Source: a virus
DNA: 64,000 bases
Strand: one strand, 5' to 3'
IMG/VR virus record: IMGVR_UViG_3300021091_000001
Location: 1 to 64,000 of that record
The notes below the pieces were generated by a model. That model saw nothing but the letters and a program-made list of their open reading frames with translations, made no database searches and had not been told where the DNA came from. This document shows, in pieces, positions 1 through 64,000 of this stretch. A program made the translations under genes and the position numbers. Within the stretch, counting starts at the first letter, position 1. Each line of letters opens with the position of its first letter.

Positions 1-469
1 CTGCTGTTACTGCTGTATTATCAAGATTGATTGTAACTGTATCTGTTGCAGAAGCGACTGATGTAAGACCTGTACCGCCAGAAATGGTCAAAGTGTCTGT
101 GCCAGAAGTTATTGTTTGACTAGAACCACTGTCTGCAGCTACCGTAAACGACGTTGCAACGCCTGCAACAGCGGTATCGACATATCCTTTTGTTACAGCG
201 TGTGTCGAAGCAGATGGAGTCGGAACAACAACTGTTCCTGTAAATGTTTTATTACCAGAAATAGTTTGAGCAGTTGTGAGTGTAGTAAATGCACCAGAAC
301 CACCAATGGCAAGAATTGTTCCCGCCGTACCACCAGCGCCATTTGTTCCCTTACCGTAATAGAGGACGTCATCTACTTCTGTAAATGCTAATTCTGCGTT
401 TTCAAGCGACGCTGGTGCACCTGATGAGCCACCAGGAGCCCTTCTTTTGATTCTAATTGTATTTGACAT
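1..469 (-). CDS. Tail fibre / receptor-binding protein, N-terminal part (runs off window)
   Basis: The reading frame starts at the ATG at 469 and stays open to the window edge, so the C-terminus is missing. The N-terminus (MSNTIRIKRRAPGG) is followed by a glycine/threonine-rich stretch with repeats such as TISGNKTF and SGTDTLTISGG, and by a HAVTKGYVDTAV segment. The last is a classic phage tail-fibre motif that often precedes trimeric beta-structured shafts. It is the last gene of the late operon visible here and follows the small fibre-associated gene at 472-810. Likely role: host recognition at the tail tip. Family assignment is by pattern only. Confidence 0.75.
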   Translation of the reverse strand, partial: MSNTIRIKRRAPGGSSGAPASLENAELAFTEVDDVLYYGKGTNGAGGTAGTILAIGGSGAFTTLTTAQTISGNKTFTGTVVVPTPSASTHAVTKGYVDTAVAGVATSFTVAADSGSSQTITSGTDTLTISGGTGLTSVASATDTVTINLDNTAVTA

Positions 470-471
470 TT

Positions 472-810
472 TTAGAAGTTTCCTCCATCAACTAAATTTT
501 CTTCAGAATAGTTTATCCATTGATTGCCATTATAACGAAGGACATCACCTGAACCTACTGTCGAAATAGTAACGTCACTTAAACCATTGAGAACAGATTG
601 TGTTGCTATTTGTGATTCTGCAGATATTATTCTGTCTTTGACCGTTAAATGAGAACCGGCAGGATTTAGACCCATTACAGTTTGAATTGCTTCTACAGCG
701 TCATTTAAATTTGCGTGCTGTTGTGCATGAGGTACTACAACCGAATTTAAAGTATCTGTTGGGCTAGGATTGATGAAATTATCAAGGGAACCAGGATATT
801 GTGTTGGCAT
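472..810 (-). CDS. Small tail-fibre-associated protein
   Basis: 112 residues. The C-terminal half contains LSDVTISTVGSGDVLRYNGNQW, a short repeat common in phage fibre and baseplate proteins. The N-terminal half (HAQQHANLNDAVEAIQTVMG) resembles sequences that connect fibres to baseplates. It sits two bases from the fibre gene downstream and 7 bases from the gene upstream, so it is co-transcribed with both. It is probably a fibre adaptor or small fibre. The exact role cannot be told from sequence. Confidence 0.6.
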   Translation of the reverse strand: MPTQYPGSLDNFINPSPTDTLNSVVVPHAQQHANLNDAVEAIQTVMGLNPAGSHLTVKDRIISAESQIATQSVLNGLSDVTISTVGSGDVLRYNGNQWINYSEENLVDGGNF

Positions 811-817
811 ATTTCTC

Positions 818-1231
818 CTATAATGAAATAATTTTATTAGGGCCGTTTTCCCAAACTATAGTAATGGGACTTGATGAATTTGATCCAGTAAAAGGTAAAC
901 CAGTTGCGGTATCTACATAAAATATTAATCTTGATGTTTCGTCAGTTGCAGAAGACTGGTACCCAATAACGGCATTAAATGCAGAGCCATCATAATCTCC
1001 AATGATTAGATCACTTGCATCAACTACCCCTAAAGTAACAGTAACATTTTCAAGTGCATTTGATCTTTTTTTAATTGACCCAGCAGGTATATCAGAGACA
1101 TACTGATCAACATTTTGATTGGGTGTATATAAAGAATTGTTAATAATCAAAATCTTTATTTCAATTACAGATAAATTGATTTCGCCTTTTAAAAGAGATT
1201 CTTTTGTTTTCCCATAGATGAAATTACTCAT
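818..1231 (-). CDS. Phage tail/baseplate-associated protein, actinophage family
   Basis: 137 residues if started at the ATG at 1231, one base after the stop of the upstream gene. An upstream in-frame ATG (1345) would overlap the neighbour by more than 100 bases and is unlikely. The protein runs MSNFIYGKTKESLLKGEIN ... YTPNQNVDQYVSDIP ... VDTATGLPFT ... WENGPNKIISL. I recognise this pattern from many actinophage tail regions, where it is of unknown function. It lies between a structural gene and fibre genes. Presumed virion protein; function open. Confidence 0.6.
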   Translation of the reverse strand: MSNFIYGKTKESLLKGEINLSVIEIKILIINNSLYTPNQNVDQYVSDIPAGSIKKRSNALENVTVTLGVVDASDLIIGDYDGSAFNAVIGYQSSATDETSRLIFYVDTATGLPFTGSNSSSPITIVWENGPNKIISL

Positions 1232-1232
1232 T

Positions 1233-2003
1233 CTAGACGCCCACATCTTTGGATACAATAATTCTATATTTGTATCCTGACTTAAAATAATCTTTGTCAT
1301 CAGTAAAATACACAGGCGTTGCATCTTCTGATGGAAAATCAACATACACTTCTGGCTTCCACGAGTGCATCAACACTCTTGTTTCGATATTTTCCCATCT
1401 TGAAACATTGCGTTGTATCTTTTTTCTCTGTGCTTTAAAATAAAAATTATTTAAAAAGTTTGTAGCAGGACGTGAACTAAATTTAATAATAACTCTTCCA
1501 TTATTATAATCATTATTTAAATAAAAATCACCGTTAATTGGATTAACATCTGCTATATAAAATTTAGGGTTTTTTGCCAAAATTTGAACTGTCGTATAGG
1601 CGTCAGTTCTAATAGAATGATCCTCTACAAACAGTTCCTGAATAACTGGAACAGTGTAGGAATTAAATTCACTTGGAGTTGCACTTTCCTCTTGAGTAAA
1701 GCATATCTGTTCTTCGGAAATTGACTCATTTGCCGCATCCAAAAAATTGACAAGCCTAATTAAATACTCTTTATTTGTTTGCCTAGTAACATCCCAGTAC
1801 AACTTAAGAGTTCTTGATATTTGATTATAGTCAGCTATTGTATTAATTGGAAGAAAAGGTTGAGCTAAAACTGTAGGAGTAGCATGGTTAGTCTGAACTA
1901 TAAAATTTTCATTTTTAAGACTTGATATTTTAATTGTTTTACCAAATCTTATGACAACCATATTGGTATCAACAATGGCGTACTCAATTAACGGAAGGGT
2001 CAC
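1233..2003 (-). CDS. Putative virion structural protein
   Basis: 256 residues, no recognised family. The composition is beta-rich (many I/V/T/Y and N, few charged runs), compatible with an immunoglobulin-like or baseplate protein. It is the first gene after the major capsid protein and the hairpin at 2061-2088, so it may be transcribed by read-through or from its own promoter. The next gene starts one base after its stop. Function unknown. Confidence 0.5.
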   Translation of the reverse strand: MTLPLIEYAIVDTNMVVIRFGKTIKISSLKNENFIVQTNHATPTVLAQPFLPINTIADYNQISRTLKLYWDVTRQTNKEYLIRLVNFLDAANESISEEQICFTQEESATPSEFNSYTVPVIQELFVEDHSIRTDAYTTVQILAKNPKFYIADVNPINGDFYLNNDYNNGRVIIKFSSRPATNFLNNFYFKAQRKKIQRNVSRWENIETRVLMHSWKPEVYVDFPSEDATPVYFTDDKDYFKSGYKYRIIVSKDVGV

Positions 2004-2048
2004 ATTAATCTCCTGATTACAAACTAATAATATTAGTAACCAATCATT

Positions 2049-2088
2049 GGAATAAAAGAACAGGGGGCGACCCGAAAGTCGCCCCCTG
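2049..2088 (-). terminator. Intrinsic terminator after the major capsid gene
   Basis: An 11-bp perfect stem (2061-2071 with 2078-2088, GC-rich) has a CCGAAA/TTTCGG loop. On the minus strand it is followed by a T-rich run. It lies about 40 bases past the capsid gene stop and probably lowers expression of the genes after the capsid gene. Confidence 0.75.
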
Positions 2089-2128
2089 CTTTTAGGGTAT
2101 CGTAACTATAACTACCCTAAGGTTTTTT

Positions 2129-3190
2129 TTAGAGGTTCGAAGTAATCGATCTTGTGACTTCTACTTCGTAGTTACGTGCTAGCTTGACATTCTTAGCAAC
2201 GGTGATACCTTCACCGTCACCCAGCATGACAATATCGTAGCGCTCCTTCATCTTCATTGAACGAATGTCACGGCTTGGATCATCGAACTGATCGGTGCTC
2301 ATGTCATCCTTGACGAGGAGTGTGCCAACCTCATTACGATCAATGAGGAATAGGTCTGACTTAGCTGGTGTTGCGCCACTCTTAGCGGTGAAGCTGACGA
2401 ATGGTGAAACAATAACGTTCAAGCCCATTGGAGCAGTAGCATTAAGCGTACCTTCCTTGGACTGTGGACGGTAACCCCAGCTTGTATTCATCTGTGCGCC
2501 ACCTGCGTGGAAGACATTGTCCTTGAGGAACAATGACCACATAAGTGGGTGAAGGATGAAGTCAGTTGGAACATGATTCTCAGCCATGAGAACTGCAGCC
2601 ATATCAACGATATTGTCCCAGGCAATTGTCTGGTTCAATGCGCCGTTGATGTCACGACCACTTGTGTCGTCATAGCTGCCACTGTCGTTGTCAAAGACGA
2701 TGGTTGCAGCGTCCTTGAAGCGACTAAGAGCAATTTGTTCCTTGAGACGTGCCATGGCGCGTCCTGCAGCTCTTACGTGCATGCCTACGATATCCCAAAG
2801 GGAGTCAGCAATTACTTCCTCAGTAAAGGCCAGCTTTACGCCCTTCTTTGATACCTTGCCCTCGATCTGCTTGGCAAATGCGAGTGCTTGTTCTGGGTAC
2901 TCTTGTCCTTCGGGTATCTCTGCTGCTTGGATGGCATTTACTGCAGGGAACTCCAAGGAGCGTCCCTTTCCGAGGCGAACTGTTGAGAGAAGTGGCGTAA
3001 CCAGCAATTGTGGCTCAGCTGCTTCCTTAAGAGTGCGAGAGATTATTTTGGGGAAGAGGATTGCAGCGTCAGACGATGCAAATGCTTCCTTAATAGTTAC
3101 TCTGTTATCTTCGTCAATATATCCATCCTCGGCCAGCGCGGCTTCCCAAGCTGGGAGACCCGAGAGGAGCTCTTGGATTGTCTTACTCAT
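2129..3190 (-). CDS. Major capsid protein (HK97-like fold)
   Basis: 353 residues, a usual size for HK97-type capsid proteins. The N-terminal third is helical and charged (IQELLSGLPAWEAALAEDG...). It is followed by KGRSLEFPAV and a long E-loop-like segment (EIPEGQEYPEQALAFAKQIEGKVSKKGVKLAFTEE), then a P-domain with VPTDFILHPLMWSLFLKD. It lies downstream of protease/scaffold and decoration genes, the canonical order. Codons are more C-ending and the gene is GC-richer than its neighbours, as expected for a very abundant protein, and a strong terminator follows. Assignment rests on motif pattern plus gene order. Confidence 0.85.
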   Translation of the reverse strand: MSKTIQELLSGLPAWEAALAEDGYIDEDNRVTIKEAFASSDAAILFPKIISRTLKEAAEPQLLVTPLLSTVRLGKGRSLEFPAVNAIQAAEIPEGQEYPEQALAFAKQIEGKVSKKGVKLAFTEEVIADSLWDIVGMHVRAAGRAMARLKEQIALSRFKDAATIVFDNDSGSYDDTSGRDINGALNQTIAWDNIVDMAAVLMAENHVPTDFILHPLMWSLFLKDNVFHAGGAQMNTSWGYRPQSKEGTLNATAPMGLNVIVSPFVSFTAKSGATPAKSDLFLIDRNEVGTLLVKDDMSTDQFDDPSRDIRSMKMKERYDIVMLGDGEGITVAKNVKLARNYEVEVTRSITSNL

Positions 3191-3224
3191 CTTAGGATTA
3201 TTCCTCCTGTGCTATTTTCTTTTA

Positions 3225-3998
3225 TTATATTGTGAGATTAACGCGGAATGCGCCAATCACGTTGTGGACATCCAGGTTGCTACGGATACCAAGCTTGCCC
3301 GAGAAAGCGCCTGAGCGAGTAAGCTCAAACACAGTCTTAAGTGCACCTGGGTCTGAAGGAAGCTGCATATAAGAAAGCAAGCCATCATCAAAGTTGGTTG
3401 CAAACTTCTCAACCTCTACTACCTTACCAACCTGGAGGTAAGAATAGACTGCAGAGCTGTTGTAGAAATCAGCAGCAGCTGCCTTCACTGGACGTCCCAT
3501 ATGATCGGAACGCACCACATCACCGGCAGCAACGTCAGCGTTGATGCCTGAAACCATTGGGTACTCTACGTAGCCATGGGTAATGAACCCAGCACCCTGT
3601 GAGGTGCCCTTGTCGAATGGACGGTAGAGGTCGTACTGTGCAACACCTACTGGAACTGATCTTGCAGCAACAGTAACAGTGTCAGTTGCTCCAGAGCTGT
3701 AAGATGGAGTTGCACCATCTAGTGGATCCCAAGATGATGGCATGTTGTCACCAAAAGTGATTGCAGCCGATGTACCATTAGCTGGAACAACTCTTGAATC
3801 ACCAGCTGAGTCGGTTACGACTGAAAGAATTGTACCCTTAGTGATGACGATCTCGAAACGATCATCTTCACTGTCAAGGTACCATGTAGGAAGGCCAGGA
3901 TGTGGCAGGAGGTAAGCTGCTGGGGCAATACCCTCTGAGATTACGAAACGACCTGCGCCGGTCTTAGTGCCTACCTTACGGAATTTAGCTAAACTCAT
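3225..3998 (-). CDS. Capsid decoration / head-stabilising protein candidate
   Basis: 257 residues with a beta-rich pattern: repeated GD.V and PVG..QYDLYRPFDKGTSQGAGFITHGYVEYPMV. It lies directly between the protease/scaffold gene and the capsid gene, the usual slot for decoration proteins. Like the capsid gene it uses C-ending codons, suggesting high expression. The upstream Shine-Dalgarno is AAGGAGAAACTTAA before ATG. No catalytic motif is visible. The decoration role is inferred from position and expression signature only. Confidence 0.55.
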   Translation of the reverse strand: MSLAKFRKVGTKTGAGRFVISEGIAPAAYLLPHPGLPTWYLDSEDDRFEIVITKGTILSVVTDSAGDSRVVPANGTSAAITFGDNMPSSWDPLDGATPSYSSGATDTVTVAARSVPVGVAQYDLYRPFDKGTSQGAGFITHGYVEYPMVSGINADVAAGDVVRSDHMGRPVKAAAADFYNSSAVYSYLQVGKVVEVEKFATNFDDGLLSYMQLPSDPGALKTVFELTRSGAFSGKLGIRSNLDVHNVIGAFRVNLTI

Positions 3999-4023
3999 TT
4001 AAGTTTCTCCTTGAAATATAAAT

Positions 4024-5490
4024 TTATAGTTTTCTGCGGCCCATGAGAGCATCTACAAATACTTGCTCTGGGATTGATTCTGTTTTTGATTTTTCTTCTT
4101 TGATCTGACCATCAATGGTGGTGACATTGTCCTCACCCTCAACAGCTTCGATTTCAGAATTGATTTCTGGCATTGGTGCCTTGTTTGATTTAAATTGTGG
4201 CATCTTTGCAAGATCTCTTAGTGAATCTGCTAACGAAGAAGCAGTACGCTTTGCATGCTCCTCAATAAGCTCTTCTCTTTCTTCTGCAGCTTCAACACCA
4301 GCAGCAATCTTTGCATCAACAACTCTTTCAACAAGAGTTCTGTGCAATGCGCTTCTGAGCTTTGCATTCTCTTCTTCAAGGGCCTTAACTCTTTCGAGTT
4401 TCTCGGAATCCTCGTTCTCAGCGACTTCTTCTTTATCGTTGAGTGAATCCTCCTGAGTTTCGCCCTCTTTAGAAACAGTCTGAGTTTCCTCAGACTTCTC
4501 ATCGGATTCTTCAGATTCTTCAGAATCAACAACTTCTTCAGTATGTTCTTCTGTTCTCTCTGCGTCCTCTTCGGAGACCTTTTCTTCGCTTGATTCAGCG
4601 ACTTCTTCTTGTTCTTCTTTAGCGTCGACTTCTTCGCCCTGAACTTCTTCAGAAACTTCTTCTTGCTGCTTTGATTCTGAAGCAATAGAAGACAAAGAAT
4701 CGCTCAATTCTTGAGCAACAAGAAGAATATCTTCTTCTTTAGTAGAATTATCCATTTTTTCATTCTCCTGAGAATCAGTACTGACCATTATATCTTCAGT
4801 AGATAGTAATGCAGTATTAGATTTATTGTAATTTTCGCTCTCCTGGATTGAAAGTGCTGTCAAAAAAGCTCCCTTAAGATGTAAGTAAAGAGGCTTTGAT
4901 TCTTTCTTTTTCATATTTGAAAAAACTGATTCATTTTCTTCTACAGAGATAATATCTTCTTTATCCATACTTAAAAGAAAAGCTGAGCTTTTAGCTACCC
5001 ATTCGCCATCTGAGGTATCTAGTGACCCAGAATTAGGAGAATTGATTGATCTAACGCTTGACTTTGAGTCAGCTGGTTGATTCACAAAAGAATACTCTTT
5101 AAAAGAGATTTCTTGCATGTCGACAAATGCTAATTTGCCCTTATAAACCTGGCCTCTTCTATACTTTGAAAACTTAGGCCTTCCGTTGTCATCTTCTTTA
5201 GCTAGATCGTCGCCAGTAATTGAACATACTGCTTTTCCAGCCCTTCCACCAACAGAACCTGTCAAATATCTCTTATCAAGAACTTTTTGAATTGCAGCCG
5301 GATCTGTAATTGCAACTTGCAAACGCACAAATGAAGAACCATCTGCTTCTTTATCCATCCTTGCAGCCATAACTCTACCGATTGGTTCCGAGTTAATATC
5401 ATGATTGAGAATAATTGGCTTTGGATATGGCTCAACCCAAGACTGGAGAGCCTTTTCTAATTCTGCTGCAGAGTAATTATTATAATTTCC
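4024..5490 (-). CDS. Prohead protease with acidic scaffold region, C-terminal part of a frame-split gene
   Basis: This is the main part of the capsid-maturation protease. It starts in register at NYNNYSAAELEKAL, then has SWVEPYPKPIILNHDINSEPIGRV, TGSVGGRAGKAVCSI and a conserved ISFKEYSFVNQPAD block, all typical of phage prohead proteases. A long Glu/Ser/Lys-rich coiled tail (about residues 230-440) looks like a fused scaffold. The normal N-terminus (MSFDFVENF...AAIHEGLT) is in another frame at 5480-5626. Removing one A from the AAA at 5486-5488 joins them as GLTRNYNNYS. See the companion entry and finding. Confidence 0.7.
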   Translation of the reverse strand, partial: GNYNNYSAAELEKALQSWVEPYPKPIILNHDINSEPIGRVMAARMDKEADGSSFVRLQVAITDPAAIQKVLDKRYLTGSVGGRAGKAVCSITGDDLAKEDDNGRPKFSKYRRGQVYKGKLAFVDMQEISFKEYSFVNQPADSKSSVRSINSPNSGSLDTSDGEWVAKSSAFLLSMDKEDIISVEENESVFSNMKKKESKPLYLHLKGAFLTALSIQESENYNKSNTALLSTEDIMVSTDSQENEKMDNSTKEEDILLVAQELSDSLSSIASESKQQEEVSEEVQGEEVDAKEEQEEVAESSEEKVSEEDAERTEEHTEEVVDSEESEESDEKSEETQTVSKEGETQEDSLNDKEEVAENEDSEKLERVKALEEENAKLRSALHRTLVERVVDAKIAAGVEAAEEREELIEEHAKRTASSLADSLRDLAKMPQFKSNKAPMPEINSEIEAVEGEDNVTTIDGQIKEEKSKTESIPEQVFVDALMGRRKL

Positions 5491-5626
5491 GTGTAAGACC
5501 TTCGTGTATAGCTGCAACCTCAATAATAAGACCGCTATTTGAATTAATTGCTTCCTCAAAGGAAACATTCATTTTTGAAAAGTCTGGAAGTTGAACAGTA
5601 AAATTTTCTACGAAATCAAAACTCAT
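5480..5626 (-). CDS. Prohead protease, N-terminal fragment (frame-split)
   Basis: 48 residues from the ATG at 5626, preceded by GGAGAAACC. The sequence MSFDFVENFTVQLPDFSKMN ... SGLIIEVAAIHEGLTRKL then stops at TAA TAA (5482-5477 region). The motif IEVAAIHEGLT is the usual N-terminal strand of phage prohead proteases, which continues as TRNY...YS. That continuation lies in the overlapping +1 frame. Either one extra base is present in the sequence, or the ribosome shifts +1 at TTA TAA, or the gene is broken. Confidence 0.6.
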   Translation of the reverse strand: MSFDFVENFTVQLPDFSKMNVSFEEAINSNSGLIIEVAAIHEGLTRKL

Positions 5627-5730
5627 TGGTTTCTCCGTGTTTGCATAGCATACTCGCTTGAACTATATAGTAAATTTGCTTTTATAACATTAAACAATTT
5701 TATATAAAGATATCATGTTTTTATATAGTT

Positions 5731-6492
5731 TTAAAATATTATCATTTCTCTTGCATCACCATTTGTTTTAAAATGATCTAGCATTGCCTCATGCATAATG
5801 TGAGGTGCATAAATATAACTCGCGCAATACAGTTCTAGACCATTTTTAGCTGCATTCACAGACCATCCCAAGTCCTCGCCTTGTATGTGCAGTTCATAAT
5901 CAACAAGATTATAAGTTTTTTTTGACATCATCTTTGCTGCCATTATGACATCAGATTTAAAATAACTTCCCAGTGGATATTCTTTTGTTCTATGTGCTTT
6001 GTATGAATCTTTATCAAGCCATGTCATTACACTTGGATAATCCACTCCAACAGGAGTCATAAACATTAAAGGATTTACAGCATCTGCGCCGTCATTAATG
6101 TGACTAATTAAAAGTTCTATTGTTGAAGGATTTTTTAAGATAATGTCTGAATCAAGACTGAAATAATAATCTGGTTGTATTTCTCTTACTCGAGAAAGAA
6201 GAGAGTTTCTAAGAGAAACCATGTTCTCATATTTTGAAATACTCCATTGTCTTCCGTTTTCTATATGCTCAAAATGAGGAACGTCTTTTCTTTCTCGAAT
6301 TTCATACAAAGGAATTTCTGGATGAACTTGTCTCCACCTATGTAGCATGGTGGCAGTCTCTTCATCATCTGGACTTGTCTCAAATATAAAACCTATTTTT
6401 GATAAAGGAATTGATTGTCTTTCCAATGCCATTGCCCACAATGGAAAAATCCAACTTCTTTTATAAATAGGACAACCTATTATTAGCTTCAT
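5731..6492 (-). CDS. GT-A-fold glycosyltransferase
   Basis: 253 residues. The N-terminus MKLIIGCPIYKR and the metal-binding DxD motif FSLDSDIIL (D114, D116) fit a family-2-like or related GT-A nucleotide-sugar transferase. A later H-x-H-like segment (YELHIQGEDLGWS) fits the acceptor side. It sits between the portal-side genes and the protease gene. Glycosyltransferases inserted in head modules are common in actinophages and may decorate capsid or other virion proteins with sugar. Donor and acceptor cannot be read from sequence. A 100-base gene-free stretch separates it from the protease start. Confidence 0.7.
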   Translation of the reverse strand: MKLIIGCPIYKRSWIFPLWAMALERQSIPLSKIGFIFETSPDDEETATMLHRWRQVHPEIPLYEIRERKDVPHFEHIENGRQWSISKYENMVSLRNSLLSRVREIQPDYYFSLDSDIILKNPSTIELLISHINDGADAVNPLMFMTPVGVDYPSVMTWLDKDSYKAHRTKEYPLGSYFKSDVIMAAKMMSKKTYNLVDYELHIQGEDLGWSVNAAKNGLELYCASYIYAPHIMHEAMLDHFKTNGDAREMIIF

Positions 6493-6497
6493 ATATA

Positions 6498-6803
6498 TTA
6501 TTCAGCTTCGATTTTTATTTCTTCTTTTTTGATAGCAGGTTTTTTAGCTGCAGTTTCTTTTTCCTCAACAAACTTTTCTGCTTTGATATTTTTTTCTACT
6601 ACAACTGGAGTTAGTTTTTTTGTTTCTTCTTCAGAATCTTCAAAAACTATATTGAACATTTCCATCATTCCGTCTATAACATCAGCAAGAATCTGCAAAG
6701 CAAGTCTGACTTGACCATTTTCTACTGCTGATTTGAAACCTTGAATTGCATCTTCTTCTCTCGTGTATTCTTTTGAGACTTCTGAAGTAATCATTATTGA
6801 CAT
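6498..6803 (-). CDS. Small acidic/lysine-rich protein after portal
   Basis: 101 residues from ATG 6803, one base after the portal stop, with GAGGATTA as ribosome site. The N-terminal half is helical (EDAIQGFKSAVENGQVRLALQILADVIDGMMEMF). The C-terminal half is a Glu/Lys-rich low-complexity tail. The helical part resembles small phage proteins found beside portals. No function is assigned; a head-assembly accessory role is inferred from position. Confidence 0.55.
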   Translation of the reverse strand: MSIMITSEVSKEYTREEDAIQGFKSAVENGQVRLALQILADVIDGMMEMFNIVFEDSEEETKKLTPVVVEKNIKAEKFVEEKETAAKKPAIKKEEIKIEAE

Positions 6804-6804
6804 A

Positions 6805-8448
6805 TTAATCCTCTTTTGACATTTGATCATCTTGTATGATTACATTATACTGCTCTTCCAACAGATTTTCAACTAAACCAATCCATGTAGAATCGGATCT
6901 TTTTATATTTGGAGATGTTCTTCTTCCCTGTTGATTTTGTGGCCTAACTAAGTTGCCAACTCCTCTTCTTCTTGAGGGCAAGTTTCTTTGACCAGAGGAA
7001 GCTGAAGATTGTTTGTCTCCATCTTTTGTTACGTCTTTAGACTGCTGAGCTTTTGCTTGAGCGTCCATTTGTGCGGCAGCCATGTCCATCTGCATTTGTG
7101 ATTGAATGCCTTGGAATGTAGCCTCCAAATCTATATTTGGATCTTCGCCAAGTTTGATTCTTGCTTCGTCAATCGAAATAAGAGAGTTAACATATTTTTG
7201 TATTATATGTGTTTCTTTCTTAACTTGAGTGTCAACGTCAATCTCATTAAATTTGAAATAACATCTGTCTGAAACTTCCGATGTAATTGGATTAATAAGA
7301 GGATCAAACCCGCCTTCAAACAACAATTCATTAAGAATATTTACTCTTACCATCTCAGCAAATTGTTTTTGAAAATGCTTGATTTTATCGTAAAGAGCAG
7401 TGTCTAATCTTTCTGTTACAGATCTATTTCCACCATTCATGCTCATTCCCAAATGATGAGGAGAAACACCTAAACCAATAGCAACTCTTTCCTTAAAGTG
7501 ATCAAGATATGCACTTGCATCTAGTGCTTCATTTGCTGATCCGACGACTTCAACGTCATGTCTAAATGGAAGAATTAATCCGCCTTCTGCTCTGAGGTTT
7601 TCTATCTCAGCAGCTGCTTGATCAATTTCTTCTGGCTCAGCTGGTTGATCTGCTGTGCCAATTCTGTATTTATACAATGGAAAAAGTTCTCTGTGAACTA
7701 GATTTTGAATGTCTTCTTCCATCTGACGTAGAGCAATGACGTCATCTAAAACATTTGATAGAAATGGCGTACCAAAAGCTCTCCCTGGTTTTCTATCAAA
7801 GAAAAGATGTATTATTCTGTCAGCTGACCATACAGGATCCCTATCTGTAGGAGCATAGGTTAGAGGATCTGTTTGCTGTTGGTATGATTTAGGTCTATTG
7901 TGCTTATCGCGCAGAATTCTAGTTTGCTCTGTTGGAATTAAATAATATCCAACAACAGGAAAACCACCATTGATTCCATCAAGTTTTATTGGAAAATACT
8001 CTGACATATCTGCTCTTGCTTTTACGATAAAAACATTTGCAAATTTGAATAGCTGATCAGATAAATCAATAAGAAAATCTAGAAATGGTCTTTTCATTGC
8101 CATTTCCATGTAGTCTATTCTTTGATACAAATAAGCTACAGCCTCTGGATTTTCTCCAACAATCTGCCAACCTTCCTTCCAAAATAAGTCTTTGTATTTT
8201 GCTACAGCTTGTTTGACATATGAGTCTGTATCAACTGCTTGAATAATGCGATCAAAATCATATGGCGAAGGTTCAAAATTGCTTCTGCCAGTATAAAAAT
8301 AGTTTGTCCCTTTATAGCCTAGAGCAAGGGCAGCTATTCTCATGGCCTTACCAAGAGAGCTTATTCTTTCTGGCGGAAGTTGAGCTGCTACAAAATCAGC
8401 TTCACTAAGTTCTAGCCTTCTGAAAGGAAGGTATTGACGCAATGGCAT
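6805..8448 (-). CDS. Portal protein
   Basis: 547 residues, the usual size for siphovirus/myovirus portals. Recognisable segments are DTDSYVKQAVAKYKDLFWKEGW, SADRIIHLFFDRKPGRAFGTPFLSNVLDDVIALRQMEEDIQNLVHRELFPLYKYR and LGVSPHHLGMSMNGGNRSVTERLDTALYDKIKHFQ. These match the portal stem, clip and wing pattern with a typical PxxLG...N+S..E motif. A Q-rich tail follows. It forms the dodecameric DNA gate at the capsid vertex. Neighbours are head genes, supporting the call. Confidence 0.85.
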   Translation of the reverse strand: MPLRQYLPFRRLELSEADFVAAQLPPERISSLGKAMRIAALALGYKGTNYFYTGRSNFEPSPYDFDRIIQAVDTDSYVKQAVAKYKDLFWKEGWQIVGENPEAVAYLYQRIDYMEMAMKRPFLDFLIDLSDQLFKFANVFIVKARADMSEYFPIKLDGINGGFPVVGYYLIPTEQTRILRDKHNRPKSYQQQTDPLTYAPTDRDPVWSADRIIHLFFDRKPGRAFGTPFLSNVLDDVIALRQMEEDIQNLVHRELFPLYKYRIGTADQPAEPEEIDQAAAEIENLRAEGGLILPFRHDVEVVGSANEALDASAYLDHFKERVAIGLGVSPHHLGMSMNGGNRSVTERLDTALYDKIKHFQKQFAEMVRVNILNELLFEGGFDPLINPITSEVSDRCYFKFNEIDVDTQVKKETHIIQKYVNSLISIDEARIKLGEDPNIDLEATFQGIQSQMQMDMAAAQMDAQAKAQQSKDVTKDGDKQSSASSGQRNLPSRRRGVGNLVRPQNQQGRRTSPNIKRSDSTWIGLVENLLEEQYNVIIQDDQMSKED

Positions 8449-8514
8449 AAGAGGCTACACTCCAAAATTAAATAGGAATTATTTCTGTATAGTACAGTTT
8501 ATAATTATTTAAAT

Positions 8515-8694
8515 TCAGCTTTTGCCTTCAGCGTCCTGGAATGTCTTATTAATAATAATTCCCTTAATTGACTCCAGCCAGAACACCGTCTCTGGCTCAG
8601 AAAAATCGCTCTTATAAGACAAATTTGAATTTGTAATCTTGATACTAATAGTAAATTCTTTTTCTTCTACTTTTTCAACAGTTTCTTCTGACAT
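8515..8694 (-). CDS. Small hypothetical protein upstream of portal
   Basis: 59 residues (MSEETVEKVEEKEFTISIKI ... DAEGKS). The ATG at 8694 shares its A with the TAA of the preceding gene, so translation is coupled. It is acidic at the N-terminus with a beta-rich middle. There is no family match. The tight coupling and clean reading frame support a real gene. Confidence 0.55.
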   Translation of the reverse strand: MSEETVEKVEEKEFTISIKITNSNLSYKSDFSEPETVFWLESIKGIIINKTFQDAEGKS

Positions 8695-8861
8695 TACTTA
8701 TCCTTTTTGCTTGTATTTTTTGCGGACTCAGTCATTGACTGAATCTGAGCTGTTAACTGCTTAATTGTAGCATCTTTGACAATGGTTTCTGTCATTAATT
8801 GATTAATTTTTTCTTGAAATGACTGAACTATTAAATTAATATCTAAGTTTCGATCTTGCAC
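8694..8861 (-). CDS. Small coiled-coil protein, GTG start
   Basis: 55 residues starting at GTG 8861, with AAAGGAG nine bases upstream. The sequence is a single amphipathic helix pattern (LIVQSFQEKINQLMTETIVKDATIKQLTAQIQSM) ending in a lysine-rich tail, so a short coiled coil is likely. It is coupled to the next gene by a one-base stop/start overlap. Function unknown. Confidence 0.55.
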   Translation of the reverse strand: MQDRNLDINLIVQSFQEKINQLMTETIVKDATIKQLTAQIQSMTESAKNTSKKDK

Positions 8862-8875
8862 TTGCGCGCACTCCT

Positions 8876-9659
8876 TTAGTTATTTAACTGGGATTCTAAG
8901 ACTTCTATTCTAGCACATAATTCTTGTATAGACCTTACAGAAAGAGCAACTATATCGACGTATCTATACATAGTTGGATACCATTCGGATATGTCATACG
9001 CACCGCCTGGTTGATCTGGTTTTATTTTTGTATTTTTTGGATGGTAATCAACAAGATCTTTACTAACTTCTTCTACTTCTTCTACTACAAAACCATATGA
9101 TCTAGATAAAGATTGGATATCTAGAGCTTGTTGTGTCCATCTTTTTCCAGTATTAGGATCTATAACCCAAAGCTCTCCAGTCTCTGGATCTGGATCACCT
9201 ATCTTAGCTCTATATTTTCTTGGTCTTAGTTTTTTGACTATATCTAATCCACTAACAATGTCTTCAATATTATCTTTCAATTCTCTTCTAGAAGTAATTT
9301 GAACAAGCCTGTATACATTTTGGCCTTGAATGAAATCTGTTCTTAAATTTGGAGTTGTAGAAGTAACTTGTGGCACATTTTGGGACCATCTATAAGTGAA
9401 ACCATTTTCAACTGTAACGTTCCTTGCTGTCATTGCTCCAGTAACAGACATATTTGCTCCAACATTAAGCGTACCATCGATTGTCGCCGTACCAGTTGAA
9501 GTTAGATTGCCCAACATATTAACACGAAATGGTGCGTTACTAAACGTTTGGTCACCTAAATAAATACCACTTGAATCAGCTTTAAATACACTATTACCAG
9601 AACCAATTAATACTGATCCATGGAATGTTCCTGTTGCTCCTTGTAAAGAACCGTTGAAA
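8876..9659 (-). CDS. Tail spike/fibre C-terminal part with S74-type chaperone domain (frame-split)
   Basis: Ends in an intramolecular chaperone domain of the peptidase S74 type: SRRELKDNIEDI, LRPRKYR and SYGFVVEEVEEV, then a final coiled coil. Such domains trimerise fibres and cut themselves off. Upstream are short beta repeats (NAPFRVNMLGNLTSTGTATIDG) that continue the repeat pattern of 9657-10985 in another frame. One extra T in the TTT at 9657-9659 separates the frames. Removing it gives NSDGSAVFNGSLQGATG. Confidence 0.7.
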
Positions 9660-10985
9660 TACTGCAGATCCATCGGAATTAAGTGCGACTGTGTTTACTC
9701 CACCAGTGTTATATATTTTTATACCAGTAGAATCTATTGAAAGGCGAGCACCTGAAGTGCCAGTATTAACATTTACGCTATTGAGATTAATTGTTCCAGT
9801 TGTAATTACTCCACCTGATATTGTGGTTACACCTGTTCCACCTAAATTATTTTTTACATCACCAGGAGAAACTTTTCCATTAGCAGTATTTTGCGCTGTA
9901 TCAATTGAACTATTAACTTGAGATGCAGTACGTGATCCTATTGTTACTGTTCCATCAATGACTAATTCATTTGTAGTTGCATTCCAATATAATTTATTTT
10001 TTAAAGAAAAATTTCCAGAAGAATCTACATAAAATGCTGTGTCTGCATTAGCGTAATTTCCAGTTCCTATATATATCTTATTAGTTCCGGCATTAATTCC
10101 TGCTATTGTTCCACCAGTTTGTGTTGCATTTGTTATGACTTGACCTGTTGTGGTTAAATTTGCGCCATCCCATTGAATGAATTTTGTTCCAGTTCCAGCA
10201 AAGAAGTTTCCGGTATTTGAAACTCTAAATGGAGCAGTTGCTTTATTCGCTACAGCAGCTCCCAGCCACATGTTTCCATCGATATCAACATGAAAAGAAC
10301 TTGTGTCATCTCCACCAATATCCAATTGAGATCTTATTGTTAACTGATTAAATTCAGCGTTTCCAACACCATCTATCTTCCACCCTTCAGATCCAGTAGA
10401 ATAATTTGAAGACTTTATGATAGATGTTGCTCCAGCTAATGTAATTGTATGTGCACCTATTGTTCCTGAAGTTATTTTAGATGCTGTAAGATTATTTATA
10501 TATTGATCTTGAATCAATGGAGTATCGCCAGAACCAACCAACGGATAAACCCAAGCCCCCCTTGTTCCTGCGGTACTTACTGTTCTTACGGTTCCCCAAT
10601 ATGCTGTATTGACAGACGAAGTTGAGTTTTCAACAGACACGGTAAAAACATTAGCTTTTGCTGTACCAGAAATTAGGTCTCCATTTGTTGCGGTTTTTTG
10701 GTTGACCAAAGTTCCTGTACCGGCAGAGTTATCATAGAGTCTATACTCAAAGTAATCTAGATCTATATCATTAACTGGATCAAATGCAAACATGACTGTT
10801 TCAAAGTTTGCGGCCAAAGTCAATCCAGTAATATTAGACGGATTTCCAACTGCAGATGGAGTCTTGACTCTAATTGCTTCTGGTAATTCATCTAATGCTG
10901 AAATTTCTACATTCTTTGGTTTGAGCGTAAATAAATAGTTGGAATCTGGGTTTAGTCCGCTAATTGTCTTTTTGATCTTTGCCAT
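9657..10985 (-). CDS. Tail fibre/spike N-terminal and shaft part (frame-split)
   Basis: About 443 residues from ATG 10985. It begins with a fibronectin-III-like region (ISGLNPDSNYLFTLKPKNVEISALDELPEAIRVKTPS), then repeated beta units such as AEFNQLTIRSQLDIGG and APFRVSNTGNFFAGTG that occur again in the downstream frame. The chaperone end is in the other frame (8876-9659). Together they would make a fibre of about 700 residues, a normal size. The downstream frame after the shift shows no family features and ends about 60 bases later. Confidence 0.7.
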
Positions 10986-11959
10986 TATCTGATAACTCCC
11001 GTTGAAGTAAACACAATGCTTGTGTCTATTTGTTCTTTGTCAAAGTAGAGGTCATAATTTTTACTAAAAGAATATTTCGTTATAGACATTTCTGTACTTC
11101 CTGAAGATTGATTTTTTGAAGATAAAAGTTCTATCTCAAAAGAAAATGTTCCATAACAATCATCATAAGAATTTAAATTTATAACGGATGAATTTGTTTT
11201 GAGATTAATATTAAATATTTCTGTATCTAAAACTTGATTAACAGAATACATATCAATATTTTTTTGTGTATACACAACAGACTGTCCAGATGATGTGGCA
11301 GACGTCTTAATTATTTTTATGTTTATTTGACCTTTGTCTGGACCTTTGTCTGCAAATATTTTTAATCGTGGACCGTCAAATGTTCCAAGAATTTTTGCTC
11401 CTGGCTTATTTGTTTTGCCATCTGACCATATTTCTGAATCTCCAAAATATGAAAGTTTTGCAATGCGAATATTGGAATTTTTATTAACTAAATGAGAATA
11501 GTAATCAACAACATTGACTCCTGAACCAGAAGTTGTTCCCATATAATTTGAACCACCAGGATTTGCAGTTCTTATATAGTTTCCGCTAGATAACTGAATG
11601 TATTGAGCATTATCTGAATGGTAATAAATGTAATACGCACCTTCTGGTCTTGAACCAGAACTTACATCCGTTAATGATTTGAAGTAAAGATTTTCTTCTA
11701 AATCTATATAAGAATAAGTAGGAGTTTTTGTTGTAGCCGTTTCATATACAACTATAAAAGCATCTTGATCAAAAGAAACATTAATCGATTGACCAACATT
11801 AAAATATAATTGCCCTATATTAAGATCTGTTAGAGGACAATGAATCCAGTCTCCTGCTTTAAGGTTATCAGACAAAGATGGAAATACTATAAGCCTCCTC
11901 ACGGGAGGAGTAACAGAAGTCGCCAATGTTCCATCTGTATAATAATTAAACCAATTCAT
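10985..11959 (-). CDS. Putative tail/baseplate protein
   Basis: 324 residues, beta-rich (many S/T/N/Y), no recognised family. Its stop overlaps the fibre start by one base (TAATG type coupling). The gene lies between two fibre or receptor-binding candidates. A structural role in the tail tip is inferred from position only. Confidence 0.5.
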   Translation of the reverse strand: MNWFNYYTDGTLATSVTPPVRRLIVFPSLSDNLKAGDWIHCPLTDLNIGQLYFNVGQSINVSFDQDAFIVVYETATTKTPTYSYIDLEENLYFKSLTDVSSGSRPEGAYYIYYHSDNAQYIQLSSGNYIRTANPGGSNYMGTTSGSGVNVVDYYSHLVNKNSNIRIAKLSYFGDSEIWSDGKTNKPGAKILGTFDGPRLKIFADKGPDKGQINIKIIKTSATSSGQSVVYTQKNIDMYSVNQVLDTEIFNINLKTNSSVINLNSYDDCYGTFSFEIELLSSKNQSSGSTEMSITKYSFSKNYDLYFDKEQIDTSIVFTSTGVIR

Positions 11960-11961
11960 AA

Positions 11962-13530
11962 TTATAACTCTTTATATAATATTTCAAAATCGTAAGCATT
12001 TAGTTTATCATCTTCTATGTCTATTTCAAATACAGCAGAATATTCATGAACTCCACCTATTTTAAGTGTAGATTGAAATCCAGTTAAAACAATATTAGAA
12101 TATGGTTTTTCATTTGTCGATTCGTAATAACTTGATCTAGCAGAAGAGTAGTCTATTGAGTCGGCACTAATCGGAGAACTTCCATCTTGGAAATTATGAC
12201 TATGATTTACAAAATCAATTCCACCTATTTTAGTTCCACTTTCGATATATATGTCTCCAGTAATTTTTCCTCCACTTGCTTTTATATATTGCGGATGAGG
12301 ATCTCCATCTAAATCGTCTAAATCATTATGTGATGATCTTAGGCTTTCTCTCTTTGATGAATCTACATCAATGAACTCAAATATTGATGTTATTTTATCT
12401 ACATCTTCTTTTATAGGAAAAGATAGTGGCTTAACTCTAGAGAAACCTTTCTCTTCTAGGTTTATAATAAAATTAATATATCTTCTATTTAATCTAAATA
12501 ATTCTACTAAAGCCGACAATCTTTTACCAACAGTTATTCTTCTTTCAACTAAATCTGTTGTAACTGAACCCAAATTTCCGGTAATCGCATTGCTTGCAAT
12601 AAACATTTCTCCGACTAACATCGGAGCGTTTCTTGAAAGATTTGATGTATTTATATCCAACATTAATGGCTCTACTAATTTAGACTTAAAAGTTAGTGCT
12701 GGCATTAGGTAGTTGTCATAAAATGCTGGAGCAACGTCGACAGAGTCTCTCTTAATTAGAGCTGACACTGACAATATCTCAGATACTACAGAATTTACTC
12801 TGAGCGAAAAAAATGCTTGAAATTGAGCGGCTTGCTTTTTAGAGATTTGATCCAATTCGGATTGGGGGAGAGATATTGATTTTGATGTGATTTCTGCGGC
12901 AAATTGTTTCGAATAGTGCGTAACTGCCTTTGACCAATCTGCGAGGTGTTTTGCAATCTCCCCTTCTGTTTCATCCCTATAATCCTCCCCTAAATAATAT
13001 GTGACAATATTTTTAATAATTAAAACTTCTTTATGCAGATACTCAAGAACCTTTTTAAGATGTAATAAATATCCATAACTTGTATGTCCTATCGCTAACT
13101 CATATTGTTTTATAAATTCTCTACAAGCTCTACATTGATGTTTATTTGCAAAAAGATATTCTTCATAACAAATGAAATTTGGAGCAGTTGTATCTATAAT
13201 TTGATTTGAATGTTTAATTGCATCTTTCCAAACAGCCCCATGTGCAGTCTCTAAATTTATGTTTACATATGGATTTATGTTAACCATATGTAGATTGTCA
13301 TCTATCTCTATAGATAGTTTTTTTAGTATTTGCTCACATTCAAAAACATATGATCTAATATTTAATATCGTAGAATGAGATAAGTGATTATTATATTTGT
13401 TTTCATTTCCAATTATTCTGTTATATTCTGTTGATCTTTTCTCAACCGAGTTAAGAGAAGAAACATCAGAGTATGGGTCAGCAAAAACATTTTCTACTGC
13501 GTTAGATCTACCCAATCCATAGTTAGCCAT
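11962..13530 (-). CDS. Large tail-tip protein with receptor-binding-type motif
   Basis: 522 residues. The first 400 are mostly helical with coiled-coil patterning. They are followed by HNDLDDLDGDPHPQYIKASGGKITGDI, where the DPHPQY element is a hallmark of phage fibre and baseplate attachment segments. The C-terminus is beta-rich. It sits directly after the terminase gene. Likely a baseplate or fibre-connecting protein; not matched to a named family. Confidence 0.55.
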   Translation of the reverse strand: MANYGLGRSNAVENVFADPYSDVSSLNSVEKRSTEYNRIIGNENKYNNHLSHSTILNIRSYVFECEQILKKLSIEIDDNLHMVNINPYVNINLETAHGAVWKDAIKHSNQIIDTTAPNFICYEEYLFANKHQCRACREFIKQYELAIGHTSYGYLLHLKKVLEYLHKEVLIIKNIVTYYLGEDYRDETEGEIAKHLADWSKAVTHYSKQFAAEITSKSISLPQSELDQISKKQAAQFQAFFSLRVNSVVSEILSVSALIKRDSVDVAPAFYDNYLMPALTFKSKLVEPLMLDINTSNLSRNAPMLVGEMFIASNAITGNLGSVTTDLVERRITVGKRLSALVELFRLNRRYINFIINLEEKGFSRVKPLSFPIKEDVDKITSIFEFIDVDSSKRESLRSSHNDLDDLDGDPHPQYIKASGGKITGDIYIESGTKIGGIDFVNHSHNFQDGSSPISADSIDYSSARSSYYESTNEKPYSNIVLTGFQSTLKIGGVHEYSAVFEIDIEDDKLNAYDFEILYKEL

Positions 13531-13533
13531 ATC

Positions 13534-15132
13534 TTAAAATACTTTCCTTTTTAGAGGAGCATTGGCTCTTCTATTAAAACTTGTTTTGAATGATTTTTTA
13601 ACAGATAAATTTTTTGTTCTACTTTTTTCAACAGATGTTGAGTCTTCTTTATCATCTGACTCTTTGCTTCCTGGCATAAAGAATGTGTTAGAGAAACTGC
13701 TAGTTTTATTTGTAAACTTTGCTTTGTGTAAATCATTATAGTTTTCAGTAATAGATAAAAGAGCAAGAATCAAACCATCATGAGCATGGTCTTGCGCAGA
13801 ACCTCCTGCTTCAAATACTGGCCTTCCAGTTTGAGTTGTTCTCACTACAACATAGGAAATTAACTGCATATAAAGCTCATCATCTTTTTCCGGAATTAGT
13901 AAAAGTTCTTTTTCCAAATACTGACGAAGATTATCAACCATATATGGTTTTATTTCTTTCTTTATTATTTGTTTTGTATATGGGTCTCTAATATCAATAG
14001 TCTCAGCAAAACTGACTCCCTTAACTTTATTCTTGAGTCCAGATATAGGATTTTCTACTCCATACTTATGAAGAAGCTCTACTTGGACCTCACCAAAACC
14101 TCTATCTACATAAATGTGTTTTGGCTGAAAAATATCATTAAGTTCAACTATTCTAGAAACAGCTTTAGTCAAAGTATATTCTGATTTCTCTATTTCTTGT
14201 CTATATGCGAGTCTAACTCTATTTCTAAATCTTTCTTCTTCATAAGAATCAGAACAAGCTTCTAGCATAACTATATTTGTTCCTGCTCCGTATTTATCCC
14301 AGTCAACTCCCATAACAAAAAAGCTTCTTGCAGAAGTTATTTCTGGTATATAGTTCCATGATGGTTCTATAAATGCTTTATCTACATACTTTCTGGGATA
14401 TACACCTTCTGCATCTTCGCCCCAATCAGCTTCAATTTCATGTCGATATCCTATCTCAGAATATTGTTCTCTAAATTCGTCTTCTTGATCTTTGGAAAAG
14501 TATGGATTACAATATGATGGAAACCAGAACTCCTTGAATCTTGTGCTTCTGCACCATTCCCAAAATCTTTCTCTTCTACCTGTTGGAGTAGATGCGCCTA
14601 TCAAAACTTTATCGGATTGATCTTCTGCGGTTTTCTGCAACATTGCGTATAGTGCATCAAGATCGTCAGCGTGCATGTAGTCCATTTCATCAAGAACAAT
14701 TACGTGTGCTTCTTGACCTCTAGCAACGTCAGATTTTCCGCCAGAACGCATACCAGATGTGAAGAATCTAATTGTCGATCCATTTGTGAATTGAATCATA
14801 AATTGTGGAGATGTAACTTTTCTTATAATTGAGTTCATTACAATTTCATTTTTAGAAGCAAGTCTAAGTATCTCTTGATATATTAGTTCTACGTGAGATT
14901 TCATTGGCGCAATAACAAGACATTTTCCATCTTTATGAGTATAGCTGTAATGCAGCAAATAAATTGCCATACTAAAAGTCTTACCTAAACGACGACCAGC
15001 TCTAAGAACTTTTCTTAATGAAGGATCCCTTAAAATGAGAGTTTGATATACTCTTGTTTCTGCACCGAGAAATTGTTTTGCCCAAACACACGGATCTTTG
15101 GCTACATGTATTTGCCTTTGTTGTTCAGCAGA
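13534..15132 (-). CDS. Large terminase, ATPase and nuclease part (frame-split)
   Basis: Packages DNA into the prohead. In register, the frame reads EQQRQIHVAKDPCVWAKQFLG, then Walker A GRRLGKT, Walker B VIVLDEMD, motif III region GASTPTG, and a C-terminal RNase-H-like nuclease with MGVDWD, VDRGFGE and HAHDGLILALL as candidate metal-binding acidic sites. There is no ATG before the Walker A region in this frame. The N-terminus lies in another frame at 15125-15403. Deleting one T of TTT (15131-15134 region) fuses them as LLDMRHSAEQQ. Confidence 0.8.
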   Translation of the reverse strand, partial: SAEQQRQIHVAKDPCVWAKQFLGAETRVYQTLILRDPSLRKVLRAGRRLGKTFSMAIYLLHYSYTHKDGKCLVIAPMKSHVELIYQEILRLASKNEIVMNSIIRKVTSPQFMIQFTNGSTIRFFTSGMRSGGKSDVARGQEAHVIVLDEMDYMHADDLDALYAMLQKTAEDQSDKVLIGASTPTGRRERFWEWCRSTRFKEFWFPSYCNPYFSKDQEDEFREQYSEIGYRHEIEADWGEDAEGVYPRKYVDKAFIEPSWNYIPEITSARSFFVMGVDWDKYGAGTNIVMLEACSDSYEEERFRNRVRLAYRQEIEKSEYTLTKAVSRIVELNDIFQPKHIYVDRGFGEVQVELLHKYGVENPISGLKNKVKGVSFAETIDIRDPYTKQIIKKEIKPYMVDNLRQYLEKELLLIPEKDDELYMQLISYVVVRTTQTGRPVFEAGGSAQDHAHDGLILALLSITENYNDLHKAKFTNKTSSFSNTFFMPGSKESDDKEDSTSVEKSRTKNLSVKKSFKTSFNRRANAPLKRKVF

Positions 15133-15403
15133 AATGCCGCATGTCTAAAAGTTCGAAGTCTAATTCAAATGGTTCATCAACCAATAAAGATAACTCTCTA
15201 TTAGTTAGAGGCCTATTATCTATAATTGATCCATCTGCCCAAGCAAGGTGTTTTAATTTATTTTCAAACACCCATTCAATTCTATTAATTTGTTTAATAG
15301 CTTCAATATCTTGAGCTCTTATTATTTCTAATAAATCTTCTCTAGATAACTTTTCTAAGTCTTGTCTAAACTTTTTTGTTTTATTAATAATAGATGTATT
15401 CAT
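15125..15403 (-). CDS. Large terminase, N-terminal fragment (frame-split)
   Basis: 92 residues: MNTSIINKTKKFRQDLEKLSREDL ... NRELSLLVDEPFELDFELLDMRHFC, ending at TGA 15127-15125. It carries no catalytic motif itself. Large terminases normally have such an N-terminal helical arm ahead of DPxxWAKxFLG and Walker A, and that continuation is present in the overlapping frame. It could alternatively be a small separate protein, but the terminase part has no start codon of its own. Confidence 0.6.
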   Translation of the reverse strand: MNTSIINKTKKFRQDLEKLSREDLLEIIRAQDIEAIKQINRIEWVFENKLKHLAWADGSIIDNRPLTNRELSLLVDEPFELDFELLDMRHFC

Positions 15404-15405
15404 AA

Positions 15406-16938
15406 TTATCCAAAATGAGCTGCCAACATTGAACTTTCAGATCCCAACACTGATCTTGCGTTAAGTCTTGAGTTTTGAATTGCCATAACTCCTCTAGCCC
15501 TTGAAGTTGCAGCTACTTCATTGTCTTTAAATCCTGCTCCAAATAAAGGCTTGTTAATACTGCCCTGAAAAGATTTTAGCGCATCTTTGCCAGTATTTAC
15601 ACCTCCCATCATTAATTTTCCAAGACCTTTTCCAACATCATAAGCTAATGATGCCCAACCATAAACACTGAATGCTTTTCCTGCAGCTTTGCCGTATGTA
15701 GACAGATATGTTCCACCAAGCCTAGCTGCTAAACCTTTTTCTCCAGCTCCATAAGCTTTAATTGCCAAAGATTTTGTAGCAGCTCTGATTGATTTTACAT
15801 CCCCAGTTTTTAAAAGAGCAGCGGCATCATCTGCATATGTCGATAAAGGATTAATAATACTTGCTGCTTCACTGGAGAATAAAGCACCAGTTGCTGCATT
15901 AACTGACATCTTTGTTTTTTCAAGACCTTGTGCAATGCCTTTGCCAACTCTTGCAAGAGTTTCAGCAGAAGCTTTTGGTCCAGCTCCCTGCATAACTCCC
16001 AAGAATTTAAAAACATTTTCGCCCATCACTCCGCCAGTCATTCTGGCAATAGCTTCAAATCTGCCCATCCCCGCTACATCTGCAACGCTAGTAAGACCCC
16101 TTGCTCTCATGATGTCGTCTGCATAGGAAGCTGTTAATCCAATTGTGTCTTTTTGACCTGGAAATAATTTTGCAAACTTAGCTGTAGCTTCAAATTGTGC
16201 AGATTGTTTTGATACTTTTAATATATTTTCATCTAGTCTAGATAACTTAGCTGCGGCAGCATCGCCTCTTCTAACGGCTCTTGCTTGTGCTCTAGTTCTT
16301 GCTGCTTCTTGAGGTACTCTCGTTCTTATATCTGCTGCTCTTTGAACTGCAGATTCATAAGCTGTAGCTTTATTGAATGTATTTAGTCTTCCTAACACTC
16401 CACCAGCATAAAGTGGTTTACCTGGATTTGCTTCTAAATCAGCTTTAAATCTATGCCTTATACTTTCTGGAATTCTTCCTGAAGATTTTTCGCCCATAAG
16501 CTTATTAAGTATAAATGATACTCCCTGAAATGGAGTATAGGGTGTTGATCTATCTCCTGCAATACCTGTTAATCTAGCAACGCTGTCAAATCTAAATGGA
16601 TTTGCTACAGCTGCTACTCTAGGTTTCATTTTTTTCGCAGCATACTTTCCAAATATACTTTTACCTAATGCAAACTCGTCTGCATTTTGGGCGACATTAC
16701 CAACGTATGCACCTGTTCTTCTTCCTAGTGCAGATCTAATTCCAGATGCACCTTCTGCGACATCTAGATAACCACCTCTGAACATGGTGCTTGCATATTT
16801 ACTAGCGTTTACAGCTGCCATTTGAGTTGCAGATGGCAGTGCGCTTAGAGCTCTTAATGGCAAAGGTAATTCAACTTCTGGAGCCATTTGAGATGACATT
16901 AATGGGTCAACAGTGTAAGAAGAACCATCAGCTGGCAT
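15406..16938 (-). CDS. Alanine-rich inner-virion protein candidate
   Basis: 510 residues, rich in Ala, Arg, Gly and Ser with many amphipathic helices and a net positive charge (QEAARTRAQARAVRRGDAAAAKLSR). A hydrophobic stretch (AFSVYGWASLAYDVGKGLGKLMMGGV) lies near residue 430. The start overlaps the upstream stop (TAATG). Composition and location beside glycine-rich and giant virion genes fit an internal virion or tape-measure-like protein. No family recognised. Confidence 0.5.
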   Translation of the reverse strand: MPADGSSYTVDPLMSSQMAPEVELPLPLRALSALPSATQMAAVNASKYASTMFRGGYLDVAEGASGIRSALGRRTGAYVGNVAQNADEFALGKSIFGKYAAKKMKPRVAAVANPFRFDSVARLTGIAGDRSTPYTPFQGVSFILNKLMGEKSSGRIPESIRHRFKADLEANPGKPLYAGGVLGRLNTFNKATAYESAVQRAADIRTRVPQEAARTRAQARAVRRGDAAAAKLSRLDENILKVSKQSAQFEATAKFAKLFPGQKDTIGLTASYADDIMRARGLTSVADVAGMGRFEAIARMTGGVMGENVFKFLGVMQGAGPKASAETLARVGKGIAQGLEKTKMSVNAATGALFSSEAASIINPLSTYADDAAALLKTGDVKSIRAATKSLAIKAYGAGEKGLAARLGGTYLSTYGKAAGKAFSVYGWASLAYDVGKGLGKLMMGGVNTGKDALKSFQGSINKPLFGAGFKDNEVAATSRARGVMAIQNSRLNARSVLGSESSMLAAHFG

Positions 16939-17150
16939 TAGTATCCACCTCTTCTTGTATTATACGCTCCTAAAACTATATCTCCACTAGCATTTAATCT
17001 TTCAGCTGTTAACATTGAAGAATTATAAAAAGGAGACTGACTAATGATTTGTTGATTTTCTTGTGCAGACCTGCGAGCAAAATCGATTGATCCATAAACT
17101 CCCGTAATTCCACCAAGAACTCCACCCACCATTGCACCTAATCCTGTTTT
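16938..17150 (-). CDS. Glycine-rich virion protein, C-terminal part (frame-split)
   Basis: Reads GLGAMVGGVLGGITGVYGSIDFARRSAQENQQ ... NTRRGGY in the frame after an eight-A run (T8 at 17147-17154 on the plus strand). With seven bases in the run it continues the upstream frame as LRKKTGLGAMVGGVLGG. The glycine-zipper pattern suggests a membrane-inserting or membrane-penetrating segment. Its stop overlaps the next start. Confidence 0.55.
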   Translation of the reverse strand, partial: KTGLGAMVGGVLGGITGVYGSIDFARRSAQENQQIISQSPFYNSSMLTAERLNASGDIVLGAYNTRRGGY

Positions 17151-17610
17151 TTTTCCGAAGTTTAGCTCCTAACAGAGCACCTGCTCCAGCACCAATAACA
17201 CTAGATCCCACTGCTGCCCTTAATGGATTGGGTGCTCCATAAAATCTATATGGATTAGAGCCTCTTGCTAAGCCACCAATTGGCCCATCAAGAGTTCCTC
17301 CAGCCAATATGCTGCCAGTTAAATCAGTTCCAAGCACTGCTCTATCTGCATTTGGATCATCGAATGCAACATCCATTGCTGCTTTAATAGTTGGCTGAGC
17401 AGTTTCTTTATACATGCCTGCCATCATTAATCCACCAAGTCCTGCTCCGACAGCGATTCTTCTTCCTCGTGAGCCTGGTATAGATTCAGTAAAAGTAGAC
17501 ATTGCTCTACCAATGGCAGTTCCAGCAGAACTAGAGGTTGCTTGCCTTGCAGCTTGACTAAGACTTCGAGAGCTTGCTAATAGTTTTCCTAAATTTTCTA
17601 ATACTGCCAT
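17147..17610 (-). CDS. Glycine-rich virion protein, N-terminal part (frame-split)
   Basis: About 150 residues up to LGAKLRKK. It has hydrophobic glycine-rich segments (AVGAGLGGLMMAGMY, SSVIGAGAGALLGAKL). The apparent continuation in this frame (NRIRCNGGWSSWW...) is low-quality, cysteine/tryptophan-rich sequence. The other frame continues the glycine-zipper pattern, so an extra A in the run is likely. Probably a small virion or ejection protein; function not known. Confidence 0.55.
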
Positions 17611-17612
17611 TT

Positions 17613-20600
17613 TTATCTTCCGTATAAATAATCGTATTTATTTGGGCCCATTTTTGTGTGTCCAATTTTATTTCTATCTAAATTTCCGACAACTCCAGCA
17701 GTAACAAGTGGATCTCTTCTTGCGCTATAAATTTGTTTGTCTGCTTGAATGTCATCGTTAGCTTCTTGAACCAGTCCAGTATCTTCATACGGTTGCTGAT
17801 TCATAACCTCGTTGAACATTTCGTTTTTTCTATTTCTTCTTGCTATATAGTAACCCGCACTAAAAGCTGCTACACCTAGTGCTGCAACAGCCATTTTTGG
17901 CTTATGTTTAGTAATAAAGTTAACTATTGATTCATCTCTTAAAGTTCTATTTCTAAATATAGATGTACCACGTATTCCAGTATCTACTCTTGCTCTAGAA
18001 AAGTTAGTTTCTAAATTTCTTCTAAATTCTGGATTTTCTTCGGCTTCTCTTACAATGGATAAAAATGTTTCGTATTGTCCACCAACCATCTGTGATCTTG
18101 CTGCCGCATGTAGCGCTGGATTTTCTGCTTCAAGAACTTGTTCAGCTGCTGTACTAATAGAAGCAGTAACAGCATTATACTGTTCTCCCATTTCATTAAC
18201 CTGAAATAAGAACCCTCTTCTCACAGGTTCAACATCGTTAGTTATGGAACCTCCAAGTCTTCTTAGGAGTGCAGTTACACCTTGTGCTGGAGCTCCTTCT
18301 ATGAATCCCGAAACTGGACCACTTCTCACAAATGTGTCTGTAAGTTTATCGACAAGTTCATCAGCGCTTATTTGAGCAGCATCTGCTATGGTTCCAGAAG
18401 AAGATGACTTAAGAATATTTTTAATCGCTATTGCTTCCAATTCATCTCCAGCAAGACCTGACTTAACCATTTCTTCTGTGGTTTTGCCTGCGTTTTGTCT
18501 CCAAACTTCAACAATACTTTCTGCTAATTCTTGTGCTTTTGACCTTTGCATTTGTCCAGATCCAAGAACCAAGTTAACTCTATCCTTTCCATCAACAATA
18601 GAAAAATGTGCCTTGTCTAAACCAATATCACTAAAAAATGTATCACCTTTAATTCTTTTAATTTCTTCTGTTAACTTTGCAGACATCATTGGCTTTGATA
18701 CGACTTCGCTATCTGTTGTTAATATTCTTGTGGTTTCTTGAGCTCTAGTAAATACTACTCCGAGTTCAGAAGCTTGCCTTGCAATTTTTTGTCCTCTCAA
18801 AGCCATCGATTTTACTCTCTCAACATCTGTTGGCAGAATATCTCCAGGAGATATCAATCCTGCTCTTCTTAAAATTTGAGTTGGAAGAGTAGTTGTTTGA
18901 GAAACTTCATCAACTGCATCTACTACTGGTCTTGCTAATGAATCTCTAGGAACAGTAAAAGGAATTTCAGAAGTAAGAGTAGAAGCTGCAACAAAGCTTC
19001 CTCTCATTGATGGATCTAAGAAACCAAGACCAGCTCCACCAGAATGAAGTGATCTAAAAGCTTGAGTAACTAGATTTTCTGGAATTGGATCATATCTATC
19101 AGCCATTGACCTAGTGAGTGCCAAGTCTCCTCTTGAGATAATTTCAGGTCTTTCTGCCAAATATGGAAAACCAATAGTTTGTCTAGTAGTTAATAAAGAT
19201 CCTAGGAATTCTTTTTGTTGCGTAGCATCTAACGCTGATACATTGACAAATGGAACTCTTGATGTTACAGATGTAGCATTTGCAGTAACAACGGGACTTA
19301 TTGTTGAAGTTGTAGATACATAATCTAACATTCTTCTCATTTGAGAAGCTTCTGCATAACTAATTCCGGATGTCAACATTCTATCAACTGGTGCTGATCC
19401 TCCAGGTTGTAATGCAGTCAATTCTTGATGTAGAACAGTTCTTATTTTCATCTCAGCAAGTTGTGTTCTTATTGGAGATACTTGTCCTGCTTTAGAACCT
19501 CTTAAAAAACTTTCCTCATACATGCCAGTTTCTGCATTGAATGCAATCATTGCATCGCCGCCTTGAGATGAAACTCTTACTCCTTGAAGAGTTCCTTTAC
19601 CACTTGGACTAATCATGAATCTTAATAAATTATCTGACATTTGATTAACATCTACTATGTTTGCAGTAGAAAAAGGCGCAACTGATCTTGCTATAGTTTG
19701 TCTAATACCCCTAAGGATCGGGTCCTGTACGTGTCCAGCACCTAAGAGATCTAAGCTCTGATCATTAATTCTTCTAAGCAATTCTCCAGAAAAATATTGG
19801 TCAATTTCGGAAATGTGAGTACCTCTTTGTAGAGCATCTATAACCTTTGAGGCCTCAGTGTTTCCTTGATCTGCAGAATCTTTTATTAATTCCAACATGT
19901 TTGTTGACAAAAGAAGGTTCTCCATTGACCTTGGTTTAACACCCTCTCCAAGAAGCCCTCCTTTAGCTATAGTTTCTGGAGCAAGTAAGTTTGTTCTCAC
20001 AAAATCTATTGCTCTCTCAGTATCTTGGAGATCAATTCCAGATTGACGTAATCTTTCTATAAGTTTACCTTGCAAATATTGACCAGAAATTTGCGTCATA
20101 TCAATAATTTTTCCATTGTTTAATTTTGATATTACTTTAGATACTAATTCATCTGCGCCATCGATATCACTGAATTCCTGTAGTTGAGCTATACTTTGAA
20201 CAACTTTTGGAATATCAAATGCTCCAACATTATTTCCAACAATATAAACATCATCTTGCGCCATGAAATTAAACAACTTAAAATATGAATCTGCTGCTTG
20301 TCTTCTTTGTAGTGGGTCAGATAAATCAAATATGTCGTCAATGTTTTCAGTTAACAAAGATCGAGCTTCTTTGCGTGCTATTTCCGTTCCTAGTCTTGTT
20401 CCTTGACCAGTTGATCTACTTACCACTAGATTTTGCATTTCTGGAGCAATTAAATGAAATCCTACTCTTCCAGAAGGATCAGCAGACATTCCTGCAATAC
20501 TTGTTGCTACAGATGTTCCAGGAAGATGAGAATCATACATTTGACCAGAAAGAGATCTAGCTATATCATCAGTTCCTACTCCAGTAGTTTCTATGTCGAG

Positions 20601-21275
20601 AGAGAAGTATTTTACTCTTTCTCCTCTTGCAAGTTTTTCTGTGATTTCTTTAAGTGGCGGACTGGTTCTTTGCTGCATTAGTTCTCTCATATAATCTGGT
20701 GTTGGAATACTAGAATATCCTATCTCAATTTTTTTAGTATCAAGAGACATGTTAAATGTTCTTCCGCTTAATAATATATCCAAAGGATGAGAACTTCCTG
20801 GAGTCATCATTAAGGCTGACATTTTCCTTGGGTTTCCAGATGGAATAGGAACAGATGGAAAACCAAGAACTCCAAATGTTCCTCCAGAACCAGATTGTCC
20901 AGTTGATCCAGTTAACATTATCATTTTTTCAAACTGATTTTGTAATTCTTTTCTAGATTGATATGAAGATATTAGGTTAAAATTCATAGTTGGCTGTTGC
21001 ATAGCCATACCTAATAATCTTACTCTATCTTGAGTTAATCCAACTCCTTCATCTAATTCTTGCTGCAAAAGTTGCAAATATCTAGTATGCAATGTTTCTA
21101 AGTTATCCATTACTTCTGAACGAGGAGAAATAATATCTAGATTTGCTATATGTTGCGATGGATTAAGTGCTGCAGAAAAGTTCTTTTGAATACGTGCTCT
21201 AGCTTCAGTTTCATTAGTTGCCATACCCATATCCAGATAAGCTTTTGTTAGCTTTTCAAAATTTGTCTTTGTCAT
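17613..21275 (-). CDS. Giant virion-module protein with DnaQ-like exonuclease motifs
   Basis: 1220 residues from ATG 21275, chosen because CAGGAAACGG precedes it. An upstream in-frame start would overlap the neighbour by about 190 bases. Residues 222-232 read VKYFSLDIETT, the DxE exo I motif of DEDD exonucleases (D227, E229). Residues 346-356 read VGNNVGAFDIP, an exo II-type N..FD (D354). A clear exo III was not located. A hydrophobic segment near the C-terminus (MAVAALGVAAFSAGYYIA) precedes a basic tail. It lies between inner-virion candidates, so it may be a virion-carried nuclease. Alternative: a tape-measure-like protein with a degenerate domain. Confidence 0.6.
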   Translation of the reverse strand: MTKTNFEKLTKAYLDMGMATNETEARARIQKNFSAALNPSQHIANLDIISPRSEVMDNLETLHTRYLQLLQQELDEGVGLTQDRVRLLGMAMQQPTMNFNLISSYQSRKELQNQFEKMIMLTGSTGQSGSGGTFGVLGFPSVPIPSGNPRKMSALMMTPGSSHPLDILLSGRTFNMSLDTKKIEIGYSSIPTPDYMRELMQQRTSPPLKEITEKLARGERVKYFSLDIETTGVGTDDIARSLSGQMYDSHLPGTSVATSIAGMSADPSGRVGFHLIAPEMQNLVVSRSTGQGTRLGTEIARKEARSLLTENIDDIFDLSDPLQRRQAADSYFKLFNFMAQDDVYIVGNNVGAFDIPKVVQSIAQLQEFSDIDGADELVSKVISKLNNGKIIDMTQISGQYLQGKLIERLRQSGIDLQDTERAIDFVRTNLLAPETIAKGGLLGEGVKPRSMENLLLSTNMLELIKDSADQGNTEASKVIDALQRGTHISEIDQYFSGELLRRINDQSLDLLGAGHVQDPILRGIRQTIARSVAPFSTANIVDVNQMSDNLLRFMISPSGKGTLQGVRVSSQGGDAMIAFNAETGMYEESFLRGSKAGQVSPIRTQLAEMKIRTVLHQELTALQPGGSAPVDRMLTSGISYAEASQMRRMLDYVSTTSTISPVVTANATSVTSRVPFVNVSALDATQQKEFLGSLLTTRQTIGFPYLAERPEIISRGDLALTRSMADRYDPIPENLVTQAFRSLHSGGAGLGFLDPSMRGSFVAASTLTSEIPFTVPRDSLARPVVDAVDEVSQTTTLPTQILRRAGLISPGDILPTDVERVKSMALRGQKIARQASELGVVFTRAQETTRILTTDSEVVSKPMMSAKLTEEIKRIKGDTFFSDIGLDKAHFSIVDGKDRVNLVLGSGQMQRSKAQELAESIVEVWRQNAGKTTEEMVKSGLAGDELEAIAIKNILKSSSSGTIADAAQISADELVDKLTDTFVRSGPVSGFIEGAPAQGVTALLRRLGGSITNDVEPVRRGFLFQVNEMGEQYNAVTASISTAAEQVLEAENPALHAAARSQMVGGQYETFLSIVREAEENPEFRRNLETNFSRARVDTGIRGTSIFRNRTLRDESIVNFITKHKPKMAVAALGVAAFSAGYYIARRNRKNEMFNEVMNQQPYEDTGLVQEANDDIQADKQIYSARRDPLVTAGVVGNLDRNKIGHTKMGPNKYDYLYGR

Positions 21276-21984
21276 TTTCCGTTTCCTGAGATTCAATATA
21301 TTCATCAATTTCATATGTGCCAAGTTTTTGTTTAATAATTTTTTCTCTCTGTATATCAATTGATTGAACTTTATTAATAATCTCAGATATTGCTTGAGCT
21401 GTATCAAGTTGAACTTGGCCAACTTTTGCTTTTGCTTCTCTAGTTGCAAGAAGTTGATTTCTTAGATCTTTTCTTCTTTTATGCAGTTTATCTTCTAACT
21501 CAACCGCTAAGTGTAATTCTTTTTTGAAAATTGGCTGACCCTCTTGGTCAACTCCAATAATATTTTCCTGAATGAAATGCTCCTTAGCAAGGAGTTTTGT
21601 TTTACGCAGATATTGAACTTCTTGATCTACCAGATCTCTTACCATTGAAACTTCAACAAGATTATTTGGATTTACATCAAGTTGCTCTAAGTATTCTGCT
21701 GTAAACTGAGAAACCATTGACATTTCTATTGGACACGGTTTTCCTCTTGGAGCAAGATTTTCTTTTAACAGTGGACATGTAGCTGCAAAAATACATTTTT
21801 CAGATTGACAATTCATTGGAATCGATGAGAACATCGCATTCCTAGTTCTTTGGGGCCTTACAAGTTCTGTAGCTTTTTGCTTTTCTTCTTCTGACCAGTG
21901 ATCAGGAAAAAATAAGTCTGGTCTTAAAGACTCAAACTGTTTCATAAAACCGTTTTTATCATCTGCTTTTTCTATATTAGACAT
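21256..21984 (-). CDS. Cysteine-cluster protein, possible small-terminase-like or head-module factor
   Basis: 242 residues from ATG 21984, overlapping the upstream stop by 8 bases. Near residue 60, NCQSEKCIFAATCPLLKEN ... CP gives four cysteines that could bind zinc or an iron-sulfur cluster. The rest is helical (QYLRKTKLLAKEHFIQENIIGVDQEGQPIFKKELHLAVELEDKLHKRRKDLRNQLLATREAK), a pattern I associate with phage packaging or adaptor proteins that bind DNA. The small-terminase idea is a guess from pattern and operon position. Confidence 0.45.
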   Translation of the reverse strand: MSNIEKADDKNGFMKQFESLRPDLFFPDHWSEEEKQKATELVRPQRTRNAMFSSIPMNCQSEKCIFAATCPLLKENLAPRGKPCPIEMSMVSQFTAEYLEQLDVNPNNLVEVSMVRDLVDQEVQYLRKTKLLAKEHFIQENIIGVDQEGQPIFKKELHLAVELEDKLHKRRKDLRNQLLATREAKAKVGQVQLDTAQAISEIINKVQSIDIQREKIIKQKLGTYEIDEYIESQETENDKDKF

Positions 21985-22174
21985 TGAAATCAATCCACTC
22001 TGATCTAACTAAACCTATGTCATCAAAACTTTCCACTACTGCACCTTTGCAGTGAGAACAGAAATATTCTCTTACATAAATAAATTTATCTTCTTCAATC
22101 ACATACTCAGTTACATTTTGCAGCCTGTAGGCACATCTTGGGCATTCCACACTATTGTACTGCCAGTATCTCAC
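21977..22174 (-). CDS. Small zinc-ribbon protein
   Basis: 65 residues with CPRC near residue 11 and CSHC near residue 39, a classic two-knuckle zinc ribbon. It overlaps both neighbours (23 and 8 bases) in the late operon. Such ribbons commonly bind nucleic acid or protein partners. No specific role can be stated. Confidence 0.6.
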   Translation of the reverse strand: MRYWQYNSVECPRCAYRLQNVTEYVIEEDKFIYVREYFCSHCKGAVVESFDDIGLVRSEWIDFNV

Positions 22175-22562
22175 TTAAACTTTTTTGAAGCTTCTGCATT
22201 ATTTCAACTCCGCTTGCTGCATTAATAAATACTCCAACTTCTTTCATCTGATCTGGAGTAAGAGTTGAACTAATTGTATATCTTGCACCTTTGCATATGT
22301 CACAATAAGTTTCTTTGTCATAAAGAGAACAGACACAAGGGTCTATAATATTAAAAAATTCAAGAGCTTTTGCTATTTCATACCAACGTGCTTTAAACAT
22401 CTTTTTTGTTTGCTCTTTATAAGCTCTTAACTTATGTTGATCGTTAGACAGTAGCGTTCCCATATCTAAAGACTGCTTCATTAAATCATTAATAGTTCTG
22501 TACAAGAAGTTGGGCAGTTCGAAATCACCAGACTCATTTATAAAAGTTTCCCAATTGCTCAT
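22152..22562 (-). CDS. Hypothetical protein with CxC...CxxC cluster
   Basis: 136 residues, helical N-terminal half, then PCVCSLYDKETYCDICKG, a likely zinc-binding knuckle, then a helical C-terminus. It starts at ATG 22562 and overlaps the next gene. Together with the adjacent zinc-ribbon and cysteine-cluster genes it forms a three-gene metal-binding block within the late operon. Function unknown. Confidence 0.55.
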   Translation of the reverse strand: MSNWETFINESGDFELPNFLYRTINDLMKQSLDMGTLLSNDQHKLRAYKEQTKKMFKARWYEIAKALEFFNIIDPCVCSLYDKETYCDICKGARYTISSTLTPDQMKEVGVFINAASGVEIMQKLQKSLSEILAVQ

Positions 22563-22570
22563 TTTTATAC

Positions 22571-22849
22571 CTAAATTGCTTGACCATTTCTTGGTACTTG
22601 CATAATTGGCCTTTGTGGATTATAGCCACCAACTGGACCACGCCTATTGGCCATTCCCAGTCCACCCATGGCAGCTCCTACTCCTAGGACTCTTTTACCC
22701 ATTTTAATATTGGCTGAATTTGCTGCTGGGGATAATGCATATGCTTGAGATAATGGGTGAATGTTTCTTCCACGAAGAATTCTATTAGCTAAACCGCCAA
22801 TGCTACCATACATTGAGTTAGAAATCGATCCAAATCTAGGGCTTGGCAT
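22571..22849 (-). CDS. Small basic glycine-rich protein, SMYGS family copy 1
   Basis: 92 residues. It begins MPSPRFGSISNSMYGSIGG and carries a glycine/alanine hydrophobic segment (VLGVGAAMGGLGMANRR). The beginning closely resembles that of the gene at 22851-23066 (MPSRVMSGLKSMYGSVG), so the two are likely duplicates. It could be a minor virion or membrane-active peptide. No family known to me. Confidence 0.5.
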   Translation of the reverse strand: MPSPRFGSISNSMYGSIGGLANRILRGRNIHPLSQAYALSPAANSANIKMGKRVLGVGAAMGGLGMANRRGPVGGYNPQRPIMQVPRNGQAI

Positions 22850-22850
22850 A

Positions 22851-23066
22851 TTAGTAGTTCCTTATTCCAGTTGGTCTTCCAACTGTTTTGTCCATTCCGG
22901 AAGATCTTCTTCTCATAATGGCACCAGCTCCAACAACACCTGCAGCTGCTGCTGCTCCTTTTTTAAAACCAATAGAACCAACGCTACTTCTAATGGTCGG
23001 CATAAGGCCACTTGTTCCAACCGACCCATACATCGATTTGAGACCGCTCATAACTCTACTAGGCAT
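22851..23066 (-). CDS. Small basic glycine-rich protein, SMYGS family copy 2
   Basis: 71 residues sharing SMYGSVG with copy 1. It has an alanine/glycine helix KKGAAAAAGVVGAGAIMRRR, which could insert into a membrane, and a basic end. The upstream sequence TATGGAGGACAA before ATG 23066 is a strong ribosome site. It lies one base from copy 1. Role unknown. Confidence 0.5.
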   Translation of the reverse strand: MPSRVMSGLKSMYGSVGTSGLMPTIRSSVGSIGFKKGAAAAAGVVGAGAIMRRRSSGMDKTVGRPTGIRNY

Positions 23067-23102
23067 TTGTCCTCCATATAAATTTGTTAGTTGATATAGT
23101 AA

Positions 23103-24341
23103 CTATATTTCTTTTGCTAAAGCTTGTTTTTTAACTGGTTTGATAAAATTAAATTTAAATGAATCATTCTCATAATCTATTTCAAATATTGTTCCTCTTG
23201 GCATTGAGGTATTTATTAGTTTTTCTGCAAGTTTAGATTCTATTCTTTCTCTTCTTATTTGAGACAGACCTCTAGCTCCCTTTACAGAATCAATACCTTC
23301 ATTTATCAGGGCCTGTATAACATTTTCATTATACTGAACTGAGTATCCCCTTTTGCCGAGTTTGTCAGCAATGATAGACATCTCTATCTGAGCTATTTTT
23401 ATACAATCTTCTTCTGACAAATGATTAAATATAACTATTTTATCAATTCTATTTAAAAACTCTGGTTTGAAATGCTTTTTGACAGCATCATTAGTATTTC
23501 TCTCAACTATTGATCTATCGGGAATAACTTTTGTTTTTTTCTTATAGTTTACATCTTTTGTAAAACCAGTTCCACCAGCTAGTAAATGATCAAAGGTTTT
23601 ATCATTTCCTAGATTGGTAGTCATGATAATAATAGTATTCCTAAAATTTACTACCTCTCCTCTTGAGTCAGTTAAAATACCATCATCAAAAACTCTTAAA
23701 AATGTATTCCATAAATCAGGGTGAGCTTTTTCCACTTCGTCAAGCAAGACAACTGTAGACGGAAATTTCTTAACAAAATTAACTAGTTGACCACCCTCAT
23801 CATGGCCAACGTAACCAGGAGGAGATCCAATAAGTTTTTGGTTTTCGTGTTTGTGTTGGAATTCTCCACAGTCTATTCTAACCATTGGATATTCCCCACC
23901 AAATAAATACTTATGTAAGCTATTGGCAAGATGTGTTTTACCCACGCCTGATGACCCAGCAAATAAAAATACTCCAAGAGGTCTGTTGTCATCACTTAAG
24001 CCAACTTGAGACCTTCTTAAGGCAGAAATTATAGTTTGAATTGCTTGCTCTTGACCAATAATATTATTTTTGAGATAAGTTTCTAGACCAAGAAATTTTT
24101 GTTTATTGATCTGTTTTGTTTTAGTTGTTTTCGTTGTCTTAGCATCTCCAAATGGAAAATCATCTTCATCTAGTTTTGGAAAGTTCTTTTTAAACTTTTT
24201 TATTGTATCTAAAAAGTTTTGTGAGGCAAGATCGTTTTCTTGATCAAATAAGAATGGGTCTGTTTCCAGACCTCCAGCATATGCCATATTTACCCAACCA
24301 TCTAAATCTAGACCTGGATTTAGCATAATGCACCCGTGCAT
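23103..24341 (-). CDS. Clp-like AAA+ ATPase, main part (frame-split)
   Basis: Single AAA+ module of the ClpA/ClpB second-domain type. Walker A is GSSGVGKT (about residues 129-136), the pore-loop-like GSPPGYVGHDEGGQL follows, Walker B is VVLLDEVEKAHP (about 197-207), sensor I is MTTNLG, the arginine-finger region is EFLNRID, and the C-terminal small domain has GARGLSQIRR. An unfoldase role in head or tail assembly is possible, as Clp-like genes occur in structural operons of large actinophages. The protein start lies in another frame (24333-24579). One G too many in GGG (24333-24335) splits them. Confidence 0.8.
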   Translation of the reverse strand: MHGCIMLNPGLDLDGWVNMAYAGGLETDPFLFDQENDLASQNFLDTIKKFKKNFPKLDEDDFPFGDAKTTKTTKTKQINKQKFLGLETYLKNNIIGQEQAIQTIISALRRSQVGLSDDNRPLGVFLFAGSSGVGKTHLANSLHKYLFGGEYPMVRIDCGEFQHKHENQKLIGSPPGYVGHDEGGQLVNFVKKFPSTVVLLDEVEKAHPDLWNTFLRVFDDGILTDSRGEVVNFRNTIIIMTTNLGNDKTFDHLLAGGTGFTKDVNYKKKTKVIPDRSIVERNTNDAVKKHFKPEFLNRIDKIVIFNHLSEEDCIKIAQIEMSIIADKLGKRGYSVQYNENVIQALINEGIDSVKGARGLSQIRRERIESKLAEKLINTSMPRGTIFEIDYENDSFKFNFIKPVKKQALAKEI

Positions 24342-24579
24342 ATAAAGCAGATATACATGTCTCTGCTGCTTTGCGGGACATCATTCGTAATGAATCTGAA
24401 ACTTCGTTTTTTAGATTAAAAACAAAATGTTCTATAACATCTTTTTTTAATTTTTCAAATTCTGATTTATTTTCTATCTTGCGGTATTTTGATAAAAATT
24501 CTTGAACCTCTTCTGGCTCTAGAACCTTAAACTTTACATACGCGGCAAGTTCGGGCATATATATTTGATATATTCTCAT
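24333..24579 (-). CDS. Clp-like AAA+ ATPase, N-terminal fragment (frame-split)
   Basis: Starts at ATG 24579 after AAAGGAGAGGAC, the best ribosome site of the late operon. It gives MRIYQIYMPELAAYVKFKVLEPEEVQEFLSKYRK ... RKAAETCISALYAR, then would continue as CIMLNPGLDLDGWVNMAYAGG if one G is removed. The helical N-domain probably binds substrate or partner. It could alternatively be a separate gene whose end happens to overlap, but the joined reading is smoother. Confidence 0.6.
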
Positions 24580-24604
24580 GTCCTCTCCTTTGCCTTCAAA
24601 AACA

Positions 24605-24634
24605 ATAGTAACTTAATAATAAGAATTAAATCAA
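24605..24634 (-). promoter_or_regulatory. Candidate sigma-A-type promoter for the late operon
   Basis: On the minus strand TTGATT, an 18-base spacer and TACTAT precede the first late gene by about 25 bases. It lies in an AT-rich divergent region between the late module and recA. Pattern only; no transcript evidence. Confidence 0.4.
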
Positions 24635-24757
24635 GTTAGGACAGTGTATATATATATTAGTATTATATACTTTAGTATATTTTATTATTCAGTATGGACT
24701 ACAGTTTAGTGCCCTGTATACAGATTATACACAAAGTCATATAACCTGTGTCAAGTT

Positions 24758-24913
24758 CTAGGAATTAATATCTTCAATTTTTGGATGTGGTTCTAAACAA
24801 GGACCACTAAATCCCCAGTACCTAAGTAAATCTGCTGGTGTTTCAATTCTGTTTTTCAACATTTTTATTGCTCGAACGTAATCAGGATATGCTTCAATAT
24901 ATTTCTTTTTCAC
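24758..24913 (-). CDS. Small hypothetical protein, GTG start
   Basis: 51 residues (VKKKYIEAYPDYVRAIKMLKNRIETPADLLRYWGFSGPCLEPHPKIEDINS) from GTG 24913, with GGAGATTTGACTA upstream. It lies between the late operon and the divergent recA group. Clean frame and ribosome site support it. No family is recognised. Confidence 0.5.
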   Translation of the reverse strand: MKKKYIEAYPDYVRAIKMLKNRIETPADLLRYWGFSGPCLEPHPKIEDINS

Positions 24914-24961
24914 TAGTCAAATCTCCATTTATATGCTATTATCTTCGGCATCAATTATATC

Positions 24962-25156
24962 ATGAAAGATAAAGTGGACGAAATAAGTAAAACACAAGAA
25001 CTGAAAAAATTATATGACCTGTTAGAGAAAGTTTCGCATGCGATCCTTGGATCCGATTTTCAAACACGAATGCTGATGAGAAGAATAAAAACTGAAGTAA
25101 TTGAAAGAATCAAAAAAATAGAATCTGAATTACGTCAAATGAAAAAAAAGTGGTAA
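24962..25156 (+). CDS. Short coiled-coil protein upstream of recA
   Basis: 64 residues, almost entirely charged amphipathic helix (ELKKLYDLLEKVSHAIL ... RIKKIESELRQMKKKW). It ends nine bases before the recA start, so the two are probably co-transcribed. No strong Shine-Dalgarno is seen. A RecA accessory or regulator role is conceivable from context only. Confidence 0.5.
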   Translation: MKDKVDEISKTQELKKLYDLLEKVSHAILGSDFQTRMLMRRIKTEVIERIKKIESELRQMKKKW

Positions 25157-25165
25157 AATAGTAGC

Positions 25166-26140
25166 ATGGATGAATCAAAACAACTTGAGCTAGCAATTGC
25201 TCAAATAGAAAAGCAGTTTGGTTCTGGATCGGTTATGAAACTTGGTTCTTCTGAGTTTGAATCATGGCCAGCAGTTTCAACTGGAGCTCTATCTCTAGAT
25301 AGAATACTTGGTATCGGCGGCCTTCCAAGAGGACGAATTATTGAGGTCTATGGACCAGAGTCTTCTGGTAAATCTACATTGGCACTATCAGTTGTTGCTC
25401 AAGCACAAAAGCTTGGATTGAAGTGTCTGTACGTTGATGCCGAGCACGCATTAGATCCAGTTTATATGCAAGCAGTTGGCATTAACCTTGATGAGCTTTT
25501 GTTGGCTCAGCCAGATCATGGTGAAGAAGCTCTTGAGATAGTTGACAGACTTATCGGCACTGGACAGATAGGTGTTGTGGTGGTTGACTCTGTAGCATCT
25601 TTAATTCCTAAGGCAGAGCTTGAAGGAGAGATGGAATCTCAGCAAATGGGATTGCAAGCACGTATGATGGCCAAAGCAATGCGTAAGCTAGTTGGTCCAG
25701 CAAATCAGCATAAAACTCTTATTGTATTTATTAATCAGATTAGAAATAAAATTGGCATTATGTTTGGCAATCCAGAGACAACTCCTGGAGGTATGGCACT
25801 GAAATATGCTGCGTCTGTACGAATTGATATTAGAAAGAAAGAAGATATCAAAGACAAAGCTGGAAATGCTGTTGGAATAACTGCCAAGGCAAAGATTATT
25901 AAGAATAAGATGGCACCCCCAATGAAGGTGACTGAATTTGATATTCTCTACGGTAAAGGAATAGACGAGTATGGATGTGTTTTTGACGTGGCTGTGGATC
26001 AAGGAATCTTTACGCAAAAAGGCGCATGGATTTATCTTGAAGGTGAACTTTTTGCGCAAGGCAGAGAAAACGCACTAACTGAACTAAGAGAAAGTTCGGA
26101 AGTGTTTGAATCTATTAAGGATAAAATAAAAAATGCATGA
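25166..26140 (+). CDS. recA: RecA recombinase
   Basis: 324 residues, slightly shorter than bacterial RecA because the C-terminal domain is trimmed. Walker A is GPESSGKST (63-71), Walker B is VVVVDS (about 138-143), loop L1 region is GLQARMMAKAMRKL, loop L2 region is NQIRNKIGIMFGNPETTPGG. It catalyses ATP-dependent strand exchange in phage recombination and repair. It is the first recognisable gene of the plus-strand set and overlaps the following zinc-protein gene. Codon use matches the AT-rich surroundings, so it looks long resident. Confidence 0.95.
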   Translation: MDESKQLELAIAQIEKQFGSGSVMKLGSSEFESWPAVSTGALSLDRILGIGGLPRGRIIEVYGPESSGKSTLALSVVAQAQKLGLKCLYVDAEHALDPVYMQAVGINLDELLLAQPDHGEEALEIVDRLIGTGQIGVVVVDSVASLIPKAELEGEMESQQMGLQARMMAKAMRKLVGPANQHKTLIVFINQIRNKIGIMFGNPETTPGGMALKYAASVRIDIRKKEDIKDKAGNAVGITAKAKIIKNKMAPPMKVTEFDILYGKGIDEYGCVFDVAVDQGIFTQKGAWIYLEGELFAQGRENALTELRESSEVFESIKDKIKNA

Positions 26141-26288
26141 TATTAAGTTGACAATCGAACCTTGCCCAGATTGTCCGATTCCTCCAAACTTTATAACAAA
26201 GCCTGGAGTAAAAAATGGGCAAAAGTGCATCTATATAGATTGTAGAGAATGTGGCGATAAGTGGACGGAGTTATTAGACAATGAATGA
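26133..26288 (+). CDS. Small zinc-ribbon protein after recA
   Basis: 51 residues: TIEPCPDCPIPPNF ... GQKCIYIDCRECGDKW. The CPDC and C...CREC cysteines make a zinc ribbon. It starts inside the last codons of recA (ATG 26133) and ends inside the next gene, so translation is coupled on both sides. Function unknown. Confidence 0.55.
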   Translation: MHDIKLTIEPCPDCPIPPNFITKPGVKNGQKCIYIDCRECGDKWTELLDNE

Positions 26289-26559
26289 AAAAGAGGATAA
26301 CAACGAAAAAATTTCCGATTTTTATAAGGATTGGCAAGGTTACACTAAGTCAGTCGATAATGTTAGTATCTTTAAAGACAAATCCAAAAGAAAAAGAAAA
26401 AAGCTAAATAATATTTCTTTTCACGACAGTTCAATCGACTTTATCATTAGATTCAATATATCTGAAGATGTCAGTAATAAACTATCTGAAGGTATCAGTA
26501 AGGTTCAAAAAGCCCTAGAAGACTTAAAGTCAGATCTTCATAGATCCAGTAAAAAGTAG
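26281..26559 (+). CDS. Hypothetical charged protein
   Basis: 92 residues with a lysine/arginine cluster (KDKSKRKRKKLNN) in the middle and a helical C-terminus. It overlaps the preceding zinc gene by 8 bases. No family recognised. The basic cluster could bind nucleic acid. Confidence 0.5.
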   Translation: MNEKEDNNEKISDFYKDWQGYTKSVDNVSIFKDKSKRKRKKLNNISFHDSSIDFIIRFNISEDVSNKLSEGISKVQKALEDLKSDLHRSSKK

Positions 26560-26592
26560 TTACTATCTCTAATAGAATTTAAGGAGAAAGTA

Positions 26593-26652
26593 ATGAGTAA
26601 AGGCTCTAGATTTGGTGCGATGTTTATGTCGCAAATGACAAAACCGAGATGA
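26593..26652 (+). CDS. Possible 19-residue peptide with strong ribosome site
   Basis: MSKGSRFGAMFMSQMTKPR, preceded by AAGGAGAAAGTA. The Shine-Dalgarno is excellent and the spacing correct, which is why it is listed. The length makes it uncertain. The following 70 bases end in a T-rich stretch before the next gene. Confidence 0.35.
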   Translation: MSKGSRFGAMFMSQMTKPR

Positions 26653-26721
26653 CATCGTTGCTTGGTCAAAACCGCGCCCAATTTTTTTCAGCTTTTTATT
26701 TTTTTTTGAATTAAGGTAGAC

Positions 26722-27006
26722 ATGGATTTCTTTATCGAATTAATCAAAAAACTAATGGAAGCCAATGAACTAGATCTAGAAAACGGCGTATTAAAATTTG
26801 ATTATGATAATGACATGGATGAGTCTATTATCACCGCATTTAGTGAAAAAGACGGCCAAATAACTCTAGCCGTCTTTGACACTGAACAGTGGGAAATAGT
26901 TAATGATCTATGTAAGTTGACTTCACAATCTCAAGAAGAAGTGATACGTTCAATGGCAAGCGATCTGCCAAACGTGTATCGATTTGATCCCAAGGATTTT
27001 ATCTAG
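26722..27006 (+). CDS. Acidic hypothetical protein
   Basis: 94 residues, strongly acidic (LDLENGVLKFDYDNDMDESIITAF), with an alpha/beta alternation. It converges tail to tail with the minus-strand gene ending at 27003, overlapping by four bases. No family known. Confidence 0.5.
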   Translation: MDFFIELIKKLMEANELDLENGVLKFDYDNDMDESIITAFSEKDGQITLAVFDTEQWEIVNDLCKLTSQSQEEVIRSMASDLPNVYRFDPKDFI

Positions 27007-27569
27007 ATATAAGTAATAGGACTATAGGTTTGGTTTAGGTAGTCCATGTTATAAGCTCCATAAATCAAAGTACCTGATACTTCCAGTGCAAGTCTATTAG
27101 AGACATGTGCTGGAAGTTTTGTATTTACATACTGATTTACTTCAGCTCCCGCAATTGGACCATAGTTATTCTTTTGCTTGGTCCAGAAGTTATAAATCGC
27201 GCTATGAGCAAAGATTGGATCAAACATAGATTCTGGATATGTATTGTTAATTAACACTACATTATCAAAGATAAATCTTTTCTTTTCATACAGGTCAACT
27301 ACAACTCTACATTCGTGTTCCAATCCTATGAATGTCAGTTTATTATAATGCTTTTGTGTTTCTTCAAACAGACGTACAGACAGATAAGCCATCTTAGTTC
27401 TGTTGAATTCTTTATCATTATCAGTGTTAAATAATAATAATCTGTGATCCCTAGAGAGCTGTCCTAACATTGAAGAATTGACTCTCCAGGGGGTTTTTGT
27501 TCTAAACAACTTCTCTGAGCCTACCAATATGTTATTTGGCATTGTGGGGGTTTGTTTGTTAGTTGTCAT
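27003..27569 (-). CDS. Hypothetical protein in a minus-strand pair
   Basis: 188 residues. The ATG at 27569 overlaps the last codons of the 50-residue gene upstream, a typical coupled start. The sequence is balanced alpha/beta (NNILVGSEKLFRTKTPWRV ... LPAHVSNRLALEVSGTLIYGAYNMDYL). No recognisable active site. The only minus-strand genes right of the late module are this pair, 24758-24913 and the TM gene near 62 kb. Confidence 0.5.
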   Translation of the reverse strand: MTTNKQTPTMPNNILVGSEKLFRTKTPWRVNSSMLGQLSRDHRLLLFNTDNDKEFNRTKMAYLSVRLFEETQKHYNKLTFIGLEHECRVVVDLYEKKRFIFDNVVLINNTYPESMFDPIFAHSAIYNFWTKQKNNYGPIAGAEVNQYVNTKLPAHVSNRLALEVSGTLIYGAYNMDYLNQTYSPITYI

Positions 27570-27711
27570 AGCCGTAGTTGTCCATGTCGAAGTCGTAGTC
27601 GCTATAGGCTTCTCTATAGCTATCTGTAGTATACATATCTAAAAACTCTTCTATTTCTTCTAGGGACTCTAATGTGTATTCTTGTGGATCTAGCATTTGT
27701 TTTACCTTCAT
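27559..27711 (-). CDS. Small acidic tyrosine/aspartate-rich protein
   Basis: 50 residues: MKVKQMLDPQEYTLESLEEIEEFLDMYTT ... YSDYDFDMDNYGYDN. The end is highly acidic with alternating Tyr and Asp. Its stop is inside the start of the 188-residue gene. Acidic mimic-like peptides occur as phage inhibitors of host DNA-binding proteins, but nothing here proves that. Confidence 0.5.
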   Translation of the reverse strand: MKVKQMLDPQEYTLESLEEIEEFLDMYTTDSYREAYSDYDFDMDNYGYDN

Positions 27712-28054
27712 TGTGATTTTTCGCCGGGCTTTTCCCGACTGGTCGATAAACTACCAACAAAATTCCTATATGGCAACTTGTAGAAGAAAAATTTTTTGAG
27801 GGCAAACCAACTTATTGGAAACCTATATAGACTCATATAAAATTCATATAGTATTAAAATAGGGAAAAATTTATAAGTGAGTAATAGTGGAGTATATTGT
27901 GTGCAGAAAAGTTTAACGAGGCCACCCCCCCATACCCCCTACGTTATTTCTTTTTTATGGGTAGGCCTTTGGTCTATCAAGTGGTAGCACATTGTGTTGC
28001 CCCATGCTTGGCTATCCCTGTCGGCATGTTCTTCCATAAGGAGGTGAAACTTTT
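27712..28054. other. Gene-free divergent region before the cassette array
   Basis: 343 bases without a supported gene. It carries a CGGG-CTTTT-CCCG hairpin (about 27726-27738), a very AT-rich stretch (27795-27880) likely to hold promoters for both directions, a C-rich run (27923-27940), and the first TTTTTATGGGTAGG box with its hairpin leader. Confidence 0.5.
27945..27977 (+). promoter_or_regulatory. Cassette box 1 with leader hairpin
   Basis: First copy of the repeated box (here TTTTTTATGGGTAGG), followed by a hairpin pairing GTAGGCC (27961-27967) with GGTCTAT (27971-27977) using two G-U pairs. Precedes the membrane-protein gene at 28055. Confidence 0.55.
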
Positions 28055-28315
28055 ATGGAGAAGATCCAGCGCTTTGCTGCTGGACATAAGTGGGTGCTGC
28101 TTGCAGTACTGCTTGTGTTCACACCTATCGTTGGTGTTGCTTTCGGCATCGTGGGCCTCGTGCTCTCGTTTGTCTTCGGCATCATCAACTGGTACGGCGT
28201 ACTGATCGTTACTGTCTCTGGGACAGTGTACGGTTTTGTACGCGTGCTCAGGTGGGCAGACAGCTCGTCGGATGAGGTTGAGCAAAAGCTCACCCGGAGT
28301 CCGTTCGAGCTGTAA
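28055..28315 (+). CDS. Two-TM membrane protein
   Basis: 86 residues with hydrophobic segments at about 13-35 and 38-62 and a charged, serine-rich C-terminus (WADSSSDEVEQKLTRSPFEL). AAGGAGGTGAAAC precedes ATG 28055. It is the first gene of the GC-richer cassette array. No family recognised; possibly a small inner-membrane protein acting early in infection. Confidence 0.6.
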   Translation: MEKIQRFAAGHKWVLLAVLLVFTPIVGVAFGIVGLVLSFVFGIINWYGVLIVTVSGTVYGFVRVLRWADSSSDEVEQKLTRSPFEL

Positions 28316-28346
28316 TGCCGAGCAAATCTGCCATTGGACCGGGGTG

Positions 28347-28376
28347 TGGTAGCACCTGGCAACAGAACATCTACCA
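28347..28376 (+). repeat. 3'-UTR hairpin element, copy 1
   Basis: GGTAGC-ACCTGGCAACAGAA-CATC-TACC. The same plan recurs at 30536-30565, downstream of another cassette gene: outer GGTAG/TACC pairing around a conserved CCTGG..AACAGAA core. Likely a structured RNA motif of unknown role. Confidence 0.5.
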
Positions 28377-28382
28377 GAGATA

Positions 28383-28409
28383 CCACTCATCCAGAGTGGT
28401 TTTCTCTTT
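28383..28409 (+). terminator. Intrinsic terminator before box 2
   Basis: Stem CCACTC/GAGTGG (28383-28388, 28394-28399) followed by TTTTCTCTTT. The T-run is also the left part of the conserved box. Confidence 0.65.
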
Positions 28410-28449
28410 ATGGGTAGTTGCCAGATCCCGATCCACGGGGTCGACTACC
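28400..28449 (+). promoter_or_regulatory. Cassette box 2 and leader hairpin
   Basis: TTTTCTCTTTATGGGTAG at 28400-28417. The leader closes GGTAGT (28413-28418) with ACTACC (28444-28449) around an inner CCC/GGG pairing. AAAGGAGG follows. Confidence 0.6.
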
Positions 28450-28470
28450 TGCCTTTGAAAGGAGGTGGAA

Positions 28471-28791
28471 ATGAACGAAGTAGCAATCTACTCGCTCGGA
28501 ACATATCATTTGTTCCTCTTTGAGGGTAATACTCTCATCGAGGTACACTATGCCGTTACCACGGCGTGGAGCAGGGTGCTTAACCGCACCTACCTCCCCG
28601 ACGTGGAGAGGCCACTGGTATCTGTGTCGAACGACATGAATGTCATCGTTCCACTCACATCAGAGGAGTTGCAGGAAGTCGCCTACGAAGGTGGCTGGCT
28701 GTACCTCTTCGCCGACGACCTTTACGCAATAAAGGTCGATCCTCTTTCAGGAATAGAAGAAGGCTTCATTAGTCTCTTCTATGACCTGTAA
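28471..28791 (+). CDS. Hypothetical cassette protein
   Basis: 106 residues from ATG 28471. AAAGGAGG five bases upstream makes this the right start, not the GTG at 28465. The sequence alternates strands and helices (MNEVAIYSLGTYHLFLFEGNTLIEVHYAVTTAW...). GC-rich codons. Single-gene unit flanked by terminators. No family recognised. Confidence 0.55.
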   Translation: MNEVAIYSLGTYHLFLFEGNTLIEVHYAVTTAWSRVLNRTYLPDVERPLVSVSNDMNVIVPLTSEELQEVAYEGGWLYLFADDLYAIKVDPLSGIEEGFISLFYDL

Positions 28792-28802
28792 AAAAAAGGA
28801 TA

Positions 28803-28840
28803 CCCAGCAGTCGACCACACGGGCTGCTGGGTTTTCCTTT
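28803..28840 (+). terminator. Intrinsic terminator before box 3
   Basis: Stem CCCAGCAG/CTGCTGGG (28803-28810, 28824-28831) followed by TTTTCCTTTT. Confidence 0.7.
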
Positions 28841-28877
28841 TATGGGCAGAATTTAGATCCCTTGGATAGGGCTGCCC
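28832..28877 (+). promoter_or_regulatory. Cassette box 3 and two-stem leader
   Basis: TTTTCCTTTTATGGGCAG. The leader pairs GGGCAG (28844-28849) with CTGCCC (28872-28877) and contains an inner CCCT/AGGG stem with a 9-base AATTTAGAT bulge. Same fold as boxes 5, 10 and 14. Confidence 0.65.
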
Positions 28878-28889
28878 AGGAAGGGAAAC

Positions 28890-29462
28890 ATGGAGGAGAT
28901 GTTTATTGCAAAGATCACCTTTGCAGATTCTTGCTACACCATCTCTCCGCGGACCGGAGCAAAACTCTTGTCCACGGAGAGGTACGTTGCGTTAGGAGCC
29001 ACCGACGCAACAGCGAAGGAGGCGCATGTCTATCTAATCTCAGTCGACAGGCATCCGTCTCTTGAGGAGAGTTACCTCTCCGCCGATGAGAAAATCATCA
29101 GCGGAGCTGGTTATCAGCACTTCAATCCAGAAACTGGTGACATACACTATACAACTCTTGGGTTTGTTAACCCAGCACTGAGTTGTGTGGTGCCAATGGG
29201 GGTGTTAGAGCCCTTGGATAGGGATGACATGGGTGAATTCCTAAGACCATTGGAAGAACTTGAGGATTTTGCGGACTGCCTGGCAGTCAACAGAATCAAC
29301 AAGTACCTCAGAGAAGCAATGTTCAGTGGGCAAGGGTGGCAGATAAACCAGCCACCCATTTGTGATGGAACGTCTCCGCGTGATGCGTTCATTCGCAACG
29401 AGATTGCTGCCCTGAAGAAGATTGACGAGACTTCAGTGGTATACAAGAGATTCTTCTTGTAG
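28890..29462 (+). CDS. Hypothetical cassette protein
   Basis: 190 residues. GGAAGGGAAAC precedes ATG 28890. It is mixed alpha/beta with a glycine-containing middle (HFNPETGDIHYTTLGFVNPALSCVVPMG) and an acidic helix (LEELEDFADCLAVNRINKYLREAM). No catalytic motif recognised. Monocistronic unit between hairpin terminators. Confidence 0.55.
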   Translation: MEEMFIAKITFADSCYTISPRTGAKLLSTERYVALGATDATAKEAHVYLISVDRHPSLEESYLSADEKIISGAGYQHFNPETGDIHYTTLGFVNPALSCVVPMGVLEPLDRDDMGEFLRPLEELEDFADCLAVNRINKYLREAMFSGQGWQINQPPICDGTSPRDAFIRNEIAALKKIDETSVVYKRFFL

Positions 29463-29485
29463 CAATATTAAGGATAATTGAGATA

Positions 29486-29512
29486 CCACCCAGCCAGGGT
29501 GGTTTTCTCTTT
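29486..29512 (+). terminator. Intrinsic terminator before box 4
   Basis: Stem CCACCC/GGGTGG (29486-29491, 29497-29502) followed by TTTTCTCTTT. Confidence 0.65.
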
Positions 29513-29541
29513 ATGGGTAGTCTCTTGACATCAGACTACCC
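29503..29541 (+). promoter_or_regulatory. Cassette box 4 and leader hairpin
   Basis: TTTTCTCTTTATGGGTAG, with a perfect 8-bp leader stem GGGTAGTC/GACTACCC (29515-29522, 29534-29541). GGAAGGAGG follows. Confidence 0.65.
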
Positions 29542-29568
29542 TTATCTGTATGGAAGGAGGTGAATAAT

Positions 29569-29727
29569 ATGAATACAGAAAACAAGACGGCTTGTGTCGA
29601 ATGCTGGAATCGTTTTCCAGCGTCCGTGCTCAAGCCTGTAGCAGTACCATGCTACCGGTTTATCTGCCCAGAATGTTATGGGCAGGTAATGAGTAGAGTT
29701 GGGAAGAAAAGGCGATTTGCATTTTAG
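29569..29727 (+). CDS. Small zinc-finger-like protein
   Basis: 52 residues from ATG 29569, with AAGGAGGTGAATAAT upstream. CVEC (residues 9-12) and CPEC (residues 34-37) form a zinc ribbon, and the tail is basic (VGKKRRFAF). Likely nucleic-acid or protein binding. One of about ten CxxC mini-proteins in the window. Confidence 0.6.
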   Translation: MNTENKTACVECWNRFPASVLKPVAVPCYRFICPECYGQVMSRVGKKRRFAF

Positions 29728-29741
29728 TTAGCCTTTTTGGA

Positions 29742-29773
29742 GGGACCCCTGGGAAACTGGGGGTCCCTCTTTT
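29742..29773 (+). terminator. Intrinsic terminator before box 5
   Basis: Stem GGGACCCC/GGGGTCCC (29742-29749, 29760-29767) then TCTTTT. Confidence 0.7.
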
Positions 29774-29809
29774 ATGGGTAGAATTTAGATCCCTTGGACA
29801 GGGCTGCCC
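29764..29809 (+). promoter_or_regulatory. Cassette box 5 and two-stem leader
   Basis: CTCTTTTATGGGTAG. Leader GGGTAG pairs with CTGCCC (29804-29809) through one U-G pair, with inner CCCT/AGGG. Compare GGGCAG in box 3: the base change keeps pairing. Confidence 0.65.
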
Positions 29810-29821
29810 AGAAAGGAAAAC

Positions 29822-30070
29822 ATGAGGAAACTCTTGGTTGCGCTGGTCATCTTGGCTGGCGCAATCGGTCTCCTTTGGCTGATGGAGGCTACCAAGTCTC
29901 CTGCTTTCTGCCGGATTCCGGTCGTTACTGCGCAAGCGGGAGACGATGCCTGGGGCCTCGCAGAGAAGTACTGCGAAGGAGAAAGGAGAGAGGTGGTCGA
30001 TAAGATCGTCTCTCTGAATGGGTCCTCGCAGATCATGCCGGGACAAGTCATCCTCCTTCCCACTAAGTAG
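29822..30070 (+). CDS. Membrane-anchored LysM-like protein
   Basis: 82 residues. A signal-anchor helix (LLVALVILAGAIGLLWLM, about 4-21) is followed by a compact domain VVTAQAGDDAWGLAEKYCEGERREVVDKIVSLNGSSQIMPGQVILLP. This has the LysM pattern (AGDDxWxLA ... I..LNG......GQ.I.LP). LysM binds peptidoglycan, so the protein may sit at the cell wall. AGAAAGGAAAAC precedes ATG. Confidence 0.65.
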   Translation: MRKLLVALVILAGAIGLLWLMEATKSPAFCRIPVVTAQAGDDAWGLAEKYCEGERREVVDKIVSLNGSSQIMPGQVILLPTK

Positions 30071-30124
30071 GGGGGAAGGATCCGAGGAGTGGTGATCCTA
30101 TACATATTATTATAATTCACCGTT

Positions 30125-30153
30125 AGAGAGACCCCTTCGGGGGTTTCTCTTTT
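30125..30153 (+). terminator. Intrinsic terminator before box 6
   Basis: CCCC-TTCG-GGGG stem (UUCG tetraloop, 30132-30143), flanked by AGAGA on the left and followed by TTTCTCTTTT. Confidence 0.7.
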
Positions 30154-30210
30154 ATGGCTAACCCCTTGACTGGGGAAGTCGCGTCGACCCGATCACGCAC
30201 AAGCATCGGG
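30144..30210 (+). promoter_or_regulatory. Cassette box 6 and three-hairpin leader
   Basis: CTCTTTTATGGCTAA, then hairpins CCCC/GGGG, GTCG/CGAC and CCGAT/ATCGG. It is nearly identical to the leader at 30617-30683, with the differences mainly in loops. The box ATG is in frame with the gene but has no ribosome site. Confidence 0.6.
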
Positions 30211-30225
30211 AGAAAGGTGGAGGCT

Positions 30226-30501
30226 ATGCCACCCACAGTTCTTAGCGAACTGATTGTAGCCTTGACCGGAGTTGTTTTCAGCTCCGAATCAGGTTACAAG
30301 GCATTCGGGACCAACGTCAAAGACCCTATTATGGGCGACGTTGACTTCGACAAGTTCACTCAGTGGCAGACTGAGCTGCTCAATGCAGCACAGACTATGG
30401 CTGAGTCGTTCTCTGACGAAGAGGACCCGGATCGGTATGAGTCTGCTCTTGACGACTTTGAGTCGTTGCTTGAGCAGGTCCTGCCGCAAAGGCCGGAGTA
30501 G
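30226..30501 (+). CDS. Hypothetical acidic protein
   Basis: 91 residues from ATG 30226, chosen for AGAAAGGTGGAGG just upstream. The in-frame ATG at 30154 has none and lies in the leader. Hydrophobic start (LSELIVALTGVVF), then an acidic helical end (SFSDEEDPDRYESALDDFESLLEQVL). Function unknown. Confidence 0.5.
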   Translation: MPPTVLSELIVALTGVVFSSESGYKAFGTNVKDPIMGDVDFDKFTQWQTELLNAAQTMAESFSDEEDPDRYESALDDFESLLEQVLPQRPE

Positions 30502-30535
30502 CTGAGACTCCCCGCTAGTTAAGTCTAGCCGAGGT

Positions 30536-30565
30536 TGGTAGCCGCCTTGGGAACAGAAGGTACCA
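30536..30565 (+). repeat. 3'-UTR hairpin element, copy 2
   Basis: GGTAGC-CGCCTTGGGAACAGAA-GG-TACC, matching the element at 28347-28376 in core and pairing. Confidence 0.5.
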
Positions 30566-30574
30566 ATAGAAGAA

Positions 30575-30627
30575 CAGACGCCGCGAAGGCCTGCCCGATG
30601 GGGTGGTAATGCGTCTGTTTTTCTTTT
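30575..30627 (+). terminator. Intrinsic terminator before box 7
   Basis: Stem CAGACGC/GCGTCTG (30575-30581, 30611-30617) around a GC-rich inner region, then TTTTTCTTTT. Confidence 0.65.
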
Positions 30628-30683
30628 ATGGCTAACCCCTTGGTTGGGGAAGTCGCGTCGACCCGATCACGCAAAAGATCGGG
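30617..30683 (+). promoter_or_regulatory. Cassette box 7 and three-hairpin leader
   Basis: TTTTTCTTTTATGGCTAA, then the same hairpin series as box 6 (CCCC/GGGG, GTCG/CGAC, CCGAT/ATCGG). AAAGGAGG follows. Confidence 0.6.
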
Positions 30684-30699
30684 GGAAAGGAGGGCGTCA

Positions 30700-30924
30700 A
30701 TGCATTTCTTAATGCACGGGCTATGGCTGAGTAACGGTCACGCCTTTGACATCCCGCCATTCGTCCTTCGGGACACCGATGGCTCGGTCATTGCCGAGTA
30801 CCCCTACACAGGGGAGAAGTACGTAGAATACGACTTCTTCATCGGTAACCCCAAGGCCGGAACGGTAGAGCATGCCAATGCCGAAAAGGCATACTGGCAG
30901 TACTGCCGCACCTACCTGGCTTAA
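30700..30924 (+). CDS. Hypothetical cassette protein
   Basis: 74 residues from ATG 30700 with AAAGGAGG seven bases upstream. The in-frame ATG at 30628 belongs to the leader. Aromatic-rich (MHFLMHGLWLSNGHAFDIPPFVLRDTDG ... EKAYWQYCRTYLA). No family recognised. Confidence 0.5.
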   Translation: MHFLMHGLWLSNGHAFDIPPFVLRDTDGSVIAEYPYTGEKYVEYDFFIGNPKAGTVEHANAEKAYWQYCRTYLA

Positions 30925-30936
30925 CTGCCAGAAGAA

Positions 30937-30967
30937 GAGAGAACCCCCTTCGGGGGGTTTTCTCTTT
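30937..30967 (+). terminator. Intrinsic terminator before box 8
   Basis: CCCCC-TTCG-GGGGG (30944-30957) within AGAGA...TTTTCTCTTT. It is preceded by a second hairpin CTGGC-TTAACT-GCCAG (30916-30931) that recurs before boxes 9 and 14. Confidence 0.8.
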
Positions 30968-30995
30968 ATGGCTAGATCCTAGGACAGGACTGGCC
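30958..30995 (+). promoter_or_regulatory. Cassette box 8 and leader
   Basis: TTTTCTCTTTATGGCTAG. Leader GGCTAG (30970-30975) pairs with CTGGCC (30990-30995) via one U-G, inner stem CCT/AGG. AAGGAGG follows at once. Confidence 0.7.
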
Positions 30996-31008
30996 AAGGA
31001 GGAAAGTA

Positions 31009-31224
31009 ATGTCATACAAGGAAACGGAAGTCGAGGAAAGGGTGTACCGGAAATACGGTCTCGCTGCCTCGGAACACATCCTGCGTAATGCACGGGCTAT
31101 CCAGGACAATGCCAAAAACAGGACCAAGAAGCAAATGAGCTTGGAGGTCGCAGTCAAGAAGGCAATCGAGTGGATGTATACAAAGTATCCACGCGAACAA
31201 CTGAGAGACCTCGGGATGATGTAA
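31009..31224 (+). CDS. Small helical basic protein
   Basis: 71 residues (MSYKETEVEERVYRKYGLAASEHILRNARAIQDNAKNRTKKQMSLEVAVKKAIEWMYTKYPREQLRDLGMM), predicted mostly helical. AAGGAGGAAAGTA precedes ATG 31009. Monocistronic cassette. Could be a DNA- or protein-binding helical bundle. Unknown. Confidence 0.55.
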   Translation: MSYKETEVEERVYRKYGLAASEHILRNARAIQDNAKNRTKKQMSLEVAVKKAIEWMYTKYPREQLRDLGMM

Positions 31225-31258
31225 TTTCCCGCCTTGCCTGGCTTAACTGCCAGAAGAA

Positions 31259-31289
31259 GAGCGAACCCCCTTCGGGGGGTTTTCTCTTT
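31259..31289 (+). terminator. Intrinsic terminator before box 9
   Basis: CCCCC-TTCG-GGGGG (31266-31279) then TTTTCTCTTT. The CTGGC/GCCAG hairpin lies just upstream (31238-31253). Confidence 0.8.
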
Positions 31290-31317
31290 ATGGCTAGATC
31301 CTAGGACAGGACTGGCC
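31280..31317 (+). promoter_or_regulatory. Cassette box 9 and leader
   Basis: Same sequence as box 8 through the ribosome site: TTTTCTCTTTATGGCTAG, stem GGCTAG/CTGGCC (31292-31297, 31312-31317). A perfect recent duplication. Confidence 0.7.
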
Positions 31318-31330
31318 AAGGAGGAAAGTA

Positions 31331-31681
31331 ATGCAAATCAACGACCAAGACGGTGGGAGGTGGAGTGCAGAGGTTTCAATGCCACTGCGCTGCCTCCTGT
31401 GTGACGCTACAATTAGAGCGTTTTGGGACTCATCCAACGGTGGGTTCTGGTCTTACCTCGACGACGCAACGGAAATATCCATTCAGCCTGGGTACGGCTC
31501 AACGTTGGATGGTGACAACTTCCGGGCATACCTGTGCGACAGGTGTCTTCGACAAGCGGCAATCAATAACCGAGTCGTTTGGCTTGGTAATTGGTTGATG
31601 GACCACCCCGAATCCGGATTGGAACTGGGTCACTATCCAGACTGGGAAAAAGAAGGAGAGGAAAAAGAAGAAGGAGAATGA
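31331..31681 (+). CDS. Zinc-ribbon protein, GYGS/LCDxCL family
   Basis: 116 residues. CLLC near residue 21, then PGYGSTLDGDNFRAYLCDRCLRQAAINN. Spacing and motif match the protein at 42213-42443 (CIVC ... CYGSKFDLQEFTAILCDTCLETA). A Glu/Lys-rich tail ends it. Likely a zinc-stabilised small regulator. Substrate unknown. AAGGAGGAAAGTA precedes ATG. Confidence 0.6.
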   Translation: MQINDQDGGRWSAEVSMPLRCLLCDATIRAFWDSSNGGFWSYLDDATEISIQPGYGSTLDGDNFRAYLCDRCLRQAAINNRVVWLGNWLMDHPESGLELGHYPDWEKEGEEKEEGE

Positions 31682-31695
31682 ATCAACGAGAGATA

Positions 31696-31722
31696 CCGTG
31701 CAGCCAGCACGGTTTTCTCTTT
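31696..31722 (+). terminator. Intrinsic terminator before box 10
   Basis: Stem CCGTGC/GCACGG (31696-31701, 31707-31712) then TTTTCTCTTT. Confidence 0.65.
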
Positions 31723-31758
31723 ATGGGCAGAATTTAGATCCCTTGGACAGGGCTGCCC
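31713..31758 (+). promoter_or_regulatory. Cassette box 10 and two-stem leader
   Basis: TTTTCTCTTTATGGGCAG. GGGCAG (31725-31730) pairs with CTGCCC (31753-31758). Inner CCCT/AGGG and AATTTAGAT bulge as in box 3. Confidence 0.65.
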
Positions 31759-31770
31759 AGGAAGGAAAGC

Positions 31771-32103
31771 ATGAACCGTAAAAAGGTCACGTGGTGTGGA
31801 TGCATGCAAGTGCGTTCCGCCAAGGATGGGGTCGCTGACCTCTTCAGCCGTCAACTCGTGGACGGAAAGCTTCGTGGAGAAATCTGGGAGCTGTTCGAAG
31901 CGAGGAGCATGGCAGAAGTCAGAGACGAGCTGTCGGACCTTGCATGGGGTTTGGGCAGGATCATCGGTGGGTTTGTCAACAAACCCTACGTTCGGATTCC
32001 AGGAGATGGAATTCACTACCGCAAGGTGGTGGACCGGATCGAGGACTACGGGTGTATGAGGAGCAGGCGTTTCCTCATCGAAGGAAAGTGCCCCAACGAG
32101 TGA
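31771..32103 (+). CDS. Possible MazG-like / all-alpha nucleotide pyrophosphatase relative
   Basis: 110 residues. The core EARSMAEVRDELSDLAWGLGRIIGG resembles the metal-binding helix of MazG-like phage proteins (E..DELSD). It is followed by PYVRIPGDGIHYRKVVDRIEDYGCMRSRRFL, a tail I associate with phage members of that group. Two early cysteines (CGC) are unusual. If correct it would hydrolyse a nucleoside triphosphate. Motif is partial, so moderate doubt remains. Confidence 0.4.
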   Translation: MNRKKVTWCGCMQVRSAKDGVADLFSRQLVDGKLRGEIWELFEARSMAEVRDELSDLAWGLGRIIGGFVNKPYVRIPGDGIHYRKVVDRIEDYGCMRSRRFLIEGKCPNE

Positions 32104-32130
32104 GCTGAAGAAAGGCAGCTCAGAAGAAGG

Positions 32131-32160
32131 AGACCCCCCAAAAAGGGGGGTTTCCTCTTT
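32131..32160 (+). terminator. Intrinsic terminator before box 11
   Basis: CCCCCC-AAAAA-GGGGGG (32134-32150) then TTTCCTCTTT. An upstream hairpin GAGCTG/CAGCTC (32102-32121) mirrors the double-hairpin plan of boxes 8, 9 and 14. Confidence 0.8.
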
Positions 32161-32168
32161 ATGGGTAG
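32151..32168 (+). promoter_or_regulatory. Cassette box 11
   Basis: TTTCCTCTTTATGGGTAG. No clear leader stem here. AAAGGAG follows within 35 bases. Confidence 0.55.
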
Positions 32169-32199
32169 TGATAAGACCTCAAACCTCAAAGGAGCAATA

Positions 32200-32631
32200 A
32201 TGAAACAGAAAGCTGTGTTAGTAGATATTGACGGTACTCTCGTCAGTATTACGGAGAATTGGAGTGCAGAAAGGGATAGTGAATGGGTTGAAGAAACGAT
32301 GAATGCGGTGGGGTATGAAAAAGGTATTGAATTGGTGAAGGAGTACAGTAAGATAGGGTACAAGATTGTGATTGTTACAGCAAGGGGTCAGAGTTGTTAT
32401 GAGAATACGGTTAAAAAGTTGAAAGAGATTGGTGTGTATGAGTATGTGGATGTGATGATGCACAGGACTGGCAAGTATGAGAGCACGAGGAGTGCTGTGT
32501 GGAAGAAGGCAGCAATTAACATGCTGAAGCACAAATATGAATTTGTGTTTTCCTTGGAAGATGAAGAAGGCAACCAGAAAGTTATGCGGGATTATGGCAT
32601 GATTGTCATCGATGCAAAGACCTGGTGGTAA
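32200..32631 (+). CDS. HAD-family phosphatase (PNKP 3'-phosphatase-like)
   Basis: 143 residues from ATG 32200 (AAAGGAG five bases upstream; the box ATG at 32161 is in frame but lacks a site). Motif I VLVDIDGTL gives the nucleophile D9 and D11, motif II is IVTARG, a late acidic SLEDEEGNQKVMRDYG fits motif IV. The layout resembles the phosphatase half of phage polynucleotide kinase/phosphatases that repair nicked RNA or DNA ends. The gene is AT-richer than its cassette neighbours. Confidence 0.7.
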   Translation: MKQKAVLVDIDGTLVSITENWSAERDSEWVEETMNAVGYEKGIELVKEYSKIGYKIVIVTARGQSCYENTVKKLKEIGVYEYVDVMMHRTGKYESTRSAVWKKAAINMLKHKYEFVFSLEDEEGNQKVMRDYGMIVIDAKTWW

Positions 32632-32652
32632 TAATAATCCTTAAAATATTGA

Positions 32653-32674
32653 CCTCGTAAGAGGTTTCTCCTTT
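32653..32674 (+). terminator. Weak terminator before box 12
   Basis: Short stem CCTC-GTAA-GAGG (GNRA loop, 32653-32664) followed by TTTCTCCTTT. Confidence 0.5.
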
Positions 32675-32682
32675 ATGAATAG
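32665..32682 (+). promoter_or_regulatory. Cassette box 12 (divergent)
   Basis: TTTCTCCTTTATGAATAG, a variant with GAA in place of GGS. Precedes the large PcfJ-like gene. AAAAAGGAGGTC follows. Confidence 0.5.
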
Positions 32683-32718
32683 ACATCCGGTCACTCAATC
32701 CCTAAAAAGGAGGTCGCC

Positions 32719-34533
32719 ATGAGTGATAACAGTCCCATCCACAATCCAATTATCAACAACCCATTCGAGCCACGAAAGGAGCCCGAAACCATGAAGTACG
32801 TAATCCGCAACGAACGAGGTGAGATGTATCAGAAGGAGGTATGGTACGCAGGTATGAATCCTGCAGAAATGCGGAGCATCGACATTATTAAAGCTCTGTG
32901 GGATGCTGACAAGACTCTGCTTGAGATGTACCTGAATGAGCAGAGACACAACGACAAGCATCCAGAAAAGAAGGCCTTTGAGGGTGTAATGATGGTCGTT
33001 GATGATTCGTATCTGGACATGAGGTCAATCCTCAAGGAGTTTGCGGGAAAGGTCCGCATGAGTGGAATGGCGACACATGGAGAATGGGATTTCTCTCCCC
33101 TGCACGTTGTCTCGTACCGATTCCTGATGGAGGATTCATACATCAGGAAGATTGATGGGGAAAAGGTCAAGATCAACAGAATCAGCATGTATGAAATGCT
33201 GGTGACAGAAAAGAAAAGTGATAAAAAGCCTGGATTCGTTATTGAGTTCAGGAGTCATGTCAAGAATTCACTTGGTCAGGTGTATACAAAGAACTGGCCT
33301 GTGGTCTTCCACATCAACAAAACTCCAAATGGTGTTCGGTTTCTGTGGAGGAATAACAAAACTAAAGAAACACATTGGGGTGTGGGCTACTACTCCATAG
33401 CAAGAAAGAATGGTGTACCACAATTTCCGCTGGTGACAGAAAAGATGGCTAATGCATTTCAAAGTGTCAGGAACAAGATGGTCAAGCACCATGACATTCA
33501 TGAAATTCTCAAGTACATTCCGCTTCAAAGCATTGAGGGAGAGAGTCATCATCCAATGAGTGTTCTGCAAGATCAAAACGATACATGGTCATCGTATCCA
33601 TACCCGATTGATCAATTCAGCGTCTACTGGATTGGTGGTTCAACAAGTGTCAAGGACATCTTGAACAAGGCCTTTGATACTAAGCGGGATGAGCAAGGTA
33701 GACTTGTGGGTGGAATCACCAAGAAGGCATTTGGTGGTTTGAACAACATCGACAACTTCATTGATTTGCGTGCAGCAATTAACGTTGTGCGAGCATTGCG
33801 CGGGTTTGATCCACACATCTTTGAGAAGATGAATACAGAATACGTTGAGGTGTGGACTCACGAAGAAGACGGAATAAGATTTGTGGAGCCGCAAAACATT
33901 TCTCGGTTTGCATTCTCGACAACTAGGGATTTTGCTAATATCAGGTATCATTTTCAGCACTTTGGAAATGATGAGGATCTTGCTTTGAAATTCTTTATGG
34001 AGGGATCACCACGGGTGACATGGATGATAACTGACACTGTCCGCGCATTCAGAGGAATTCGGTCACAGAGGCTGCGTCGTGCGATCAAGGCTGAGATCAA
34101 GCGACAGAAAATGGATTACACTCAGATTCACGATTATGTTATGCAAGAATGGAATAAAATTAAGCACGAAAACCAGGTGTTTAGTTCCACGACACTGTGG
34201 AAGAAGCATGGGAAGCTTCAGCACACCTTGATCTCGCCAGATATTCAACTGGTGCTGCCGTCAACAACTCACGAGATGATTGAGTGGGGCAATACACAGT
34301 CCAACTGCATCGGCTCTTACGCTGATCGTGTTCTCAACAATGACACAATTATCGTTGGATTCAAGGACAGCAACGGTGAATGGATTGGACATGCGCAGTT
34401 CACGGAGAAAGGAGAACTCAACCAACTTCTCGGTAAGCACAATCAAAAGATTGAGGACTCATACAAGAAGGTGATTGTTGACTTCTTGGTCAATGAGTTT
34501 GAAGTATCAGCAGACCAATACTGGGGGAGGTGA
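32719..34533 (+). CDS. PcfJ-like protein
   Basis: 604 residues. The C-terminal region LVLPSTTHEMIEWGNTQSNCIGSYADRVLNNDTIIVGFKDSNGEWIGHAQF matches the PcfJ pattern (hydrophobic P-x-S/T-x-x-E-x-x-x-x-G...NC-I/V-G-S-Y...R). PcfJ-like genes occur on conjugative plasmids and in many phages. The biochemical role is not established. The N-terminal half is unassigned. AAAAAGGAGGTCGCC precedes ATG. It is followed by a 345-base gene-free region. Confidence 0.65.
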   Translation: MSDNSPIHNPIINNPFEPRKEPETMKYVIRNERGEMYQKEVWYAGMNPAEMRSIDIIKALWDADKTLLEMYLNEQRHNDKHPEKKAFEGVMMVVDDSYLDMRSILKEFAGKVRMSGMATHGEWDFSPLHVVSYRFLMEDSYIRKIDGEKVKINRISMYEMLVTEKKSDKKPGFVIEFRSHVKNSLGQVYTKNWPVVFHINKTPNGVRFLWRNNKTKETHWGVGYYSIARKNGVPQFPLVTEKMANAFQSVRNKMVKHHDIHEILKYIPLQSIEGESHHPMSVLQDQNDTWSSYPYPIDQFSVYWIGGSTSVKDILNKAFDTKRDEQGRLVGGITKKAFGGLNNIDNFIDLRAAINVVRALRGFDPHIFEKMNTEYVEVWTHEEDGIRFVEPQNISRFAFSTTRDFANIRYHFQHFGNDEDLALKFFMEGSPRVTWMITDTVRAFRGIRSQRLRRAIKAEIKRQKMDYTQIHDYVMQEWNKIKHENQVFSSTTLWKKHGKLQHTLISPDIQLVLPSTTHEMIEWGNTQSNCIGSYADRVLNNDTIIVGFKDSNGEWIGHAQFTEKGELNQLLGKHNQKIEDSYKKVIVDFLVNEFEVSADQYWGR

Positions 34534-34547
34534 TTAAATTGAGATAC

Positions 34548-34565
34548 TTAACGCGTTTAACGCGT
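34548..34565. repeat. Adjacent TTAACGCGT direct repeat
   Basis: Two exact copies (34548-34556, 34557-34565); each contains the palindrome ACGCGT. Operator-like, just after the PcfJ-like gene. Confidence 0.55.
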
Positions 34566-34637
34566 AACATATATAGATTATACCAATGCTTATGTCAATG
34601 TAATATAATAATTATTAATAACAAAATATATGTGATT

Positions 34638-34693
34638 CGGGTAGGCCTATACCTAAAAGCTAAAGCGGGTAAGCCTATACCTAAAAGCTAAAA
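34638..34693. repeat. Tandem 28-bp direct repeat, two copies
   Basis: CGGGTA(G/A)GCCTATACC followed by TAAAAGCTAAA, at 34638-34665 and 34666-34693. Each half includes a near-palindrome GGTAGGCCTATACC. Placed directly before box 13; candidate protein-binding sites. Confidence 0.65.
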
Positions 34694-34730
34694 TTCTTTT
34701 TTATGGATAGATCCTAGATCTAATCCTAGG
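34694..34730 (+). promoter_or_regulatory. Cassette box 13 and leader hairpin
   Basis: TTCTTTTTTATGGATAG, followed by CCTAG/CTAGG stem (34713-34730). No terminator hairpin precedes it; the tandem repeats take that place. Confidence 0.5.
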
Positions 34731-34878
34731 GGCCTGAGCCGAAACTACAGGAAAACCCTGGTTCTCTCCACCAGGCTGTATCGAGAGATGCAGCAAATAA
34801 AGTTGAGAGTCACAGTGAAGCGGACACGCTGTGGTTAAACAATAATGTTCGCCATTAGCATGCAACTGGGAGGTTGAC

Positions 34879-35301
34879 ATGTTTCTGTATCTGAACACCG
34901 CACCCAAGGCAAACGCCAAGAAGGATGGTGGAGTTTTCCACACCGTCCTCGTCGGCGTGAGCAAGGAGGTCCTTGCGGAGAAGACCGGCATCAGCCAGTC
35001 GGACCTCAAGGACCTCAACCTGAAGGTCACGATGGAGGTCTTCCCCGAAAAGGTGGACCTGTACACGCGGGCCTTCAAGAAGGCTCAGGCCAAGGGTGCC
35101 AAACTGGTGCTCAAGTGTGACGAGATCATCGTCACCGAGCTCAAGCCGAACGACTACACCACCCTCGACGGCAATCTCGTTAAGGGAATGCAGTGCTCGG
35201 TTTGGGCAGACGGTGAGTCCCAGCTGCAGATCAAGCGGGGATCGTTCACGGTCTCTGCGGAACTCGCAGAACTCCTCGAGGACGACGAGGACACGCTCTA
35301 G
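34879..35301 (+). CDS. Abundant-type protein, paralogue A
   Basis: 140 residues, paralogous to 38182-38604: YLNTAPKANAKKDGGVFHTVLVGVSKE versus YINTPPKVNHKKDGSVFYTVLCGLSKK, and IIVTELKPNDYTTLDG versus IVVTEPKANSYVNAQG. Both end in an acidic tail of the form VSxELxxLL...DTL. Codons are strongly C-ending, a sign of high expression. A beta-rich, possibly OB-like single-stranded nucleic-acid-binding role is only a guess. GGGAGGTTGAC precedes ATG. Confidence 0.55.
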   Translation: MFLYLNTAPKANAKKDGGVFHTVLVGVSKEVLAEKTGISQSDLKDLNLKVTMEVFPEKVDLYTRAFKKAQAKGAKLVLKCDEIIVTELKPNDYTTLDGNLVKGMQCSVWADGESQLQIKRGSFTVSAELAELLEDDEDTL

Positions 35302-35339
35302 AGAGAGCAAAAACTTGCCTGGCTTAACTGCCAGAAGGA

Positions 35340-35370
35340 GAGAGAACCCCCTTCGGGGGGTTTTCTCTTT
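35340..35370 (+). terminator. Intrinsic terminator before box 14
   Basis: CCCCC-TTCG-GGGGG (35347-35360) then TTTTCTCTTT. The CTGGC/GCCAG hairpin is just upstream (about 35319-35334). Confidence 0.8.
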
Positions 35371-35406
35371 ATGGCTAGATACAAGATCCCTAGGACAGGG
35401 CTGGCC
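35361..35406 (+). promoter_or_regulatory. Cassette box 14 and two-stem leader
   Basis: TTTTCTCTTTATGGCTAG. GGCTAG (35373-35378) pairs with CTGGCC (35401-35406), inner CCCT/AGGG, 9-base bulge. It joins the outer stem of boxes 8/9 with the inner plan of boxes 3/5/10. Confidence 0.7.
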
Positions 35407-35419
35407 AAGGAGGTAAGTT

Positions 35420-35566
35420 ATGGCTTATAATTACAAGAATGCTCTCTGCAACAAATGCAAAGAGCTAGTCTTGAAAGGTGAAGGCAAATGGCTTAGCTGG
35501 CCATACCATCACACACTGTGCAATTCGTGTTACAACAAGAAGTTCAAGAAGGACAAATTGTTCTGA
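35420..35566 (+). CDS. Small zinc-ribbon protein
   Basis: 48 residues from ATG 35420 (AAGGAGGTAAGTT upstream). CNKC at residues 10-13 and CNSC at 34-37, a basic tail (YNKKFKKDKLF). Typical compact treble-clef or ribbon. No role known. Confidence 0.6.
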   Translation: MAYNYKNALCNKCKELVLKGEGKWLSWPYHHTLCNSCYNKKFKKDKLF

Positions 35567-35580
35567 TTCCTAGGAGATTA

Positions 35581-35604
35581 CCCCCGAAAGGGGGTTTTCT
35601 CTTT
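35581..35604 (+). terminator. Intrinsic terminator before box 15
   Basis: CCCCC-GAAA-GGGGG (GNRA tetraloop, 35581-35594) then TTTTCTCTTT. Confidence 0.8.
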
Positions 35605-35645
35605 ATGGGTAGATTCTAGACTCCAAATCTAGCATCTAGATACCC
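35595..35645 (+). promoter_or_regulatory. Cassette box 15 and leader
   Basis: TTTTCTCTTTATGGGTAG. Leader closes GGGTA (35607-35611) with TACCC (35641-35645) around CTAGA/TCTAG elements. Precedes the giant gene at 35696. Confidence 0.6.
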
Positions 35646-35695
35646 AACCGCGCATGGACGGCCTCTATGCACTAAGCCACAAGGAGGTGGTAACG

Positions 35696-38062
35696 ATGTT
35701 TCACGGCATCGTAAACAGAGGTGATGGCTGGTTCCGGGTCATTACCTCTCTCAAGCTTCACGGGAAGGATAATGTTCTCGAAGAGTTTGAGGGTGGGCCT
35801 TACTGGCCCGCTTTCTTGGAACACTTCTTCCCTGATCGATACAGGGTTGAAGTCCGCAAGATCCACGGCAAGGGTCTCAACGGAGTGAAATCCGATGACC
35901 CCAAGTCTGCGTTAACACCAATAGCGCAAGAGGTGATCCGTTGGTCTACTGCTACAGACCAGTACAGCCTCCGCATTAAGAATGCCGAAGTTAAGAACAA
36001 TACAACCTGGCTCCATGAGCTTGAGAATATTGGTCTAATCATCGGTAATTCAAAGAAGATGAGCAAGAGGCTTTTGGAGCTTGTTCGTCTATCTTGTGCG
36101 GCAATGTACATTCCCAAGAATGAGCTGAAGGTTGAAGAGATTGATTATATCAGCCTTGGATGCATTGATTCCGATGTCGACGGAATTAGTGCTATTAGCA
36201 TGTCGTTGGCAGTTAGGTGCATCCTGGCCAATCCGATGGCAACGGAAGAATGGGTTCAAGAGCAGATCGAAAACATCTATTCTGGTGAAACTACAGTCGT
36301 TCAGCTTCGTGTGCTGACGCCAAGTGGTTTAATCAAGGGTAATGCTCTTGTTCTACCGGATGGTATGATGAAAGGATTTGATATCAGGACATTTGCTCCT
36401 AACATCAAGTCAGAAATTCGTACTGTTGGGTGGAATTGGATCACAATTGAGCCGTCGCACTCAGTGCTTCCCGTTAAGTCAGACGACTTGACTCACGCAA
36501 TTTATCAGGAAATTGATGGTTTGTATGCCGGAGACAACCTGATAAAGACACTTGAGAACGTCTTGGACAATGCGTTTGAAGACCTCAAGAGTGGCAAGCG
36601 TAGCAGGTGGATGACTAAGCTGGTGGACAGTGCTGAGATTATTGTGCGTTCCGACTCTGGTTTGCAAGAAGATAAGTACAGGACACCAAAGTCAACATTA
36701 AAGATGGTGCAAACAGCCATTGCAAAGTTGGATAAGCTTGGAATCCCCTTCGAGGCAAGTCAGACTCTGAGGTACTTGACTGTAAATGGACTGTCTATGC
36801 AGTTCCTGGGTCGTGAAACTGGTGTGGTTGGTAACGTCTGGAGACAGAAGAACAAGCACTGGATGCCAGTTCAATGGGCCTATAGTGCTCACATTGTGAC
36901 ACAAGAAGTCCTCAAGATCTTTGGTTTCAAGACAACCAAGGGTCATTGGGGTTATTATCATAATAAGACTCGTTGTTTTGTGGTTCCAGGCGATTATTTT
37001 GCCAGGAATTTGGTCAATCATGGTGGACCTGACGAGGACGATATCGTGAAAGTCCATGTCAGGATTGTTGATTTTGCTGACAGGCAGCAATTGATGGCAT
37101 TCATCCTCCGTAATCCGAACGATTTCGGTGAATGGAGCATGATTCCCATCAGAAAGTATGGCCCAGTGTTTCACAATTACACGGAAGTACCTCCTACAAT
37201 CAACTACCAGGAGCTGATAAGTAAAGTTCCTCAGATGACTACGCTGAATGCACAAAATGCAATCACCTACGGTCAACTTCCTGGAACTGCAAACCTTGTC
37301 ATTGGCAAGAAATACAGTCTTGCTGATGAATCTCGTTGCCGGTTGGCTTCAATAAACTTCCCTGGAGGTGTTGGTAGTTCAGTTCTGCCCAAAATGATGT
37401 GGTATGCACTCAATAAGACCTACATTCCCTACTGTATTGCAACGAATGAGGAAATCATCGACGCTCTTCAGCAGGGTCTTGCAACTCCAAGTGACGTTCT
37501 GCTAATCAAGAGCTGGTCAGAAAAGACATTTAGAGACCTGCTTGTCAATCATGGTAAGAATGGAACCAAGATGGACATGTTCTGGATGCAGACTCGTCTT
37601 CCTGACAAGTATGCCAAAGACATTGATGCTACAAGTATTCAGGACTCTCCGTGGTGTCAGCTTCACATTCAGCGAGAAATATTGGTAAGAACTAAGGTAT
37701 CAGCAATGCTTGACTTTATTAATAGTAGCATTGTTATGCCAGAAGTTCTGGTCAATCTTAACTTTACCGAGGAAGAGATTGATACTGCTACTAAGGATGT
37801 CGAGAAGATGTCTACCAAGTGCAGTACGATGTCTACAACCCAATGGGTTGAGTATGTCTGTGGCTTGTTTGATCGCGTGGATCAGAATCCTGAGAAGGGT
37901 ATCGAATACATGAACCGCAAGATCTTGGCTATGGCGTACTGCTCAATTATCAAGAAGCAGAAGTTTGTCAAGGCAAACCATGATCGTTGGCTCTACGCAT
38001 TTAGTTCGAAGAGCCATCGTCAGCCTACAGATTGGCTCATCCGAGCTCTGCAGGCTCTTTAA
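35696..38062 (+). CDS. Giant protein, paralogue of 51234-53807; possible RNA-polymerase-like core
   Basis: 788 residues from ATG 35696 (AAGGAGGTGGTAACG upstream). It shares with the 857-residue protein a LTPSGLIKGNALV block, HGGPDEDDIVKVHV and RNPNDFGEWSMIP. The stretch DEDDIVKVHV...QQLMAFILRNPNDFGEWSMIP recalls the RNA polymerase beta-prime region (DFDGDQMAVHV ... LSPxNGEPIxxP). The acidic triad spacing differs from DxDGD, so this is only a hypothesis. It lies at the end of the cassette array. If it is a polymerase, the boxes could be its promoters. Confidence 0.5.
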   Translation: MFHGIVNRGDGWFRVITSLKLHGKDNVLEEFEGGPYWPAFLEHFFPDRYRVEVRKIHGKGLNGVKSDDPKSALTPIAQEVIRWSTATDQYSLRIKNAEVKNNTTWLHELENIGLIIGNSKKMSKRLLELVRLSCAAMYIPKNELKVEEIDYISLGCIDSDVDGISAISMSLAVRCILANPMATEEWVQEQIENIYSGETTVVQLRVLTPSGLIKGNALVLPDGMMKGFDIRTFAPNIKSEIRTVGWNWITIEPSHSVLPVKSDDLTHAIYQEIDGLYAGDNLIKTLENVLDNAFEDLKSGKRSRWMTKLVDSAEIIVRSDSGLQEDKYRTPKSTLKMVQTAIAKLDKLGIPFEASQTLRYLTVNGLSMQFLGRETGVVGNVWRQKNKHWMPVQWAYSAHIVTQEVLKIFGFKTTKGHWGYYHNKTRCFVVPGDYFARNLVNHGGPDEDDIVKVHVRIVDFADRQQLMAFILRNPNDFGEWSMIPIRKYGPVFHNYTEVPPTINYQELISKVPQMTTLNAQNAITYGQLPGTANLVIGKKYSLADESRCRLASINFPGGVGSSVLPKMMWYALNKTYIPYCIATNEEIIDALQQGLATPSDVLLIKSWSEKTFRDLLVNHGKNGTKMDMFWMQTRLPDKYAKDIDATSIQDSPWCQLHIQREILVRTKVSAMLDFINSSIVMPEVLVNLNFTEEEIDTATKDVEKMSTKCSTMSTTQWVEYVCGLFDRVDQNPEKGIEYMNRKILAMAYCSIIKKQKFVKANHDRWLYAFSSKSHRQPTDWLIRALQAL

Positions 38063-38181
38063 TAACTCCCTTCTAAAGGGGGTGGAGTGACTGTCTAGAC
38101 TATAGACTGTCTGTTTAGTTCCTTTCTTCTAAAAAGAACGGATGAGTCCCCTAACAATCACAACCACAAGGAGAAATGTCC

Positions 38182-38604
38182 ATGTCATCCAACCAGAATC
38201 TCATCTACATCAATACGCCCCCAAAAGTCAACCACAAGAAGGACGGGTCGGTTTTCTACACTGTCCTCTGTGGTCTGTCCAAGAAGTTTCTCGCGGACAA
38301 GGGCATCGATGTTGACCGCCTCACGATGAACATCTACGAGAACCAACTCGACAAGGTCACAAAAGCATTTGCGGCCTGCAAGAAGTCGGGTTTCAAACTC
38401 GCCATCGCAGCAGAAGACATCGTCGTCACCGAGCCCAAGGCGAACAGTTACGTGAACGCCCAAGGAGACCACGTCACCGAGATGCAGGCCTCTTGCTGGG
38501 GCGAAGGAGACACTAGGCTCGTCGTCGTAAAGAACAATCTCAGCGTGAGCGACGAACTGCAGGCCCTTCTCGACGAAGTCCAGCCAGACTCCGACACGCT
38601 GTAA
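38182..38604 (+). CDS. Abundant-type protein, paralogue B
   Basis: 140 residues from ATG 38182, eight bases after AAGGAG (ATG 38176 is too close). Paralogue of 34879-35301, with the same NTPPKVNHKKDG opening and acidic tail VSDELQALLDEVQPDSDTL. Strong C-ending codon bias. It sits right after the giant gene and before a strong terminator. Possibly a partner of the giant protein or a nucleic-acid binder (inference). Confidence 0.55.
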   Translation: MSSNQNLIYINTPPKVNHKKDGSVFYTVLCGLSKKFLADKGIDVDRLTMNIYENQLDKVTKAFAACKKSGFKLAIAAEDIVVTEPKANSYVNAQGDHVTEMQASCWGEGDTRLVVVKNNLSVSDELQALLDEVQPDSDTL

Positions 38605-38620
38605 TCCAACGTTCACCCCC

Positions 38621-38670
38621 GTCCCAGTAGATTCGTGCTCCGGCGCGAGTCTACTGGGACTTTCTCTTTT
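38621..38670 (+). terminator. Strong intrinsic terminator
   Basis: An 11-bp stem GTCCCAGTAGA/TCTACTGGGAC (38621-38631, 38650-38660) followed by TTTCTCTTTTTT. Confidence 0.85.
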
Positions 38671-38679
38671 TTAGACTAG
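38661..38679 (+). promoter_or_regulatory. Degenerate box 16
   Basis: TTTCTCTTTTTTAGACTAG resembles the box but lost ATGG. It marks the right end of the array. From here a different element, CATACAAAAAAGAAGGG, appears before genes. Confidence 0.4.
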
Positions 38680-38701
38680 TCTTCAAAATTCAATTTAAAG
38701 T

Positions 38702-38736
38702 ACATACAAAAAAGAAGGGTGTAAACCCTTATCAAA
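38702..38736 (+). promoter_or_regulatory. ACATACAAAAAAGAAGGG element, copy a
   Basis: The element (38702-38719) overlaps a hairpin AAGGGT-GTAA-ACCCTT and precedes AAAGGAG and the gene at 38748. Copies also at 39778-39795, about 40129-40139, 47461-47478 and 51190-51206. Confidence 0.5.
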
Positions 38737-38747
38737 GGAGAACAATC

Positions 38748-38933
38748 ATGAAACTGTCCGAAATGACCAAGCAATCTGTTCGTGCGCGTGATCTCATTGA
38801 GATTGCTGATGCACAAAACGAAATTGCACGCAGAGAACTAGAGCTCGTCTCTTGGGTTTCACCGCTGGGCGACTACTACATCGAGCCTCGGTCGGTGATT
38901 CAACAAATAATCGAAAGCCAGTCTTGGAGATAG
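38748..38933 (+). CDS. Small helical protein
   Basis: 61 residues (MKLSEMTKQSVRARDLIEIADAQNEIARRELELVSWVSPLGDYYIEPRSVIQQIIESQSWR). AAAGGAGAACAATC precedes ATG. A long hairpin (38961-39002) ends the unit. No family known. Confidence 0.5.
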   Translation: MKLSEMTKQSVRARDLIEIADAQNEIARRELELVSWVSPLGDYYIEPRSVIQQIIESQSWR

Positions 38934-38960
38934 TCAAACCATCTGCATGACACCTCCCAA

Positions 38961-39002
38961 GTGGGTGAGTGGTCGGTACCTTTCTGCCGGTCACTCACCC
39001 AC
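38961..39002 (+). terminator. Long hairpin, probable terminator
   Basis: GTGGGTGAGTG (38961-38971) pairs with CACTCACCCAC (38992-39002), with inner pairing. The T-run comes only about 20 bases later, so termination may be partial. Confidence 0.5.
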
Positions 39003-39056
39003 AGGTGACATATATTATTGTTTTTTTAACCTAAACCAAGAAACGGAGAATACAAG

Positions 39057-39242
39057 GTGCTGAAAGTATTGAATACACTACGCTGGGTGTATGTCGGATT
39101 TTTGCTTGGTGCAACTACCATGTGCTATCTGATATCTGAAGGCGAGAAAGTAGAAGAAAAAGAGAAGTTGAAAAAGAAGTCCAAATACGATGACCCGGAT
39201 TGGGTGCAAGAAAAGATGTATGGAGAATACTCACATGCGTAA
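39057..39242 (+). CDS. Small TM protein with WVxEKMYGE motif
   Basis: 61 residues from GTG 39057. TM helix about 11-27 (YVGFLLGATTMCYLI), then a lysine-rich stalk and a C-terminal PDWVQEKMYGEYSHA. A similar WLYEKMYGE occurs in 43667-43798. It overlaps the next small gene. Confidence 0.5.
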   Translation: MLKVLNTLRWVYVGFLLGATTMCYLISEGEKVEEKEKLKKKSKYDDPDWVQEKMYGEYSHA

Positions 39243-39324
39243 GAAAATTGCAATGGTAATAACAACTATTTGTTTTGTTATCGGTTTATACGGTGGCAAT
39301 CGTTACATTACAAGGAGAAAATAA
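39235..39324 (+). CDS. 29-residue TM peptide
   Basis: MRKKIAMVITTICFVIGLYGGNRYITRRK: positive ends around one hydrophobic helix. ATG 39235 overlaps the preceding stop, GGAG lies 9-12 bases upstream. Its end abuts the next start. Probably a small membrane peptide. Confidence 0.45.
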   Translation: MRKKIAMVITTICFVIGLYGGNRYITRRK

Positions 39325-39627
39325 GTGAATACTAAAGAACAAGAATTTATTGATGCTGGCGATGCCTTTGATATCGCTGTCAGTGAAAGTAGATTGTTGC
39401 ACTTCAACGGCGGACAGGCTCACATTCAAATGTGGGAAAACCGCAATACAGTGCTTTCAATTGATTTTACTACACCCAGACCACAGATTACAATCTGGCT
39501 CAGTGAACGGTACGTTCAAGATAACAAGCACGCGTGTGCAAATTACAAAGAACGGTACAAAAACTGGTCAATGAAAGAACACCTGTTCAATCATTTCCAA
39601 AAATTTCCAATTGAGGAGGTAGCATAA
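39325..39627 (+). CDS. Hypothetical protein, GTG start
   Basis: 100 residues from GTG 39325 after AAGGAGAAAATAA. Mixed alpha/beta, aromatic-rich C-terminus (YKERYKNWSMKEHLFNHFQKF). Its stop overlaps the next ATG by one base. Unknown. Confidence 0.5.
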   Translation: MNTKEQEFIDAGDAFDIAVSESRLLHFNGGQAHIQMWENRNTVLSIDFTTPRPQITIWLSERYVQDNKHACANYKERYKNWSMKEHLFNHFQKFPIEEVA

Positions 39628-39743
39628 TGGCATTATTCATGCTGGGATTTATATCATGCTATGCGCTGATGGCAAGTCTCTACATTATGATGATCAGCAA
39701 CCGTAATGATCGTCGTCCTTTTCCCGCTCGTTGGGAAAAGTGA
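39627..39743 (+). CDS. 38-residue TM peptide
   Basis: MALFMLGFISCYALMASLYIMMISNRNDRRPFPARWEK: one hydrophobic helix then a basic tail. GAGGAGGTAGCATA gives the ribosome site. TAATG coupling to the preceding gene. Function unknown. Confidence 0.45.
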   Translation: MALFMLGFISCYALMASLYIMMISNRNDRRPFPARWEK

Positions 39744-39777
39744 CGATAATCTCTTTTTTCCCACTAACTTCTAAAGT

Positions 39778-39795
39778 ACATACAAAAAAGAAGGG
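39778..39795 (+). promoter_or_regulatory. ACATACAAAAAAGAAGGG element, copy b
   Basis: Exact copy of the 18-base element at 38702, followed by AAAGGAG and a TTG-started peptide. Confidence 0.5.
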
Positions 39796-39808
39796 AAAGG
39801 AGTAACAA

Positions 39809-39883
39809 TTGGATTGGTTGACCAACCTATTAACAGCAATACTTGAATTCTTCCTTCCAGGAAATAACACTGACTCATATTAA
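39809..39883 (+). CDS. Possible 24-residue peptide, TTG start
   Basis: MDWLTNLLTAILEFFLPGNNTDSY, an amphipathic hydrophobic helix, with AAAGGAG six bases before TTG 39809. Size and start codon make it tentative. Confidence 0.35.
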   Translation: MDWLTNLLTAILEFFLPGNNTDSY

Positions 39884-39900
39884 GTTAATAAAGGAGCAAT

Positions 39901-40125
39901 ATGAAAACTGAAAAAGCAACCAAATGGCTTGGCAAGGCGACAGCAAAAACAATCAATGCAACTGGTAGTCTGACCGGTAAAACTGTTAATATTGTTAAAT
40001 CTGCACCTGGCAAAACCACAAACAAAACAAAGTCGATGGTGACTTCGTTTTCTAGTGGATACAAGTCAGTCCGTCCAAAACTTGAAGTTTCAGACGAACT
40101 TGAAGAGCTTATCGATACAGTTTAA
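39901..40125 (+). CDS. Small basic protein with acidic VSDELEEL tail
   Basis: 74 residues, lysine/threonine-rich body (KWLGKATAKTINATGSLTGKTVNIVKSAPGKTT), then KLEVSDELEELIDTV. The tail matches those of paralogues A and B. AAAGGAGCAAT precedes ATG. Perhaps nucleic-acid binding with a shared docking tail. Confidence 0.5.
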   Translation: MKTEKATKWLGKATAKTINATGSLTGKTVNIVKSAPGKTTNKTKSMVTSFSSGYKSVRPKLEVSDELEELIDTV

Positions 40126-40216
40126 CCAAAAAGAAGGGTATAGGACTGTCCTTACCCTTTGCACACAATAAAAACAAAATTACATACACAATAGATTATA
40201 TAAGGAGAAATATAAA

Positions 40217-41224
40217 ATGTCCACATCCATCCTGAGCAAGTTCAACCTGTCCAGCGACCTGTTCTCTGCAATCGCAGAAAACATCGACGCTCTTCAGTCC
40301 ACTGCTCGGACTCAGTCACTTTCCGTTGGTAAGACGGTTAAGTTCACTGGTTCGATCAACGGCACCGAAGTTCCCGCCGAAGTCACGCTGCGTGAAGCTG
40401 CACTTTCTCGTCTCTCGGTTCTTCGCCAGACCAGCCCGTACTCCGGCAAAGAGTACCTGCTCGTCACTGGTGTCATGAACCCCGTAAAGCTCGATCTCAA
40501 CGTCAACATCAACGGCGAACAGATGAGCATCATCAACCTGCTTCATGTCGCAGCCAAAGATTCTGGCTCGGACATCGACCGTGCAAAGTTTGAGTCCAGC
40601 CTTGTGGCAATGGGCATGAACTTCAGCGGTGGTATGCCCTTGTTCTTCCAGCAATTTGGTGCCAACGAAGACGGTATCAAGCATGCCATCAACGCCTTCA
40701 AGACTGCAGGCGCTGTTGACGTTATGAAGACGATGACAACTCCTGGCCGTATTGTGGCAGCATACCAGCACAAGTCTGGTGTTCCTGTCAGTTCGTTCGA
40801 GCTCGGTACAACCGACCGTAGCAAGAGCCGTACTAGCCAAGGATTCTTGAACCTTGTTGATGCAGCTATTGACACTTTCCAACGCGTCTACAGTCTGCGT
40901 CTTGAGGCTCACGTCCTCACCCAAAAGATTGCAAACCTGCCTCAGGCCAAGGTCAAAGATGCCGAAGCCAAGCGCAAGGAACTCATTGACCTGTCGCGTC
41001 AATGGGTTTCCAACTGGTCTGGTAGCCAGCAGCGCATTCAGGTTGCAAAGAACAATGCTCAGACTCCTCTATCCATCTACGACCCGGTGAATGCCCCTTG
41101 TGGCCGTTTCACTCTCGAAGTGGCTGGAGAGTCGGTGGCTTGCGACCTGTGGTCAAACTCGGCACGTGCTGAGCAGACATCACAGGTAGTCACCGAAGAG
41201 GTCAACGAAGAAGACCCCTTCTGA
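40217..41224 (+). CDS. Probably abundant protein with SSB-like acidic tip
   Basis: 335 residues, no family recognised. Strong AAGGAGAAATATAAA site and heavily C-ending codons suggest high expression. The N-terminal half is beta-rich (KTVKFTGSINGTEVPAEVTLREAAL ... PVKLDLNVNINGEQMSI), the C-terminal half helical. The last residues VVTEEVNEEDPF resemble the acidic DDDIPF tip by which single-stranded-DNA-binding proteins recruit partners. A DNA-binding replication role is inferred from the tip only. Confidence 0.5.
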   Translation: MSTSILSKFNLSSDLFSAIAENIDALQSTARTQSLSVGKTVKFTGSINGTEVPAEVTLREAALSRLSVLRQTSPYSGKEYLLVTGVMNPVKLDLNVNINGEQMSIINLLHVAAKDSGSDIDRAKFESSLVAMGMNFSGGMPLFFQQFGANEDGIKHAINAFKTAGAVDVMKTMTTPGRIVAAYQHKSGVPVSSFELGTTDRSKSRTSQGFLNLVDAAIDTFQRVYSLRLEAHVLTQKIANLPQAKVKDAEAKRKELIDLSRQWVSNWSGSQQRIQVAKNNAQTPLSIYDPVNAPCGRFTLEVAGESVACDLWSNSARAEQTSQVVTEEVNEEDPF

Positions 41225-41976
41225 GTTAATGTCGTGGTGGGAGTTCAGGTTTCGTGATTGTGCCTGAACTCCCATCACACCGCATCGGTAGGTTACATCT
41301 CATCAATGCATTCAGCACGCTTTTTGACGTAGGCAATGCATCTTGAGAACAAGCGGTTCGATTCTGCTTCGATGCGCCGAGTATCCTGGATAAGACCAAG
41401 AACATGGCACTTATAACCATGTAACGATGCGGGTTATGTCCCGTAAGTTGTCGTGTGATTAAGATTGGCCTCACCGATCTTAGTCTACCTGTGAGGCAGG
41501 TAGTCCAGGGGAAAGTCTAAGTTGTTAGTCATCTCACAAATAGCATGAGTGTCTGGGGAGATCCCAGAACAGCTGTCCTTCAGCCGATGAAACACTATTT
41601 GTAAAAACTAACTGCAATACACAACTAGCTAATAGCCTGTAGCTTTGACTTGTGTATAAGATTTTGGCTTATACGGTAGATAACTGTAAACCCGTAATAT
41701 AGGAAACTATATTAATCCGATAATACATACGAGGGTTCTTACAAGTAGTATATATTGTCCAGTTAGATCTTTTTGTAGAAGATTGCGTGTATAACGCGTC
41801 TTAAACGACACTGTGGTGTGCCCTATAATACGTCCATGGTCGCAAGACGTTAAAATGCGTAACCTTGGCCTTTGGTACGAGGGTGACATTAGTGTCAGTG
41901 TCTGGTATATGCACAAACAGCGTCGTATCAATATACCATTAAGATCTTTTTAAAAAGTTCATACAAAGGAGAAAAC
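41225..41976 (+). ncRNA. Gene-free region rich in RNA structure, candidate large structured RNA
   Basis: 752 bases with no credible ORF. Paired elements in order: 16-bp stem 41234-41249/41263-41278; a tRNA-like acceptor and T-arm 41282-41376; hairpins 41460-41482 and 41485-41503 whose loops (CCTCA and TGAGG) are complementary, a possible kissing pair; 41524-41612, an outer stem (GTTAGT/ACTAAC, ACAAATAG/CTATTTGT) enclosing hairpins CTGGG/CCCAG and GCTG/CAGC; GTATAAG/CTTATAC near 41655; ATATAG-GAAA-CTATAT near 41697; ACGTC/GACGT, TGACA/TGTCA and GGTATAT/ATATACC to 41940. Size and ornate fold recall GOLLD/ROOL-type phage RNAs. Confidence 0.5.
41282..41376 (+). ncRNA. tRNA-like element in the structured region
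   Basis: GCATCGG (41282-41288) pairs with TCGATGC (41369-41375). A T-arm AGCGG-TTCGATT-CTGCT sits just inside. The middle is a 7-bp stem ATGCATT/AATGCAT with a 22-base loop rather than a normal anticodon arm, and no D-arm is evident. No CCA encoded. Not a working tRNA by this reading. Confidence 0.4.
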
Positions 41977-42216
41977 ATGCCAATCACCGAAGAAACCATC
42001 AACGAATACGTCTACAGCAGTGAACAAATGATTGAAAGTCAACGGCAAATGATCGAAAAACTCAAAGAAGCCATTGAACTCAAAAACAAACTGTACAATA
42101 CTGCCATCGAATACGCTCAACTCATCTACAAAGGTCTACAATCAACCAATTCCGAGACCAAAGCCAATGCCATGTGGCACCTAGCCAATCTCGCTCAACA
42201 TGAGGAGACAAAATGA
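41977..42216 (+). CDS. Coiled-coil protein
   Basis: 79 residues, long amphipathic helix (SSEQMIESQRQMIEKLKEAIELKNKLYNTAIEYAQLIYKGLQS). AAAGGAGAAAAC precedes ATG. The stop overlaps the next gene (ATGA). Probably an oligomerising adaptor. Unknown. Confidence 0.5.
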   Translation: MPITEETINEYVYSSEQMIESQRQMIEKLKEAIELKNKLYNTAIEYAQLIYKGLQSTNSETKANAMWHLANLAQHEETK

Positions 42217-42443
42217 GGCAACCAATACTTCCATGTATTGTATGCAACAAAAAAATGAATTACCTATGGCCAGAAGAAGAACTAACCAACGTAGATGATG
42301 GAGTTGACTTCTACATGACTGGCTGCTACGGATCCAAATTCGACCTACAGGAATTTACAGCTATCCTCTGCGATACCTGTCTAGAGACTGCCTACAATAA
42401 AGGACATGTAAGGTTCGTTAAAGAATATGACATACTATTCTAA
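42213..42443 (+). CDS. Zinc-ribbon protein, GYGS/LCDxCL family
   Basis: 76 residues. CIVC near residue 8 and CDTC near residue 52, separated by CYGSKFDLQEFTAIL. Clear relative of 31331-31681. It overlaps the previous gene by four bases and is followed by a strong terminator. Function unknown. Confidence 0.6.
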   Translation: MRQPILPCIVCNKKMNYLWPEEELTNVDDGVDFYMTGCYGSKFDLQEFTAILCDTCLETAYNKGHVRFVKEYDILF

Positions 42444-42449
42444 TGTACT

Positions 42450-42497
42450 TACCAGTGTATATGGCTTAGGCTGTATACACTGGTAAATATTTTTTTC
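42450..42497 (+). terminator. Strong intrinsic terminator
   Basis: 13-bp stem TTACCAGTGTATA/TATACACTGGTAA (42450-42462, 42475-42487) followed by ATATTTTTTT. Confidence 0.8.
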
Positions 42498-42503
42498 TAT
42501 AGA

Positions 42504-42519
42504 GCGAGAATCGCCGCAA
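42504..42519. repeat. GCGAGAATCGCCGCAA element, copy 1
   Basis: 16 identical bases also at 42979-42994. Each follows a T-rich run and CTA, and contains a GCGA-GAA-TCGC hairpin. Function unknown; could be a protein site or small RNA hairpin. Confidence 0.55.
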
Positions 42520-42583
42520 TTAAAACTTTAATTTTAATGCATATGATTCGAGCGATTTATTTCGTCTATGGCTTGCATACAAA

Positions 42584-42609
42584 GGAACAATATGATATAT
42601 TATTGTTCC
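42584..42609. promoter_or_regulatory. 9-bp inverted repeat, operator or hairpin
   Basis: GGAACAATA and TATTGTTCC separated by 8 bases, about 40 bases before the next start. Fits a dimeric repressor site or leader hairpin. Confidence 0.45.
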
Positions 42610-42648
42610 CAAGTAAGCTAGTCATATAAAAGGAGAAGTAAAAAGACT

Positions 42649-42864
42649 ATGCCTCGGCAACATCAATCTTCAAGCATGAAGAAAGTCCTTACCGAGTTGT
42701 TGCGGTTAGGATTCACAGTTGAAAGAGCTAAGTCGGGCGTTTATAAAATTGTCCCCCCTCCGACAATTAAAGGCCCTATGTACACAACTCATGGCACAGA
42801 GTCCGCTCTGCACCCAATGAGACGTGACTTTAAAAGAATATATAATATAGATATCCGAGTATGA
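42649..42864 (+). CDS. HicA-like small protein
   Basis: 71 residues: MKKVLTELLRLGFTVERAKSGVYKIVPPPTIKGPMYTTHGTESALHPMRRDFKR. The helix, G-F/W-x-hydrophobic strand, K-x-x-H/Y strand, short HGT then helix order recalls the HicA/YcfA double-stranded-RNA-binding-like fold. No HicB antitoxin gene is seen next to it, so toxin activity is doubtful. AAAGGAGAAG lies upstream. Confidence 0.45.
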   Translation: MPRQHQSSSMKKVLTELLRLGFTVERAKSGVYKIVPPPTIKGPMYTTHGTESALHPMRRDFKRIYNIDIRV

Positions 42865-43422
42865 TTTAAACAGTTTATGCGGGCCAATAAAGAGTCGGTG
42901 TAGGTTTGGTGGTCACCTGCATCGACTCTTTATTACTTGCCCCTGAATAATAATATTATTATAATTTTTTATTCTAGGGCGAGAATCGCCGCAAAACAAT
43001 AATGCTATATCTAATATACATATATACATACATAACAGACAATAACAAGACATAATAAAGCATAAAAACCCAATATACCACATTTTTGTTAATTAAAACT
43101 ATTTTTAGGTCCCCTTCCACGTGGGGGCCCAGTTGTAAGGTATATAAACTTGTTATTATCTGTTGGGGATTTTGTCCACGAAGTGGGGCAAAGTGGGGAT
43201 TCAAACAATGCTTAATACATTAGAGATAATGTTGAGGGTTCACAATGTTTCCTGTCAACTTTAATCCTTTAGCAACTTATATTGGTTATATTCATATACG
43301 CATATATTTAAAGTAAGGTTTTGATTTGCGGCGATGTCATATTTTGGATGGTTTTTATTGGCCCATACAAAAAGACGGATACGAGTTATTAATAGATCTA
43401 CCCAATATACAAGGAGCCGTCT
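42865..43422. other. AT-rich gene-free region, candidate replication origin
   Basis: 558 bases without a convincing gene. Contents: a long hairpin (42886-42897/42923-42934 plus inner 8 bp), the second GCGAGAATCGCCGCAA copy, a long AT-rich run (42945-43110), a CCCC/GGGG hairpin (43111-43127), one DnaA-box-like TTGTCCACG (43172-43180) and neighbouring GTGGGG repeats (43183-43198), then more AT-rich DNA. Origin function is inference. Confidence 0.4.
42979..42994. repeat. GCGAGAATCGCCGCAA element, copy 2
   Basis: Identical to 42504-42519, again after a T-run and CTAG. Marks the left of the AT-rich segment. Confidence 0.55.
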
Positions 43423-43659
43423 ATGACAAACGCAATGTATAAGCTAGGTTCATTTGCAGGCAACTCCGCAAACTATCTGAACCGTCGGCGTTCTAAAAAG
43501 CTTGCTTTAAGTTCCTATCTCACAGTAGAAGCAGGCTTCACCACACTATCCATAGCTGCACTGTTATCCACAAAGATGTACCTGTCGGCTATCTTAGGAG
43601 TACTCCTACTAACATTCCTACTCTACGTCACTTATGGCGTACTCACAGAATTGAACTAG
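43423..43659 (+). CDS. Two-TM membrane protein
   Basis: 78 residues. A basic N-terminal half (NRRRSKKLAL) then hydrophobic segments about 35-50 and 53-72. AAGGAGCCGTCT precedes ATG 43423. Possibly holin-like or a superinfection protein; no family evidence. Confidence 0.5.
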   Translation: MTNAMYKLGSFAGNSANYLNRRRSKKLALSSYLTVEAGFTTLSIAALLSTKMYLSAILGVLLLTFLLYVTYGVLTELN

Positions 43660-43666
43660 ATTACAT

Positions 43667-43798
43667 ATGATTATTCCACCCGAATACCGCATCTCTAAAA
43701 CCAGAGACTTCGAATGGCTTTACGAAAAGATGTACGGTGAAGAACCAATAGACCCATCCGACATTATTGTTACAGATGACCAAGAAGACCCCTTCTAA
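43667..43798 (+). CDS. 43-residue protein with QEDPF tip
   Basis: MIIPPEYRISKTRDFEWLYEKMYGEEPIDPSDIIVTDDQEDPF. The acidic DPF end recalls 40217-41224 (EEDPF). The WLYEKMYGE motif recalls the tail of 39057-39242. No strong ribosome site; seven bases after the preceding stop, so possibly coupled. Confidence 0.45.
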   Translation: MIIPPEYRISKTRDFEWLYEKMYGEEPIDPSDIIVTDDQEDPF

Positions 43799-43850
43799 AT
43801 CTATTCAAAAAAAAAATTATGCGTCGAATTTGGCATGTGAGGGCAAATTT

Positions 43851-44042
43851 ATGGATGTTTGGTCTGTTGTTCAGATGATCGAAGAGCCAAGATATAAAGA
43901 GATTCTTACAGAAGCTCTGCTGGTATATCAAAACCAGTTAGATTTAAACCAACCAAACTTATCTTCTCTGATTAAGATTAAAGATATAGATACTATTCTT
44001 GATATTATTGAAGAATATACTTTAAGACAAAATCTTGTTTGA
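43851..44042 (+). CDS. Small helical protein
   Basis: 63 residues from ATG 43851 (GAGGGCAAATTT upstream). An upstream in-frame start at 43767 would overlap the preceding gene and is less likely. Helical, leucine/isoleucine-rich (LSSLIKIKDIDTILDIIEEYTL). Unknown. Confidence 0.4.
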   Translation: MDVWSVVQMIEEPRYKEILTEALLVYQNQLDLNQPNLSSLIKIKDIDTILDIIEEYTLRQNLV

Positions 44043-44184
44043 AGTTGAATTTGGTTCGTATAAAAGACCGGAAAACGTTTTGGTTGACGATTTGAACTGA
44101 GTTGATTTTATCCCCTCCTTTGATCAACTCCTGAACACAGTCCCTCAGACATCAGTAGCCGTTTAATATCAACCTTAACGAGCT

Positions 44185-44245
44185 AGTCCCTGGTTGCAGT
44201 TCCCCCTACAGCCAGGGACTGGCTCTTCCTACTTTTTTATTTTAT
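44185..44245 (+). terminator. Intrinsic terminator
   Basis: 12-bp stem AGTCCCTGGTTG/CAGCCAGGGACT (44185-44196, 44209-44220), T-run at 44233-44238. A second hairpin GAGTTGAT/ATCAACTC lies upstream near 44098-44128. Confidence 0.65.
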
Positions 44246-44265
44246 AAAGGGATGAGATTATTACT

Positions 44266-44709
44266 ATGATATTATCGCAGGAAACTATTGACGAAATATT
44301 GTCTGTTCATCACACTCTGTGGGATGCATTGACGACAAGTTGTCCAAATCCTTGTGTTACATACAATAATGAAACATATGATGTACGCATTCCTCCTCAT
44401 GGAGGATACGCTTCAGCTATTTTACCCAACAAGAATGGTACTCCGTTCTTGTGGATAACTCAGAACTTAAACAAAACATCTTATGGTACTTTGCAGATTG
44501 AGCGTCAAGCCAAACTAAACAATGACCATAGGATTAGCTGGATTGTCGACACTCGCAATGGTGGCTTTAAATATATCTTTAATATATCCACAACCACCAA
44601 CGACACTGGTCATTGTATCAATGGTACAATTGAGATGTATGACCAGTTCGGTACATCCACAGTATGGTCGACTAACCCACTTATGATTAGTAAGAAATCG
44701 GAATTTTAA
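44266..44709 (+). CDS. Hypothetical protein
   Basis: 147 residues. Beta-rich with many Asn and Thr (NNETYDVRIPPHGGYASAILPNKNGTPFLWITQNL). Only a weak ribosome site (AAAGGGATGAG at distance). The next gene starts right at its stop. No family recognised. Confidence 0.5.
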   Translation: MILSQETIDEILSVHHTLWDALTTSCPNPCVTYNNETYDVRIPPHGGYASAILPNKNGTPFLWITQNLNKTSYGTLQIERQAKLNNDHRISWIVDTRNGGFKYIFNISTTTNDTGHCINGTIEMYDQFGTSTVWSTNPLMISKKSEF

Positions 44710-44961
44710 ATGGACAACATTACCAGTCTTGAAGAACAAATTGGTGTGCTAGAAGCGGATTTTCTTCGCTCTTTTTCAGAGTTCGAGAACATACTTTCAA
44801 AGTATCACGACCAACTCTTTACACTCAGTTTTACTCAAGACAAAGAGCCACAGATTCAGGCTATTAGCCGTGGACTCAAGTCTATGGCATTAGGGCTTTC
44901 TGCTCTTGCAGAAGCCTTTCCTGTTATGTGTCAAGCTCGAGGACTTAATGTCCCTGATTAA
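44710..44961 (+). CDS. Small helical protein
   Basis: 83 residues, predominantly helical (LEEQIGVLEADFLRSFSEFENILSKYHDQLF). Starts directly after the preceding stop (TAA ATG), so translation is coupled. Unknown. Confidence 0.5.
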   Translation: MDNITSLEEQIGVLEADFLRSFSEFENILSKYHDQLFTLSFTQDKEPQIQAISRGLKSMALGLSALAEAFPVMCQARGLNVPD

Positions 44962-45147
44962 AAATTTGTTAAATCCTTCATTTTATACGACTTGATCTGT
45001 TTTTATACTATATAATATATATGCTTTGTAATGATAGTTTTTTAAAAACTTTAGATATTTTAGTTTTTAACTAAGATATCTAACTATTATTATATATGTT
45101 TATATACTACAAATAACAAACAAATCACCTCATAGAGGAGTATCAAA

Positions 45148-45390
45148 ATGCCAAGAGGTAAAACAAATGCGATTGAACAGCTTATCAATACCAAGTACAG
45201 CAGCGGAGTTGAAATCACTGTTGCTGACTTTGCAGCAGAAATTGGTTGCACTGTTCAAAACGTTTATATCTACATCCGAAAGAATCCTTCTCGATTCTCT
45301 CAAATTCGTAGAGGCTTATATCAAATTCATCCATCTGTGCCTAACACTGCTCACCAAAGCGGCAGTGGCGGCATGAGTATGAATGCTTAA
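45148..45390 (+). CDS. Small helix-turn-helix DNA-binding protein candidate
   Basis: 80 residues. TVADFAAEIGCTVQNVYIYIRKNPSRFSQIRRGLYQI fits helix-turn-helix followed by a wing-like strand. AGAGGAGTATCAAA precedes ATG. An imperfect 14-bp inverted repeat (AGATATTTTAGTT...) at 45053-45081 upstream could be its own operator. Likely regulator; target unknown. Confidence 0.55.
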   Translation: MPRGKTNAIEQLINTKYSSGVEITVADFAAEIGCTVQNVYIYIRKNPSRFSQIRRGLYQIHPSVPNTAHQSGSGGMSMNA

Positions 45391-45497
45391 TTTACTTTAA
45401 TATTGTTGACCAAAACTTTGTATTATTTTAATTTAAAGTTACTATTTATAGAACGTAATTAGATTATTACGAAGCGCAGGAGTACAATGTCTTAATG

Positions 45498-45575
45498 TAG
45501 ATGTGTCCCCGAGCGACTGCCCGAAGGGCAGAAGCCGGGGACATACCATCTTGTAAGAGATGTATTCCTTTTTCC
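45498..45575 (+). ncRNA. Strong two-stem RNA hairpin element
   Basis: Stem TGTCCCCG/CGGGGACA (45504-45511, 45536-45543), an internal loop AGCGA/AAGC, then CTGCCC-GAA-GGGCAG (45517-45531). An outer AGATG/CATCT extends it. A second hairpin and TTCCTTTTTCC follow. GC-rich island in AT-rich DNA. Could be a small RNA with terminator or a structured leader of the next gene. Confidence 0.5.
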
Positions 45576-45602
45576 ATTTTATGTTAGCCTTTGGAGGTTG
45601 TC

Positions 45603-45794
45603 ATGAAAAAGTCAAAGTCAGTTAATGACTTCAATGATTTAAATGACAAACAGTATAAAGCTATACTCTTGCTTGTAAAGCTAGTGTCATCTTTGTCTGT
45701 TGAGGTCCATGACCTCACCAAAGAGTTAAAAAGACAATCACAATTAATTGATCGTCTTTTGGCTAACACTCCATTGGAGGAAGACCCTGTTTAG
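45603..45794 (+). CDS. Small coiled-coil protein with EEDPV tip
   Basis: 63 residues from ATG 45603 (GGAGG five bases upstream). Helical (YKAILLLVKLVSSLSVEVHDLTKELKRQSQLIDRLL), ending NTPLEEDPV, similar to the EEDPF ends elsewhere. Unknown. Confidence 0.5.
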   Translation: MKKSKSVNDFNDLNDKQYKAILLLVKLVSSLSVEVHDLTKELKRQSQLIDRLLANTPLEEDPV

Positions 45795-45796
45795 TT

Positions 45797-45826
45797 TTGA
45801 CCACACTATCACCAATATGATACAAT
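45797..45826 (+). promoter_or_regulatory. Sigma-A-type promoter with extended -10
   Basis: TTGACC (45797-45802), an 18-base spacer, and TGATACAAT (-10 TACAAT at 45821-45826). The start is expected near 45833, giving a leader of about 190 bases before the wall-hydrolase gene. Confidence 0.6.
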
Positions 45827-45833
45827 ATACCAT

Positions 45834-46025
45834 GCCCGTTAGCAGCGGGCAGGGGGAAGTTCCCCTATCTAATAGATAGTGATATCTAGAAGTCGGAGAG
45901 GCAACCTTGCCACTGTGATGGGCATCTCGTATGTGTCCATGCAATCTTCGGTTTCGCAAACCTGCGCGATGATAATGCTAGTCGGATTATTGACTAGCAG
46001 AAACAGACGAAAGGAGCGATACCAA
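45834..46025 (+). promoter_or_regulatory. Structured 5' leader of the wall-hydrolase gene
   Basis: Successive hairpins: GCCCG/CGGGC (45834-45850), GGGGA/TCCCC (45853-45865), CTATCT/AGATAG (45865-45879), GGCAA/TTGCC near 45901, and CTAGTC/GACTAG near 45978. AAAGGAG then precedes the start. Could be a riboswitch-like or stability element. Not matched to a known class. Confidence 0.45.
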
Positions 46026-46859
46026 ATGCGCATACTTAAAACATTAATTATATCATTAATTATAATAACTTCATTAACATTTGCCAGTTCTGCCAATGCT
46101 TCAGCTTGGGAGTATGTCACCTTCAGAATGGGTGCACCCGCTAGCTACTGGAAAGATGTAGCTCAATGTCAGGCTGGCAACAAAAATCAGGTCAACTGGA
46201 AACAGCTTGGTATACAATCTGGAGGACTTCAGATTCATACCAATTCTTCTTTCGGTCAACCCGATATGGGCATATGGGAGCAATATGGTGGTGAGCAATT
46301 TGCGCCATCTCCAGATAAAGCATCTGTGGATCAGCAGATTATTATTGCCAACCGTATTGCTATCACAGGCTTCAAAACCAAACAAATTAACAGCTTTACC
46401 ATTAGGCCATTAAGAGATGTTTATATTAAACATCCTCTTGGTTTTAATCATTGGTCATGTATTGCAACTAGTGAGCTTGATTCATATTCCAAAATTGAAT
46501 ACACTGTAAGAATATCTACTGATCCAACTTTCTCATGTCCTAAATATGAGAACTTGTTCAGAAAATATGGTTTACCACCCAAGGTATTTTCCTATATTGC
46601 TTACAGAGAATCACGTTGCAATACTAATGCTGTTAACGCTAGGTGGAAAGATGGTAAACTCATCTGGACATTAAATAATAACAAAACTTATGATTCTGGG
46701 TTGTTACAAATCAATTCATCTTGGATTGGAACACTCAAGAGAGAGTTTGGTTATTCTTCATCTGATTTATTTAAAGCAGATGTTAATGCCCGATTTGCCA
46801 GCTGGATACTTAACAATACATCAGGTAGATTGCGTAACTGGTCTCTGTACGCAAAATAG
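46026..46859 (+). CDS. Secreted wall hydrolase: Rpf-like domain plus SLT-type lytic transglycosylase
   Basis: 277 residues from ATG 46026 (AAAGGAGCGATACCAA). Signal peptide about 1-26 (LIISLIIITSLTFASSANASA). Residues 41-115 match the resuscitation-promoting-factor plan YWKDVAQCQAGN...W...GGLQI...WEQYGGEQFAP...Q..IANRI, but the catalytic Glu position is Q49. Residues 180-265 look like an SLT domain with E195 (AYRESRCN) and DSGLLQINSSW. It probably cleaves host peptidoglycan through the second domain. Confidence 0.7.
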   Translation: MRILKTLIISLIIITSLTFASSANASAWEYVTFRMGAPASYWKDVAQCQAGNKNQVNWKQLGIQSGGLQIHTNSSFGQPDMGIWEQYGGEQFAPSPDKASVDQQIIIANRIAITGFKTKQINSFTIRPLRDVYIKHPLGFNHWSCIATSELDSYSKIEYTVRISTDPTFSCPKYENLFRKYGLPPKVFSYIAYRESRCNTNAVNARWKDGKLIWTLNNNKTYDSGLLQINSSWIGTLKREFGYSSSDLFKADVNARFASWILNNTSGRLRNWSLYAK

Positions 46860-46907
46860 TTTGTACAGAAAATTGACCACTCCATCCATATCAATTAGGA
46901 GATTACA

Positions 46908-47252
46908 ATGGCGTTTGTCCCAAGCATTGAAACACAAGTTAGTAAGAATCCTCGAAAGTTTGCGATGGCTCAGCCATCCAAGCTTTTGACAAAGATTAAA
47001 GGTGAGCCGCCCTTCAACATTTCAAAGGGCAGACGGCGTAACCCTGTCAACACTACAATTTACAACGAGCTCATCGCTAATCGTAACGAATGGTTCCATG
47101 TGAATGTTCAAATTGTTGACAAAAAGCAGCTTGCATCTATCCGTTCATCGCTTTCATTCCGTGCTAGGAAGGATAATCTTACACTTGCCACTGCTTCACT
47201 CTTCAATGAAGAAACGCAGACCATTGATCTTTGGGTTATGCTCGTAGCGTAA
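46908..47252 (+). CDS. Hypothetical protein
   Basis: 114 residues. Basic N-terminal half (ISKGRRRNPVNTTIYNEL), then FHVNVQIVDKKQLASIRSSLSFRARKDNLTLATASLFNEETQTIDLWVML, a beta-alpha-beta pattern. TAGGAGATTACA precedes ATG. Possibly nucleic-acid binding. No family named. Confidence 0.5.
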   Translation: MAFVPSIETQVSKNPRKFAMAQPSKLLTKIKGEPPFNISKGRRRNPVNTTIYNELIANRNEWFHVNVQIVDKKQLASIRSSLSFRARKDNLTLATASLFNEETQTIDLWVMLVA

Positions 47253-47460
47253 CCTAAAGACCAATTATTATTGCGTTATCGTAATTTCTTTGAAGTTCAT
47301 ATCTTACTTCGTCTCGTTATTAAACTATATTCGATGCGCTGTAAGTTACAGGGATGGCCGTAAGCCCTGGTAAAATGAACGGACGGAGTTTGCATGTTCT
47401 CTGCACAAAAACATGCACATCATGCACACGGTTTTTCTATTTGTAAACTTTCTTTTTTGT

Positions 47461-47478
47461 TCATACAGAAAAGAAGGG
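47461..47478 (+). promoter_or_regulatory. CATACA/AAGAAGGG element, copy
   Basis: TCATACAGAAAAGAAGGG, one base different from the core element at 38702 and 39778. Precedes a small TM gene. The 200 bases before it (47253-47460) have two hairpins (CAGGG/CCCTG and GCATGTT/AACATGC) and no gene. Confidence 0.45.
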
Positions 47479-47506
47479 AATAGTCACATTTATTAGGGAG
47501 AAGCTG

Positions 47507-47623
47507 ATGCCTTTTAAATCTGTTGTTGATATCGTCATATTTTCAACTATATGTTTTTTTCTTTTGTCTTGGTATGTTATCAACGCCAGCGATTACAAAA
47601 AGAAAAAGAAAAATAAACCTTAG
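47507..47623 (+). CDS. 38-residue TM peptide
   Basis: MPFKSVVDIVIFSTICFFLLSWYVINASDYKKKKKNKP: one hydrophobic helix and a lysine tail. AGGGAGAAGCTG precedes ATG 47507. Probably a small membrane peptide; function unknown. Confidence 0.45.
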   Translation: MPFKSVVDIVIFSTICFFLLSWYVINASDYKKKKKNKP

Positions 47624-47667
47624 TTGTTTATACAAAATATTGATCCATCTACCTACATAGGAGAATC

Positions 47668-48117
47668 ATGTTTGCTTTCGCTATTATGCTAGCTGTTGCT
47701 TCAACTATTGTAGAAATGATGTTTGCTGCTAATTTTCCGACTTGGCGTCGCCTTGCTTATGAATTCAAATGGTTTAATATGATTATTTCAATCATGTTGT
47801 CATTTCTCATTGGCTTGGCGTTCGGTGCTGCTGGTTTGATTGCCATGACTGCAGGCTTGATTTCTACAGTGTTATCAATTCCAGGTTATGCTTTCTTGCA
47901 CTGGAATTGTGACACTCCTAAAGCTCAAACTCTTGGCACCACTAGAACTAATTATATAAAGACCAAGACTAAAACTAAATTTGCTAAAGGCAAAGAACTT
48001 GCTTCTGACTTGGGAAAGGTTGCTTACGCTACTGGAAAAGTTATTACTGCTCCTATTTGGATTCCACGTAAAGCATCCCACAAGTACAAAGCATTTAAAG
48101 CTAGGTATAATTCATAA
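47668..48117 (+). CDS. Multi-TM membrane protein with basic tail
   Basis: 149 residues. Hydrophobic segments about 2-20, 36-55 and 57-78. The second half is lysine-rich and soluble (KTKTKTKFAKGKELASDLGKVAYATGKV). ATAGGAGAATC precedes ATG. Not recognised. Could serve lysis or membrane remodelling, given the nearby wall hydrolase and holin candidate. Confidence 0.5.
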   Translation: MFAFAIMLAVASTIVEMMFAANFPTWRRLAYEFKWFNMIISIMLSFLIGLAFGAAGLIAMTAGLISTVLSIPGYAFLHWNCDTPKAQTLGTTRTNYIKTKTKTKFAKGKELASDLGKVAYATGKVITAPIWIPRKASHKYKAFKARYNS

Positions 48118-48158
48118 AACAAATAACATTTAATATTATATATTAGGAGATGATTGGC

Positions 48159-48908
48159 TTGTCCACACAATCAACACTCGATGACGCTTCTATTCGTAGA
48201 ATTATTGCTTCCTATAATAAGGTATACGATGCTCGCGTTGCAATTGAAGCAATTGCAGCCAATGGAGAATCAAATTCCTACATTGATCGTATTCTTGAAG
48301 TTACAGAATCCGTTGACCTTATTGTCAAGCGACCTTTGTCTAATCGCGTAACAAAATTTATTGTTGGCAAATGGTCAATGTCACAAATCGGTGTTGGACC
48401 TGTATTTACTGCAGGTCTAATGTCTTACATTGATGTCACTAAAGCCAAGACAGCTACATCAGTCTGGCGTTATGCTGGATTTGATCCTACATTTAATTCA
48501 TCTACTCGCATGTCATATAACGGCGATCTTAAAAATATTTGTTTAAAGATTGGTCATAGTTTTTCTCGAAACGTTGATAAGAAAAATGCTTTTTATGGCA
48601 AACTTTATTTGCAGGATAAAATTCGTCGTGTTCGCAACAATGAAAATGGCGAATATGCAGAACACGCATATGAAACACTTATCAATGTAAATTCGAAGAA
48701 TAAGGATACTATTGCTATTCTACAATCTGGTAAGTTGCCTGATGAACAAATTGAACAACAAGCTCGTAGATTTGCAGTAAAAATTTTTCTTAGTCATTAT
48801 CACACAATAGCATATCAGGAACATTACGGAACTGCTCCTTATCGTCCTAACTCTATCACTATTGATGGAATTGAACAACATATTGAAATTCCCAACAATC
48901 CATTCTAA
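48159..48908 (+). CDS. HhH-domain protein resembling the IS110-type transposase C-terminus
   Basis: 249 residues from TTG 48159 (TTAGGAG nine bases upstream; ATG 48150 touches the site). WSMSQIGVGPVFTAGLMSYIDVTKAKTATSVWRYAGFDPT matches the helix-hairpin-helix segment of IS110/IS116 transposases. The DEDD nuclease N-domain is absent, and no insertion-sequence ends are visible. It is a phage DNA-binding protein rather than a working transposase. Ends NNPF. Confidence 0.55.
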   Translation: MSTQSTLDDASIRRIIASYNKVYDARVAIEAIAANGESNSYIDRILEVTESVDLIVKRPLSNRVTKFIVGKWSMSQIGVGPVFTAGLMSYIDVTKAKTATSVWRYAGFDPTFNSSTRMSYNGDLKNICLKIGHSFSRNVDKKNAFYGKLYLQDKIRRVRNNENGEYAEHAYETLINVNSKNKDTIAILQSGKLPDEQIEQQARRFAVKIFLSHYHTIAYQEHYGTAPYRPNSITIDGIEQHIEIPNNPF

Positions 48909-48916
48909 GGAGTTTT

Positions 48917-49501
48917 ATGTTTAATCACATTACAACAATTAGTCCAGAGCGAGTTGCTAAGGCCATCAAATACTTTGATAATAACATCGAACCACTCCTT
49001 GGTACAGATGTTTCTAGCTATGCTCCTGGACGTCGTCGTATATGGTTTCCTTACGAAGCTCCTTTGAGCAATAATCGTACCTTTGAGCTTGCTCTTCCTG
49101 ACCAAAAGATTTGGGCATTTGTCAAAAACATTTGTGCATCTTTTGGTTGGGAGCCTGAGCTTGCTCTTATCTCTAAAGGTGGAGAAATTTCTGCACACCG
49201 AGATGCAGCTTATGCTGATTTCCGATCTATCGGAATCAATCTTGGTTCTGTCACTTGGTGTTATGAAAGAATTTATCCAGCATTTGGATGGGCTGAGCCG
49301 TCCAAATGCATCGATCCTTCCGAGATAACTAAGGTACCCATGACTGGTGGAGAAGTCTTTGAGTTCAATTGTAAAAATCCACATTGGACTGAGGACGTTG
49401 ATCCTAACCGTTGGGCTATTAACGCTTGGAGAATTTCTGCTAAGAAACGAATTGAATTTACCGATTTTCTCAAATCGTTGACTGTTCATACAAAAGAATG
49501 A
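48917..49501 (+). CDS. 2-oxoglutarate/Fe(II) oxygenase-like protein
   Basis: 194 residues. SAHRDAAYADFRSIGINLG supplies an HxD pair (H94, D96), and GGEVFEFNCKNPHWTEDVDPNRWAINAWRIS supplies H156 and R172. Order and spacing fit the iron-binding facial triad and 2OG-binding Arg of that superfamily. It may hydroxylate or demethylate a nucleic acid or protein. Substrate not visible. AAGGAGTTTT precedes ATG. Confidence 0.5.
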   Translation: MFNHITTISPERVAKAIKYFDNNIEPLLGTDVSSYAPGRRRIWFPYEAPLSNNRTFELALPDQKIWAFVKNICASFGWEPELALISKGGEISAHRDAAYADFRSIGINLGSVTWCYERIYPAFGWAEPSKCIDPSEITKVPMTGGEVFEFNCKNPHWTEDVDPNRWAINAWRISAKKRIEFTDFLKSLTVHTKE

Positions 49502-49528
49502 CACAATTGACCCTACAAGGAACATTTT

Positions 49529-49933
49529 ATGACTAAAGAAAGTACTTTGCCCACCGACTGGAAGAACTGCTATCTTGTTTTTCATGGAGCAGCAGATGAG
49601 AATGGCTATGGCGATTCTCTCTATGCTCGTTCTCTTCAAGGTTTTAACCGCAAGAAAAATGGAAACACAAATGGCCCAGATTTTTATTCCATCCGTTCTT
49701 CTAGCTATGGAATCAAAGTTCCTACCGCAGCAGTAGGTTGGGCTATTGTTCGCATGACCAGTAGCACTGTCAAAACTCTTGTTATAGGTGAGATTCCTCA
49801 GCCCATGACTAAGGTTGTTCAAACTCTTTCTGATGGACGTGCTATTTATATGCGTCGTTCTGAGGCGAACATGTGGTTCACGATTACTGTTGAAAACGTT
49901 CATGCTAAGATTCCTCTTCACGTGGAATCTTAA
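49529..49933 (+). CDS. Hypothetical protein
   Basis: 134 residues, beta-rich (YSIRSSSYGIKVPTAAVGWAIVRMTSSTVKTLVIGEIP). AAGGAACATTTT precedes ATG. It follows the oxygenase-like gene by 27 bases and is probably co-transcribed. No family recognised. Confidence 0.5.
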   Translation: MTKESTLPTDWKNCYLVFHGAADENGYGDSLYARSLQGFNRKKNGNTNGPDFYSIRSSSYGIKVPTAAVGWAIVRMTSSTVKTLVIGEIPQPMTKVVQTLSDGRAIYMRRSEANMWFTITVENVHAKIPLHVES

Positions 49934-50094
49934 TAAGATCTTTGGAGTTAAATGAATGTAGGTTGTGGTGAACTTACTCCGTTGTCACCATTCCAAAGAA
50001 GGTAAGTCATATGCCTTCCTTTCGCTCAGCGCCAGCCTGAGTCAAATATGACAGCTGGCATTTAAATTATATTTATCCTATTAAGGAGGATAAT

Positions 50095-50379
50095 ATGTAT
50101 ACACTGGCGCTTGCAGTCTTCCTTGGACTCATCGCTTCGCAAGTTACAGCATTTGCCTTGGTCAATGTTCCCGCATTGGAAAAGGTTCCTGTTTTGCGAA
50201 ATGGTGATAACTGGTTTATTGCGGTTTCCATTCTTGTTGTTTGGCTCACTAACACAAGCATTCTTGGTGCTTATGGTATTGCTTCAAACGCTGAGTGGAT
50301 TGACACTGTTGGTTCTGGTCTTGTTGTTGCAGGACTGGCCAATGTGACAAACGCCCTTGTCAATTCATTTGACAAGTAA
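50095..50379 (+). CDS. Holin candidate (three-TM small protein)
   Basis: 94 residues with hydrophobic segments about 3-23, 40-62 and 70-88 and a short charged end (NSFDK). AAGGAGGATAAT is a very strong ribosome site. Size and topology fit class I holins, and it lies 3 kb after the wall hydrolase. A general membrane protein is the alternative. Confidence 0.5.
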   Translation: MYTLALAVFLGLIASQVTAFALVNVPALEKVPVLRNGDNWFIAVSILVVWLTNTSILGAYGIASNAEWIDTVGSGLVVAGLANVTNALVNSFDK

Positions 50380-50417
50380 ACCTATTCCAGGGATGCGTCT
50401 GGATTAAAAACGCACAA

Positions 50418-50538
50418 GGAAGCGTATTCAGGAGTTTACAAAGACTCTCATTACACCTTTGGTGCTGTAAAGTTGGTGCTTTTTCACAAATGAGATCAAG
50501 TTTTTGTAAAGTGAGTTCGACTCTCACCGCTTCCACCA
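50418..50538 (+). ncRNA. Short tmRNA-like RNA (tRNA-like domain without tag region)
   Basis: 121 bases. Acceptor GGAAGCG (50418-50424) pairs with CGCTTCC (50528-50534), then A and an encoded CCA (50536-50538). T-arm GTGAG-TTCGACT-CTCAC. The 5' part TATTCAGGAGTTTAC resembles the conserved tmRNA 5' segment (ATTCTGGATTCGAC). A long helix TTTACAAA/TTTGTAAA replaces the anticodon arm and leads to TCTCATT/AATGAGA. There is no D-arm, no anticodon loop and no room for a tag ORF. Confidence 0.5.
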
Positions 50539-50581
50539 TAGTTTTTATTATTTATATTCATACAAAGGATAAGGGATTAAT

Positions 50582-50833
50582 ATGCATTCAAATCATCACA
50601 CGCAGTTTAGGATTGCCACTAAAGCATATGAACTGATCATACAAGACATCTTTAAAACCGTAGGTTTTATTGGTGGCGGATTTTGTCCTGAGCCTTGCGA
50701 ACATACAACTCTTCAAGATACAGATCCAGAGATGTATATGAAATTGTACAAACTTTGGATTAGTACGCAAACTGTTAATCGCACTGTTAAAGACATTTTG
50801 AACAACAAAGGCGACTTTTATGGAGGAGACTGA
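50582..50833 (+). CDS. Hypothetical protein
   Basis: 83 residues. Helical N-terminus, then GGGFCPEPCEH, two close cysteines, and a helical end. Preceded by a CATACAAAGGATAAGGG-type leader. Overlaps the next zinc protein by 14 bases. Confidence 0.45.
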   Translation: MHSNHHTQFRIATKAYELIIQDIFKTVGFIGGGFCPEPCEHTTLQDTDPEMYMKLYKLWISTQTVNRTVKDILNNKGDFYGGD

Positions 50834-51116
50834 TTCTTTTGATCAACATATACAGAAATTAGATAAAGAAGGCGAAATGCCAGATGATTGGTGTATTGAT
50901 TGTGATATTAACACTGTTACCGCAGGTGAATATTACATGGTCAATGACCATGTTTGGTCTCAAACTGGCATCGATACATATGGCGGAATGCTCTGCATTT
51001 TGTGTTTGGAAAAACGAATAGGTAGAAATCTTATTTCTGAAGATTTTCTTGATATTCCCATTAATCATATACCATTGTTTCGTTCTAATTTACTTCTTGA
51101 AAGGATGTCATTTTGA
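50820..51116 (+). CDS. Zinc-ribbon protein (CIDC/CILC)
   Basis: 98 residues. DDWCIDCDINTVTAGEYYMVNDHVW and GGMLCILCLEKRIGRNL form a two-knuckle zinc site. I recognise the combination (C.DC..T...GEYYMV.D..W....GGMLC..CLE.R.GR.L) from small actinophage proteins of unknown role. Overlaps the previous gene. Confidence 0.6.
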   Translation: MEETDSFDQHIQKLDKEGEMPDDWCIDCDINTVTAGEYYMVNDHVWSQTGIDTYGGMLCILCLEKRIGRNLISEDFLDIPINHIPLFRSNLLLERMSF

Positions 51117-51189
51117 ATACAAAATATGTTGAATTTTGTTCCAATCCAGTTGGTGGAAACTAAATAAAAAAAATTACCAAGGCAATAGT

Positions 51190-51206
51190 ATATACAAAAA
51201 GAAGGG
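51190..51206 (+). promoter_or_regulatory. ATACAAAAAGAAGGG element, copy
   Basis: Copy of the element at 38702, placed between the previous gene and AAAGGAGGACT of the giant gene at 51234. Confidence 0.45.
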
Positions 51207-51233
51207 TTTATTCCCGTAGTTCAAAGGAGGACT

Positions 51234-53807
51234 ATGAACTTTAGCACTTACCGTCCGGACGTTCGGCTCAAAGCATTTAAGGATGCTCCGCTTCGTTCCA
51301 AGGATAATTATCAGATTGGCTTTTATGACATTGGCGTTTTGCGTCAACTTATGAACAGCTCTGATGCAAATGAATTTCGTGTAGCAGCATTGCCCATTCC
51401 TCAAAACGTCTTTGACCGTGCGGAACTAGAAAAAATTGTTCGTCACCCTTCTGTGCAGTACGCGCTTGTTGACAAAACGAAGATTGTTCTTTGTTCTATT
51501 AAGGGTTGTAACGGATGGCTTGGTGCAATCAATGAAGCTGGTTTTAAAGTAAAAGGTGGTGGAAAGACAGCGAAGCGATTGAAGTCATTTCACCGCGCTT
51601 CGCTAATTAACGCTCATTACGACCACCTTCGTATTCAATGGGTTGAACCGACAGCTTACACCCGTTATGACTTTGAAAATGGCGATTGGTCCCCTTGGGT
51701 CAAAGAAGCCACTTCTCGTTTGCTTGATGGCGGTTTTGTTATTTCATCCCGTTTGATTCACAAAGCTCTTGCCGACCAGCCACTGTATTATACAAACAAT
51801 GAGACTTTGGATCCTAATGACGTTTATTATGATCCAGAGATTCGCCGTAAGCTTCGTGCTTTTCTTGTTGCTTCAAAGGTTTTCAACGGACGCATTTTCA
51901 CTCCAGAAGGTGTAATCAAGGGCAATTTTATTGTTTCTGATAATCTTCCTGAGTATGTGGACGTTATTACCTCTCGTGAGAATCTCAAGAAAGAAATCGA
52001 ATATCATAATGGCTATCGACTCATTGCAGAGCCTCAAGGTCCCAAGACATCTGTTATTACAGATGACCAAACTGTTATCAATCTTCCTAAGTTGTTTCGC
52101 AAGAGCGACTTGGAATTCTGGCTAAAAGAACAATATGAAATCATGTTTGAAGATGCTAAAAATGATCGTCTTCTACAGGATTGGAAATTTGTTTTTGTTC
52201 GCCAGTTTTCAAAAGCTGATAACTATGGATCAAAGAAGAAGGAACAAACTCCTGCAGATTTGGAAGCCCAGACTCGCGTTAACTACGTAGGTTATCGTTG
52301 GAAGAGCATGGGTCTTTCAATTACTGATTCGCCGTGGTTGTTTAAGACCTTGGCAATTTCTCATGCACGTCCGCTTGAGAATCGTATTCCGATTCCTTGC
52401 AGTGTGTATGAGCAGATTATTCCTGAATCTTTGGCTCGTATGGCAGGGTTTGATATCATTGTCGAAGAGGGTACCATTCGCAGAATCAATTCTGTTGGTA
52501 TTCATGTGGTCAACGATTTCGATTGGCTTGAGATGTACGAGTCGCACGGCGGTCACGATCAGGACGACTTCTTTAAGTTGTTTTATCGTACCATGAAATC
52601 CGGATCCAAAGACGGAAAGAAAGTTGTTATAGTCGCTCGTAGCCCAAATGGTTATGGCGAGTATTCAATATTTGATTACGTTGAAGGTGAATGGTATCCT
52701 AAATGGAAGAAGTCTGATGGAGAAGTTGTAACTTTTCCTGAAGTCAATGGCCGTAACTGGCCAGTACGTCTTTCTGATGCAATTCGCGCACGTAAGGTTC
52801 GTTACGTTGGTCTTCCCAGCGATAACAATCCTTCTCCCAAGCCTTCTGAAGGAGAACAGTACTCTGTTGAAGACTTTATGTCTGATGTTGACACTGCTAT
52901 GAACGGTGGAAACGTTGGTCGTTTTGTTAACTCTTCTATGCTCCATTCTAATTCATTAGCCAAGCATCGCCCAGTTCAGGTTTGTTCTCTCGAGTCAGCC
53001 ATCGATGGTTGCACTCAAACATCAAACCCACTGGATCGCACAGCTATTGATGCAGAAGCAGAAATAATTCTTCAAGAAGTCATTGATTCTGGTGCTAAGG
53101 TTGATCACGACCTTTGGTATGGTCGCTTTGCAAACTTTGCCAAAAAGCATCCTGAAGTCGAGACGTATGAAGGAACTCTTACACATATGAATAATTTGTG
53201 CAAGACTTACTTTAACAAGTATGTTGATCGGGTCACTAAGTATTCTCAAACAGAGATTGCAATTGCTGATCCAATCAACAAACTTGCTAACCGTTTGCGT
53301 TTTCATGCACTTCCTACATTTCGCAGATTCAACATGAGTATTTATAATACCAACTCTGGCGAATTTGCTCAAAGCTCTGGAACTATTTCTCGAGAAGAAT
53401 GGGATTACATTTACGGAAACGTCGTCAAAGACATTGAATCATTTGTACGAATTGAAGATCGTCACGATTTCGTGATTGCTCTTTATGCAGTTTGTATGAC
53501 TGAGAAGAATGGTTCTGGTCGTGTTTCTGATCAGATTATGATGAATCCGGTTATCTATCCATATCTTGAGCGTGCTCTTATTCACTATGGTATTGCTAGC
53601 CGAGTTCTTATGACCTTCAACAATGGCAAATACGCAGCCGAACAAACTAAGTATGATAAGTGGACTCATATTGATCCCGACGGTAGTCAGCACTCGTTTA
53701 CTGATGTGTTTGAATATCAAGATCATCATGCGCAGTTTTCGCCTATCGTATTTACAAACGTTGATTCTGCTGTAAAGCGTGAGCGTAGAACTGAATCACA
53801 ATTTTAG
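51234..53807 (+). CDS. Giant protein, paralogue of 35696-38062; possible RNA-polymerase-like core
   Basis: 857 residues, AAAGGAGGACT before ATG. Shared blocks with the 788-residue protein: FTPEGVIKGNFIVSD, SHGGHDQDDFFKLFYR and VARSPNGYGEYSIF. The conserved HGGxDxDD acidic loop followed by RxPNxxGEx(S) recalls the second double-psi barrel of RNA polymerase beta-prime, with altered Asp spacing. The C-terminal third is helical. Codons are more AT-rich than the 35.7 kb copy, so the two copies diverged long ago or came separately. Function remains unproven. Confidence 0.5.
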   Translation: MNFSTYRPDVRLKAFKDAPLRSKDNYQIGFYDIGVLRQLMNSSDANEFRVAALPIPQNVFDRAELEKIVRHPSVQYALVDKTKIVLCSIKGCNGWLGAINEAGFKVKGGGKTAKRLKSFHRASLINAHYDHLRIQWVEPTAYTRYDFENGDWSPWVKEATSRLLDGGFVISSRLIHKALADQPLYYTNNETLDPNDVYYDPEIRRKLRAFLVASKVFNGRIFTPEGVIKGNFIVSDNLPEYVDVITSRENLKKEIEYHNGYRLIAEPQGPKTSVITDDQTVINLPKLFRKSDLEFWLKEQYEIMFEDAKNDRLLQDWKFVFVRQFSKADNYGSKKKEQTPADLEAQTRVNYVGYRWKSMGLSITDSPWLFKTLAISHARPLENRIPIPCSVYEQIIPESLARMAGFDIIVEEGTIRRINSVGIHVVNDFDWLEMYESHGGHDQDDFFKLFYRTMKSGSKDGKKVVIVARSPNGYGEYSIFDYVEGEWYPKWKKSDGEVVTFPEVNGRNWPVRLSDAIRARKVRYVGLPSDNNPSPKPSEGEQYSVEDFMSDVDTAMNGGNVGRFVNSSMLHSNSLAKHRPVQVCSLESAIDGCTQTSNPLDRTAIDAEAEIILQEVIDSGAKVDHDLWYGRFANFAKKHPEVETYEGTLTHMNNLCKTYFNKYVDRVTKYSQTEIAIADPINKLANRLRFHALPTFRRFNMSIYNTNSGEFAQSSGTISREEWDYIYGNVVKDIESFVRIEDRHDFVIALYAVCMTEKNGSGRVSDQIMMNPVIYPYLERALIHYGIASRVLMTFNNGKYAAEQTKYDKWTHIDPDGSQHSFTDVFEYQDHHAQFSPIVFTNVDSAVKRERRTESQF

Positions 53808-53819
53808 TTTAAAGACTGA

Positions 53820-53873
53820 GAGTGTCTGGGAAGTGTTTATCTTCCCAGACACTCTGGTTTTTATTTTTAATAG
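53820..53873 (+). terminator. Strong intrinsic terminator after the giant gene
   Basis: 13-bp perfect stem GAGTGTCTGGGAA/TTCCCAGACACTC (53820-53832, 53842-53854) followed by TTTTTATTTTT. Confidence 0.85.
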
Positions 53874-53880
53874 GAGACCC

Positions 53881-54063
53881 TTGAATTACACAGAAATTTA
53901 TTGTACCATATATGCTGCAATTAAGACAGATGCTGTTTCTCACGAAAAAGCACACGTTGCATCAATACGCATTACTGATGCTATTGTCGATCTTCATTAT
54001 ACAAAATTGGGTGGTTATGATCTTGACGACAAATCTATTACGGGCGTAAGCCCTCCACTATAA
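53881..54063 (+). CDS. Small hypothetical protein, TTG start
   Basis: 60 residues from TTG 53881 with AGGAGACCC just upstream; an earlier in-frame start would lie in the preceding gene. MNYTEIYCTIYAAIKTDAVSHEKAHVASIRITDAIVDLHYTKLGGYDL. Alternating strand/helix. Unknown. Confidence 0.45.
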   Translation: MNYTEIYCTIYAAIKTDAVSHEKAHVASIRITDAIVDLHYTKLGGYDLDDKSITGVSPPL

Positions 54064-54094
54064 CCTTTAAAATTATTAGATTGAGTGATATTTT

Positions 54095-54757
54095 ATGTCA
54101 GAATCAGATGATGAAGTACTTTACAATTTTGTAGATAAGAATCATTTTAACCAAAAAACATCTCCTCTTATTTCTGATGCTTGGGCAGAAGTAGAGAAAT
54201 CTACTAAATTTTTTTCTACTTATATCAAACAAAATGGTTTAAATAGCTTTTTAACAACCGTAGTTGTATTCAACAATAACAAAGAATTTGTTGGCGTTGT
54301 TACATCACGTCCAGTTACTGACAAAGAAGATCTTTATAGAGCTCTTTGTGAGATTCTCTTTTTTCCTGTTGCCATCAGATCTCAACTATTTATAGTTATT
54401 ACCGATATAGTTACACGAGATCCTAATACAGGAGAAAAGAAATCAGATGCTTTGAGCATTTCGTTTATTTCACCCAATTTTTGTTTGATTTATTCTTTGC
54501 CTTATGCAATAAGTGCAAATAACGATGTTGAATATGACTATGAAAACTCATACTTTGTTTCCGTTGTCAAATCAACTAGGTCAAACCAAGTGTCAACATC
54601 TTCGGATATGATAGAACTATTCTACGTATTCTCTCATGTTGATAATTTTGGTCCATTTACATACGATGAAGTTCTAGCTTATTTTGATGACAATAATTTT
54701 ACTTGTGAAATCGTTAATAAAGATAATCTTTATACTAGTTTAACTTCATTGGTTTAA
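54095..54757 (+). CDS. Hypothetical protein
   Basis: 220 residues. Alpha/beta pattern with acidic and aromatic residues (LYRALCEILFFPVAIRSQLFIVITDIV). No motif recognised. It is in a run of four same-strand genes leading to the helicase. Confidence 0.5.
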   Translation: MSESDDEVLYNFVDKNHFNQKTSPLISDAWAEVEKSTKFFSTYIKQNGLNSFLTTVVVFNNNKEFVGVVTSRPVTDKEDLYRALCEILFFPVAIRSQLFIVITDIVTRDPNTGEKKSDALSISFISPNFCLIYSLPYAISANNDVEYDYENSYFVSVVKSTRSNQVSTSSDMIELFYVFSHVDNFGPFTYDEVLAYFDDNNFTCEIVNKDNLYTSLTSLV

Positions 54758-54776
54758 CATAATACTGAGGTAATAT

Positions 54777-54956
54777 ATGATTGTACGTTATGAAATATCT
54801 GAAGGTAAAAGTTACAAACCTATTGAGAAAGAGGTTTGTTTTCAAGAATCAAATACTATAGTTTGTGGCAAGCTTATCTTTTATGATCATGATAAAATAG
54901 AAAAAGAGCTTACCGTAGAGCCTTTTTATGGAGATTGTGATTTGTTTGGTTTCTAA
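54777..54956 (+). CDS. Small hypothetical protein
   Basis: 59 residues (MIVRYEISEGKSYKPIEKEVCFQESNTIVCGKLIFYDHDKIEKELTVEPFYGDCDLFGF). GAGGTAATAT precedes ATG 54777. Ends two bases before the helicase start, suggesting coupling. Confidence 0.5.
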   Translation: MIVRYEISEGKSYKPIEKEVCFQESNTIVCGKLIFYDHDKIEKELTVEPFYGDCDLFGF

Positions 54957-54958
54957 AT

Positions 54959-56641
54959 ATGAATGTTAAACTACGCCCATATCAACAAGAGGCATTAGAT
55001 AGTATTGTTTCTAATTCAGACAATGGTATCAACAAACAGCTTGTTGTTTTACCCACCGGTGCAGGCAAAACAGTAATATTTAGTCATTTACCACTTATTA
55101 AACAAGACTTGCTTCCTATGCTTGTTTTGGCTCACAGATCTGAGTTGCTAGATCAGGCTCGTGAAAAGATTCTTATTTCTAATCCTAATCTCTCAGTAGA
55201 AATAGAACAAGCTGAAAGAGAAGCTGGACACGTTGATATTGTTGTTGCTTCTGTTGCTACACTTGGTCGCAACAATACTCCTCGTATTACAAATTATCCT
55301 AGTGAATATTTCAAGTCAATTGTTATTGATGAAGCACATCATGCTGCAGCTCCTACGTACAGACGAATAGTCGATTATTTTAATCCTCCATTTATATTGG
55401 GAGTCACTGCTACTCCTCAGCGTTCAGATTCTACGAGATTAACTGATGTATTTGAAGAGATCGTTTATTACAAAACAATACAGGATCTAATCCAAGACGG
55501 GTGGTTATCTCCACTTGTTGGATATAGAGTAAAAACAAATACCGATATTTCAGAAGTGGAGATTCAAAATGGAGAGTATGTCCAATCTCAGTTGGAAGAC
55601 AAAATTGATAATCCTGAGCGTAACGCTTATATCGTGTCTTCCTATCTTTCTTTGGCTATGGCTAAGAAAGCCCTTGTTTTCGCTGCCGGGGTCAAGCACG
55701 CCGAAAACTTGGCCTTATCCTTTAGGTCCGCGTCGTTAGAGACCGCCGTAATCTTAGGTACAACTCCTCGAGAAGAACGAGAGAAAATCCTAAAGAATTT
55801 TTCTTTGGGTTTGATTAAAGTTATTATTAATGTTGGTGTTCTAACGGAAGGTTTTGATGAGCCTTCTGTCGAAGCAATTATACTTGCAAGACCTACTAGA
55901 TCTTCTCTTCTATATACTCAGATAGTTGGACGAGGTACTCGTTTACATCCAGGAAAAGAACATTGTCTTGTTATAGATATTGCAGACACAACAAAAGGCA
56001 AGAAGCCTATTGGACTTCCAACTCTTTTGGGTTTGCCTCCAGAGTTCGATCTGCAGGGTCAATCTTTAACAGACGTTGCTAAGAAGTTTGAAGAACTTGA
56101 AAATTTTTGTCCTGGTGAAGCAGTAAGAGTTTTAAATCCACAAGACATTGATTTGGCATACACGAGAATTAATTTGTTTATGCCACCACCACCTAATCCA
56201 GTTGTTCAAGAATATTCTAAACTGATTTGGGCAGAGGTAGCAGAAAACGAGTTTTATCTTCGTCTTCATTCATTTGAGTCCCTTAAGATATACTGTGATG
56301 CTCTTGGTCGATGGACTACAGAATTAAAAATGCGTTCTGGTGATGTTTATCATACAAAGATTCTTGGAACTACTGTTAGCATAAGAGAATCTTTTGCTCG
56401 TACAGATAAGTGGATTCAGAATAATAGATCAACAGTATTGAACCTTATAGATTCTAATGCTGCTTGGCGTTCTGATTCTCCAACTGATAAACAGCAAAAG
56501 TTTTTACGACGCATTGGTGTTCCTTTTACTTCAGACATGACTAAGGGGATGGCCAGTCAAATTATTTCTCGCTATTATGAGAACAATCCTAAGCCTAAAT
56601 GGCTTCAAGATAAAATAGATTATTCTAAAAGAAGATATTAA
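54959..56641 (+). CDS. SF2 DEAH-type helicase
   Basis: 560 residues. Motif I PTGAGKT (32-38), motif II DEAH (124-127), motif III TATP (150-153), motif IV/V region VGVLTEGFDEPSVEAIILARPT, motif VI QIVGRGTR. The class resembles phage and bacterial UvsW/SSL2-like unwinding enzymes. The C-terminal 180 residues are unassigned. It likely acts in replication, recombination or repair. A 27-codon patch at about 55684-55765 uses G/C-ending codons unlike the rest (see finding). Confidence 0.85.
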   Translation: MNVKLRPYQQEALDSIVSNSDNGINKQLVVLPTGAGKTVIFSHLPLIKQDLLPMLVLAHRSELLDQAREKILISNPNLSVEIEQAEREAGHVDIVVASVATLGRNNTPRITNYPSEYFKSIVIDEAHHAAAPTYRRIVDYFNPPFILGVTATPQRSDSTRLTDVFEEIVYYKTIQDLIQDGWLSPLVGYRVKTNTDISEVEIQNGEYVQSQLEDKIDNPERNAYIVSSYLSLAMAKKALVFAAGVKHAENLALSFRSASLETAVILGTTPREEREKILKNFSLGLIKVIINVGVLTEGFDEPSVEAIILARPTRSSLLYTQIVGRGTRLHPGKEHCLVIDIADTTKGKKPIGLPTLLGLPPEFDLQGQSLTDVAKKFEELENFCPGEAVRVLNPQDIDLAYTRINLFMPPPPNPVVQEYSKLIWAEVAENEFYLRLHSFESLKIYCDALGRWTTELKMRSGDVYHTKILGTTVSIRESFARTDKWIQNNRSTVLNLIDSNAAWRSDSPTDKQQKFLRRIGVPFTSDMTKGMASQIISRYYENNPKPKWLQDKIDYSKRRY

Positions 56642-56643
56642 CA

Positions 56644-57111
56644 ATGTCTTTTACCGCTCATGAACTTATACCATTTCCTTATGACGCATATTCTTACACT
56701 TTATATGAATGTGTCTCATTAAAAGATAAATCATTTCTTGCTGCAGCTGCCAAGCTTGCACAAACTTCTGATAATAGATTTAAAATGGCTTGTCTAGCTG
56801 TAAGGGGTGGATCTGTTTTAGCTGCAGATATTAATGTTACTAAAAAACATCCTACCACTCCACCCAATAGATTCAGCACTCATGCTGAAATCGGAGCAAT
56901 GACTGCTTGTTCAGATCCTTCTGGATCTACTCTTTATATTGCTCGTCTTAAACTGGATGGTACTACAGCTATAGCAAGACCTTGTTCTTGGTGTATGCAG
57001 CAAATACAAAAGAATGATATATATCGAGTTGTTTACACAACAGATACAGATATTCCAGAATCATTTTATATATCTACCGTAGAATGGAACTATAATGTTC
57101 TTGAAGCTTAA
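56644..57111 (+). CDS. Cytidine/deoxycytidylate deaminase-like protein
   Basis: 155 residues. HAE (H80, E82) and PCSWC (C114, C117) form the zinc site of the cytidine deaminase fold. KMACLAVRGGSVLAADIN fits the first strand pair. The substrate could be dCMP, a free base or RNA. The gene is three bases from the helicase, and its end overlaps the protease start by 17 bases. Confidence 0.7.
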   Translation: MSFTAHELIPFPYDAYSYTLYECVSLKDKSFLAAAAKLAQTSDNRFKMACLAVRGGSVLAADINVTKKHPTTPPNRFSTHAEIGAMTACSDPSGSTLYIARLKLDGTTAIARPCSWCMQQIQKNDIYRVVYTTDTDIPESFYISTVEWNYNVLEA

Positions 57112-58639
57112 ATATATTTTTATTGCTTTTATTTTACTTTTTATTACAATTTCTTTTGCTGCAGCAGATGCAAAAGAGCAACTTTACGATGTTGCTCCAG
57201 CTAAAGGTCCTGTTAAGTTTACTTTTACCCTTGCATCTTCAGATCTTACTACTTCTATGAATCTTCCTTATAATTTAAATTATAAAGGTCAAGATTCATA
57301 TATAGCAATTATTGATACCGGTATTCAAACTAATCATCCGTTTTTCCAGAACAGAGTTGTTTTAGAAGCTTGTTTTGCAACATCTTGCCCCAATGGACAA
57401 ACTCAGATGATTGGACCTGGGGCAGCAAAGCCAGTTCATTATCATGGCACTCATGTTGCTGGCATTGCTGCAGGCTACAGTAATACCGTTCATGGGGTAG
57501 CTCCATTGGCCAATATTATTGCTATCAATATATTTGATTCCACTGGAGCAGCATATGATACTAATATTGTTAAAGCTCTTAACTGGTTATCTTCTATATC
57601 ATCACAATACAATATTGTTTCCGTTAATATGTCAATCGGTGGATTTCAAACTTATTTAACCACTTGTGATGACTATATTCCTGCTATGACACAAGCTATT
57701 CAAGATCTTAGATCTAAGAATATTGCTACTGTCATATCTTCTGGCAACTCGTATGCTCATGGCATGAGTGCACCTGCATGTATTTCTTCTGCCGTTTCTG
57801 TTGCAGCTACATACAAAACACTTCCTGCAAAGATCACCAACTTTTCTAACATTAATCAATACACCACTATTGCAGCTCCTGGATCTTCTATTTACTCATC
57901 TAAGACATCTTCTACATATGGTTCAGCGTCTGGAACATCTATGGCTGCTCCATTTATCGCCGGAGCAATTGCTGTTTACAGATCTAAATTTGGAATTCAA
58001 TCCGTAGATAAAATTGTTTCTGATTTTAGATCTACTTCCAAAAGAGCAACAGACGCTTACACTGGAATATCAATTCCTTATTTAAATTTTGATCATTTGT
58101 TTGGTACTGATCTTTCTACTACTACCACCACTTCTACTACACTTCCTATCACAACTACCACTGTAAATTATTCTTCAACAACTTTACCCATTTCTACTAC
58201 TACATCTTCGTCTTCTACCACAACTACACTTCCTATTACTACTACCCTTCCTTCTACTACAACTACAACAACTTCTACTACTACTACAACAACCTTACCT
58301 CCTACAACAACTACTCTTCCTCCTACCACACCTCTTTTGCGCGTTGTTCCTCCACTTGTCAGTGAAATAAATTCTAATTTTGGCAATATTACTAAAATTT
58401 ACTTTAGAGATCCTAGAGTACATTTTAAGAATATAGCTTATTACAATTTAACCTGTAATGATACTTTGACCTATCAAGTTCCTATGCTTACCTCTCCCCG
58501 ATGGAGAGCTTACAATATTCCTTCTAAATCTATTAGACATTGTTATATGACATCTATGTCTAAAGATGGTGTTTCTACCGCTAAATCAAGTACAGTTTCT
58601 TTGTACTCTGTCAATAAAATTATTACAAGTTCAAGATAA
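57095..58639 (+). CDS. Secreted subtilisin-like serine protease with Thr-rich linker
   Basis: 514 residues. Signal peptide 1-24. Catalytic triad D74 (IIDTGIQ), H117 (HGTHVAG) and S282 (GTSMAAP), oxyanion Asn near 218 (SSGNS). About residues 345-415 are (T)n-L-P repeats, an extended O-glycosylation-like or wall-spanning linker, then a C-terminal domain with two cysteines. Complete S8 peptidase. A secreted phage protease is rare. It may process host surface or superinfection receptors, or help lysis. Confidence 0.85.
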   Translation: MFLKLKYIFIAFILLFITISFAAADAKEQLYDVAPAKGPVKFTFTLASSDLTTSMNLPYNLNYKGQDSYIAIIDTGIQTNHPFFQNRVVLEACFATSCPNGQTQMIGPGAAKPVHYHGTHVAGIAAGYSNTVHGVAPLANIIAINIFDSTGAAYDTNIVKALNWLSSISSQYNIVSVNMSIGGFQTYLTTCDDYIPAMTQAIQDLRSKNIATVISSGNSYAHGMSAPACISSAVSVAATYKTLPAKITNFSNINQYTTIAAPGSSIYSSKTSSTYGSASGTSMAAPFIAGAIAVYRSKFGIQSVDKIVSDFRSTSKRATDAYTGISIPYLNFDHLFGTDLSTTTTTSTTLPITTTTVNYSSTTLPISTTTSSSSTTTTLPITTTLPSTTTTTTSTTTTTTLPPTTTTLPPTTPLLRVVPPLVSEINSNFGNITKIYFRDPRVHFKNIAYYNLTCNDTLTYQVPMLTSPRWRAYNIPSKSIRHCYMTSMSKDGVSTAKSSTVSLYSVNKIITSSR

Positions 58640-58640
58640 C

Positions 58641-58979
58641 ATGACTTTACAATCTACTAAGATTCGTACTTTGCATATACCTTACGATGATTATCCATCT
58701 TATCTATATGACACTTATCCTAAGTTAAAGTCATATATATTTAAAGATGATGCAACTTACATTATGCAAGTATCTTCTTCTTTTTCATATATTCTTTCTT
58801 GTCATGATTTTGCAAATCTAAAAAAACAAAATCTATGTGCGACTAATATCTATAGAGCTTATAACCATCTTGATTATCGAGATATTATTTATGGAGATGT
58901 TCTTGTTATAGGACAAAATTACTCATCTATTGCAGACAATATTCTTGATTCTCTTTCTTACATTCTTGGTACAAAATAG
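58641..58979 (+). CDS. Hypothetical protein
   Basis: 112 residues from ATG 58641, two bases after the protease stop. Tyrosine-rich (MTLQSTKIRTLHIPYDDYPSYLYDTYPKLKSYIFKDD). Could be a partner or immunity factor of the protease from its position; no family known. Confidence 0.45.
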   Translation: MTLQSTKIRTLHIPYDDYPSYLYDTYPKLKSYIFKDDATYIMQVSSSFSYILSCHDFANLKKQNLCATNIYRAYNHLDYRDIIYGDVLVIGQNYSSIADNILDSLSYILGTK

Positions 58980-59021
58980 TGGGAGGAATATATAAAATGG
59001 AAACAAAAAGGAAACATTAAA

Positions 59022-59276
59022 ATGTCTACTGCAATAATGATTACGTCTTCACCAGAAGATTTAAAAGTTTTGAAAACTACCATGAATATCATTTCTTTTA
59101 TGAAAGAGATGATTGTAAAAGGTACTTCTCAATTTTATCTCGATTACAGTTCTTCTGTTATCACCCCAGAAGATATTAATGCTCTTGACATTTATTACAA
59201 CAATATGTATACTTTTCTTTGCAACCCTGGTATGACACAAGAAGAGTATTCGTTGTATGAATCGTCAAACACCTAA
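59022..59276 (+). CDS. Small hypothetical protein
   Basis: 84 residues, helical N-terminus (PEDLKVLKTTMNIISFMKEMI). AAAAAGGAAACATTAAA precedes ATG. Its last 20 bases overlap the next zinc-protein gene. Confidence 0.45.
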   Translation: MSTAIMITSSPEDLKVLKTTMNIISFMKEMIVKGTSQFYLDYSSSVITPEDINALDIYYNNMYTFLCNPGMTQEEYSLYESSNT

Positions 59277-59418
59277 ACAACCTCACACCTACAAAGAACG
59301 AAACAGAAAATGTTCTGATTGTTTTATTGTTTCTTCTTTTGTTAATAGATCCATAAAATACAAAGTTTTGCTTTGTATGGATTGTTTAAAAGAAAGAATG
59401 ATCAGCAGTTCTTTGTAG
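59257..59418 (+). CDS. Small zinc-ribbon protein before tRNA-Leu
   Basis: 53 residues: basic N-terminus (TYKERNRK), CSDC at 19-22 and CMDC at 42-45, a basic helix at the end. It ends five bases before the tRNA gene. Likely nucleic-acid binding. Unknown. Confidence 0.55.
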   Translation: MNRQTPKQPHTYKERNRKCSDCFIVSSFVNRSIKYKVLLCMDCLKERMISSSL

Positions 59419-59422
59419 GCAT

Positions 59423-59508
59423 GCCCGAGTGGCGGAATAGGCAGACGCAAGAGACTTAAAATCTTTCGCCCCTTACCGGGCGTGCCGGTTCAAGTCCGGC
59501 CTCGGGTA
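59423..59508 (+). tRNA. tRNA-Leu (anticodon UAA)
   Basis: Acceptor GCCCGAG/CTCGGGT, anticodon loop CTTAAAA, long variable arm CGCCC-CTTAC-CGGGCG typical of Leu tRNAs, T-arm GCCGG-TTCAAGT-CCGGC. No CCA is encoded. Reads UUA, the common Leu codon in this AT-rich genome. Confidence 0.9.
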
Positions 59509-59546
59509 CTACATGTGCAAACAATTTTGTGCTAGAATAGGATTTT

Positions 59547-60269
59547 ATGAATTTCGTTCTTTTTTCTTATCCTAGAACTGGTTCTACAGTTCTTCAAAGA
59601 TTAATAAATACAAGTGATAATTTTATTTGTATTGGCGAAAAACCACGAGTCATAAATAATCTTTATTCTTTTTTTGCTAGTGTTAATGACGCAATGACTG
59701 TAGTTGCGGATGGTCTTTTTCCTGGTATACCTATTGATGATGATAGAAATCCTGTTTATCTTTCAGATAAAGTGGATCTTGATTTGTTAGCTGATGATAT
59801 AAAGCATTTGTATCTTAAGCATATACTCGGTGTTGTTCAATCCCAAAATGTAGGATGGAAAGAAACGTTTATTTCTCCTTACCCTAATGTATCTCTAGCT
59901 AATAGACAAGTAAATTTTTTGCGCAGACTTTTTCCTGACATGTTATTTATACTTAATGTTAGGGATCCATATAAATGTTCTTTGTCTCCGATTTGGCAGT
60001 GTGTGCCAGATGCATTGGACGAATTGATTCAAACTAAAAATTGGATTATTCAAGGCTACAAAGATGGATTGTTTGGTTTAAATTCTATTCTCTTAGATTA
60101 CGATCATTGGTCTGTTGATCCTTCTGATCTTATCAATCAGTTTCTTTCTCTAGGTATCAACTTAGATATAGAACAGTCTAATAAAGTCTTATCTGAAAAG
60201 TTAAATCATCTTTCTTATGTTAGTCCAGAACTTGCTGCTTGGACCAGAAAAATAAAAAGAGGAATTTAA
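59547..60269 (+). CDS. Sulfotransferase family protein
   Basis: 240 residues. YPRTGSTVLQRLIN (R10-T14) is the 5'-phosphosulfate binding loop, and LFILNVRDPYKCSLSPI is the 3'-phosphate site, both required for PAPS binding. It would move sulfate to an unknown acceptor such as a host surface glycan. Only weak ribosome site. Sits between two tRNA genes, a common place for cargo genes. Confidence 0.75.
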   Translation: MNFVLFSYPRTGSTVLQRLINTSDNFICIGEKPRVINNLYSFFASVNDAMTVVADGLFPGIPIDDDRNPVYLSDKVDLDLLADDIKHLYLKHILGVVQSQNVGWKETFISPYPNVSLANRQVNFLRRLFPDMLFILNVRDPYKCSLSPIWQCVPDALDELIQTKNWIIQGYKDGLFGLNSILLDYDHWSVDPSDLINQFLSLGINLDIEQSNKVLSEKLNHLSYVSPELAAWTRKIKRGI

Positions 60270-60278
60270 ATTTCATAT

Positions 60279-60351
60279 TCCCAGGTAGCTCAGATGGCAG
60301 AGCAGCGGACTGTTAATCCGTCGGTCGCAGGTTCAATCCCTGCCCTGGGAG
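60279..60351 (+). tRNA. tRNA-Asn (anticodon GUU)
   Basis: Acceptor TCCCAGG/CCTGGGA, D-arm GCTC..GAGC, anticodon loop CTGTTAA, T-arm GCAGG-TTCAATC-CCTGC, discriminator G. CCA is not encoded. All stems pair. Confidence 0.9.
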
Positions 60352-60394
60352 CTATGCAAAAAATAAATAAAGAATTAAAGCATTGGAGCCGATA

Positions 60395-60700
60395 ATGATT
60401 AAAAAAATTTCTAACGCTATTAACGCTGCTAAAGAAGCTTTTTCTCAGGATGTTTCTATCGAAGATATTAATAAATCTAAGATAGATTTTTATAAAGACT
60501 TTTCTTATGATCGATACGATAATACAATGGTTTATATTGTTTCTTATCGTGATTATGACAACTCTGTTAATTGGGGACCATTTTCCACAATGGAGCATGC
60601 ACAGAACTGGAACAAGAAGCTTGCAGAGAACTTCAATATGAAGGCTCAGGTTGTTTCAGTGCTTAGTCCTGATTCAGATCCCCTGTTGTGGATGTTATAA
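60395..60700 (+). CDS. Hypothetical protein
   Basis: 101 residues from ATG 60395 (TTGGAGCCGATA). The second half YIVSYRDYDNSVNWGPFSTMEHAQNWNKKLAENFNMKAQVVSV is a compact beta-alpha pattern I have seen in small actinophage proteins. Function unknown. Confidence 0.5.
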   Translation: MIKKISNAINAAKEAFSQDVSIEDINKSKIDFYKDFSYDRYDNTMVYIVSYRDYDNSVNWGPFSTMEHAQNWNKKLAENFNMKAQVVSVLSPDSDPLLWML

Positions 60701-60754
60701 TAATATTTTAATTTTAATAAAATTATACTATATCAACTTTTGAAAAGGTTACCA

Positions 60755-61018
60755 ATGAGTAGACCCCTATGGTTTAATGATGCTTTATGTGTAGGAAAAA
60801 CTAATATGTTTTTTCCTCGTTACAACGAAAGACCTACCGCAAGAAAAAAGAGAGAACAGAAAGCAATACAAATATGTTTGTCTTGTCCTGTCAAAGAACC
60901 TTGTAGACAATATGCTAGAACACATTCTGAATATGGAGTTTGGGGAGCAGAGACAGAATACCAAAGACAGCTTGCTGGATATATCCCTGTTAAAATTTCT
61001 ATAAGGAACGTTTATTAA
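60755..61018 (+). CDS. WhiB-like iron-sulfur transcription factor
   Basis: 87 residues from ATG 60755 (AAAAGG before it). Four cysteines in WhiB order: C12, then C41-x2-C44-x5-C50, followed by GVWGAETE, the conserved turn. The family is confined to actinobacteria and their phages and binds a 4Fe-4S cluster and sigma factor. It probably reprograms host transcription or blocks superinfection, as known for some mycobacteriophage WhiB proteins. Strong host clue. Confidence 0.9.
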   Translation: MSRPLWFNDALCVGKTNMFFPRYNERPTARKKREQKAIQICLSCPVKEPCRQYARTHSEYGVWGAETEYQRQLAGYIPVKISIRNVY

Positions 61019-61028
61019 ACGTGTACTT

Positions 61029-61056
61029 TTGACCCTTATAGCTCAGTTTGGAGAGA
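61029..61056 (+). pseudogene. Remnant of a tRNA 5' half
   Basis: TTGACCCTTATAGCTCAGTTTGGAGAG matches the acceptor and D-arm start of the tRNA at 63315 (GGGCTTATAGCTCAGTTGG) but breaks off before an anticodon arm. Its GGAGAG end now serves as ribosome site of the next gene. Confidence 0.5.
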
Positions 61057-61059
61057 AGA

Positions 61060-61224
61060 ATGACATCTCAGCTTCATGAAGATAAAAGGATTGACATTAT
61101 TGCTCACGCATTAGTTCATAAAGGTATATCTATTTGGCACGGGATTCCAGAGCATATTATTGAAGAACTTAAACTTCATGGTTACAAAATTAAAAAACGT
61201 AAATCTTATCGTAAACTGATTTAG
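61060..61224 (+). CDS. Small basic helical protein
   Basis: 54 residues: MTSQLHEDKRIDIIAHALVHKGISIWHGIPEHIIEELKLHGYKIKKRKSYRKLI. GGAGAGAAGA precedes ATG 61060, a site supplied by the tRNA remnant. Its stop overlaps the first base of tRNA-Lys. Helix-hairpin pattern; unknown role. Confidence 0.45.
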   Translation: MTSQLHEDKRIDIIAHALVHKGISIWHGIPEHIIEELKLHGYKIKKRKSYRKLI

Positions 61225-61296
61225 GGTCTTTAGCTCAGTTGGTAGAGCAGCGGACTTTTAATCCGTTGGTCGTGGGTTCAACCCCCACAGGGCCCA
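61224..61296 (+). tRNA. tRNA-Lys (anticodon UUU)
   Basis: Acceptor GGGTCTT/AGGGCCC (with U-G pairs), D-arm, anticodon loop CTTTTAA, T-arm GTGGG-TTCAACC-CCCAC, discriminator A. CCA not encoded. Overlaps the preceding stop by one base; the next ATG begins two bases later. Confidence 0.9.
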
Positions 61297-61298
61297 CT

Positions 61299-61571
61299 AT
61301 GACAAATCAAACATTAATTACTCAACTTCATGTAGGCGATATAGTAGGCGACACCGGAAGAATGGTTCTTGCTTATTCCAAAAAATATGATAGAATTCCC
61401 GGTGATACATATGACACATGGGTAGCTATTTGTTACCAATCAGGTGTACTACATCCTTATGTAGTTTGGAATATAATTTCTACACCTAGGGGTTTGATAG
61501 CTGAAACTGGAAATTATTGTTTAAACATAGAACAAGCAATCACTGCTTACAATAGGAGGGTGAACAAATGA
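61299..61571 (+). CDS. Hypothetical protein after tRNA-Lys
   Basis: 90 residues from ATG 61299; a longer reading frame would begin inside the tRNA. HVGDIVGDTGRMVLAYSKKYDRIPGDTYDTWVAICYQ is beta-rich. No own ribosome site is clear, so translation may follow processing of the tRNA. Unknown. Confidence 0.5.
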   Translation: MTNQTLITQLHVGDIVGDTGRMVLAYSKKYDRIPGDTYDTWVAICYQSGVLHPYVVWNIISTPRGLIAETGNYCLNIEQAITAYNRRVNK

Positions 61572-61723
61572 ACGAACAAAAAACCGCCGTAGAACTTGTC
61601 GATCAAGCAATAAAAGATATCGCTGGTAGAGAAATTGTTTCTACTTCAGAGATGACTGATCTTTTGCTTGACATTCGTTTGTATCTCATGACAGAAGAAG
61701 CTACTCCTGCATATGAAAGCTAA
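61568..61723 (+). CDS. Small helical protein
   Basis: 51 residues (MNEQKTAVELVDQAIKDIAGREIVSTSEMTDLLLDIRLYLMTEEATPAYES). AGGAGGGTGAACAA precedes ATG. Overlaps both neighbours, so it is part of a tightly packed unit. Confidence 0.5.
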   Translation: MNEQKTAVELVDQAIKDIAGREIVSTSEMTDLLLDIRLYLMTEEATPAYES

Positions 61724-61946
61724 AGTTACAGTTGAGCTTGAATTGTACTTGCCCAATGAACTTTTAGATAAGACCGATAAAGAGGTTGTAGATTTTATAG
61801 ACCAAAGTCTTCGTGATCAACTTTATGTTGGTGTCGTCTATTGCGAAGAAGACCCTTGGCCATATGCTCAACCGTCAGAGCTTACAATTAGATCTTATTA
61901 TAATCTTGATCGTAAATACGACGATAGAGATTATAACCTATGTTAG
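61713..61946 (+). CDS. Hypothetical protein
   Basis: 77 residues. Strand-helix-strand (KVTVELELYLPNELLDKTDKEVVDFIDQSLRDQLYVGVVYCEEDPW), then a polar tyrosine-rich tail. Overlaps the previous gene by 11 bases. A hairpin ATGTAGA/TCTACAT (61956-61975 region) follows. Unknown. Confidence 0.5.
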   Translation: MKAKVTVELELYLPNELLDKTDKEVVDFIDQSLRDQLYVGVVYCEEDPWPYAQPSELTIRSYYNLDRKYDDRDYNLC

Positions 61947-62052
61947 CGATAATGTAGACAGAGATCTACATCGCTGCCTTGGGAGTCAACAGTCCCCTTT
62001 AAGCCATACCAACCTAAGTGACTGGGCAATGCGCTTAGTGGCACTGTTAATT

Positions 62053-62247
62053 TTATTTGAAGTAGAACGAATCTTTGTTATAGCGTTCAAAGTCTTTAAT
62101 GGCATTAGAGCCATACTCGTATTCTTTGACCGCTTTATTTGCCATTCCAAAGATTCCTAATATTAATGTTGAAAGTATAGTTATTGTAAGCATGATGTAT
62201 ATAGTATCATCTTGATTCATTTTTTTATTTGCAGTTTTTTCAAACAT
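62053..62247 (-). CDS. Possible single-TM protein, minus strand
   Basis: 64 residues from ATG 62247 (or 55 from 62220). TM helix TIYIMLTITILSTLILGIFGMA, then a charged end. No ribosome site for either start. A CTAAG/CTTAG hairpin lies downstream in its own direction. It is alone on the minus strand here, so it is less certain. Confidence 0.35.
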   Translation of the reverse strand: MFEKTANKKMNQDDTIYIMLTITILSTLILGIFGMANKAVKEYEYGSNAIKDFERYNKDSFYFK

Positions 62248-62295
62248 TGGTCACATGTGTCTAATGTTATATTAATTAAATGATTGGACAATTGC

Positions 62296-62505
62296 ATGAC
62301 AATAGACGATATTATTAGTCGACTTAGAATAAGTTCATCATTATTGGATGAAGATCTAAACAGCGATTTATATATTCGCAAACTTTTACCTCCAGCAGAA
62401 ATTTGTTTAGCTGCTGCTACAGAATTAGAGCTTCTTCAAGCTCGTTGTGTAGTTTATGAGGAAACCATCCGTCGATTGACGGCCGAGCTGAACCAAGTCA
62501 GATAA
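62296..62505 (+). CDS. Small helical protein
   Basis: 69 residues from ATG 62296 (TTG 62284 also possible). Coiled-coil-like (ICLAAATELELLQARCVVYEETIRRLTAELNQVR). Unknown. Confidence 0.45.
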   Translation: MTIDDIISRLRISSSLLDEDLNSDLYIRKLLPPAEICLAAATELELLQARCVVYEETIRRLTAELNQVR

Positions 62506-62527
62506 ACAAACAACAAAAAGGAAAACA

Positions 62528-62719
62528 ATGAAACCCGTTAAAATCCTTAAGTCAACTACAATCCTTGCAGCCTTTACTGGTTTGATTTTGAGTATATCTC
62601 TTTTCTTCAGCGGTGATACCAACGAAGATAAGCTTAATGGCATTTATGTTGGTATTTGGGTACCATCAATTCTTGCTCTTGGCACTTTCATGCTTGCATT
62701 AAAAGATAGGGACTGGTGA
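62528..62719 (+). CDS. Two-TM small membrane protein
   Basis: 63 residues, hydrophobic segments about 9-28 and 38-56, with a charged loop GDTNEDKLNG between. AAAAAGGAAAACA precedes ATG. First of four overlapping genes (62528-63292). Confidence 0.5.
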   Translation: MKPVKILKSTTILAAFTGLILSISLFFSGDTNEDKLNGIYVGIWVPSILALGTFMLALKDRDW

Positions 62720-62922
62720 TTGTGTCTGAAGCAACTCTTTTCTGTTTTGGAGCGGTAATTTTTCTTATCGCTTTTACAGGAGCAATTCTATATGGTATGT
62801 CCGCCACGGAGCAGCGGTTTTTAAAGGAAACAAAACCTCAGACACGTAGCACTTGGGAAGTTTCTTCCAATGGTGTTATTAATGGCTCATTTCGTTCACG
62901 AAAAAAAGTAGGTCCTTCATGA
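62716..62922 (+). CDS. Single-TM protein, GTG start
   Basis: 68 residues. N-terminal TM (TLFCFGAVIFLIAFTGAILYGM), then a polar basic tail. GTGA overlap with the previous stop, ATGA with the next. Unknown. Confidence 0.5.
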   Translation: MIVSEATLFCFGAVIFLIAFTGAILYGMSATEQRFLKETKPQTRSTWEVSSNGVINGSFRSRKKVGPS

Positions 62923-63110
62923 CAAGCAGAGATACTCATGACATTCAAGCTTATGCCGAAGAGTCTAAGGGAGAAAACATTCAGCCAGAACTTCTTGTAC
63001 AGTTAATGATCGAATCAGAACCATGTCTTTTTTTCAACAAGTCACAGCCTATTCCAGTCACTCAAATAGATAAAAAAATTATTGAATTTGAAAATTGGGG
63101 TGAAGGGTGA
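62919..63110 (+). CDS. Small acidic protein
   Basis: 63 residues: acidic, soluble (EESKGENIQPELLVQLMIESEPCLFFNKSQPIPVTQIDKKII). ATGA overlap at its start and GTGA at its end. Unknown. Confidence 0.5.
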   Translation: MTSRDTHDIQAYAEESKGENIQPELLVQLMIESEPCLFFNKSQPIPVTQIDKKIIEFENWGEG

Positions 63111-63292
63111 CAACGACTGAATTTTTATGGTTTGCGTTTAGTTTATGCACAATGCTTGTTTTGGGCTGTCTGTTGATAAAACTGATGCTACGATCAATTA
63201 AACAACGAGTTTTAGAGTTGGAACTGAAACAGCGCAAACAGGAGCTACCTCAAATTCGACCCTTTGATAATGTGATTTGGCGTGAAGAATAA
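63107..63292 (+). CDS. Single-TM protein, GTG start
   Basis: 61 residues. TM about 5-27 (EFLWFAFSLCTMLVLGCLLIKLML), then a charged helix (SIKQRVLELELKQRKQEL). Topology is like a small spanin or membrane adaptor, but no pair is evident. Confidence 0.5.
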   Translation: MTTTEFLWFAFSLCTMLVLGCLLIKLMLRSIKQRVLELELKQRKQELPQIRPFDNVIWREE

Positions 63293-63314
63293 TTAGTGTC
63301 CAGATTTTAACTTA

Positions 63315-63388
<74 letters not shown>

Positions 63389-63410
63389 CCACAATGGAAG
63401 GTTTATAACT

Positions 63411-63671
63411 GTGTCTGTAGTGACTTTTTATCGTGTTGCTGGAAATCCAAACGTTTCTGCTCCAGCACACGTTTTTAGATCCTGTGTTGTATGTAGTAAT
63501 GAAGTTGTTTTTCTTATGACTCAAGATCAGTATGATCGTTGGCAGAAGAATAAAGAATACGTACAAGATGTTTTTTCTCATATTGAACCAGATATTCATG
63601 AGTGGATGATTTCTGGCACTCATCCTGATTGTTGGAACCAACTTATGGCACAGCACGATGCCCAGATATAA
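63411..63671 (+). CDS. Cysteine-containing small protein, GTG start
   Basis: 86 residues from GTG 63411. CVVC near residue 25 and HPDCW near residue 73 make a possible metal site. The order C.VC ... YDRW ... SGTHPDCW recalls a small actinophage protein group. Overlaps the next gene by 14 bases. Confidence 0.5.
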   Translation: MSVVTFYRVAGNPNVSAPAHVFRSCVVCSNEVVFLMTQDQYDRWQKNKEYVQDVFSHIEPDIHEWMISGTHPDCWNQLMAQHDAQI

Positions 63672-63861
63672 TCTTAATCAAGATGATATTAAAATACTTG
63701 TAGATTCTCTAACCGCTAATATGTTAAATTGTTCATCTACAAAACAGTGGGAACGAATCAAAAAATTAAAAGATAGACTTTCTGCAAAGGTTGAAAATTT
63801 TGAACACCCTGTTATTTATGATGATCCGCTTTGGTCTTACTATCAGAGAAAAAATTTGTGA
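63658..63861 (+). CDS. Small helical protein
   Basis: 67 residues (DDIKILVDSLTANML ... ERIKKLKDRLSAKVE) ending YDDPLWSYYQRKNL. Overlaps neighbours on both sides (TGATG at its end). Unknown. Confidence 0.5.
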   Translation: MPRYNLNQDDIKILVDSLTANMLNCSSTKQWERIKKLKDRLSAKVENFEHPVIYDDPLWSYYQRKNL

Positions 63862-63920
63862 TGTCGTATATCAACAAGTTAAAATACGGAGACATTAAAA
63901 CTTCTTACATGCCGGCTTAA
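63861..63920 (+). CDS. Possible 19-residue peptide
   Basis: MSYINKLKYGDIKTSYMPA, start coupled to the previous stop by a TGATG overlap. Listed because of the coupling; no other support. Confidence 0.3.
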   Translation: MSYINKLKYGDIKTSYMPA

Positions 63921-63953
63921 TATTATTTATTTTAATTAAAATTAGGAGTTTTT

Positions 63954-64000
63954 ATGGGCATGGATGTTTATGGCCGTAAGCCTAAAAACGACCTTGGTAA
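63954..64000 (+). CDS. MGMDVYG-type phage protein, N-terminal part (runs off window)
   Basis: ATG 63954 after AGGAGTTTTT. The visible part MGMDVYGRKPKNDLG matches the start of a widespread phage protein group of unknown function (MGMDVYG.NP....GEYFR...). The rest is outside the window. Confidence 0.6.
   Translation, partial: MGMDVYGRKPKNDLG

Follow-up and report, generated by a model that had tools for sequence, protein, structure and literature searches.

The locus considered here raises the question of whether a long gene-free spacer in a phage genome encodes one large RNA or several smaller ones. The window, i.e. the whole stretch of 64,000 nucleotides that was analysed, belongs to the record of an uncultivated phage. 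A first-pass annotation had described the spacer as a single ornate RNA candidate of about 700 nt, denser in structure than ordinary spacers of the window and similar to the GOLLD and ROOL classes. The reading favoured here, and considered reasonably probable, is that the coding strand carries an array of discrete structured RNA modules, at least five in number, which are transcribed together and processed, in place of one RNA of the GOLLD or ROOL kind. The features of the locus are listed in Table 1.

Table 1. Positions of the genes, RNA modules and hairpins in and around the spacer (window coordinates).
Feature	Position	Strand	Description
335-aa gene	40217-41224	+	directly 5' of the spacer
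Spacer between genes	41225-41976	+	752 bases, gene-free, in an uncultivated phage record of 202 kb
Long hairpin	41234-41278	+	about 16-17 bp, immediately 3' of the stop codon of the 335-aa gene; MFE -32 kcal/mol
Anticodon-less tRNA-like domain (TLD)	41282-41376	+	from descriptor, fold and relatives at the same position
Module E	41378-41520	+	CCUGGA/UCCAGG stem around hairpins; terminates in GGGAAAGUCU
Module C	41534-41604	+	three-way junction
Hairpin region	41612-41765	+	hairpins predicted from the fold, including a GAAA tetraloop hairpin (41696-41713)
Module A	41771-41831	+	three-way junction
Hairpin 5' of module B	41830-41864	+	hairpin 41830-41850; GUAACC-like segment 41859-41864
Module B	41871-41939	+	P1 41873-41880/41923-41930; hairpin P2 GUGU/GCAC (41898-41914); pseudoknot
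79-aa gene	41977-42216	+	first gene 3' of the spacer
76-aa gene	42213-42443	+	after the 79-aa gene
Terminator-like hairpin with T-run	42449-42486		3' of the 76-aa gene

The spacer is gene-free, as claimed initially: its same-strand ORFs comprise at most 46 aa, and the two ORFs on the antisense strand, of 82 and 74 aa, were called mechanically. The long hairpin and the GAAA tetraloop hairpin were both recovered in its fold. Compared with 20 dinucleotide shuffles per strand, the fold of the whole spacer lies 6.1 standard deviations lower on the + strand and 10.8 lower on the - strand. The claim of an exceptional density of structure did not hold. A sliding 200-nt scan put the spacer at about z = -2 on average; the mean over the window was -1.4 (sd 1.8), and more extreme values were reached by several other regions. 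The spacer would not stand out by single-sequence folding alone. Since it is unexceptional in the scan, folding energy cannot carry the case, and comparison has to do so. Positions 45401-45600 have the lowest local z value of the window (-9.2) and cover a GC-rich hairpin (45495-45555) in a spacer 5' of the gene at 45591.

Known RNA families were searched with all 4227 models of Rfam 15 by cmscan, with the threshold relaxed to E <= 5 for the spacer. The spacer yielded merely short sub-threshold matches of miRNA and plastid type. Rfam placed four ordinary tRNAs in the window, all outside the spacer, and ARAGORN reported neither a tRNA nor a tmRNA within it. GOLLD (RF02032) and ROOL (RF03087) were matched neither in the window, nor in the spacer at E <= 5, nor in the loci of 24 relatives. 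Because Rfam and ARAGORN give nothing of the sort in the spacer, the proposed likeness to GOLLD and ROOL is unsupported; membership of the window sequence in GOLLD, ROOL or tmRNA was rejected on the Rfam result. Among 50,697 deposited phage genomes (INPHARED), blastn found no relative of the whole spacer. The modules are described neither in Rfam 15 nor in titles or abstracts of open-access papers found by keyword search (phage structured RNAs, GOLLD/ROOL, phage tmRNA, phage exonuclease-resistant RNAs), and a search of the same kind for the core sequence of module C returned unrelated papers alone. The term previously undescribed is used here in this sense, i.e. for RNAs absent from Rfam 15 and not surfaced by open-access title and abstract keyword search.

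Relatives of the spacer were found via its upstream gene. The family of the 335-aa gene comprised 12 and then 33 viral loci in IMG/VR, and it stands 5' of RNA-module spacers in many uncultivated phages. In the non-redundant set, the spacers 3' of this gene measure about 80 to 750 nt and vary in content, with parts in common. Searches of PHROG and Pfam gave no family for the 335-aa protein at E <= 0.001, and its AlphaFold model (pLDDT 76) matched no PDB fold in Foldseek at E <= 0.001. The C-terminus of the protein family carries acidic residues with DPF/KPF and was likened to the tail of single-stranded-DNA-binding proteins. Two further proteins of the window, of 802 and 857 aa (35654-38062 and 51234-53807), match each other weakly (E 5e-10). 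Neither has a PHROG match, the 802-aa protein has no Pfam match either, and both contain the motif HGG.D.DD..K, which on inspection by eye looks like that of two-barrel polymerases.

By this comparison the spacer splits into at least five modules (TLD, E, C, A and B) that recur separately and reordered in other phages. Module orders were read from printed spacers, motif matches and model searches. The order TLD-E-C-A-B of the window is replaced by A-(B-like)-TLD-E in L032 and L037, by TLD-A in L007, L025 and L039, by (B-like twice)-TLD-C-(B-like) in L045, by B-B-TLD in L060 and by A-(B-like)-B in L058. In model searches of 33 phage records, no record had more than one or two copies each of A, B and C; in the window's phage each occurs once, within this spacer only. 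The single RNA of about 700 nt proposed at first is thus not upheld: since the modules occur apart and reordered, the parts are separable cassettes and not one RNA. A GC-rich hairpin at the position of the long hairpin was seen by eye in the spacers of L047, L048 and L051, while no relative was found for the hairpin region between modules C and A.

The structural part of the earlier claim, that the phage has an ornate region of structured RNA, was borne out by covariation of modules C, B and A and by the kissing loop of module E. The first-pass annotation had suggested looking for covariation in related phages and had named a lack of both Rfam-like matches and covariation as evidence against its candidate. 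The spacer indeed lacks a Rfam match, but covariation is strong. In the alignments it is strong in modules C and B and of moderate strength in A; the counts are uncorrected for phylogeny, and slid-partner controls scored far lower.

Module C corresponds to the multibranched domain noticed in the first pass. Its elements are ordered P1, GCAUG, GUGU, P2 with a GAGAU loop, AAC, P3, AUGAA, ACAC and P1'. In an unguided alignment of 32 sequences, 92.4% of cells were paired and P1, P2 and P3 were supported, with a covariation score of 0.772 against 0.189 for shuffled and at most 0.155 for slid partners, and with changes on both sides in 209 cells. This covariation speaks to P1, P2 and P3, the GUGU/ACAC helix being invariant. 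Another 24 sequences outside the alignment, partly from contigs related to the aligned ones and so not fully independent, were paired at 171 of 192 cells in P1 (shuffle maximum 102) and at 72 of 72 in P2, the latter in 11 sequence variants. The match of the C model in the 202-kb record has an E of 3e-15. Among the matches listed, the outer P2 pairs can be closed in 79 of 81 distinct 5'-half contexts, and contexts without exact AUGAAACAC mostly hold a close variant, e.g. UGAAACAC or GAAACAAA.

Module C is a common conserved RNA without an Rfam family. The full pattern occurs in 35 contigs, and matching the 5' half alone brought the number of uncultivated viral contigs to at least 120. Module C is also present in five bacterial assemblies, with the labels Acidobacteria, Actinomycetes, Verrucomicrobia and Planctomycetes; a few kilobases from the copy in Terriglobus albidus is an ORF that by eye looks like a phage-type tyrosine recombinase, an apparent integrase. 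Consensus queries against the 50,697 deposited phage genomes returned no convincing copy, with short partial matches at E 2-9, and six C-containing loci searched against Rfam 15 at E <= 2 gave no family overlapping C. With crude mechanical ORF calls and related phages counted separately, C shares the strand of the upstream ORF in 59 cases and opposes it in 16, the downstream counts being 59 and 17. Of 83 C loci, 10 have a tRNA gene at a distance of up to 300 nt, each time on the same strand, against about 2 expected by position; the other 73 lie away from tRNA genes. A sub-threshold match to YrlA (Y RNA-like) was noted at L088:512-644, in a phage tRNA cluster that holds C.

Module A consists of P1, a P2 hairpin with a bulged U and a GUAUA loop, a UUAAACG joining segment and P3 CAC-UGUG-GUG. 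The pattern was found in 18 viral contigs, and no match was obtained in INPHARED. In ten sequences, 93.9% of cells were paired and the covariation score was 0.300 (0.117 shuffled). The model match in the 202-kb record is a single copy (E 2e-19). This copy contains two A x C mismatches in P1, which suggest that it may be decaying or drifting. Module A is found in the spacer of the 335-aa gene or near tRNA genes: in 7 of 13 loci a tRNA gene is at most 300 nt away, and all seven copies are on the tRNA strand. A and/or C stand between tRNA-Arg(UCU) and tRNA-Asn(GUU) in L027, L028, L040 and L093. Pistol ribozymes (Rfam RF02679) were identified some kilobases from arrays, at L012:4376-4442, L039:1171-1238 and L040:6052-6115.

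In module B, the loop segment GGUAUAU of P2 pairs with AUAUACC (41931-41937), directly 3' of P1, forming the pseudoknot P3. Over P1, P2 and P3, all 227 of 227 cells in 12 sequences are in standard pairs. Double changes were counted at 10 pairs, some in each helix, and the covariation score was 0.353 (0.160 shuffled). Among the conserved pairs, many are G-U when read on the + strand; this argues for a + strand RNA and against DNA or an antisense RNA. The model matched a single copy in the 202-kb record (E 7e-16), the pattern occurs in about nine phages besides three matches in coding regions, and the INPHARED query gave short partial matches alone (E 2-9). With a three-helix descriptor, additional divergent copies were recovered, among them a related form in L004, L032 and L054, and tandem B or B-like units exist in L060 and L045. 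A B-related form, the D motif, was noted in L032 and L037 (in both after A), L045 and L054; its first P1 strand lies within a hairpin loop, so that two hairpin loops pair with one 3' tail. The hairpin 5' of module B has a loop that can pair with the GUAACC-like segment in several relatives, imperfectly in the window. Despite stem and loop variants, this pairing is merely suggestive, because 209 of 1300 shuffles (16%) score similarly.

Module E contains the two hairpins with complementary loops reported at first (41457-41485 and 41485-41503). The complementarity was confirmed; the length was not, the loops of the window pairing over 7 nt instead of 5. The kissing loop of 6-7 bp is formed by GCCUCAC/GUGAGGC in the window, GCUUCAC/GUGAAGC in L032, CUUCAC/GUGAAG in L037 and CUGUCA/UGACAG in L056. 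The loops are perfectly complementary in four of four phages with three different loop sequences, and a comparable loop pair arose in 1 of 2000 shuffles. The same loop-pair descriptor has one further match in the window (34763). In all four phages module E lies directly 3' of the TLD, whose sequence there is CCGAGUAY; the pattern of the E end was found in no other phage of IMG/VR. The kissing loop is the best-supported tertiary contact of the array.

For these elements the comparisons show conserved base pairing, modularity, placement and orientation. A mechanism can be proposed by analogy. The array would be transcribed together with the 335-aa gene upstream and the two small genes downstream; on the + strand, neither a promoter nor a terminator was located within the spacer, and the terminator-like hairpin with T-run follows the small genes. 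The TLD may be recognised by tRNA-processing enzymes (RNase P, a 3' maturase), and the transcript would be cut there. The three-way-junction and pseudoknot modules would then persist as small non-coding RNAs or shield the new RNA ends. Release would probably proceed as for RNAs of phage tRNA operons, where non-tRNA stable RNAs also occur; RNAs C and D of phage T4 are such stable products of a tRNA operon. The analogy draws on the same-strand tRNA genes near loci of A and C and fits module A best. Because 73 of the 83 C loci lie away from tRNA genes, tRNA-like processing cannot be general for C. The A3-U70 pair and the missing CCA end of the window's TLD, together with the P1 mismatches of its copy of A, likewise count against this reading.

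The modules could instead be cis-acting elements of mRNA untranslated regions, located in the 3' UTR of the 335-aa gene or in the leader of the 79-aa gene and controlling translation, decay or termination. This explanation is rather unlikely but has several observations in its favour. The modules lie within an apparent operon closed by the terminator-like hairpin. Module B ends about 40 nt 5' of a start codon and is located near start codons also in L006, L010, L018 and L022, while C follows a stop codon within 60 nt in 22 of the 59 same-strand cases. However, copies of A and C lie between tRNA genes too, where there is no mRNA to control, the genes 3' of the array vary among phages, and no alternative fold resembling an expression platform was identified. 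The sequence TTCATACAAA is exact in the window at 6301, 41958, 49485 and 50557 on the + strand and at 5998 on the - strand. It recurs 5' of start codons in the window and in spacers of relatives, often following a T-run. With one mismatch, 20 sites were counted against 11.6 expected, and it is possibly a promoter or ribosome-binding context.

The tRNA-like acceptor with T-arm seen in the first pass is present as the TLD, as judged from the fold and from a descriptor that gave 2 matches in 20 shuffles of the whole window. Its acceptor is GCAUCGG/UCGAUGC and its T-arm AGCGG-UUCGAUU-CUGCU; the domain runs on into CCGA, read as GCCGA directly after the acceptor strand. About 10 unpaired nucleotides replace the D-arm, and a single long central helix is present. 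No Rfam model, RF00023 included, matches the TLD of the window, and the 202-kb record gave just one weak match to the tmRNA model, on an annotated tRNA. The Rfam tmRNA cut-off of 47 bits is passed at the same position by L039 (54.6 bits), L007 and L025 (47.3 bits each), in elements of 73-78 nt without a tag frame. Below the cut-off, the model also matches control genomes, including archaea without tmRNA; such matches were therefore dropped, and the three strong ones count. A tag-peptide reading frame is not to be found, as domains of 73-120 nt leave no space for it. ARAGORN reported no tmRNA.

These elements could be decoys of trans-translation, i.e. tmRNA relics without a tag frame that occupy the host's SmpB, alanyl-tRNA synthetase or EF-Tu. 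The idea is improbable. It draws on the three matches above the cut-off and on a G3-U70 pair seen by eye in L007, L039, L060, L062 and L072. A search for SmpB in the 33 phage records found no gene, so a partner would have to come from the host. Against it, the TLD of the window has A3-U70 instead of the alanine-specific G3-U70 of tmRNA, and it lacks a CCA end as well as an Rfam match. A second anticodon-less tRNA-like domain was noted on the + strand at 50418-50535, with an ACCA end, a long central hairpin, acceptor GGAAGCG/CGCUUCC and T-arm GUGAG-UUCGACU-CUCAC; it is reported by neither ARAGORN nor Rfam. A 271-nt match to the tmRNA model at L124:1501-1771 (phage record G021; 31.7 bits, below the cut-off) is possibly a longer phage tmRNA.

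One large ornate RNA of the GOLLD or ROOL kind, as a unit of about 700 nt or a multimer, would agree with the size, the phage setting, the kissing loop, the pseudoknots and the low energy of the whole-spacer fold (z -6.1), but the missing Rfam match and the solitary and reordered modules of other phages disfavour it and make it quite improbable. Elements acting as DNA, such as hairpins for replication origin, recombination or packaging, are highly improbable: the inverted repeats do adjoin a gene whose product may carry an SSB-like acidic DPF tail, but G-U pairs are frequent and on one strand only, loop sequences are conserved, pseudoknot and kissing interactions are present, and the modules share the strand of genes and tRNAs.

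In a wider and tentative interpretation, which has perhaps a modest chance of being correct, A, B, C, E and the ORF-less TLD might be previously undescribed RNA classes of phages, exchanged as cassettes between the locus of one protein gene and tRNA arrays. Module C might represent a widespread class of viral RNA whose phages come from several bacterial phyla, and B might be the phage equivalent of the exonuclease-resistant RNAs (xrRNAs). The array shows cassette exchange in the evolution of phage RNA structures. Module C is directly testable, being short, well supported in its consensus fold and accessible to in vitro synthesis. Module B, a loop-to-flank pseudoknot, is open to nuclease-resistance tests in bacteria.

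Among known systems, tmRNA (RF00023) resembles the TLD in its acceptor, an unpaired D-loop of about 10 nt, a long helix in place of the anticodon arm and a T-arm. The TLD differs by its length (about 75-120 nt against about 350 for tmRNA), and neither a tag reading frame nor a resume codon nor the full set of pseudoknots was found. GOLLD and ROOL are reported to form homo-oligomeric cages (PMC12286853). The spacer shares with them a large ornate non-coding phage region, pseudoknots, a kissing loop and, in many relatives, tRNA genes nearby; it differs in giving no useful Rfam score and in being an array of separable, reordered modules without one conserved large fold. The xrRNAs of plant viruses and flaviviruses are similar to module B in topology alone, as the loop of a hairpin pairs with bases immediately 3' of the stem that encloses it; tandem B-like units also exist (L060, L045). 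The comparison is one of pairing topology, and no Rfam match was obtained. Bacteria are not known to have Xrn1, and RNase J would be the analogue. The stable RNAs of phage tRNA operons (e.g. T4 RNAs C and D) and the modules are alike in being small, structured and placed on the same strand between tRNA genes; the modules differ in that they stand also away from tRNA genes and in other phages.
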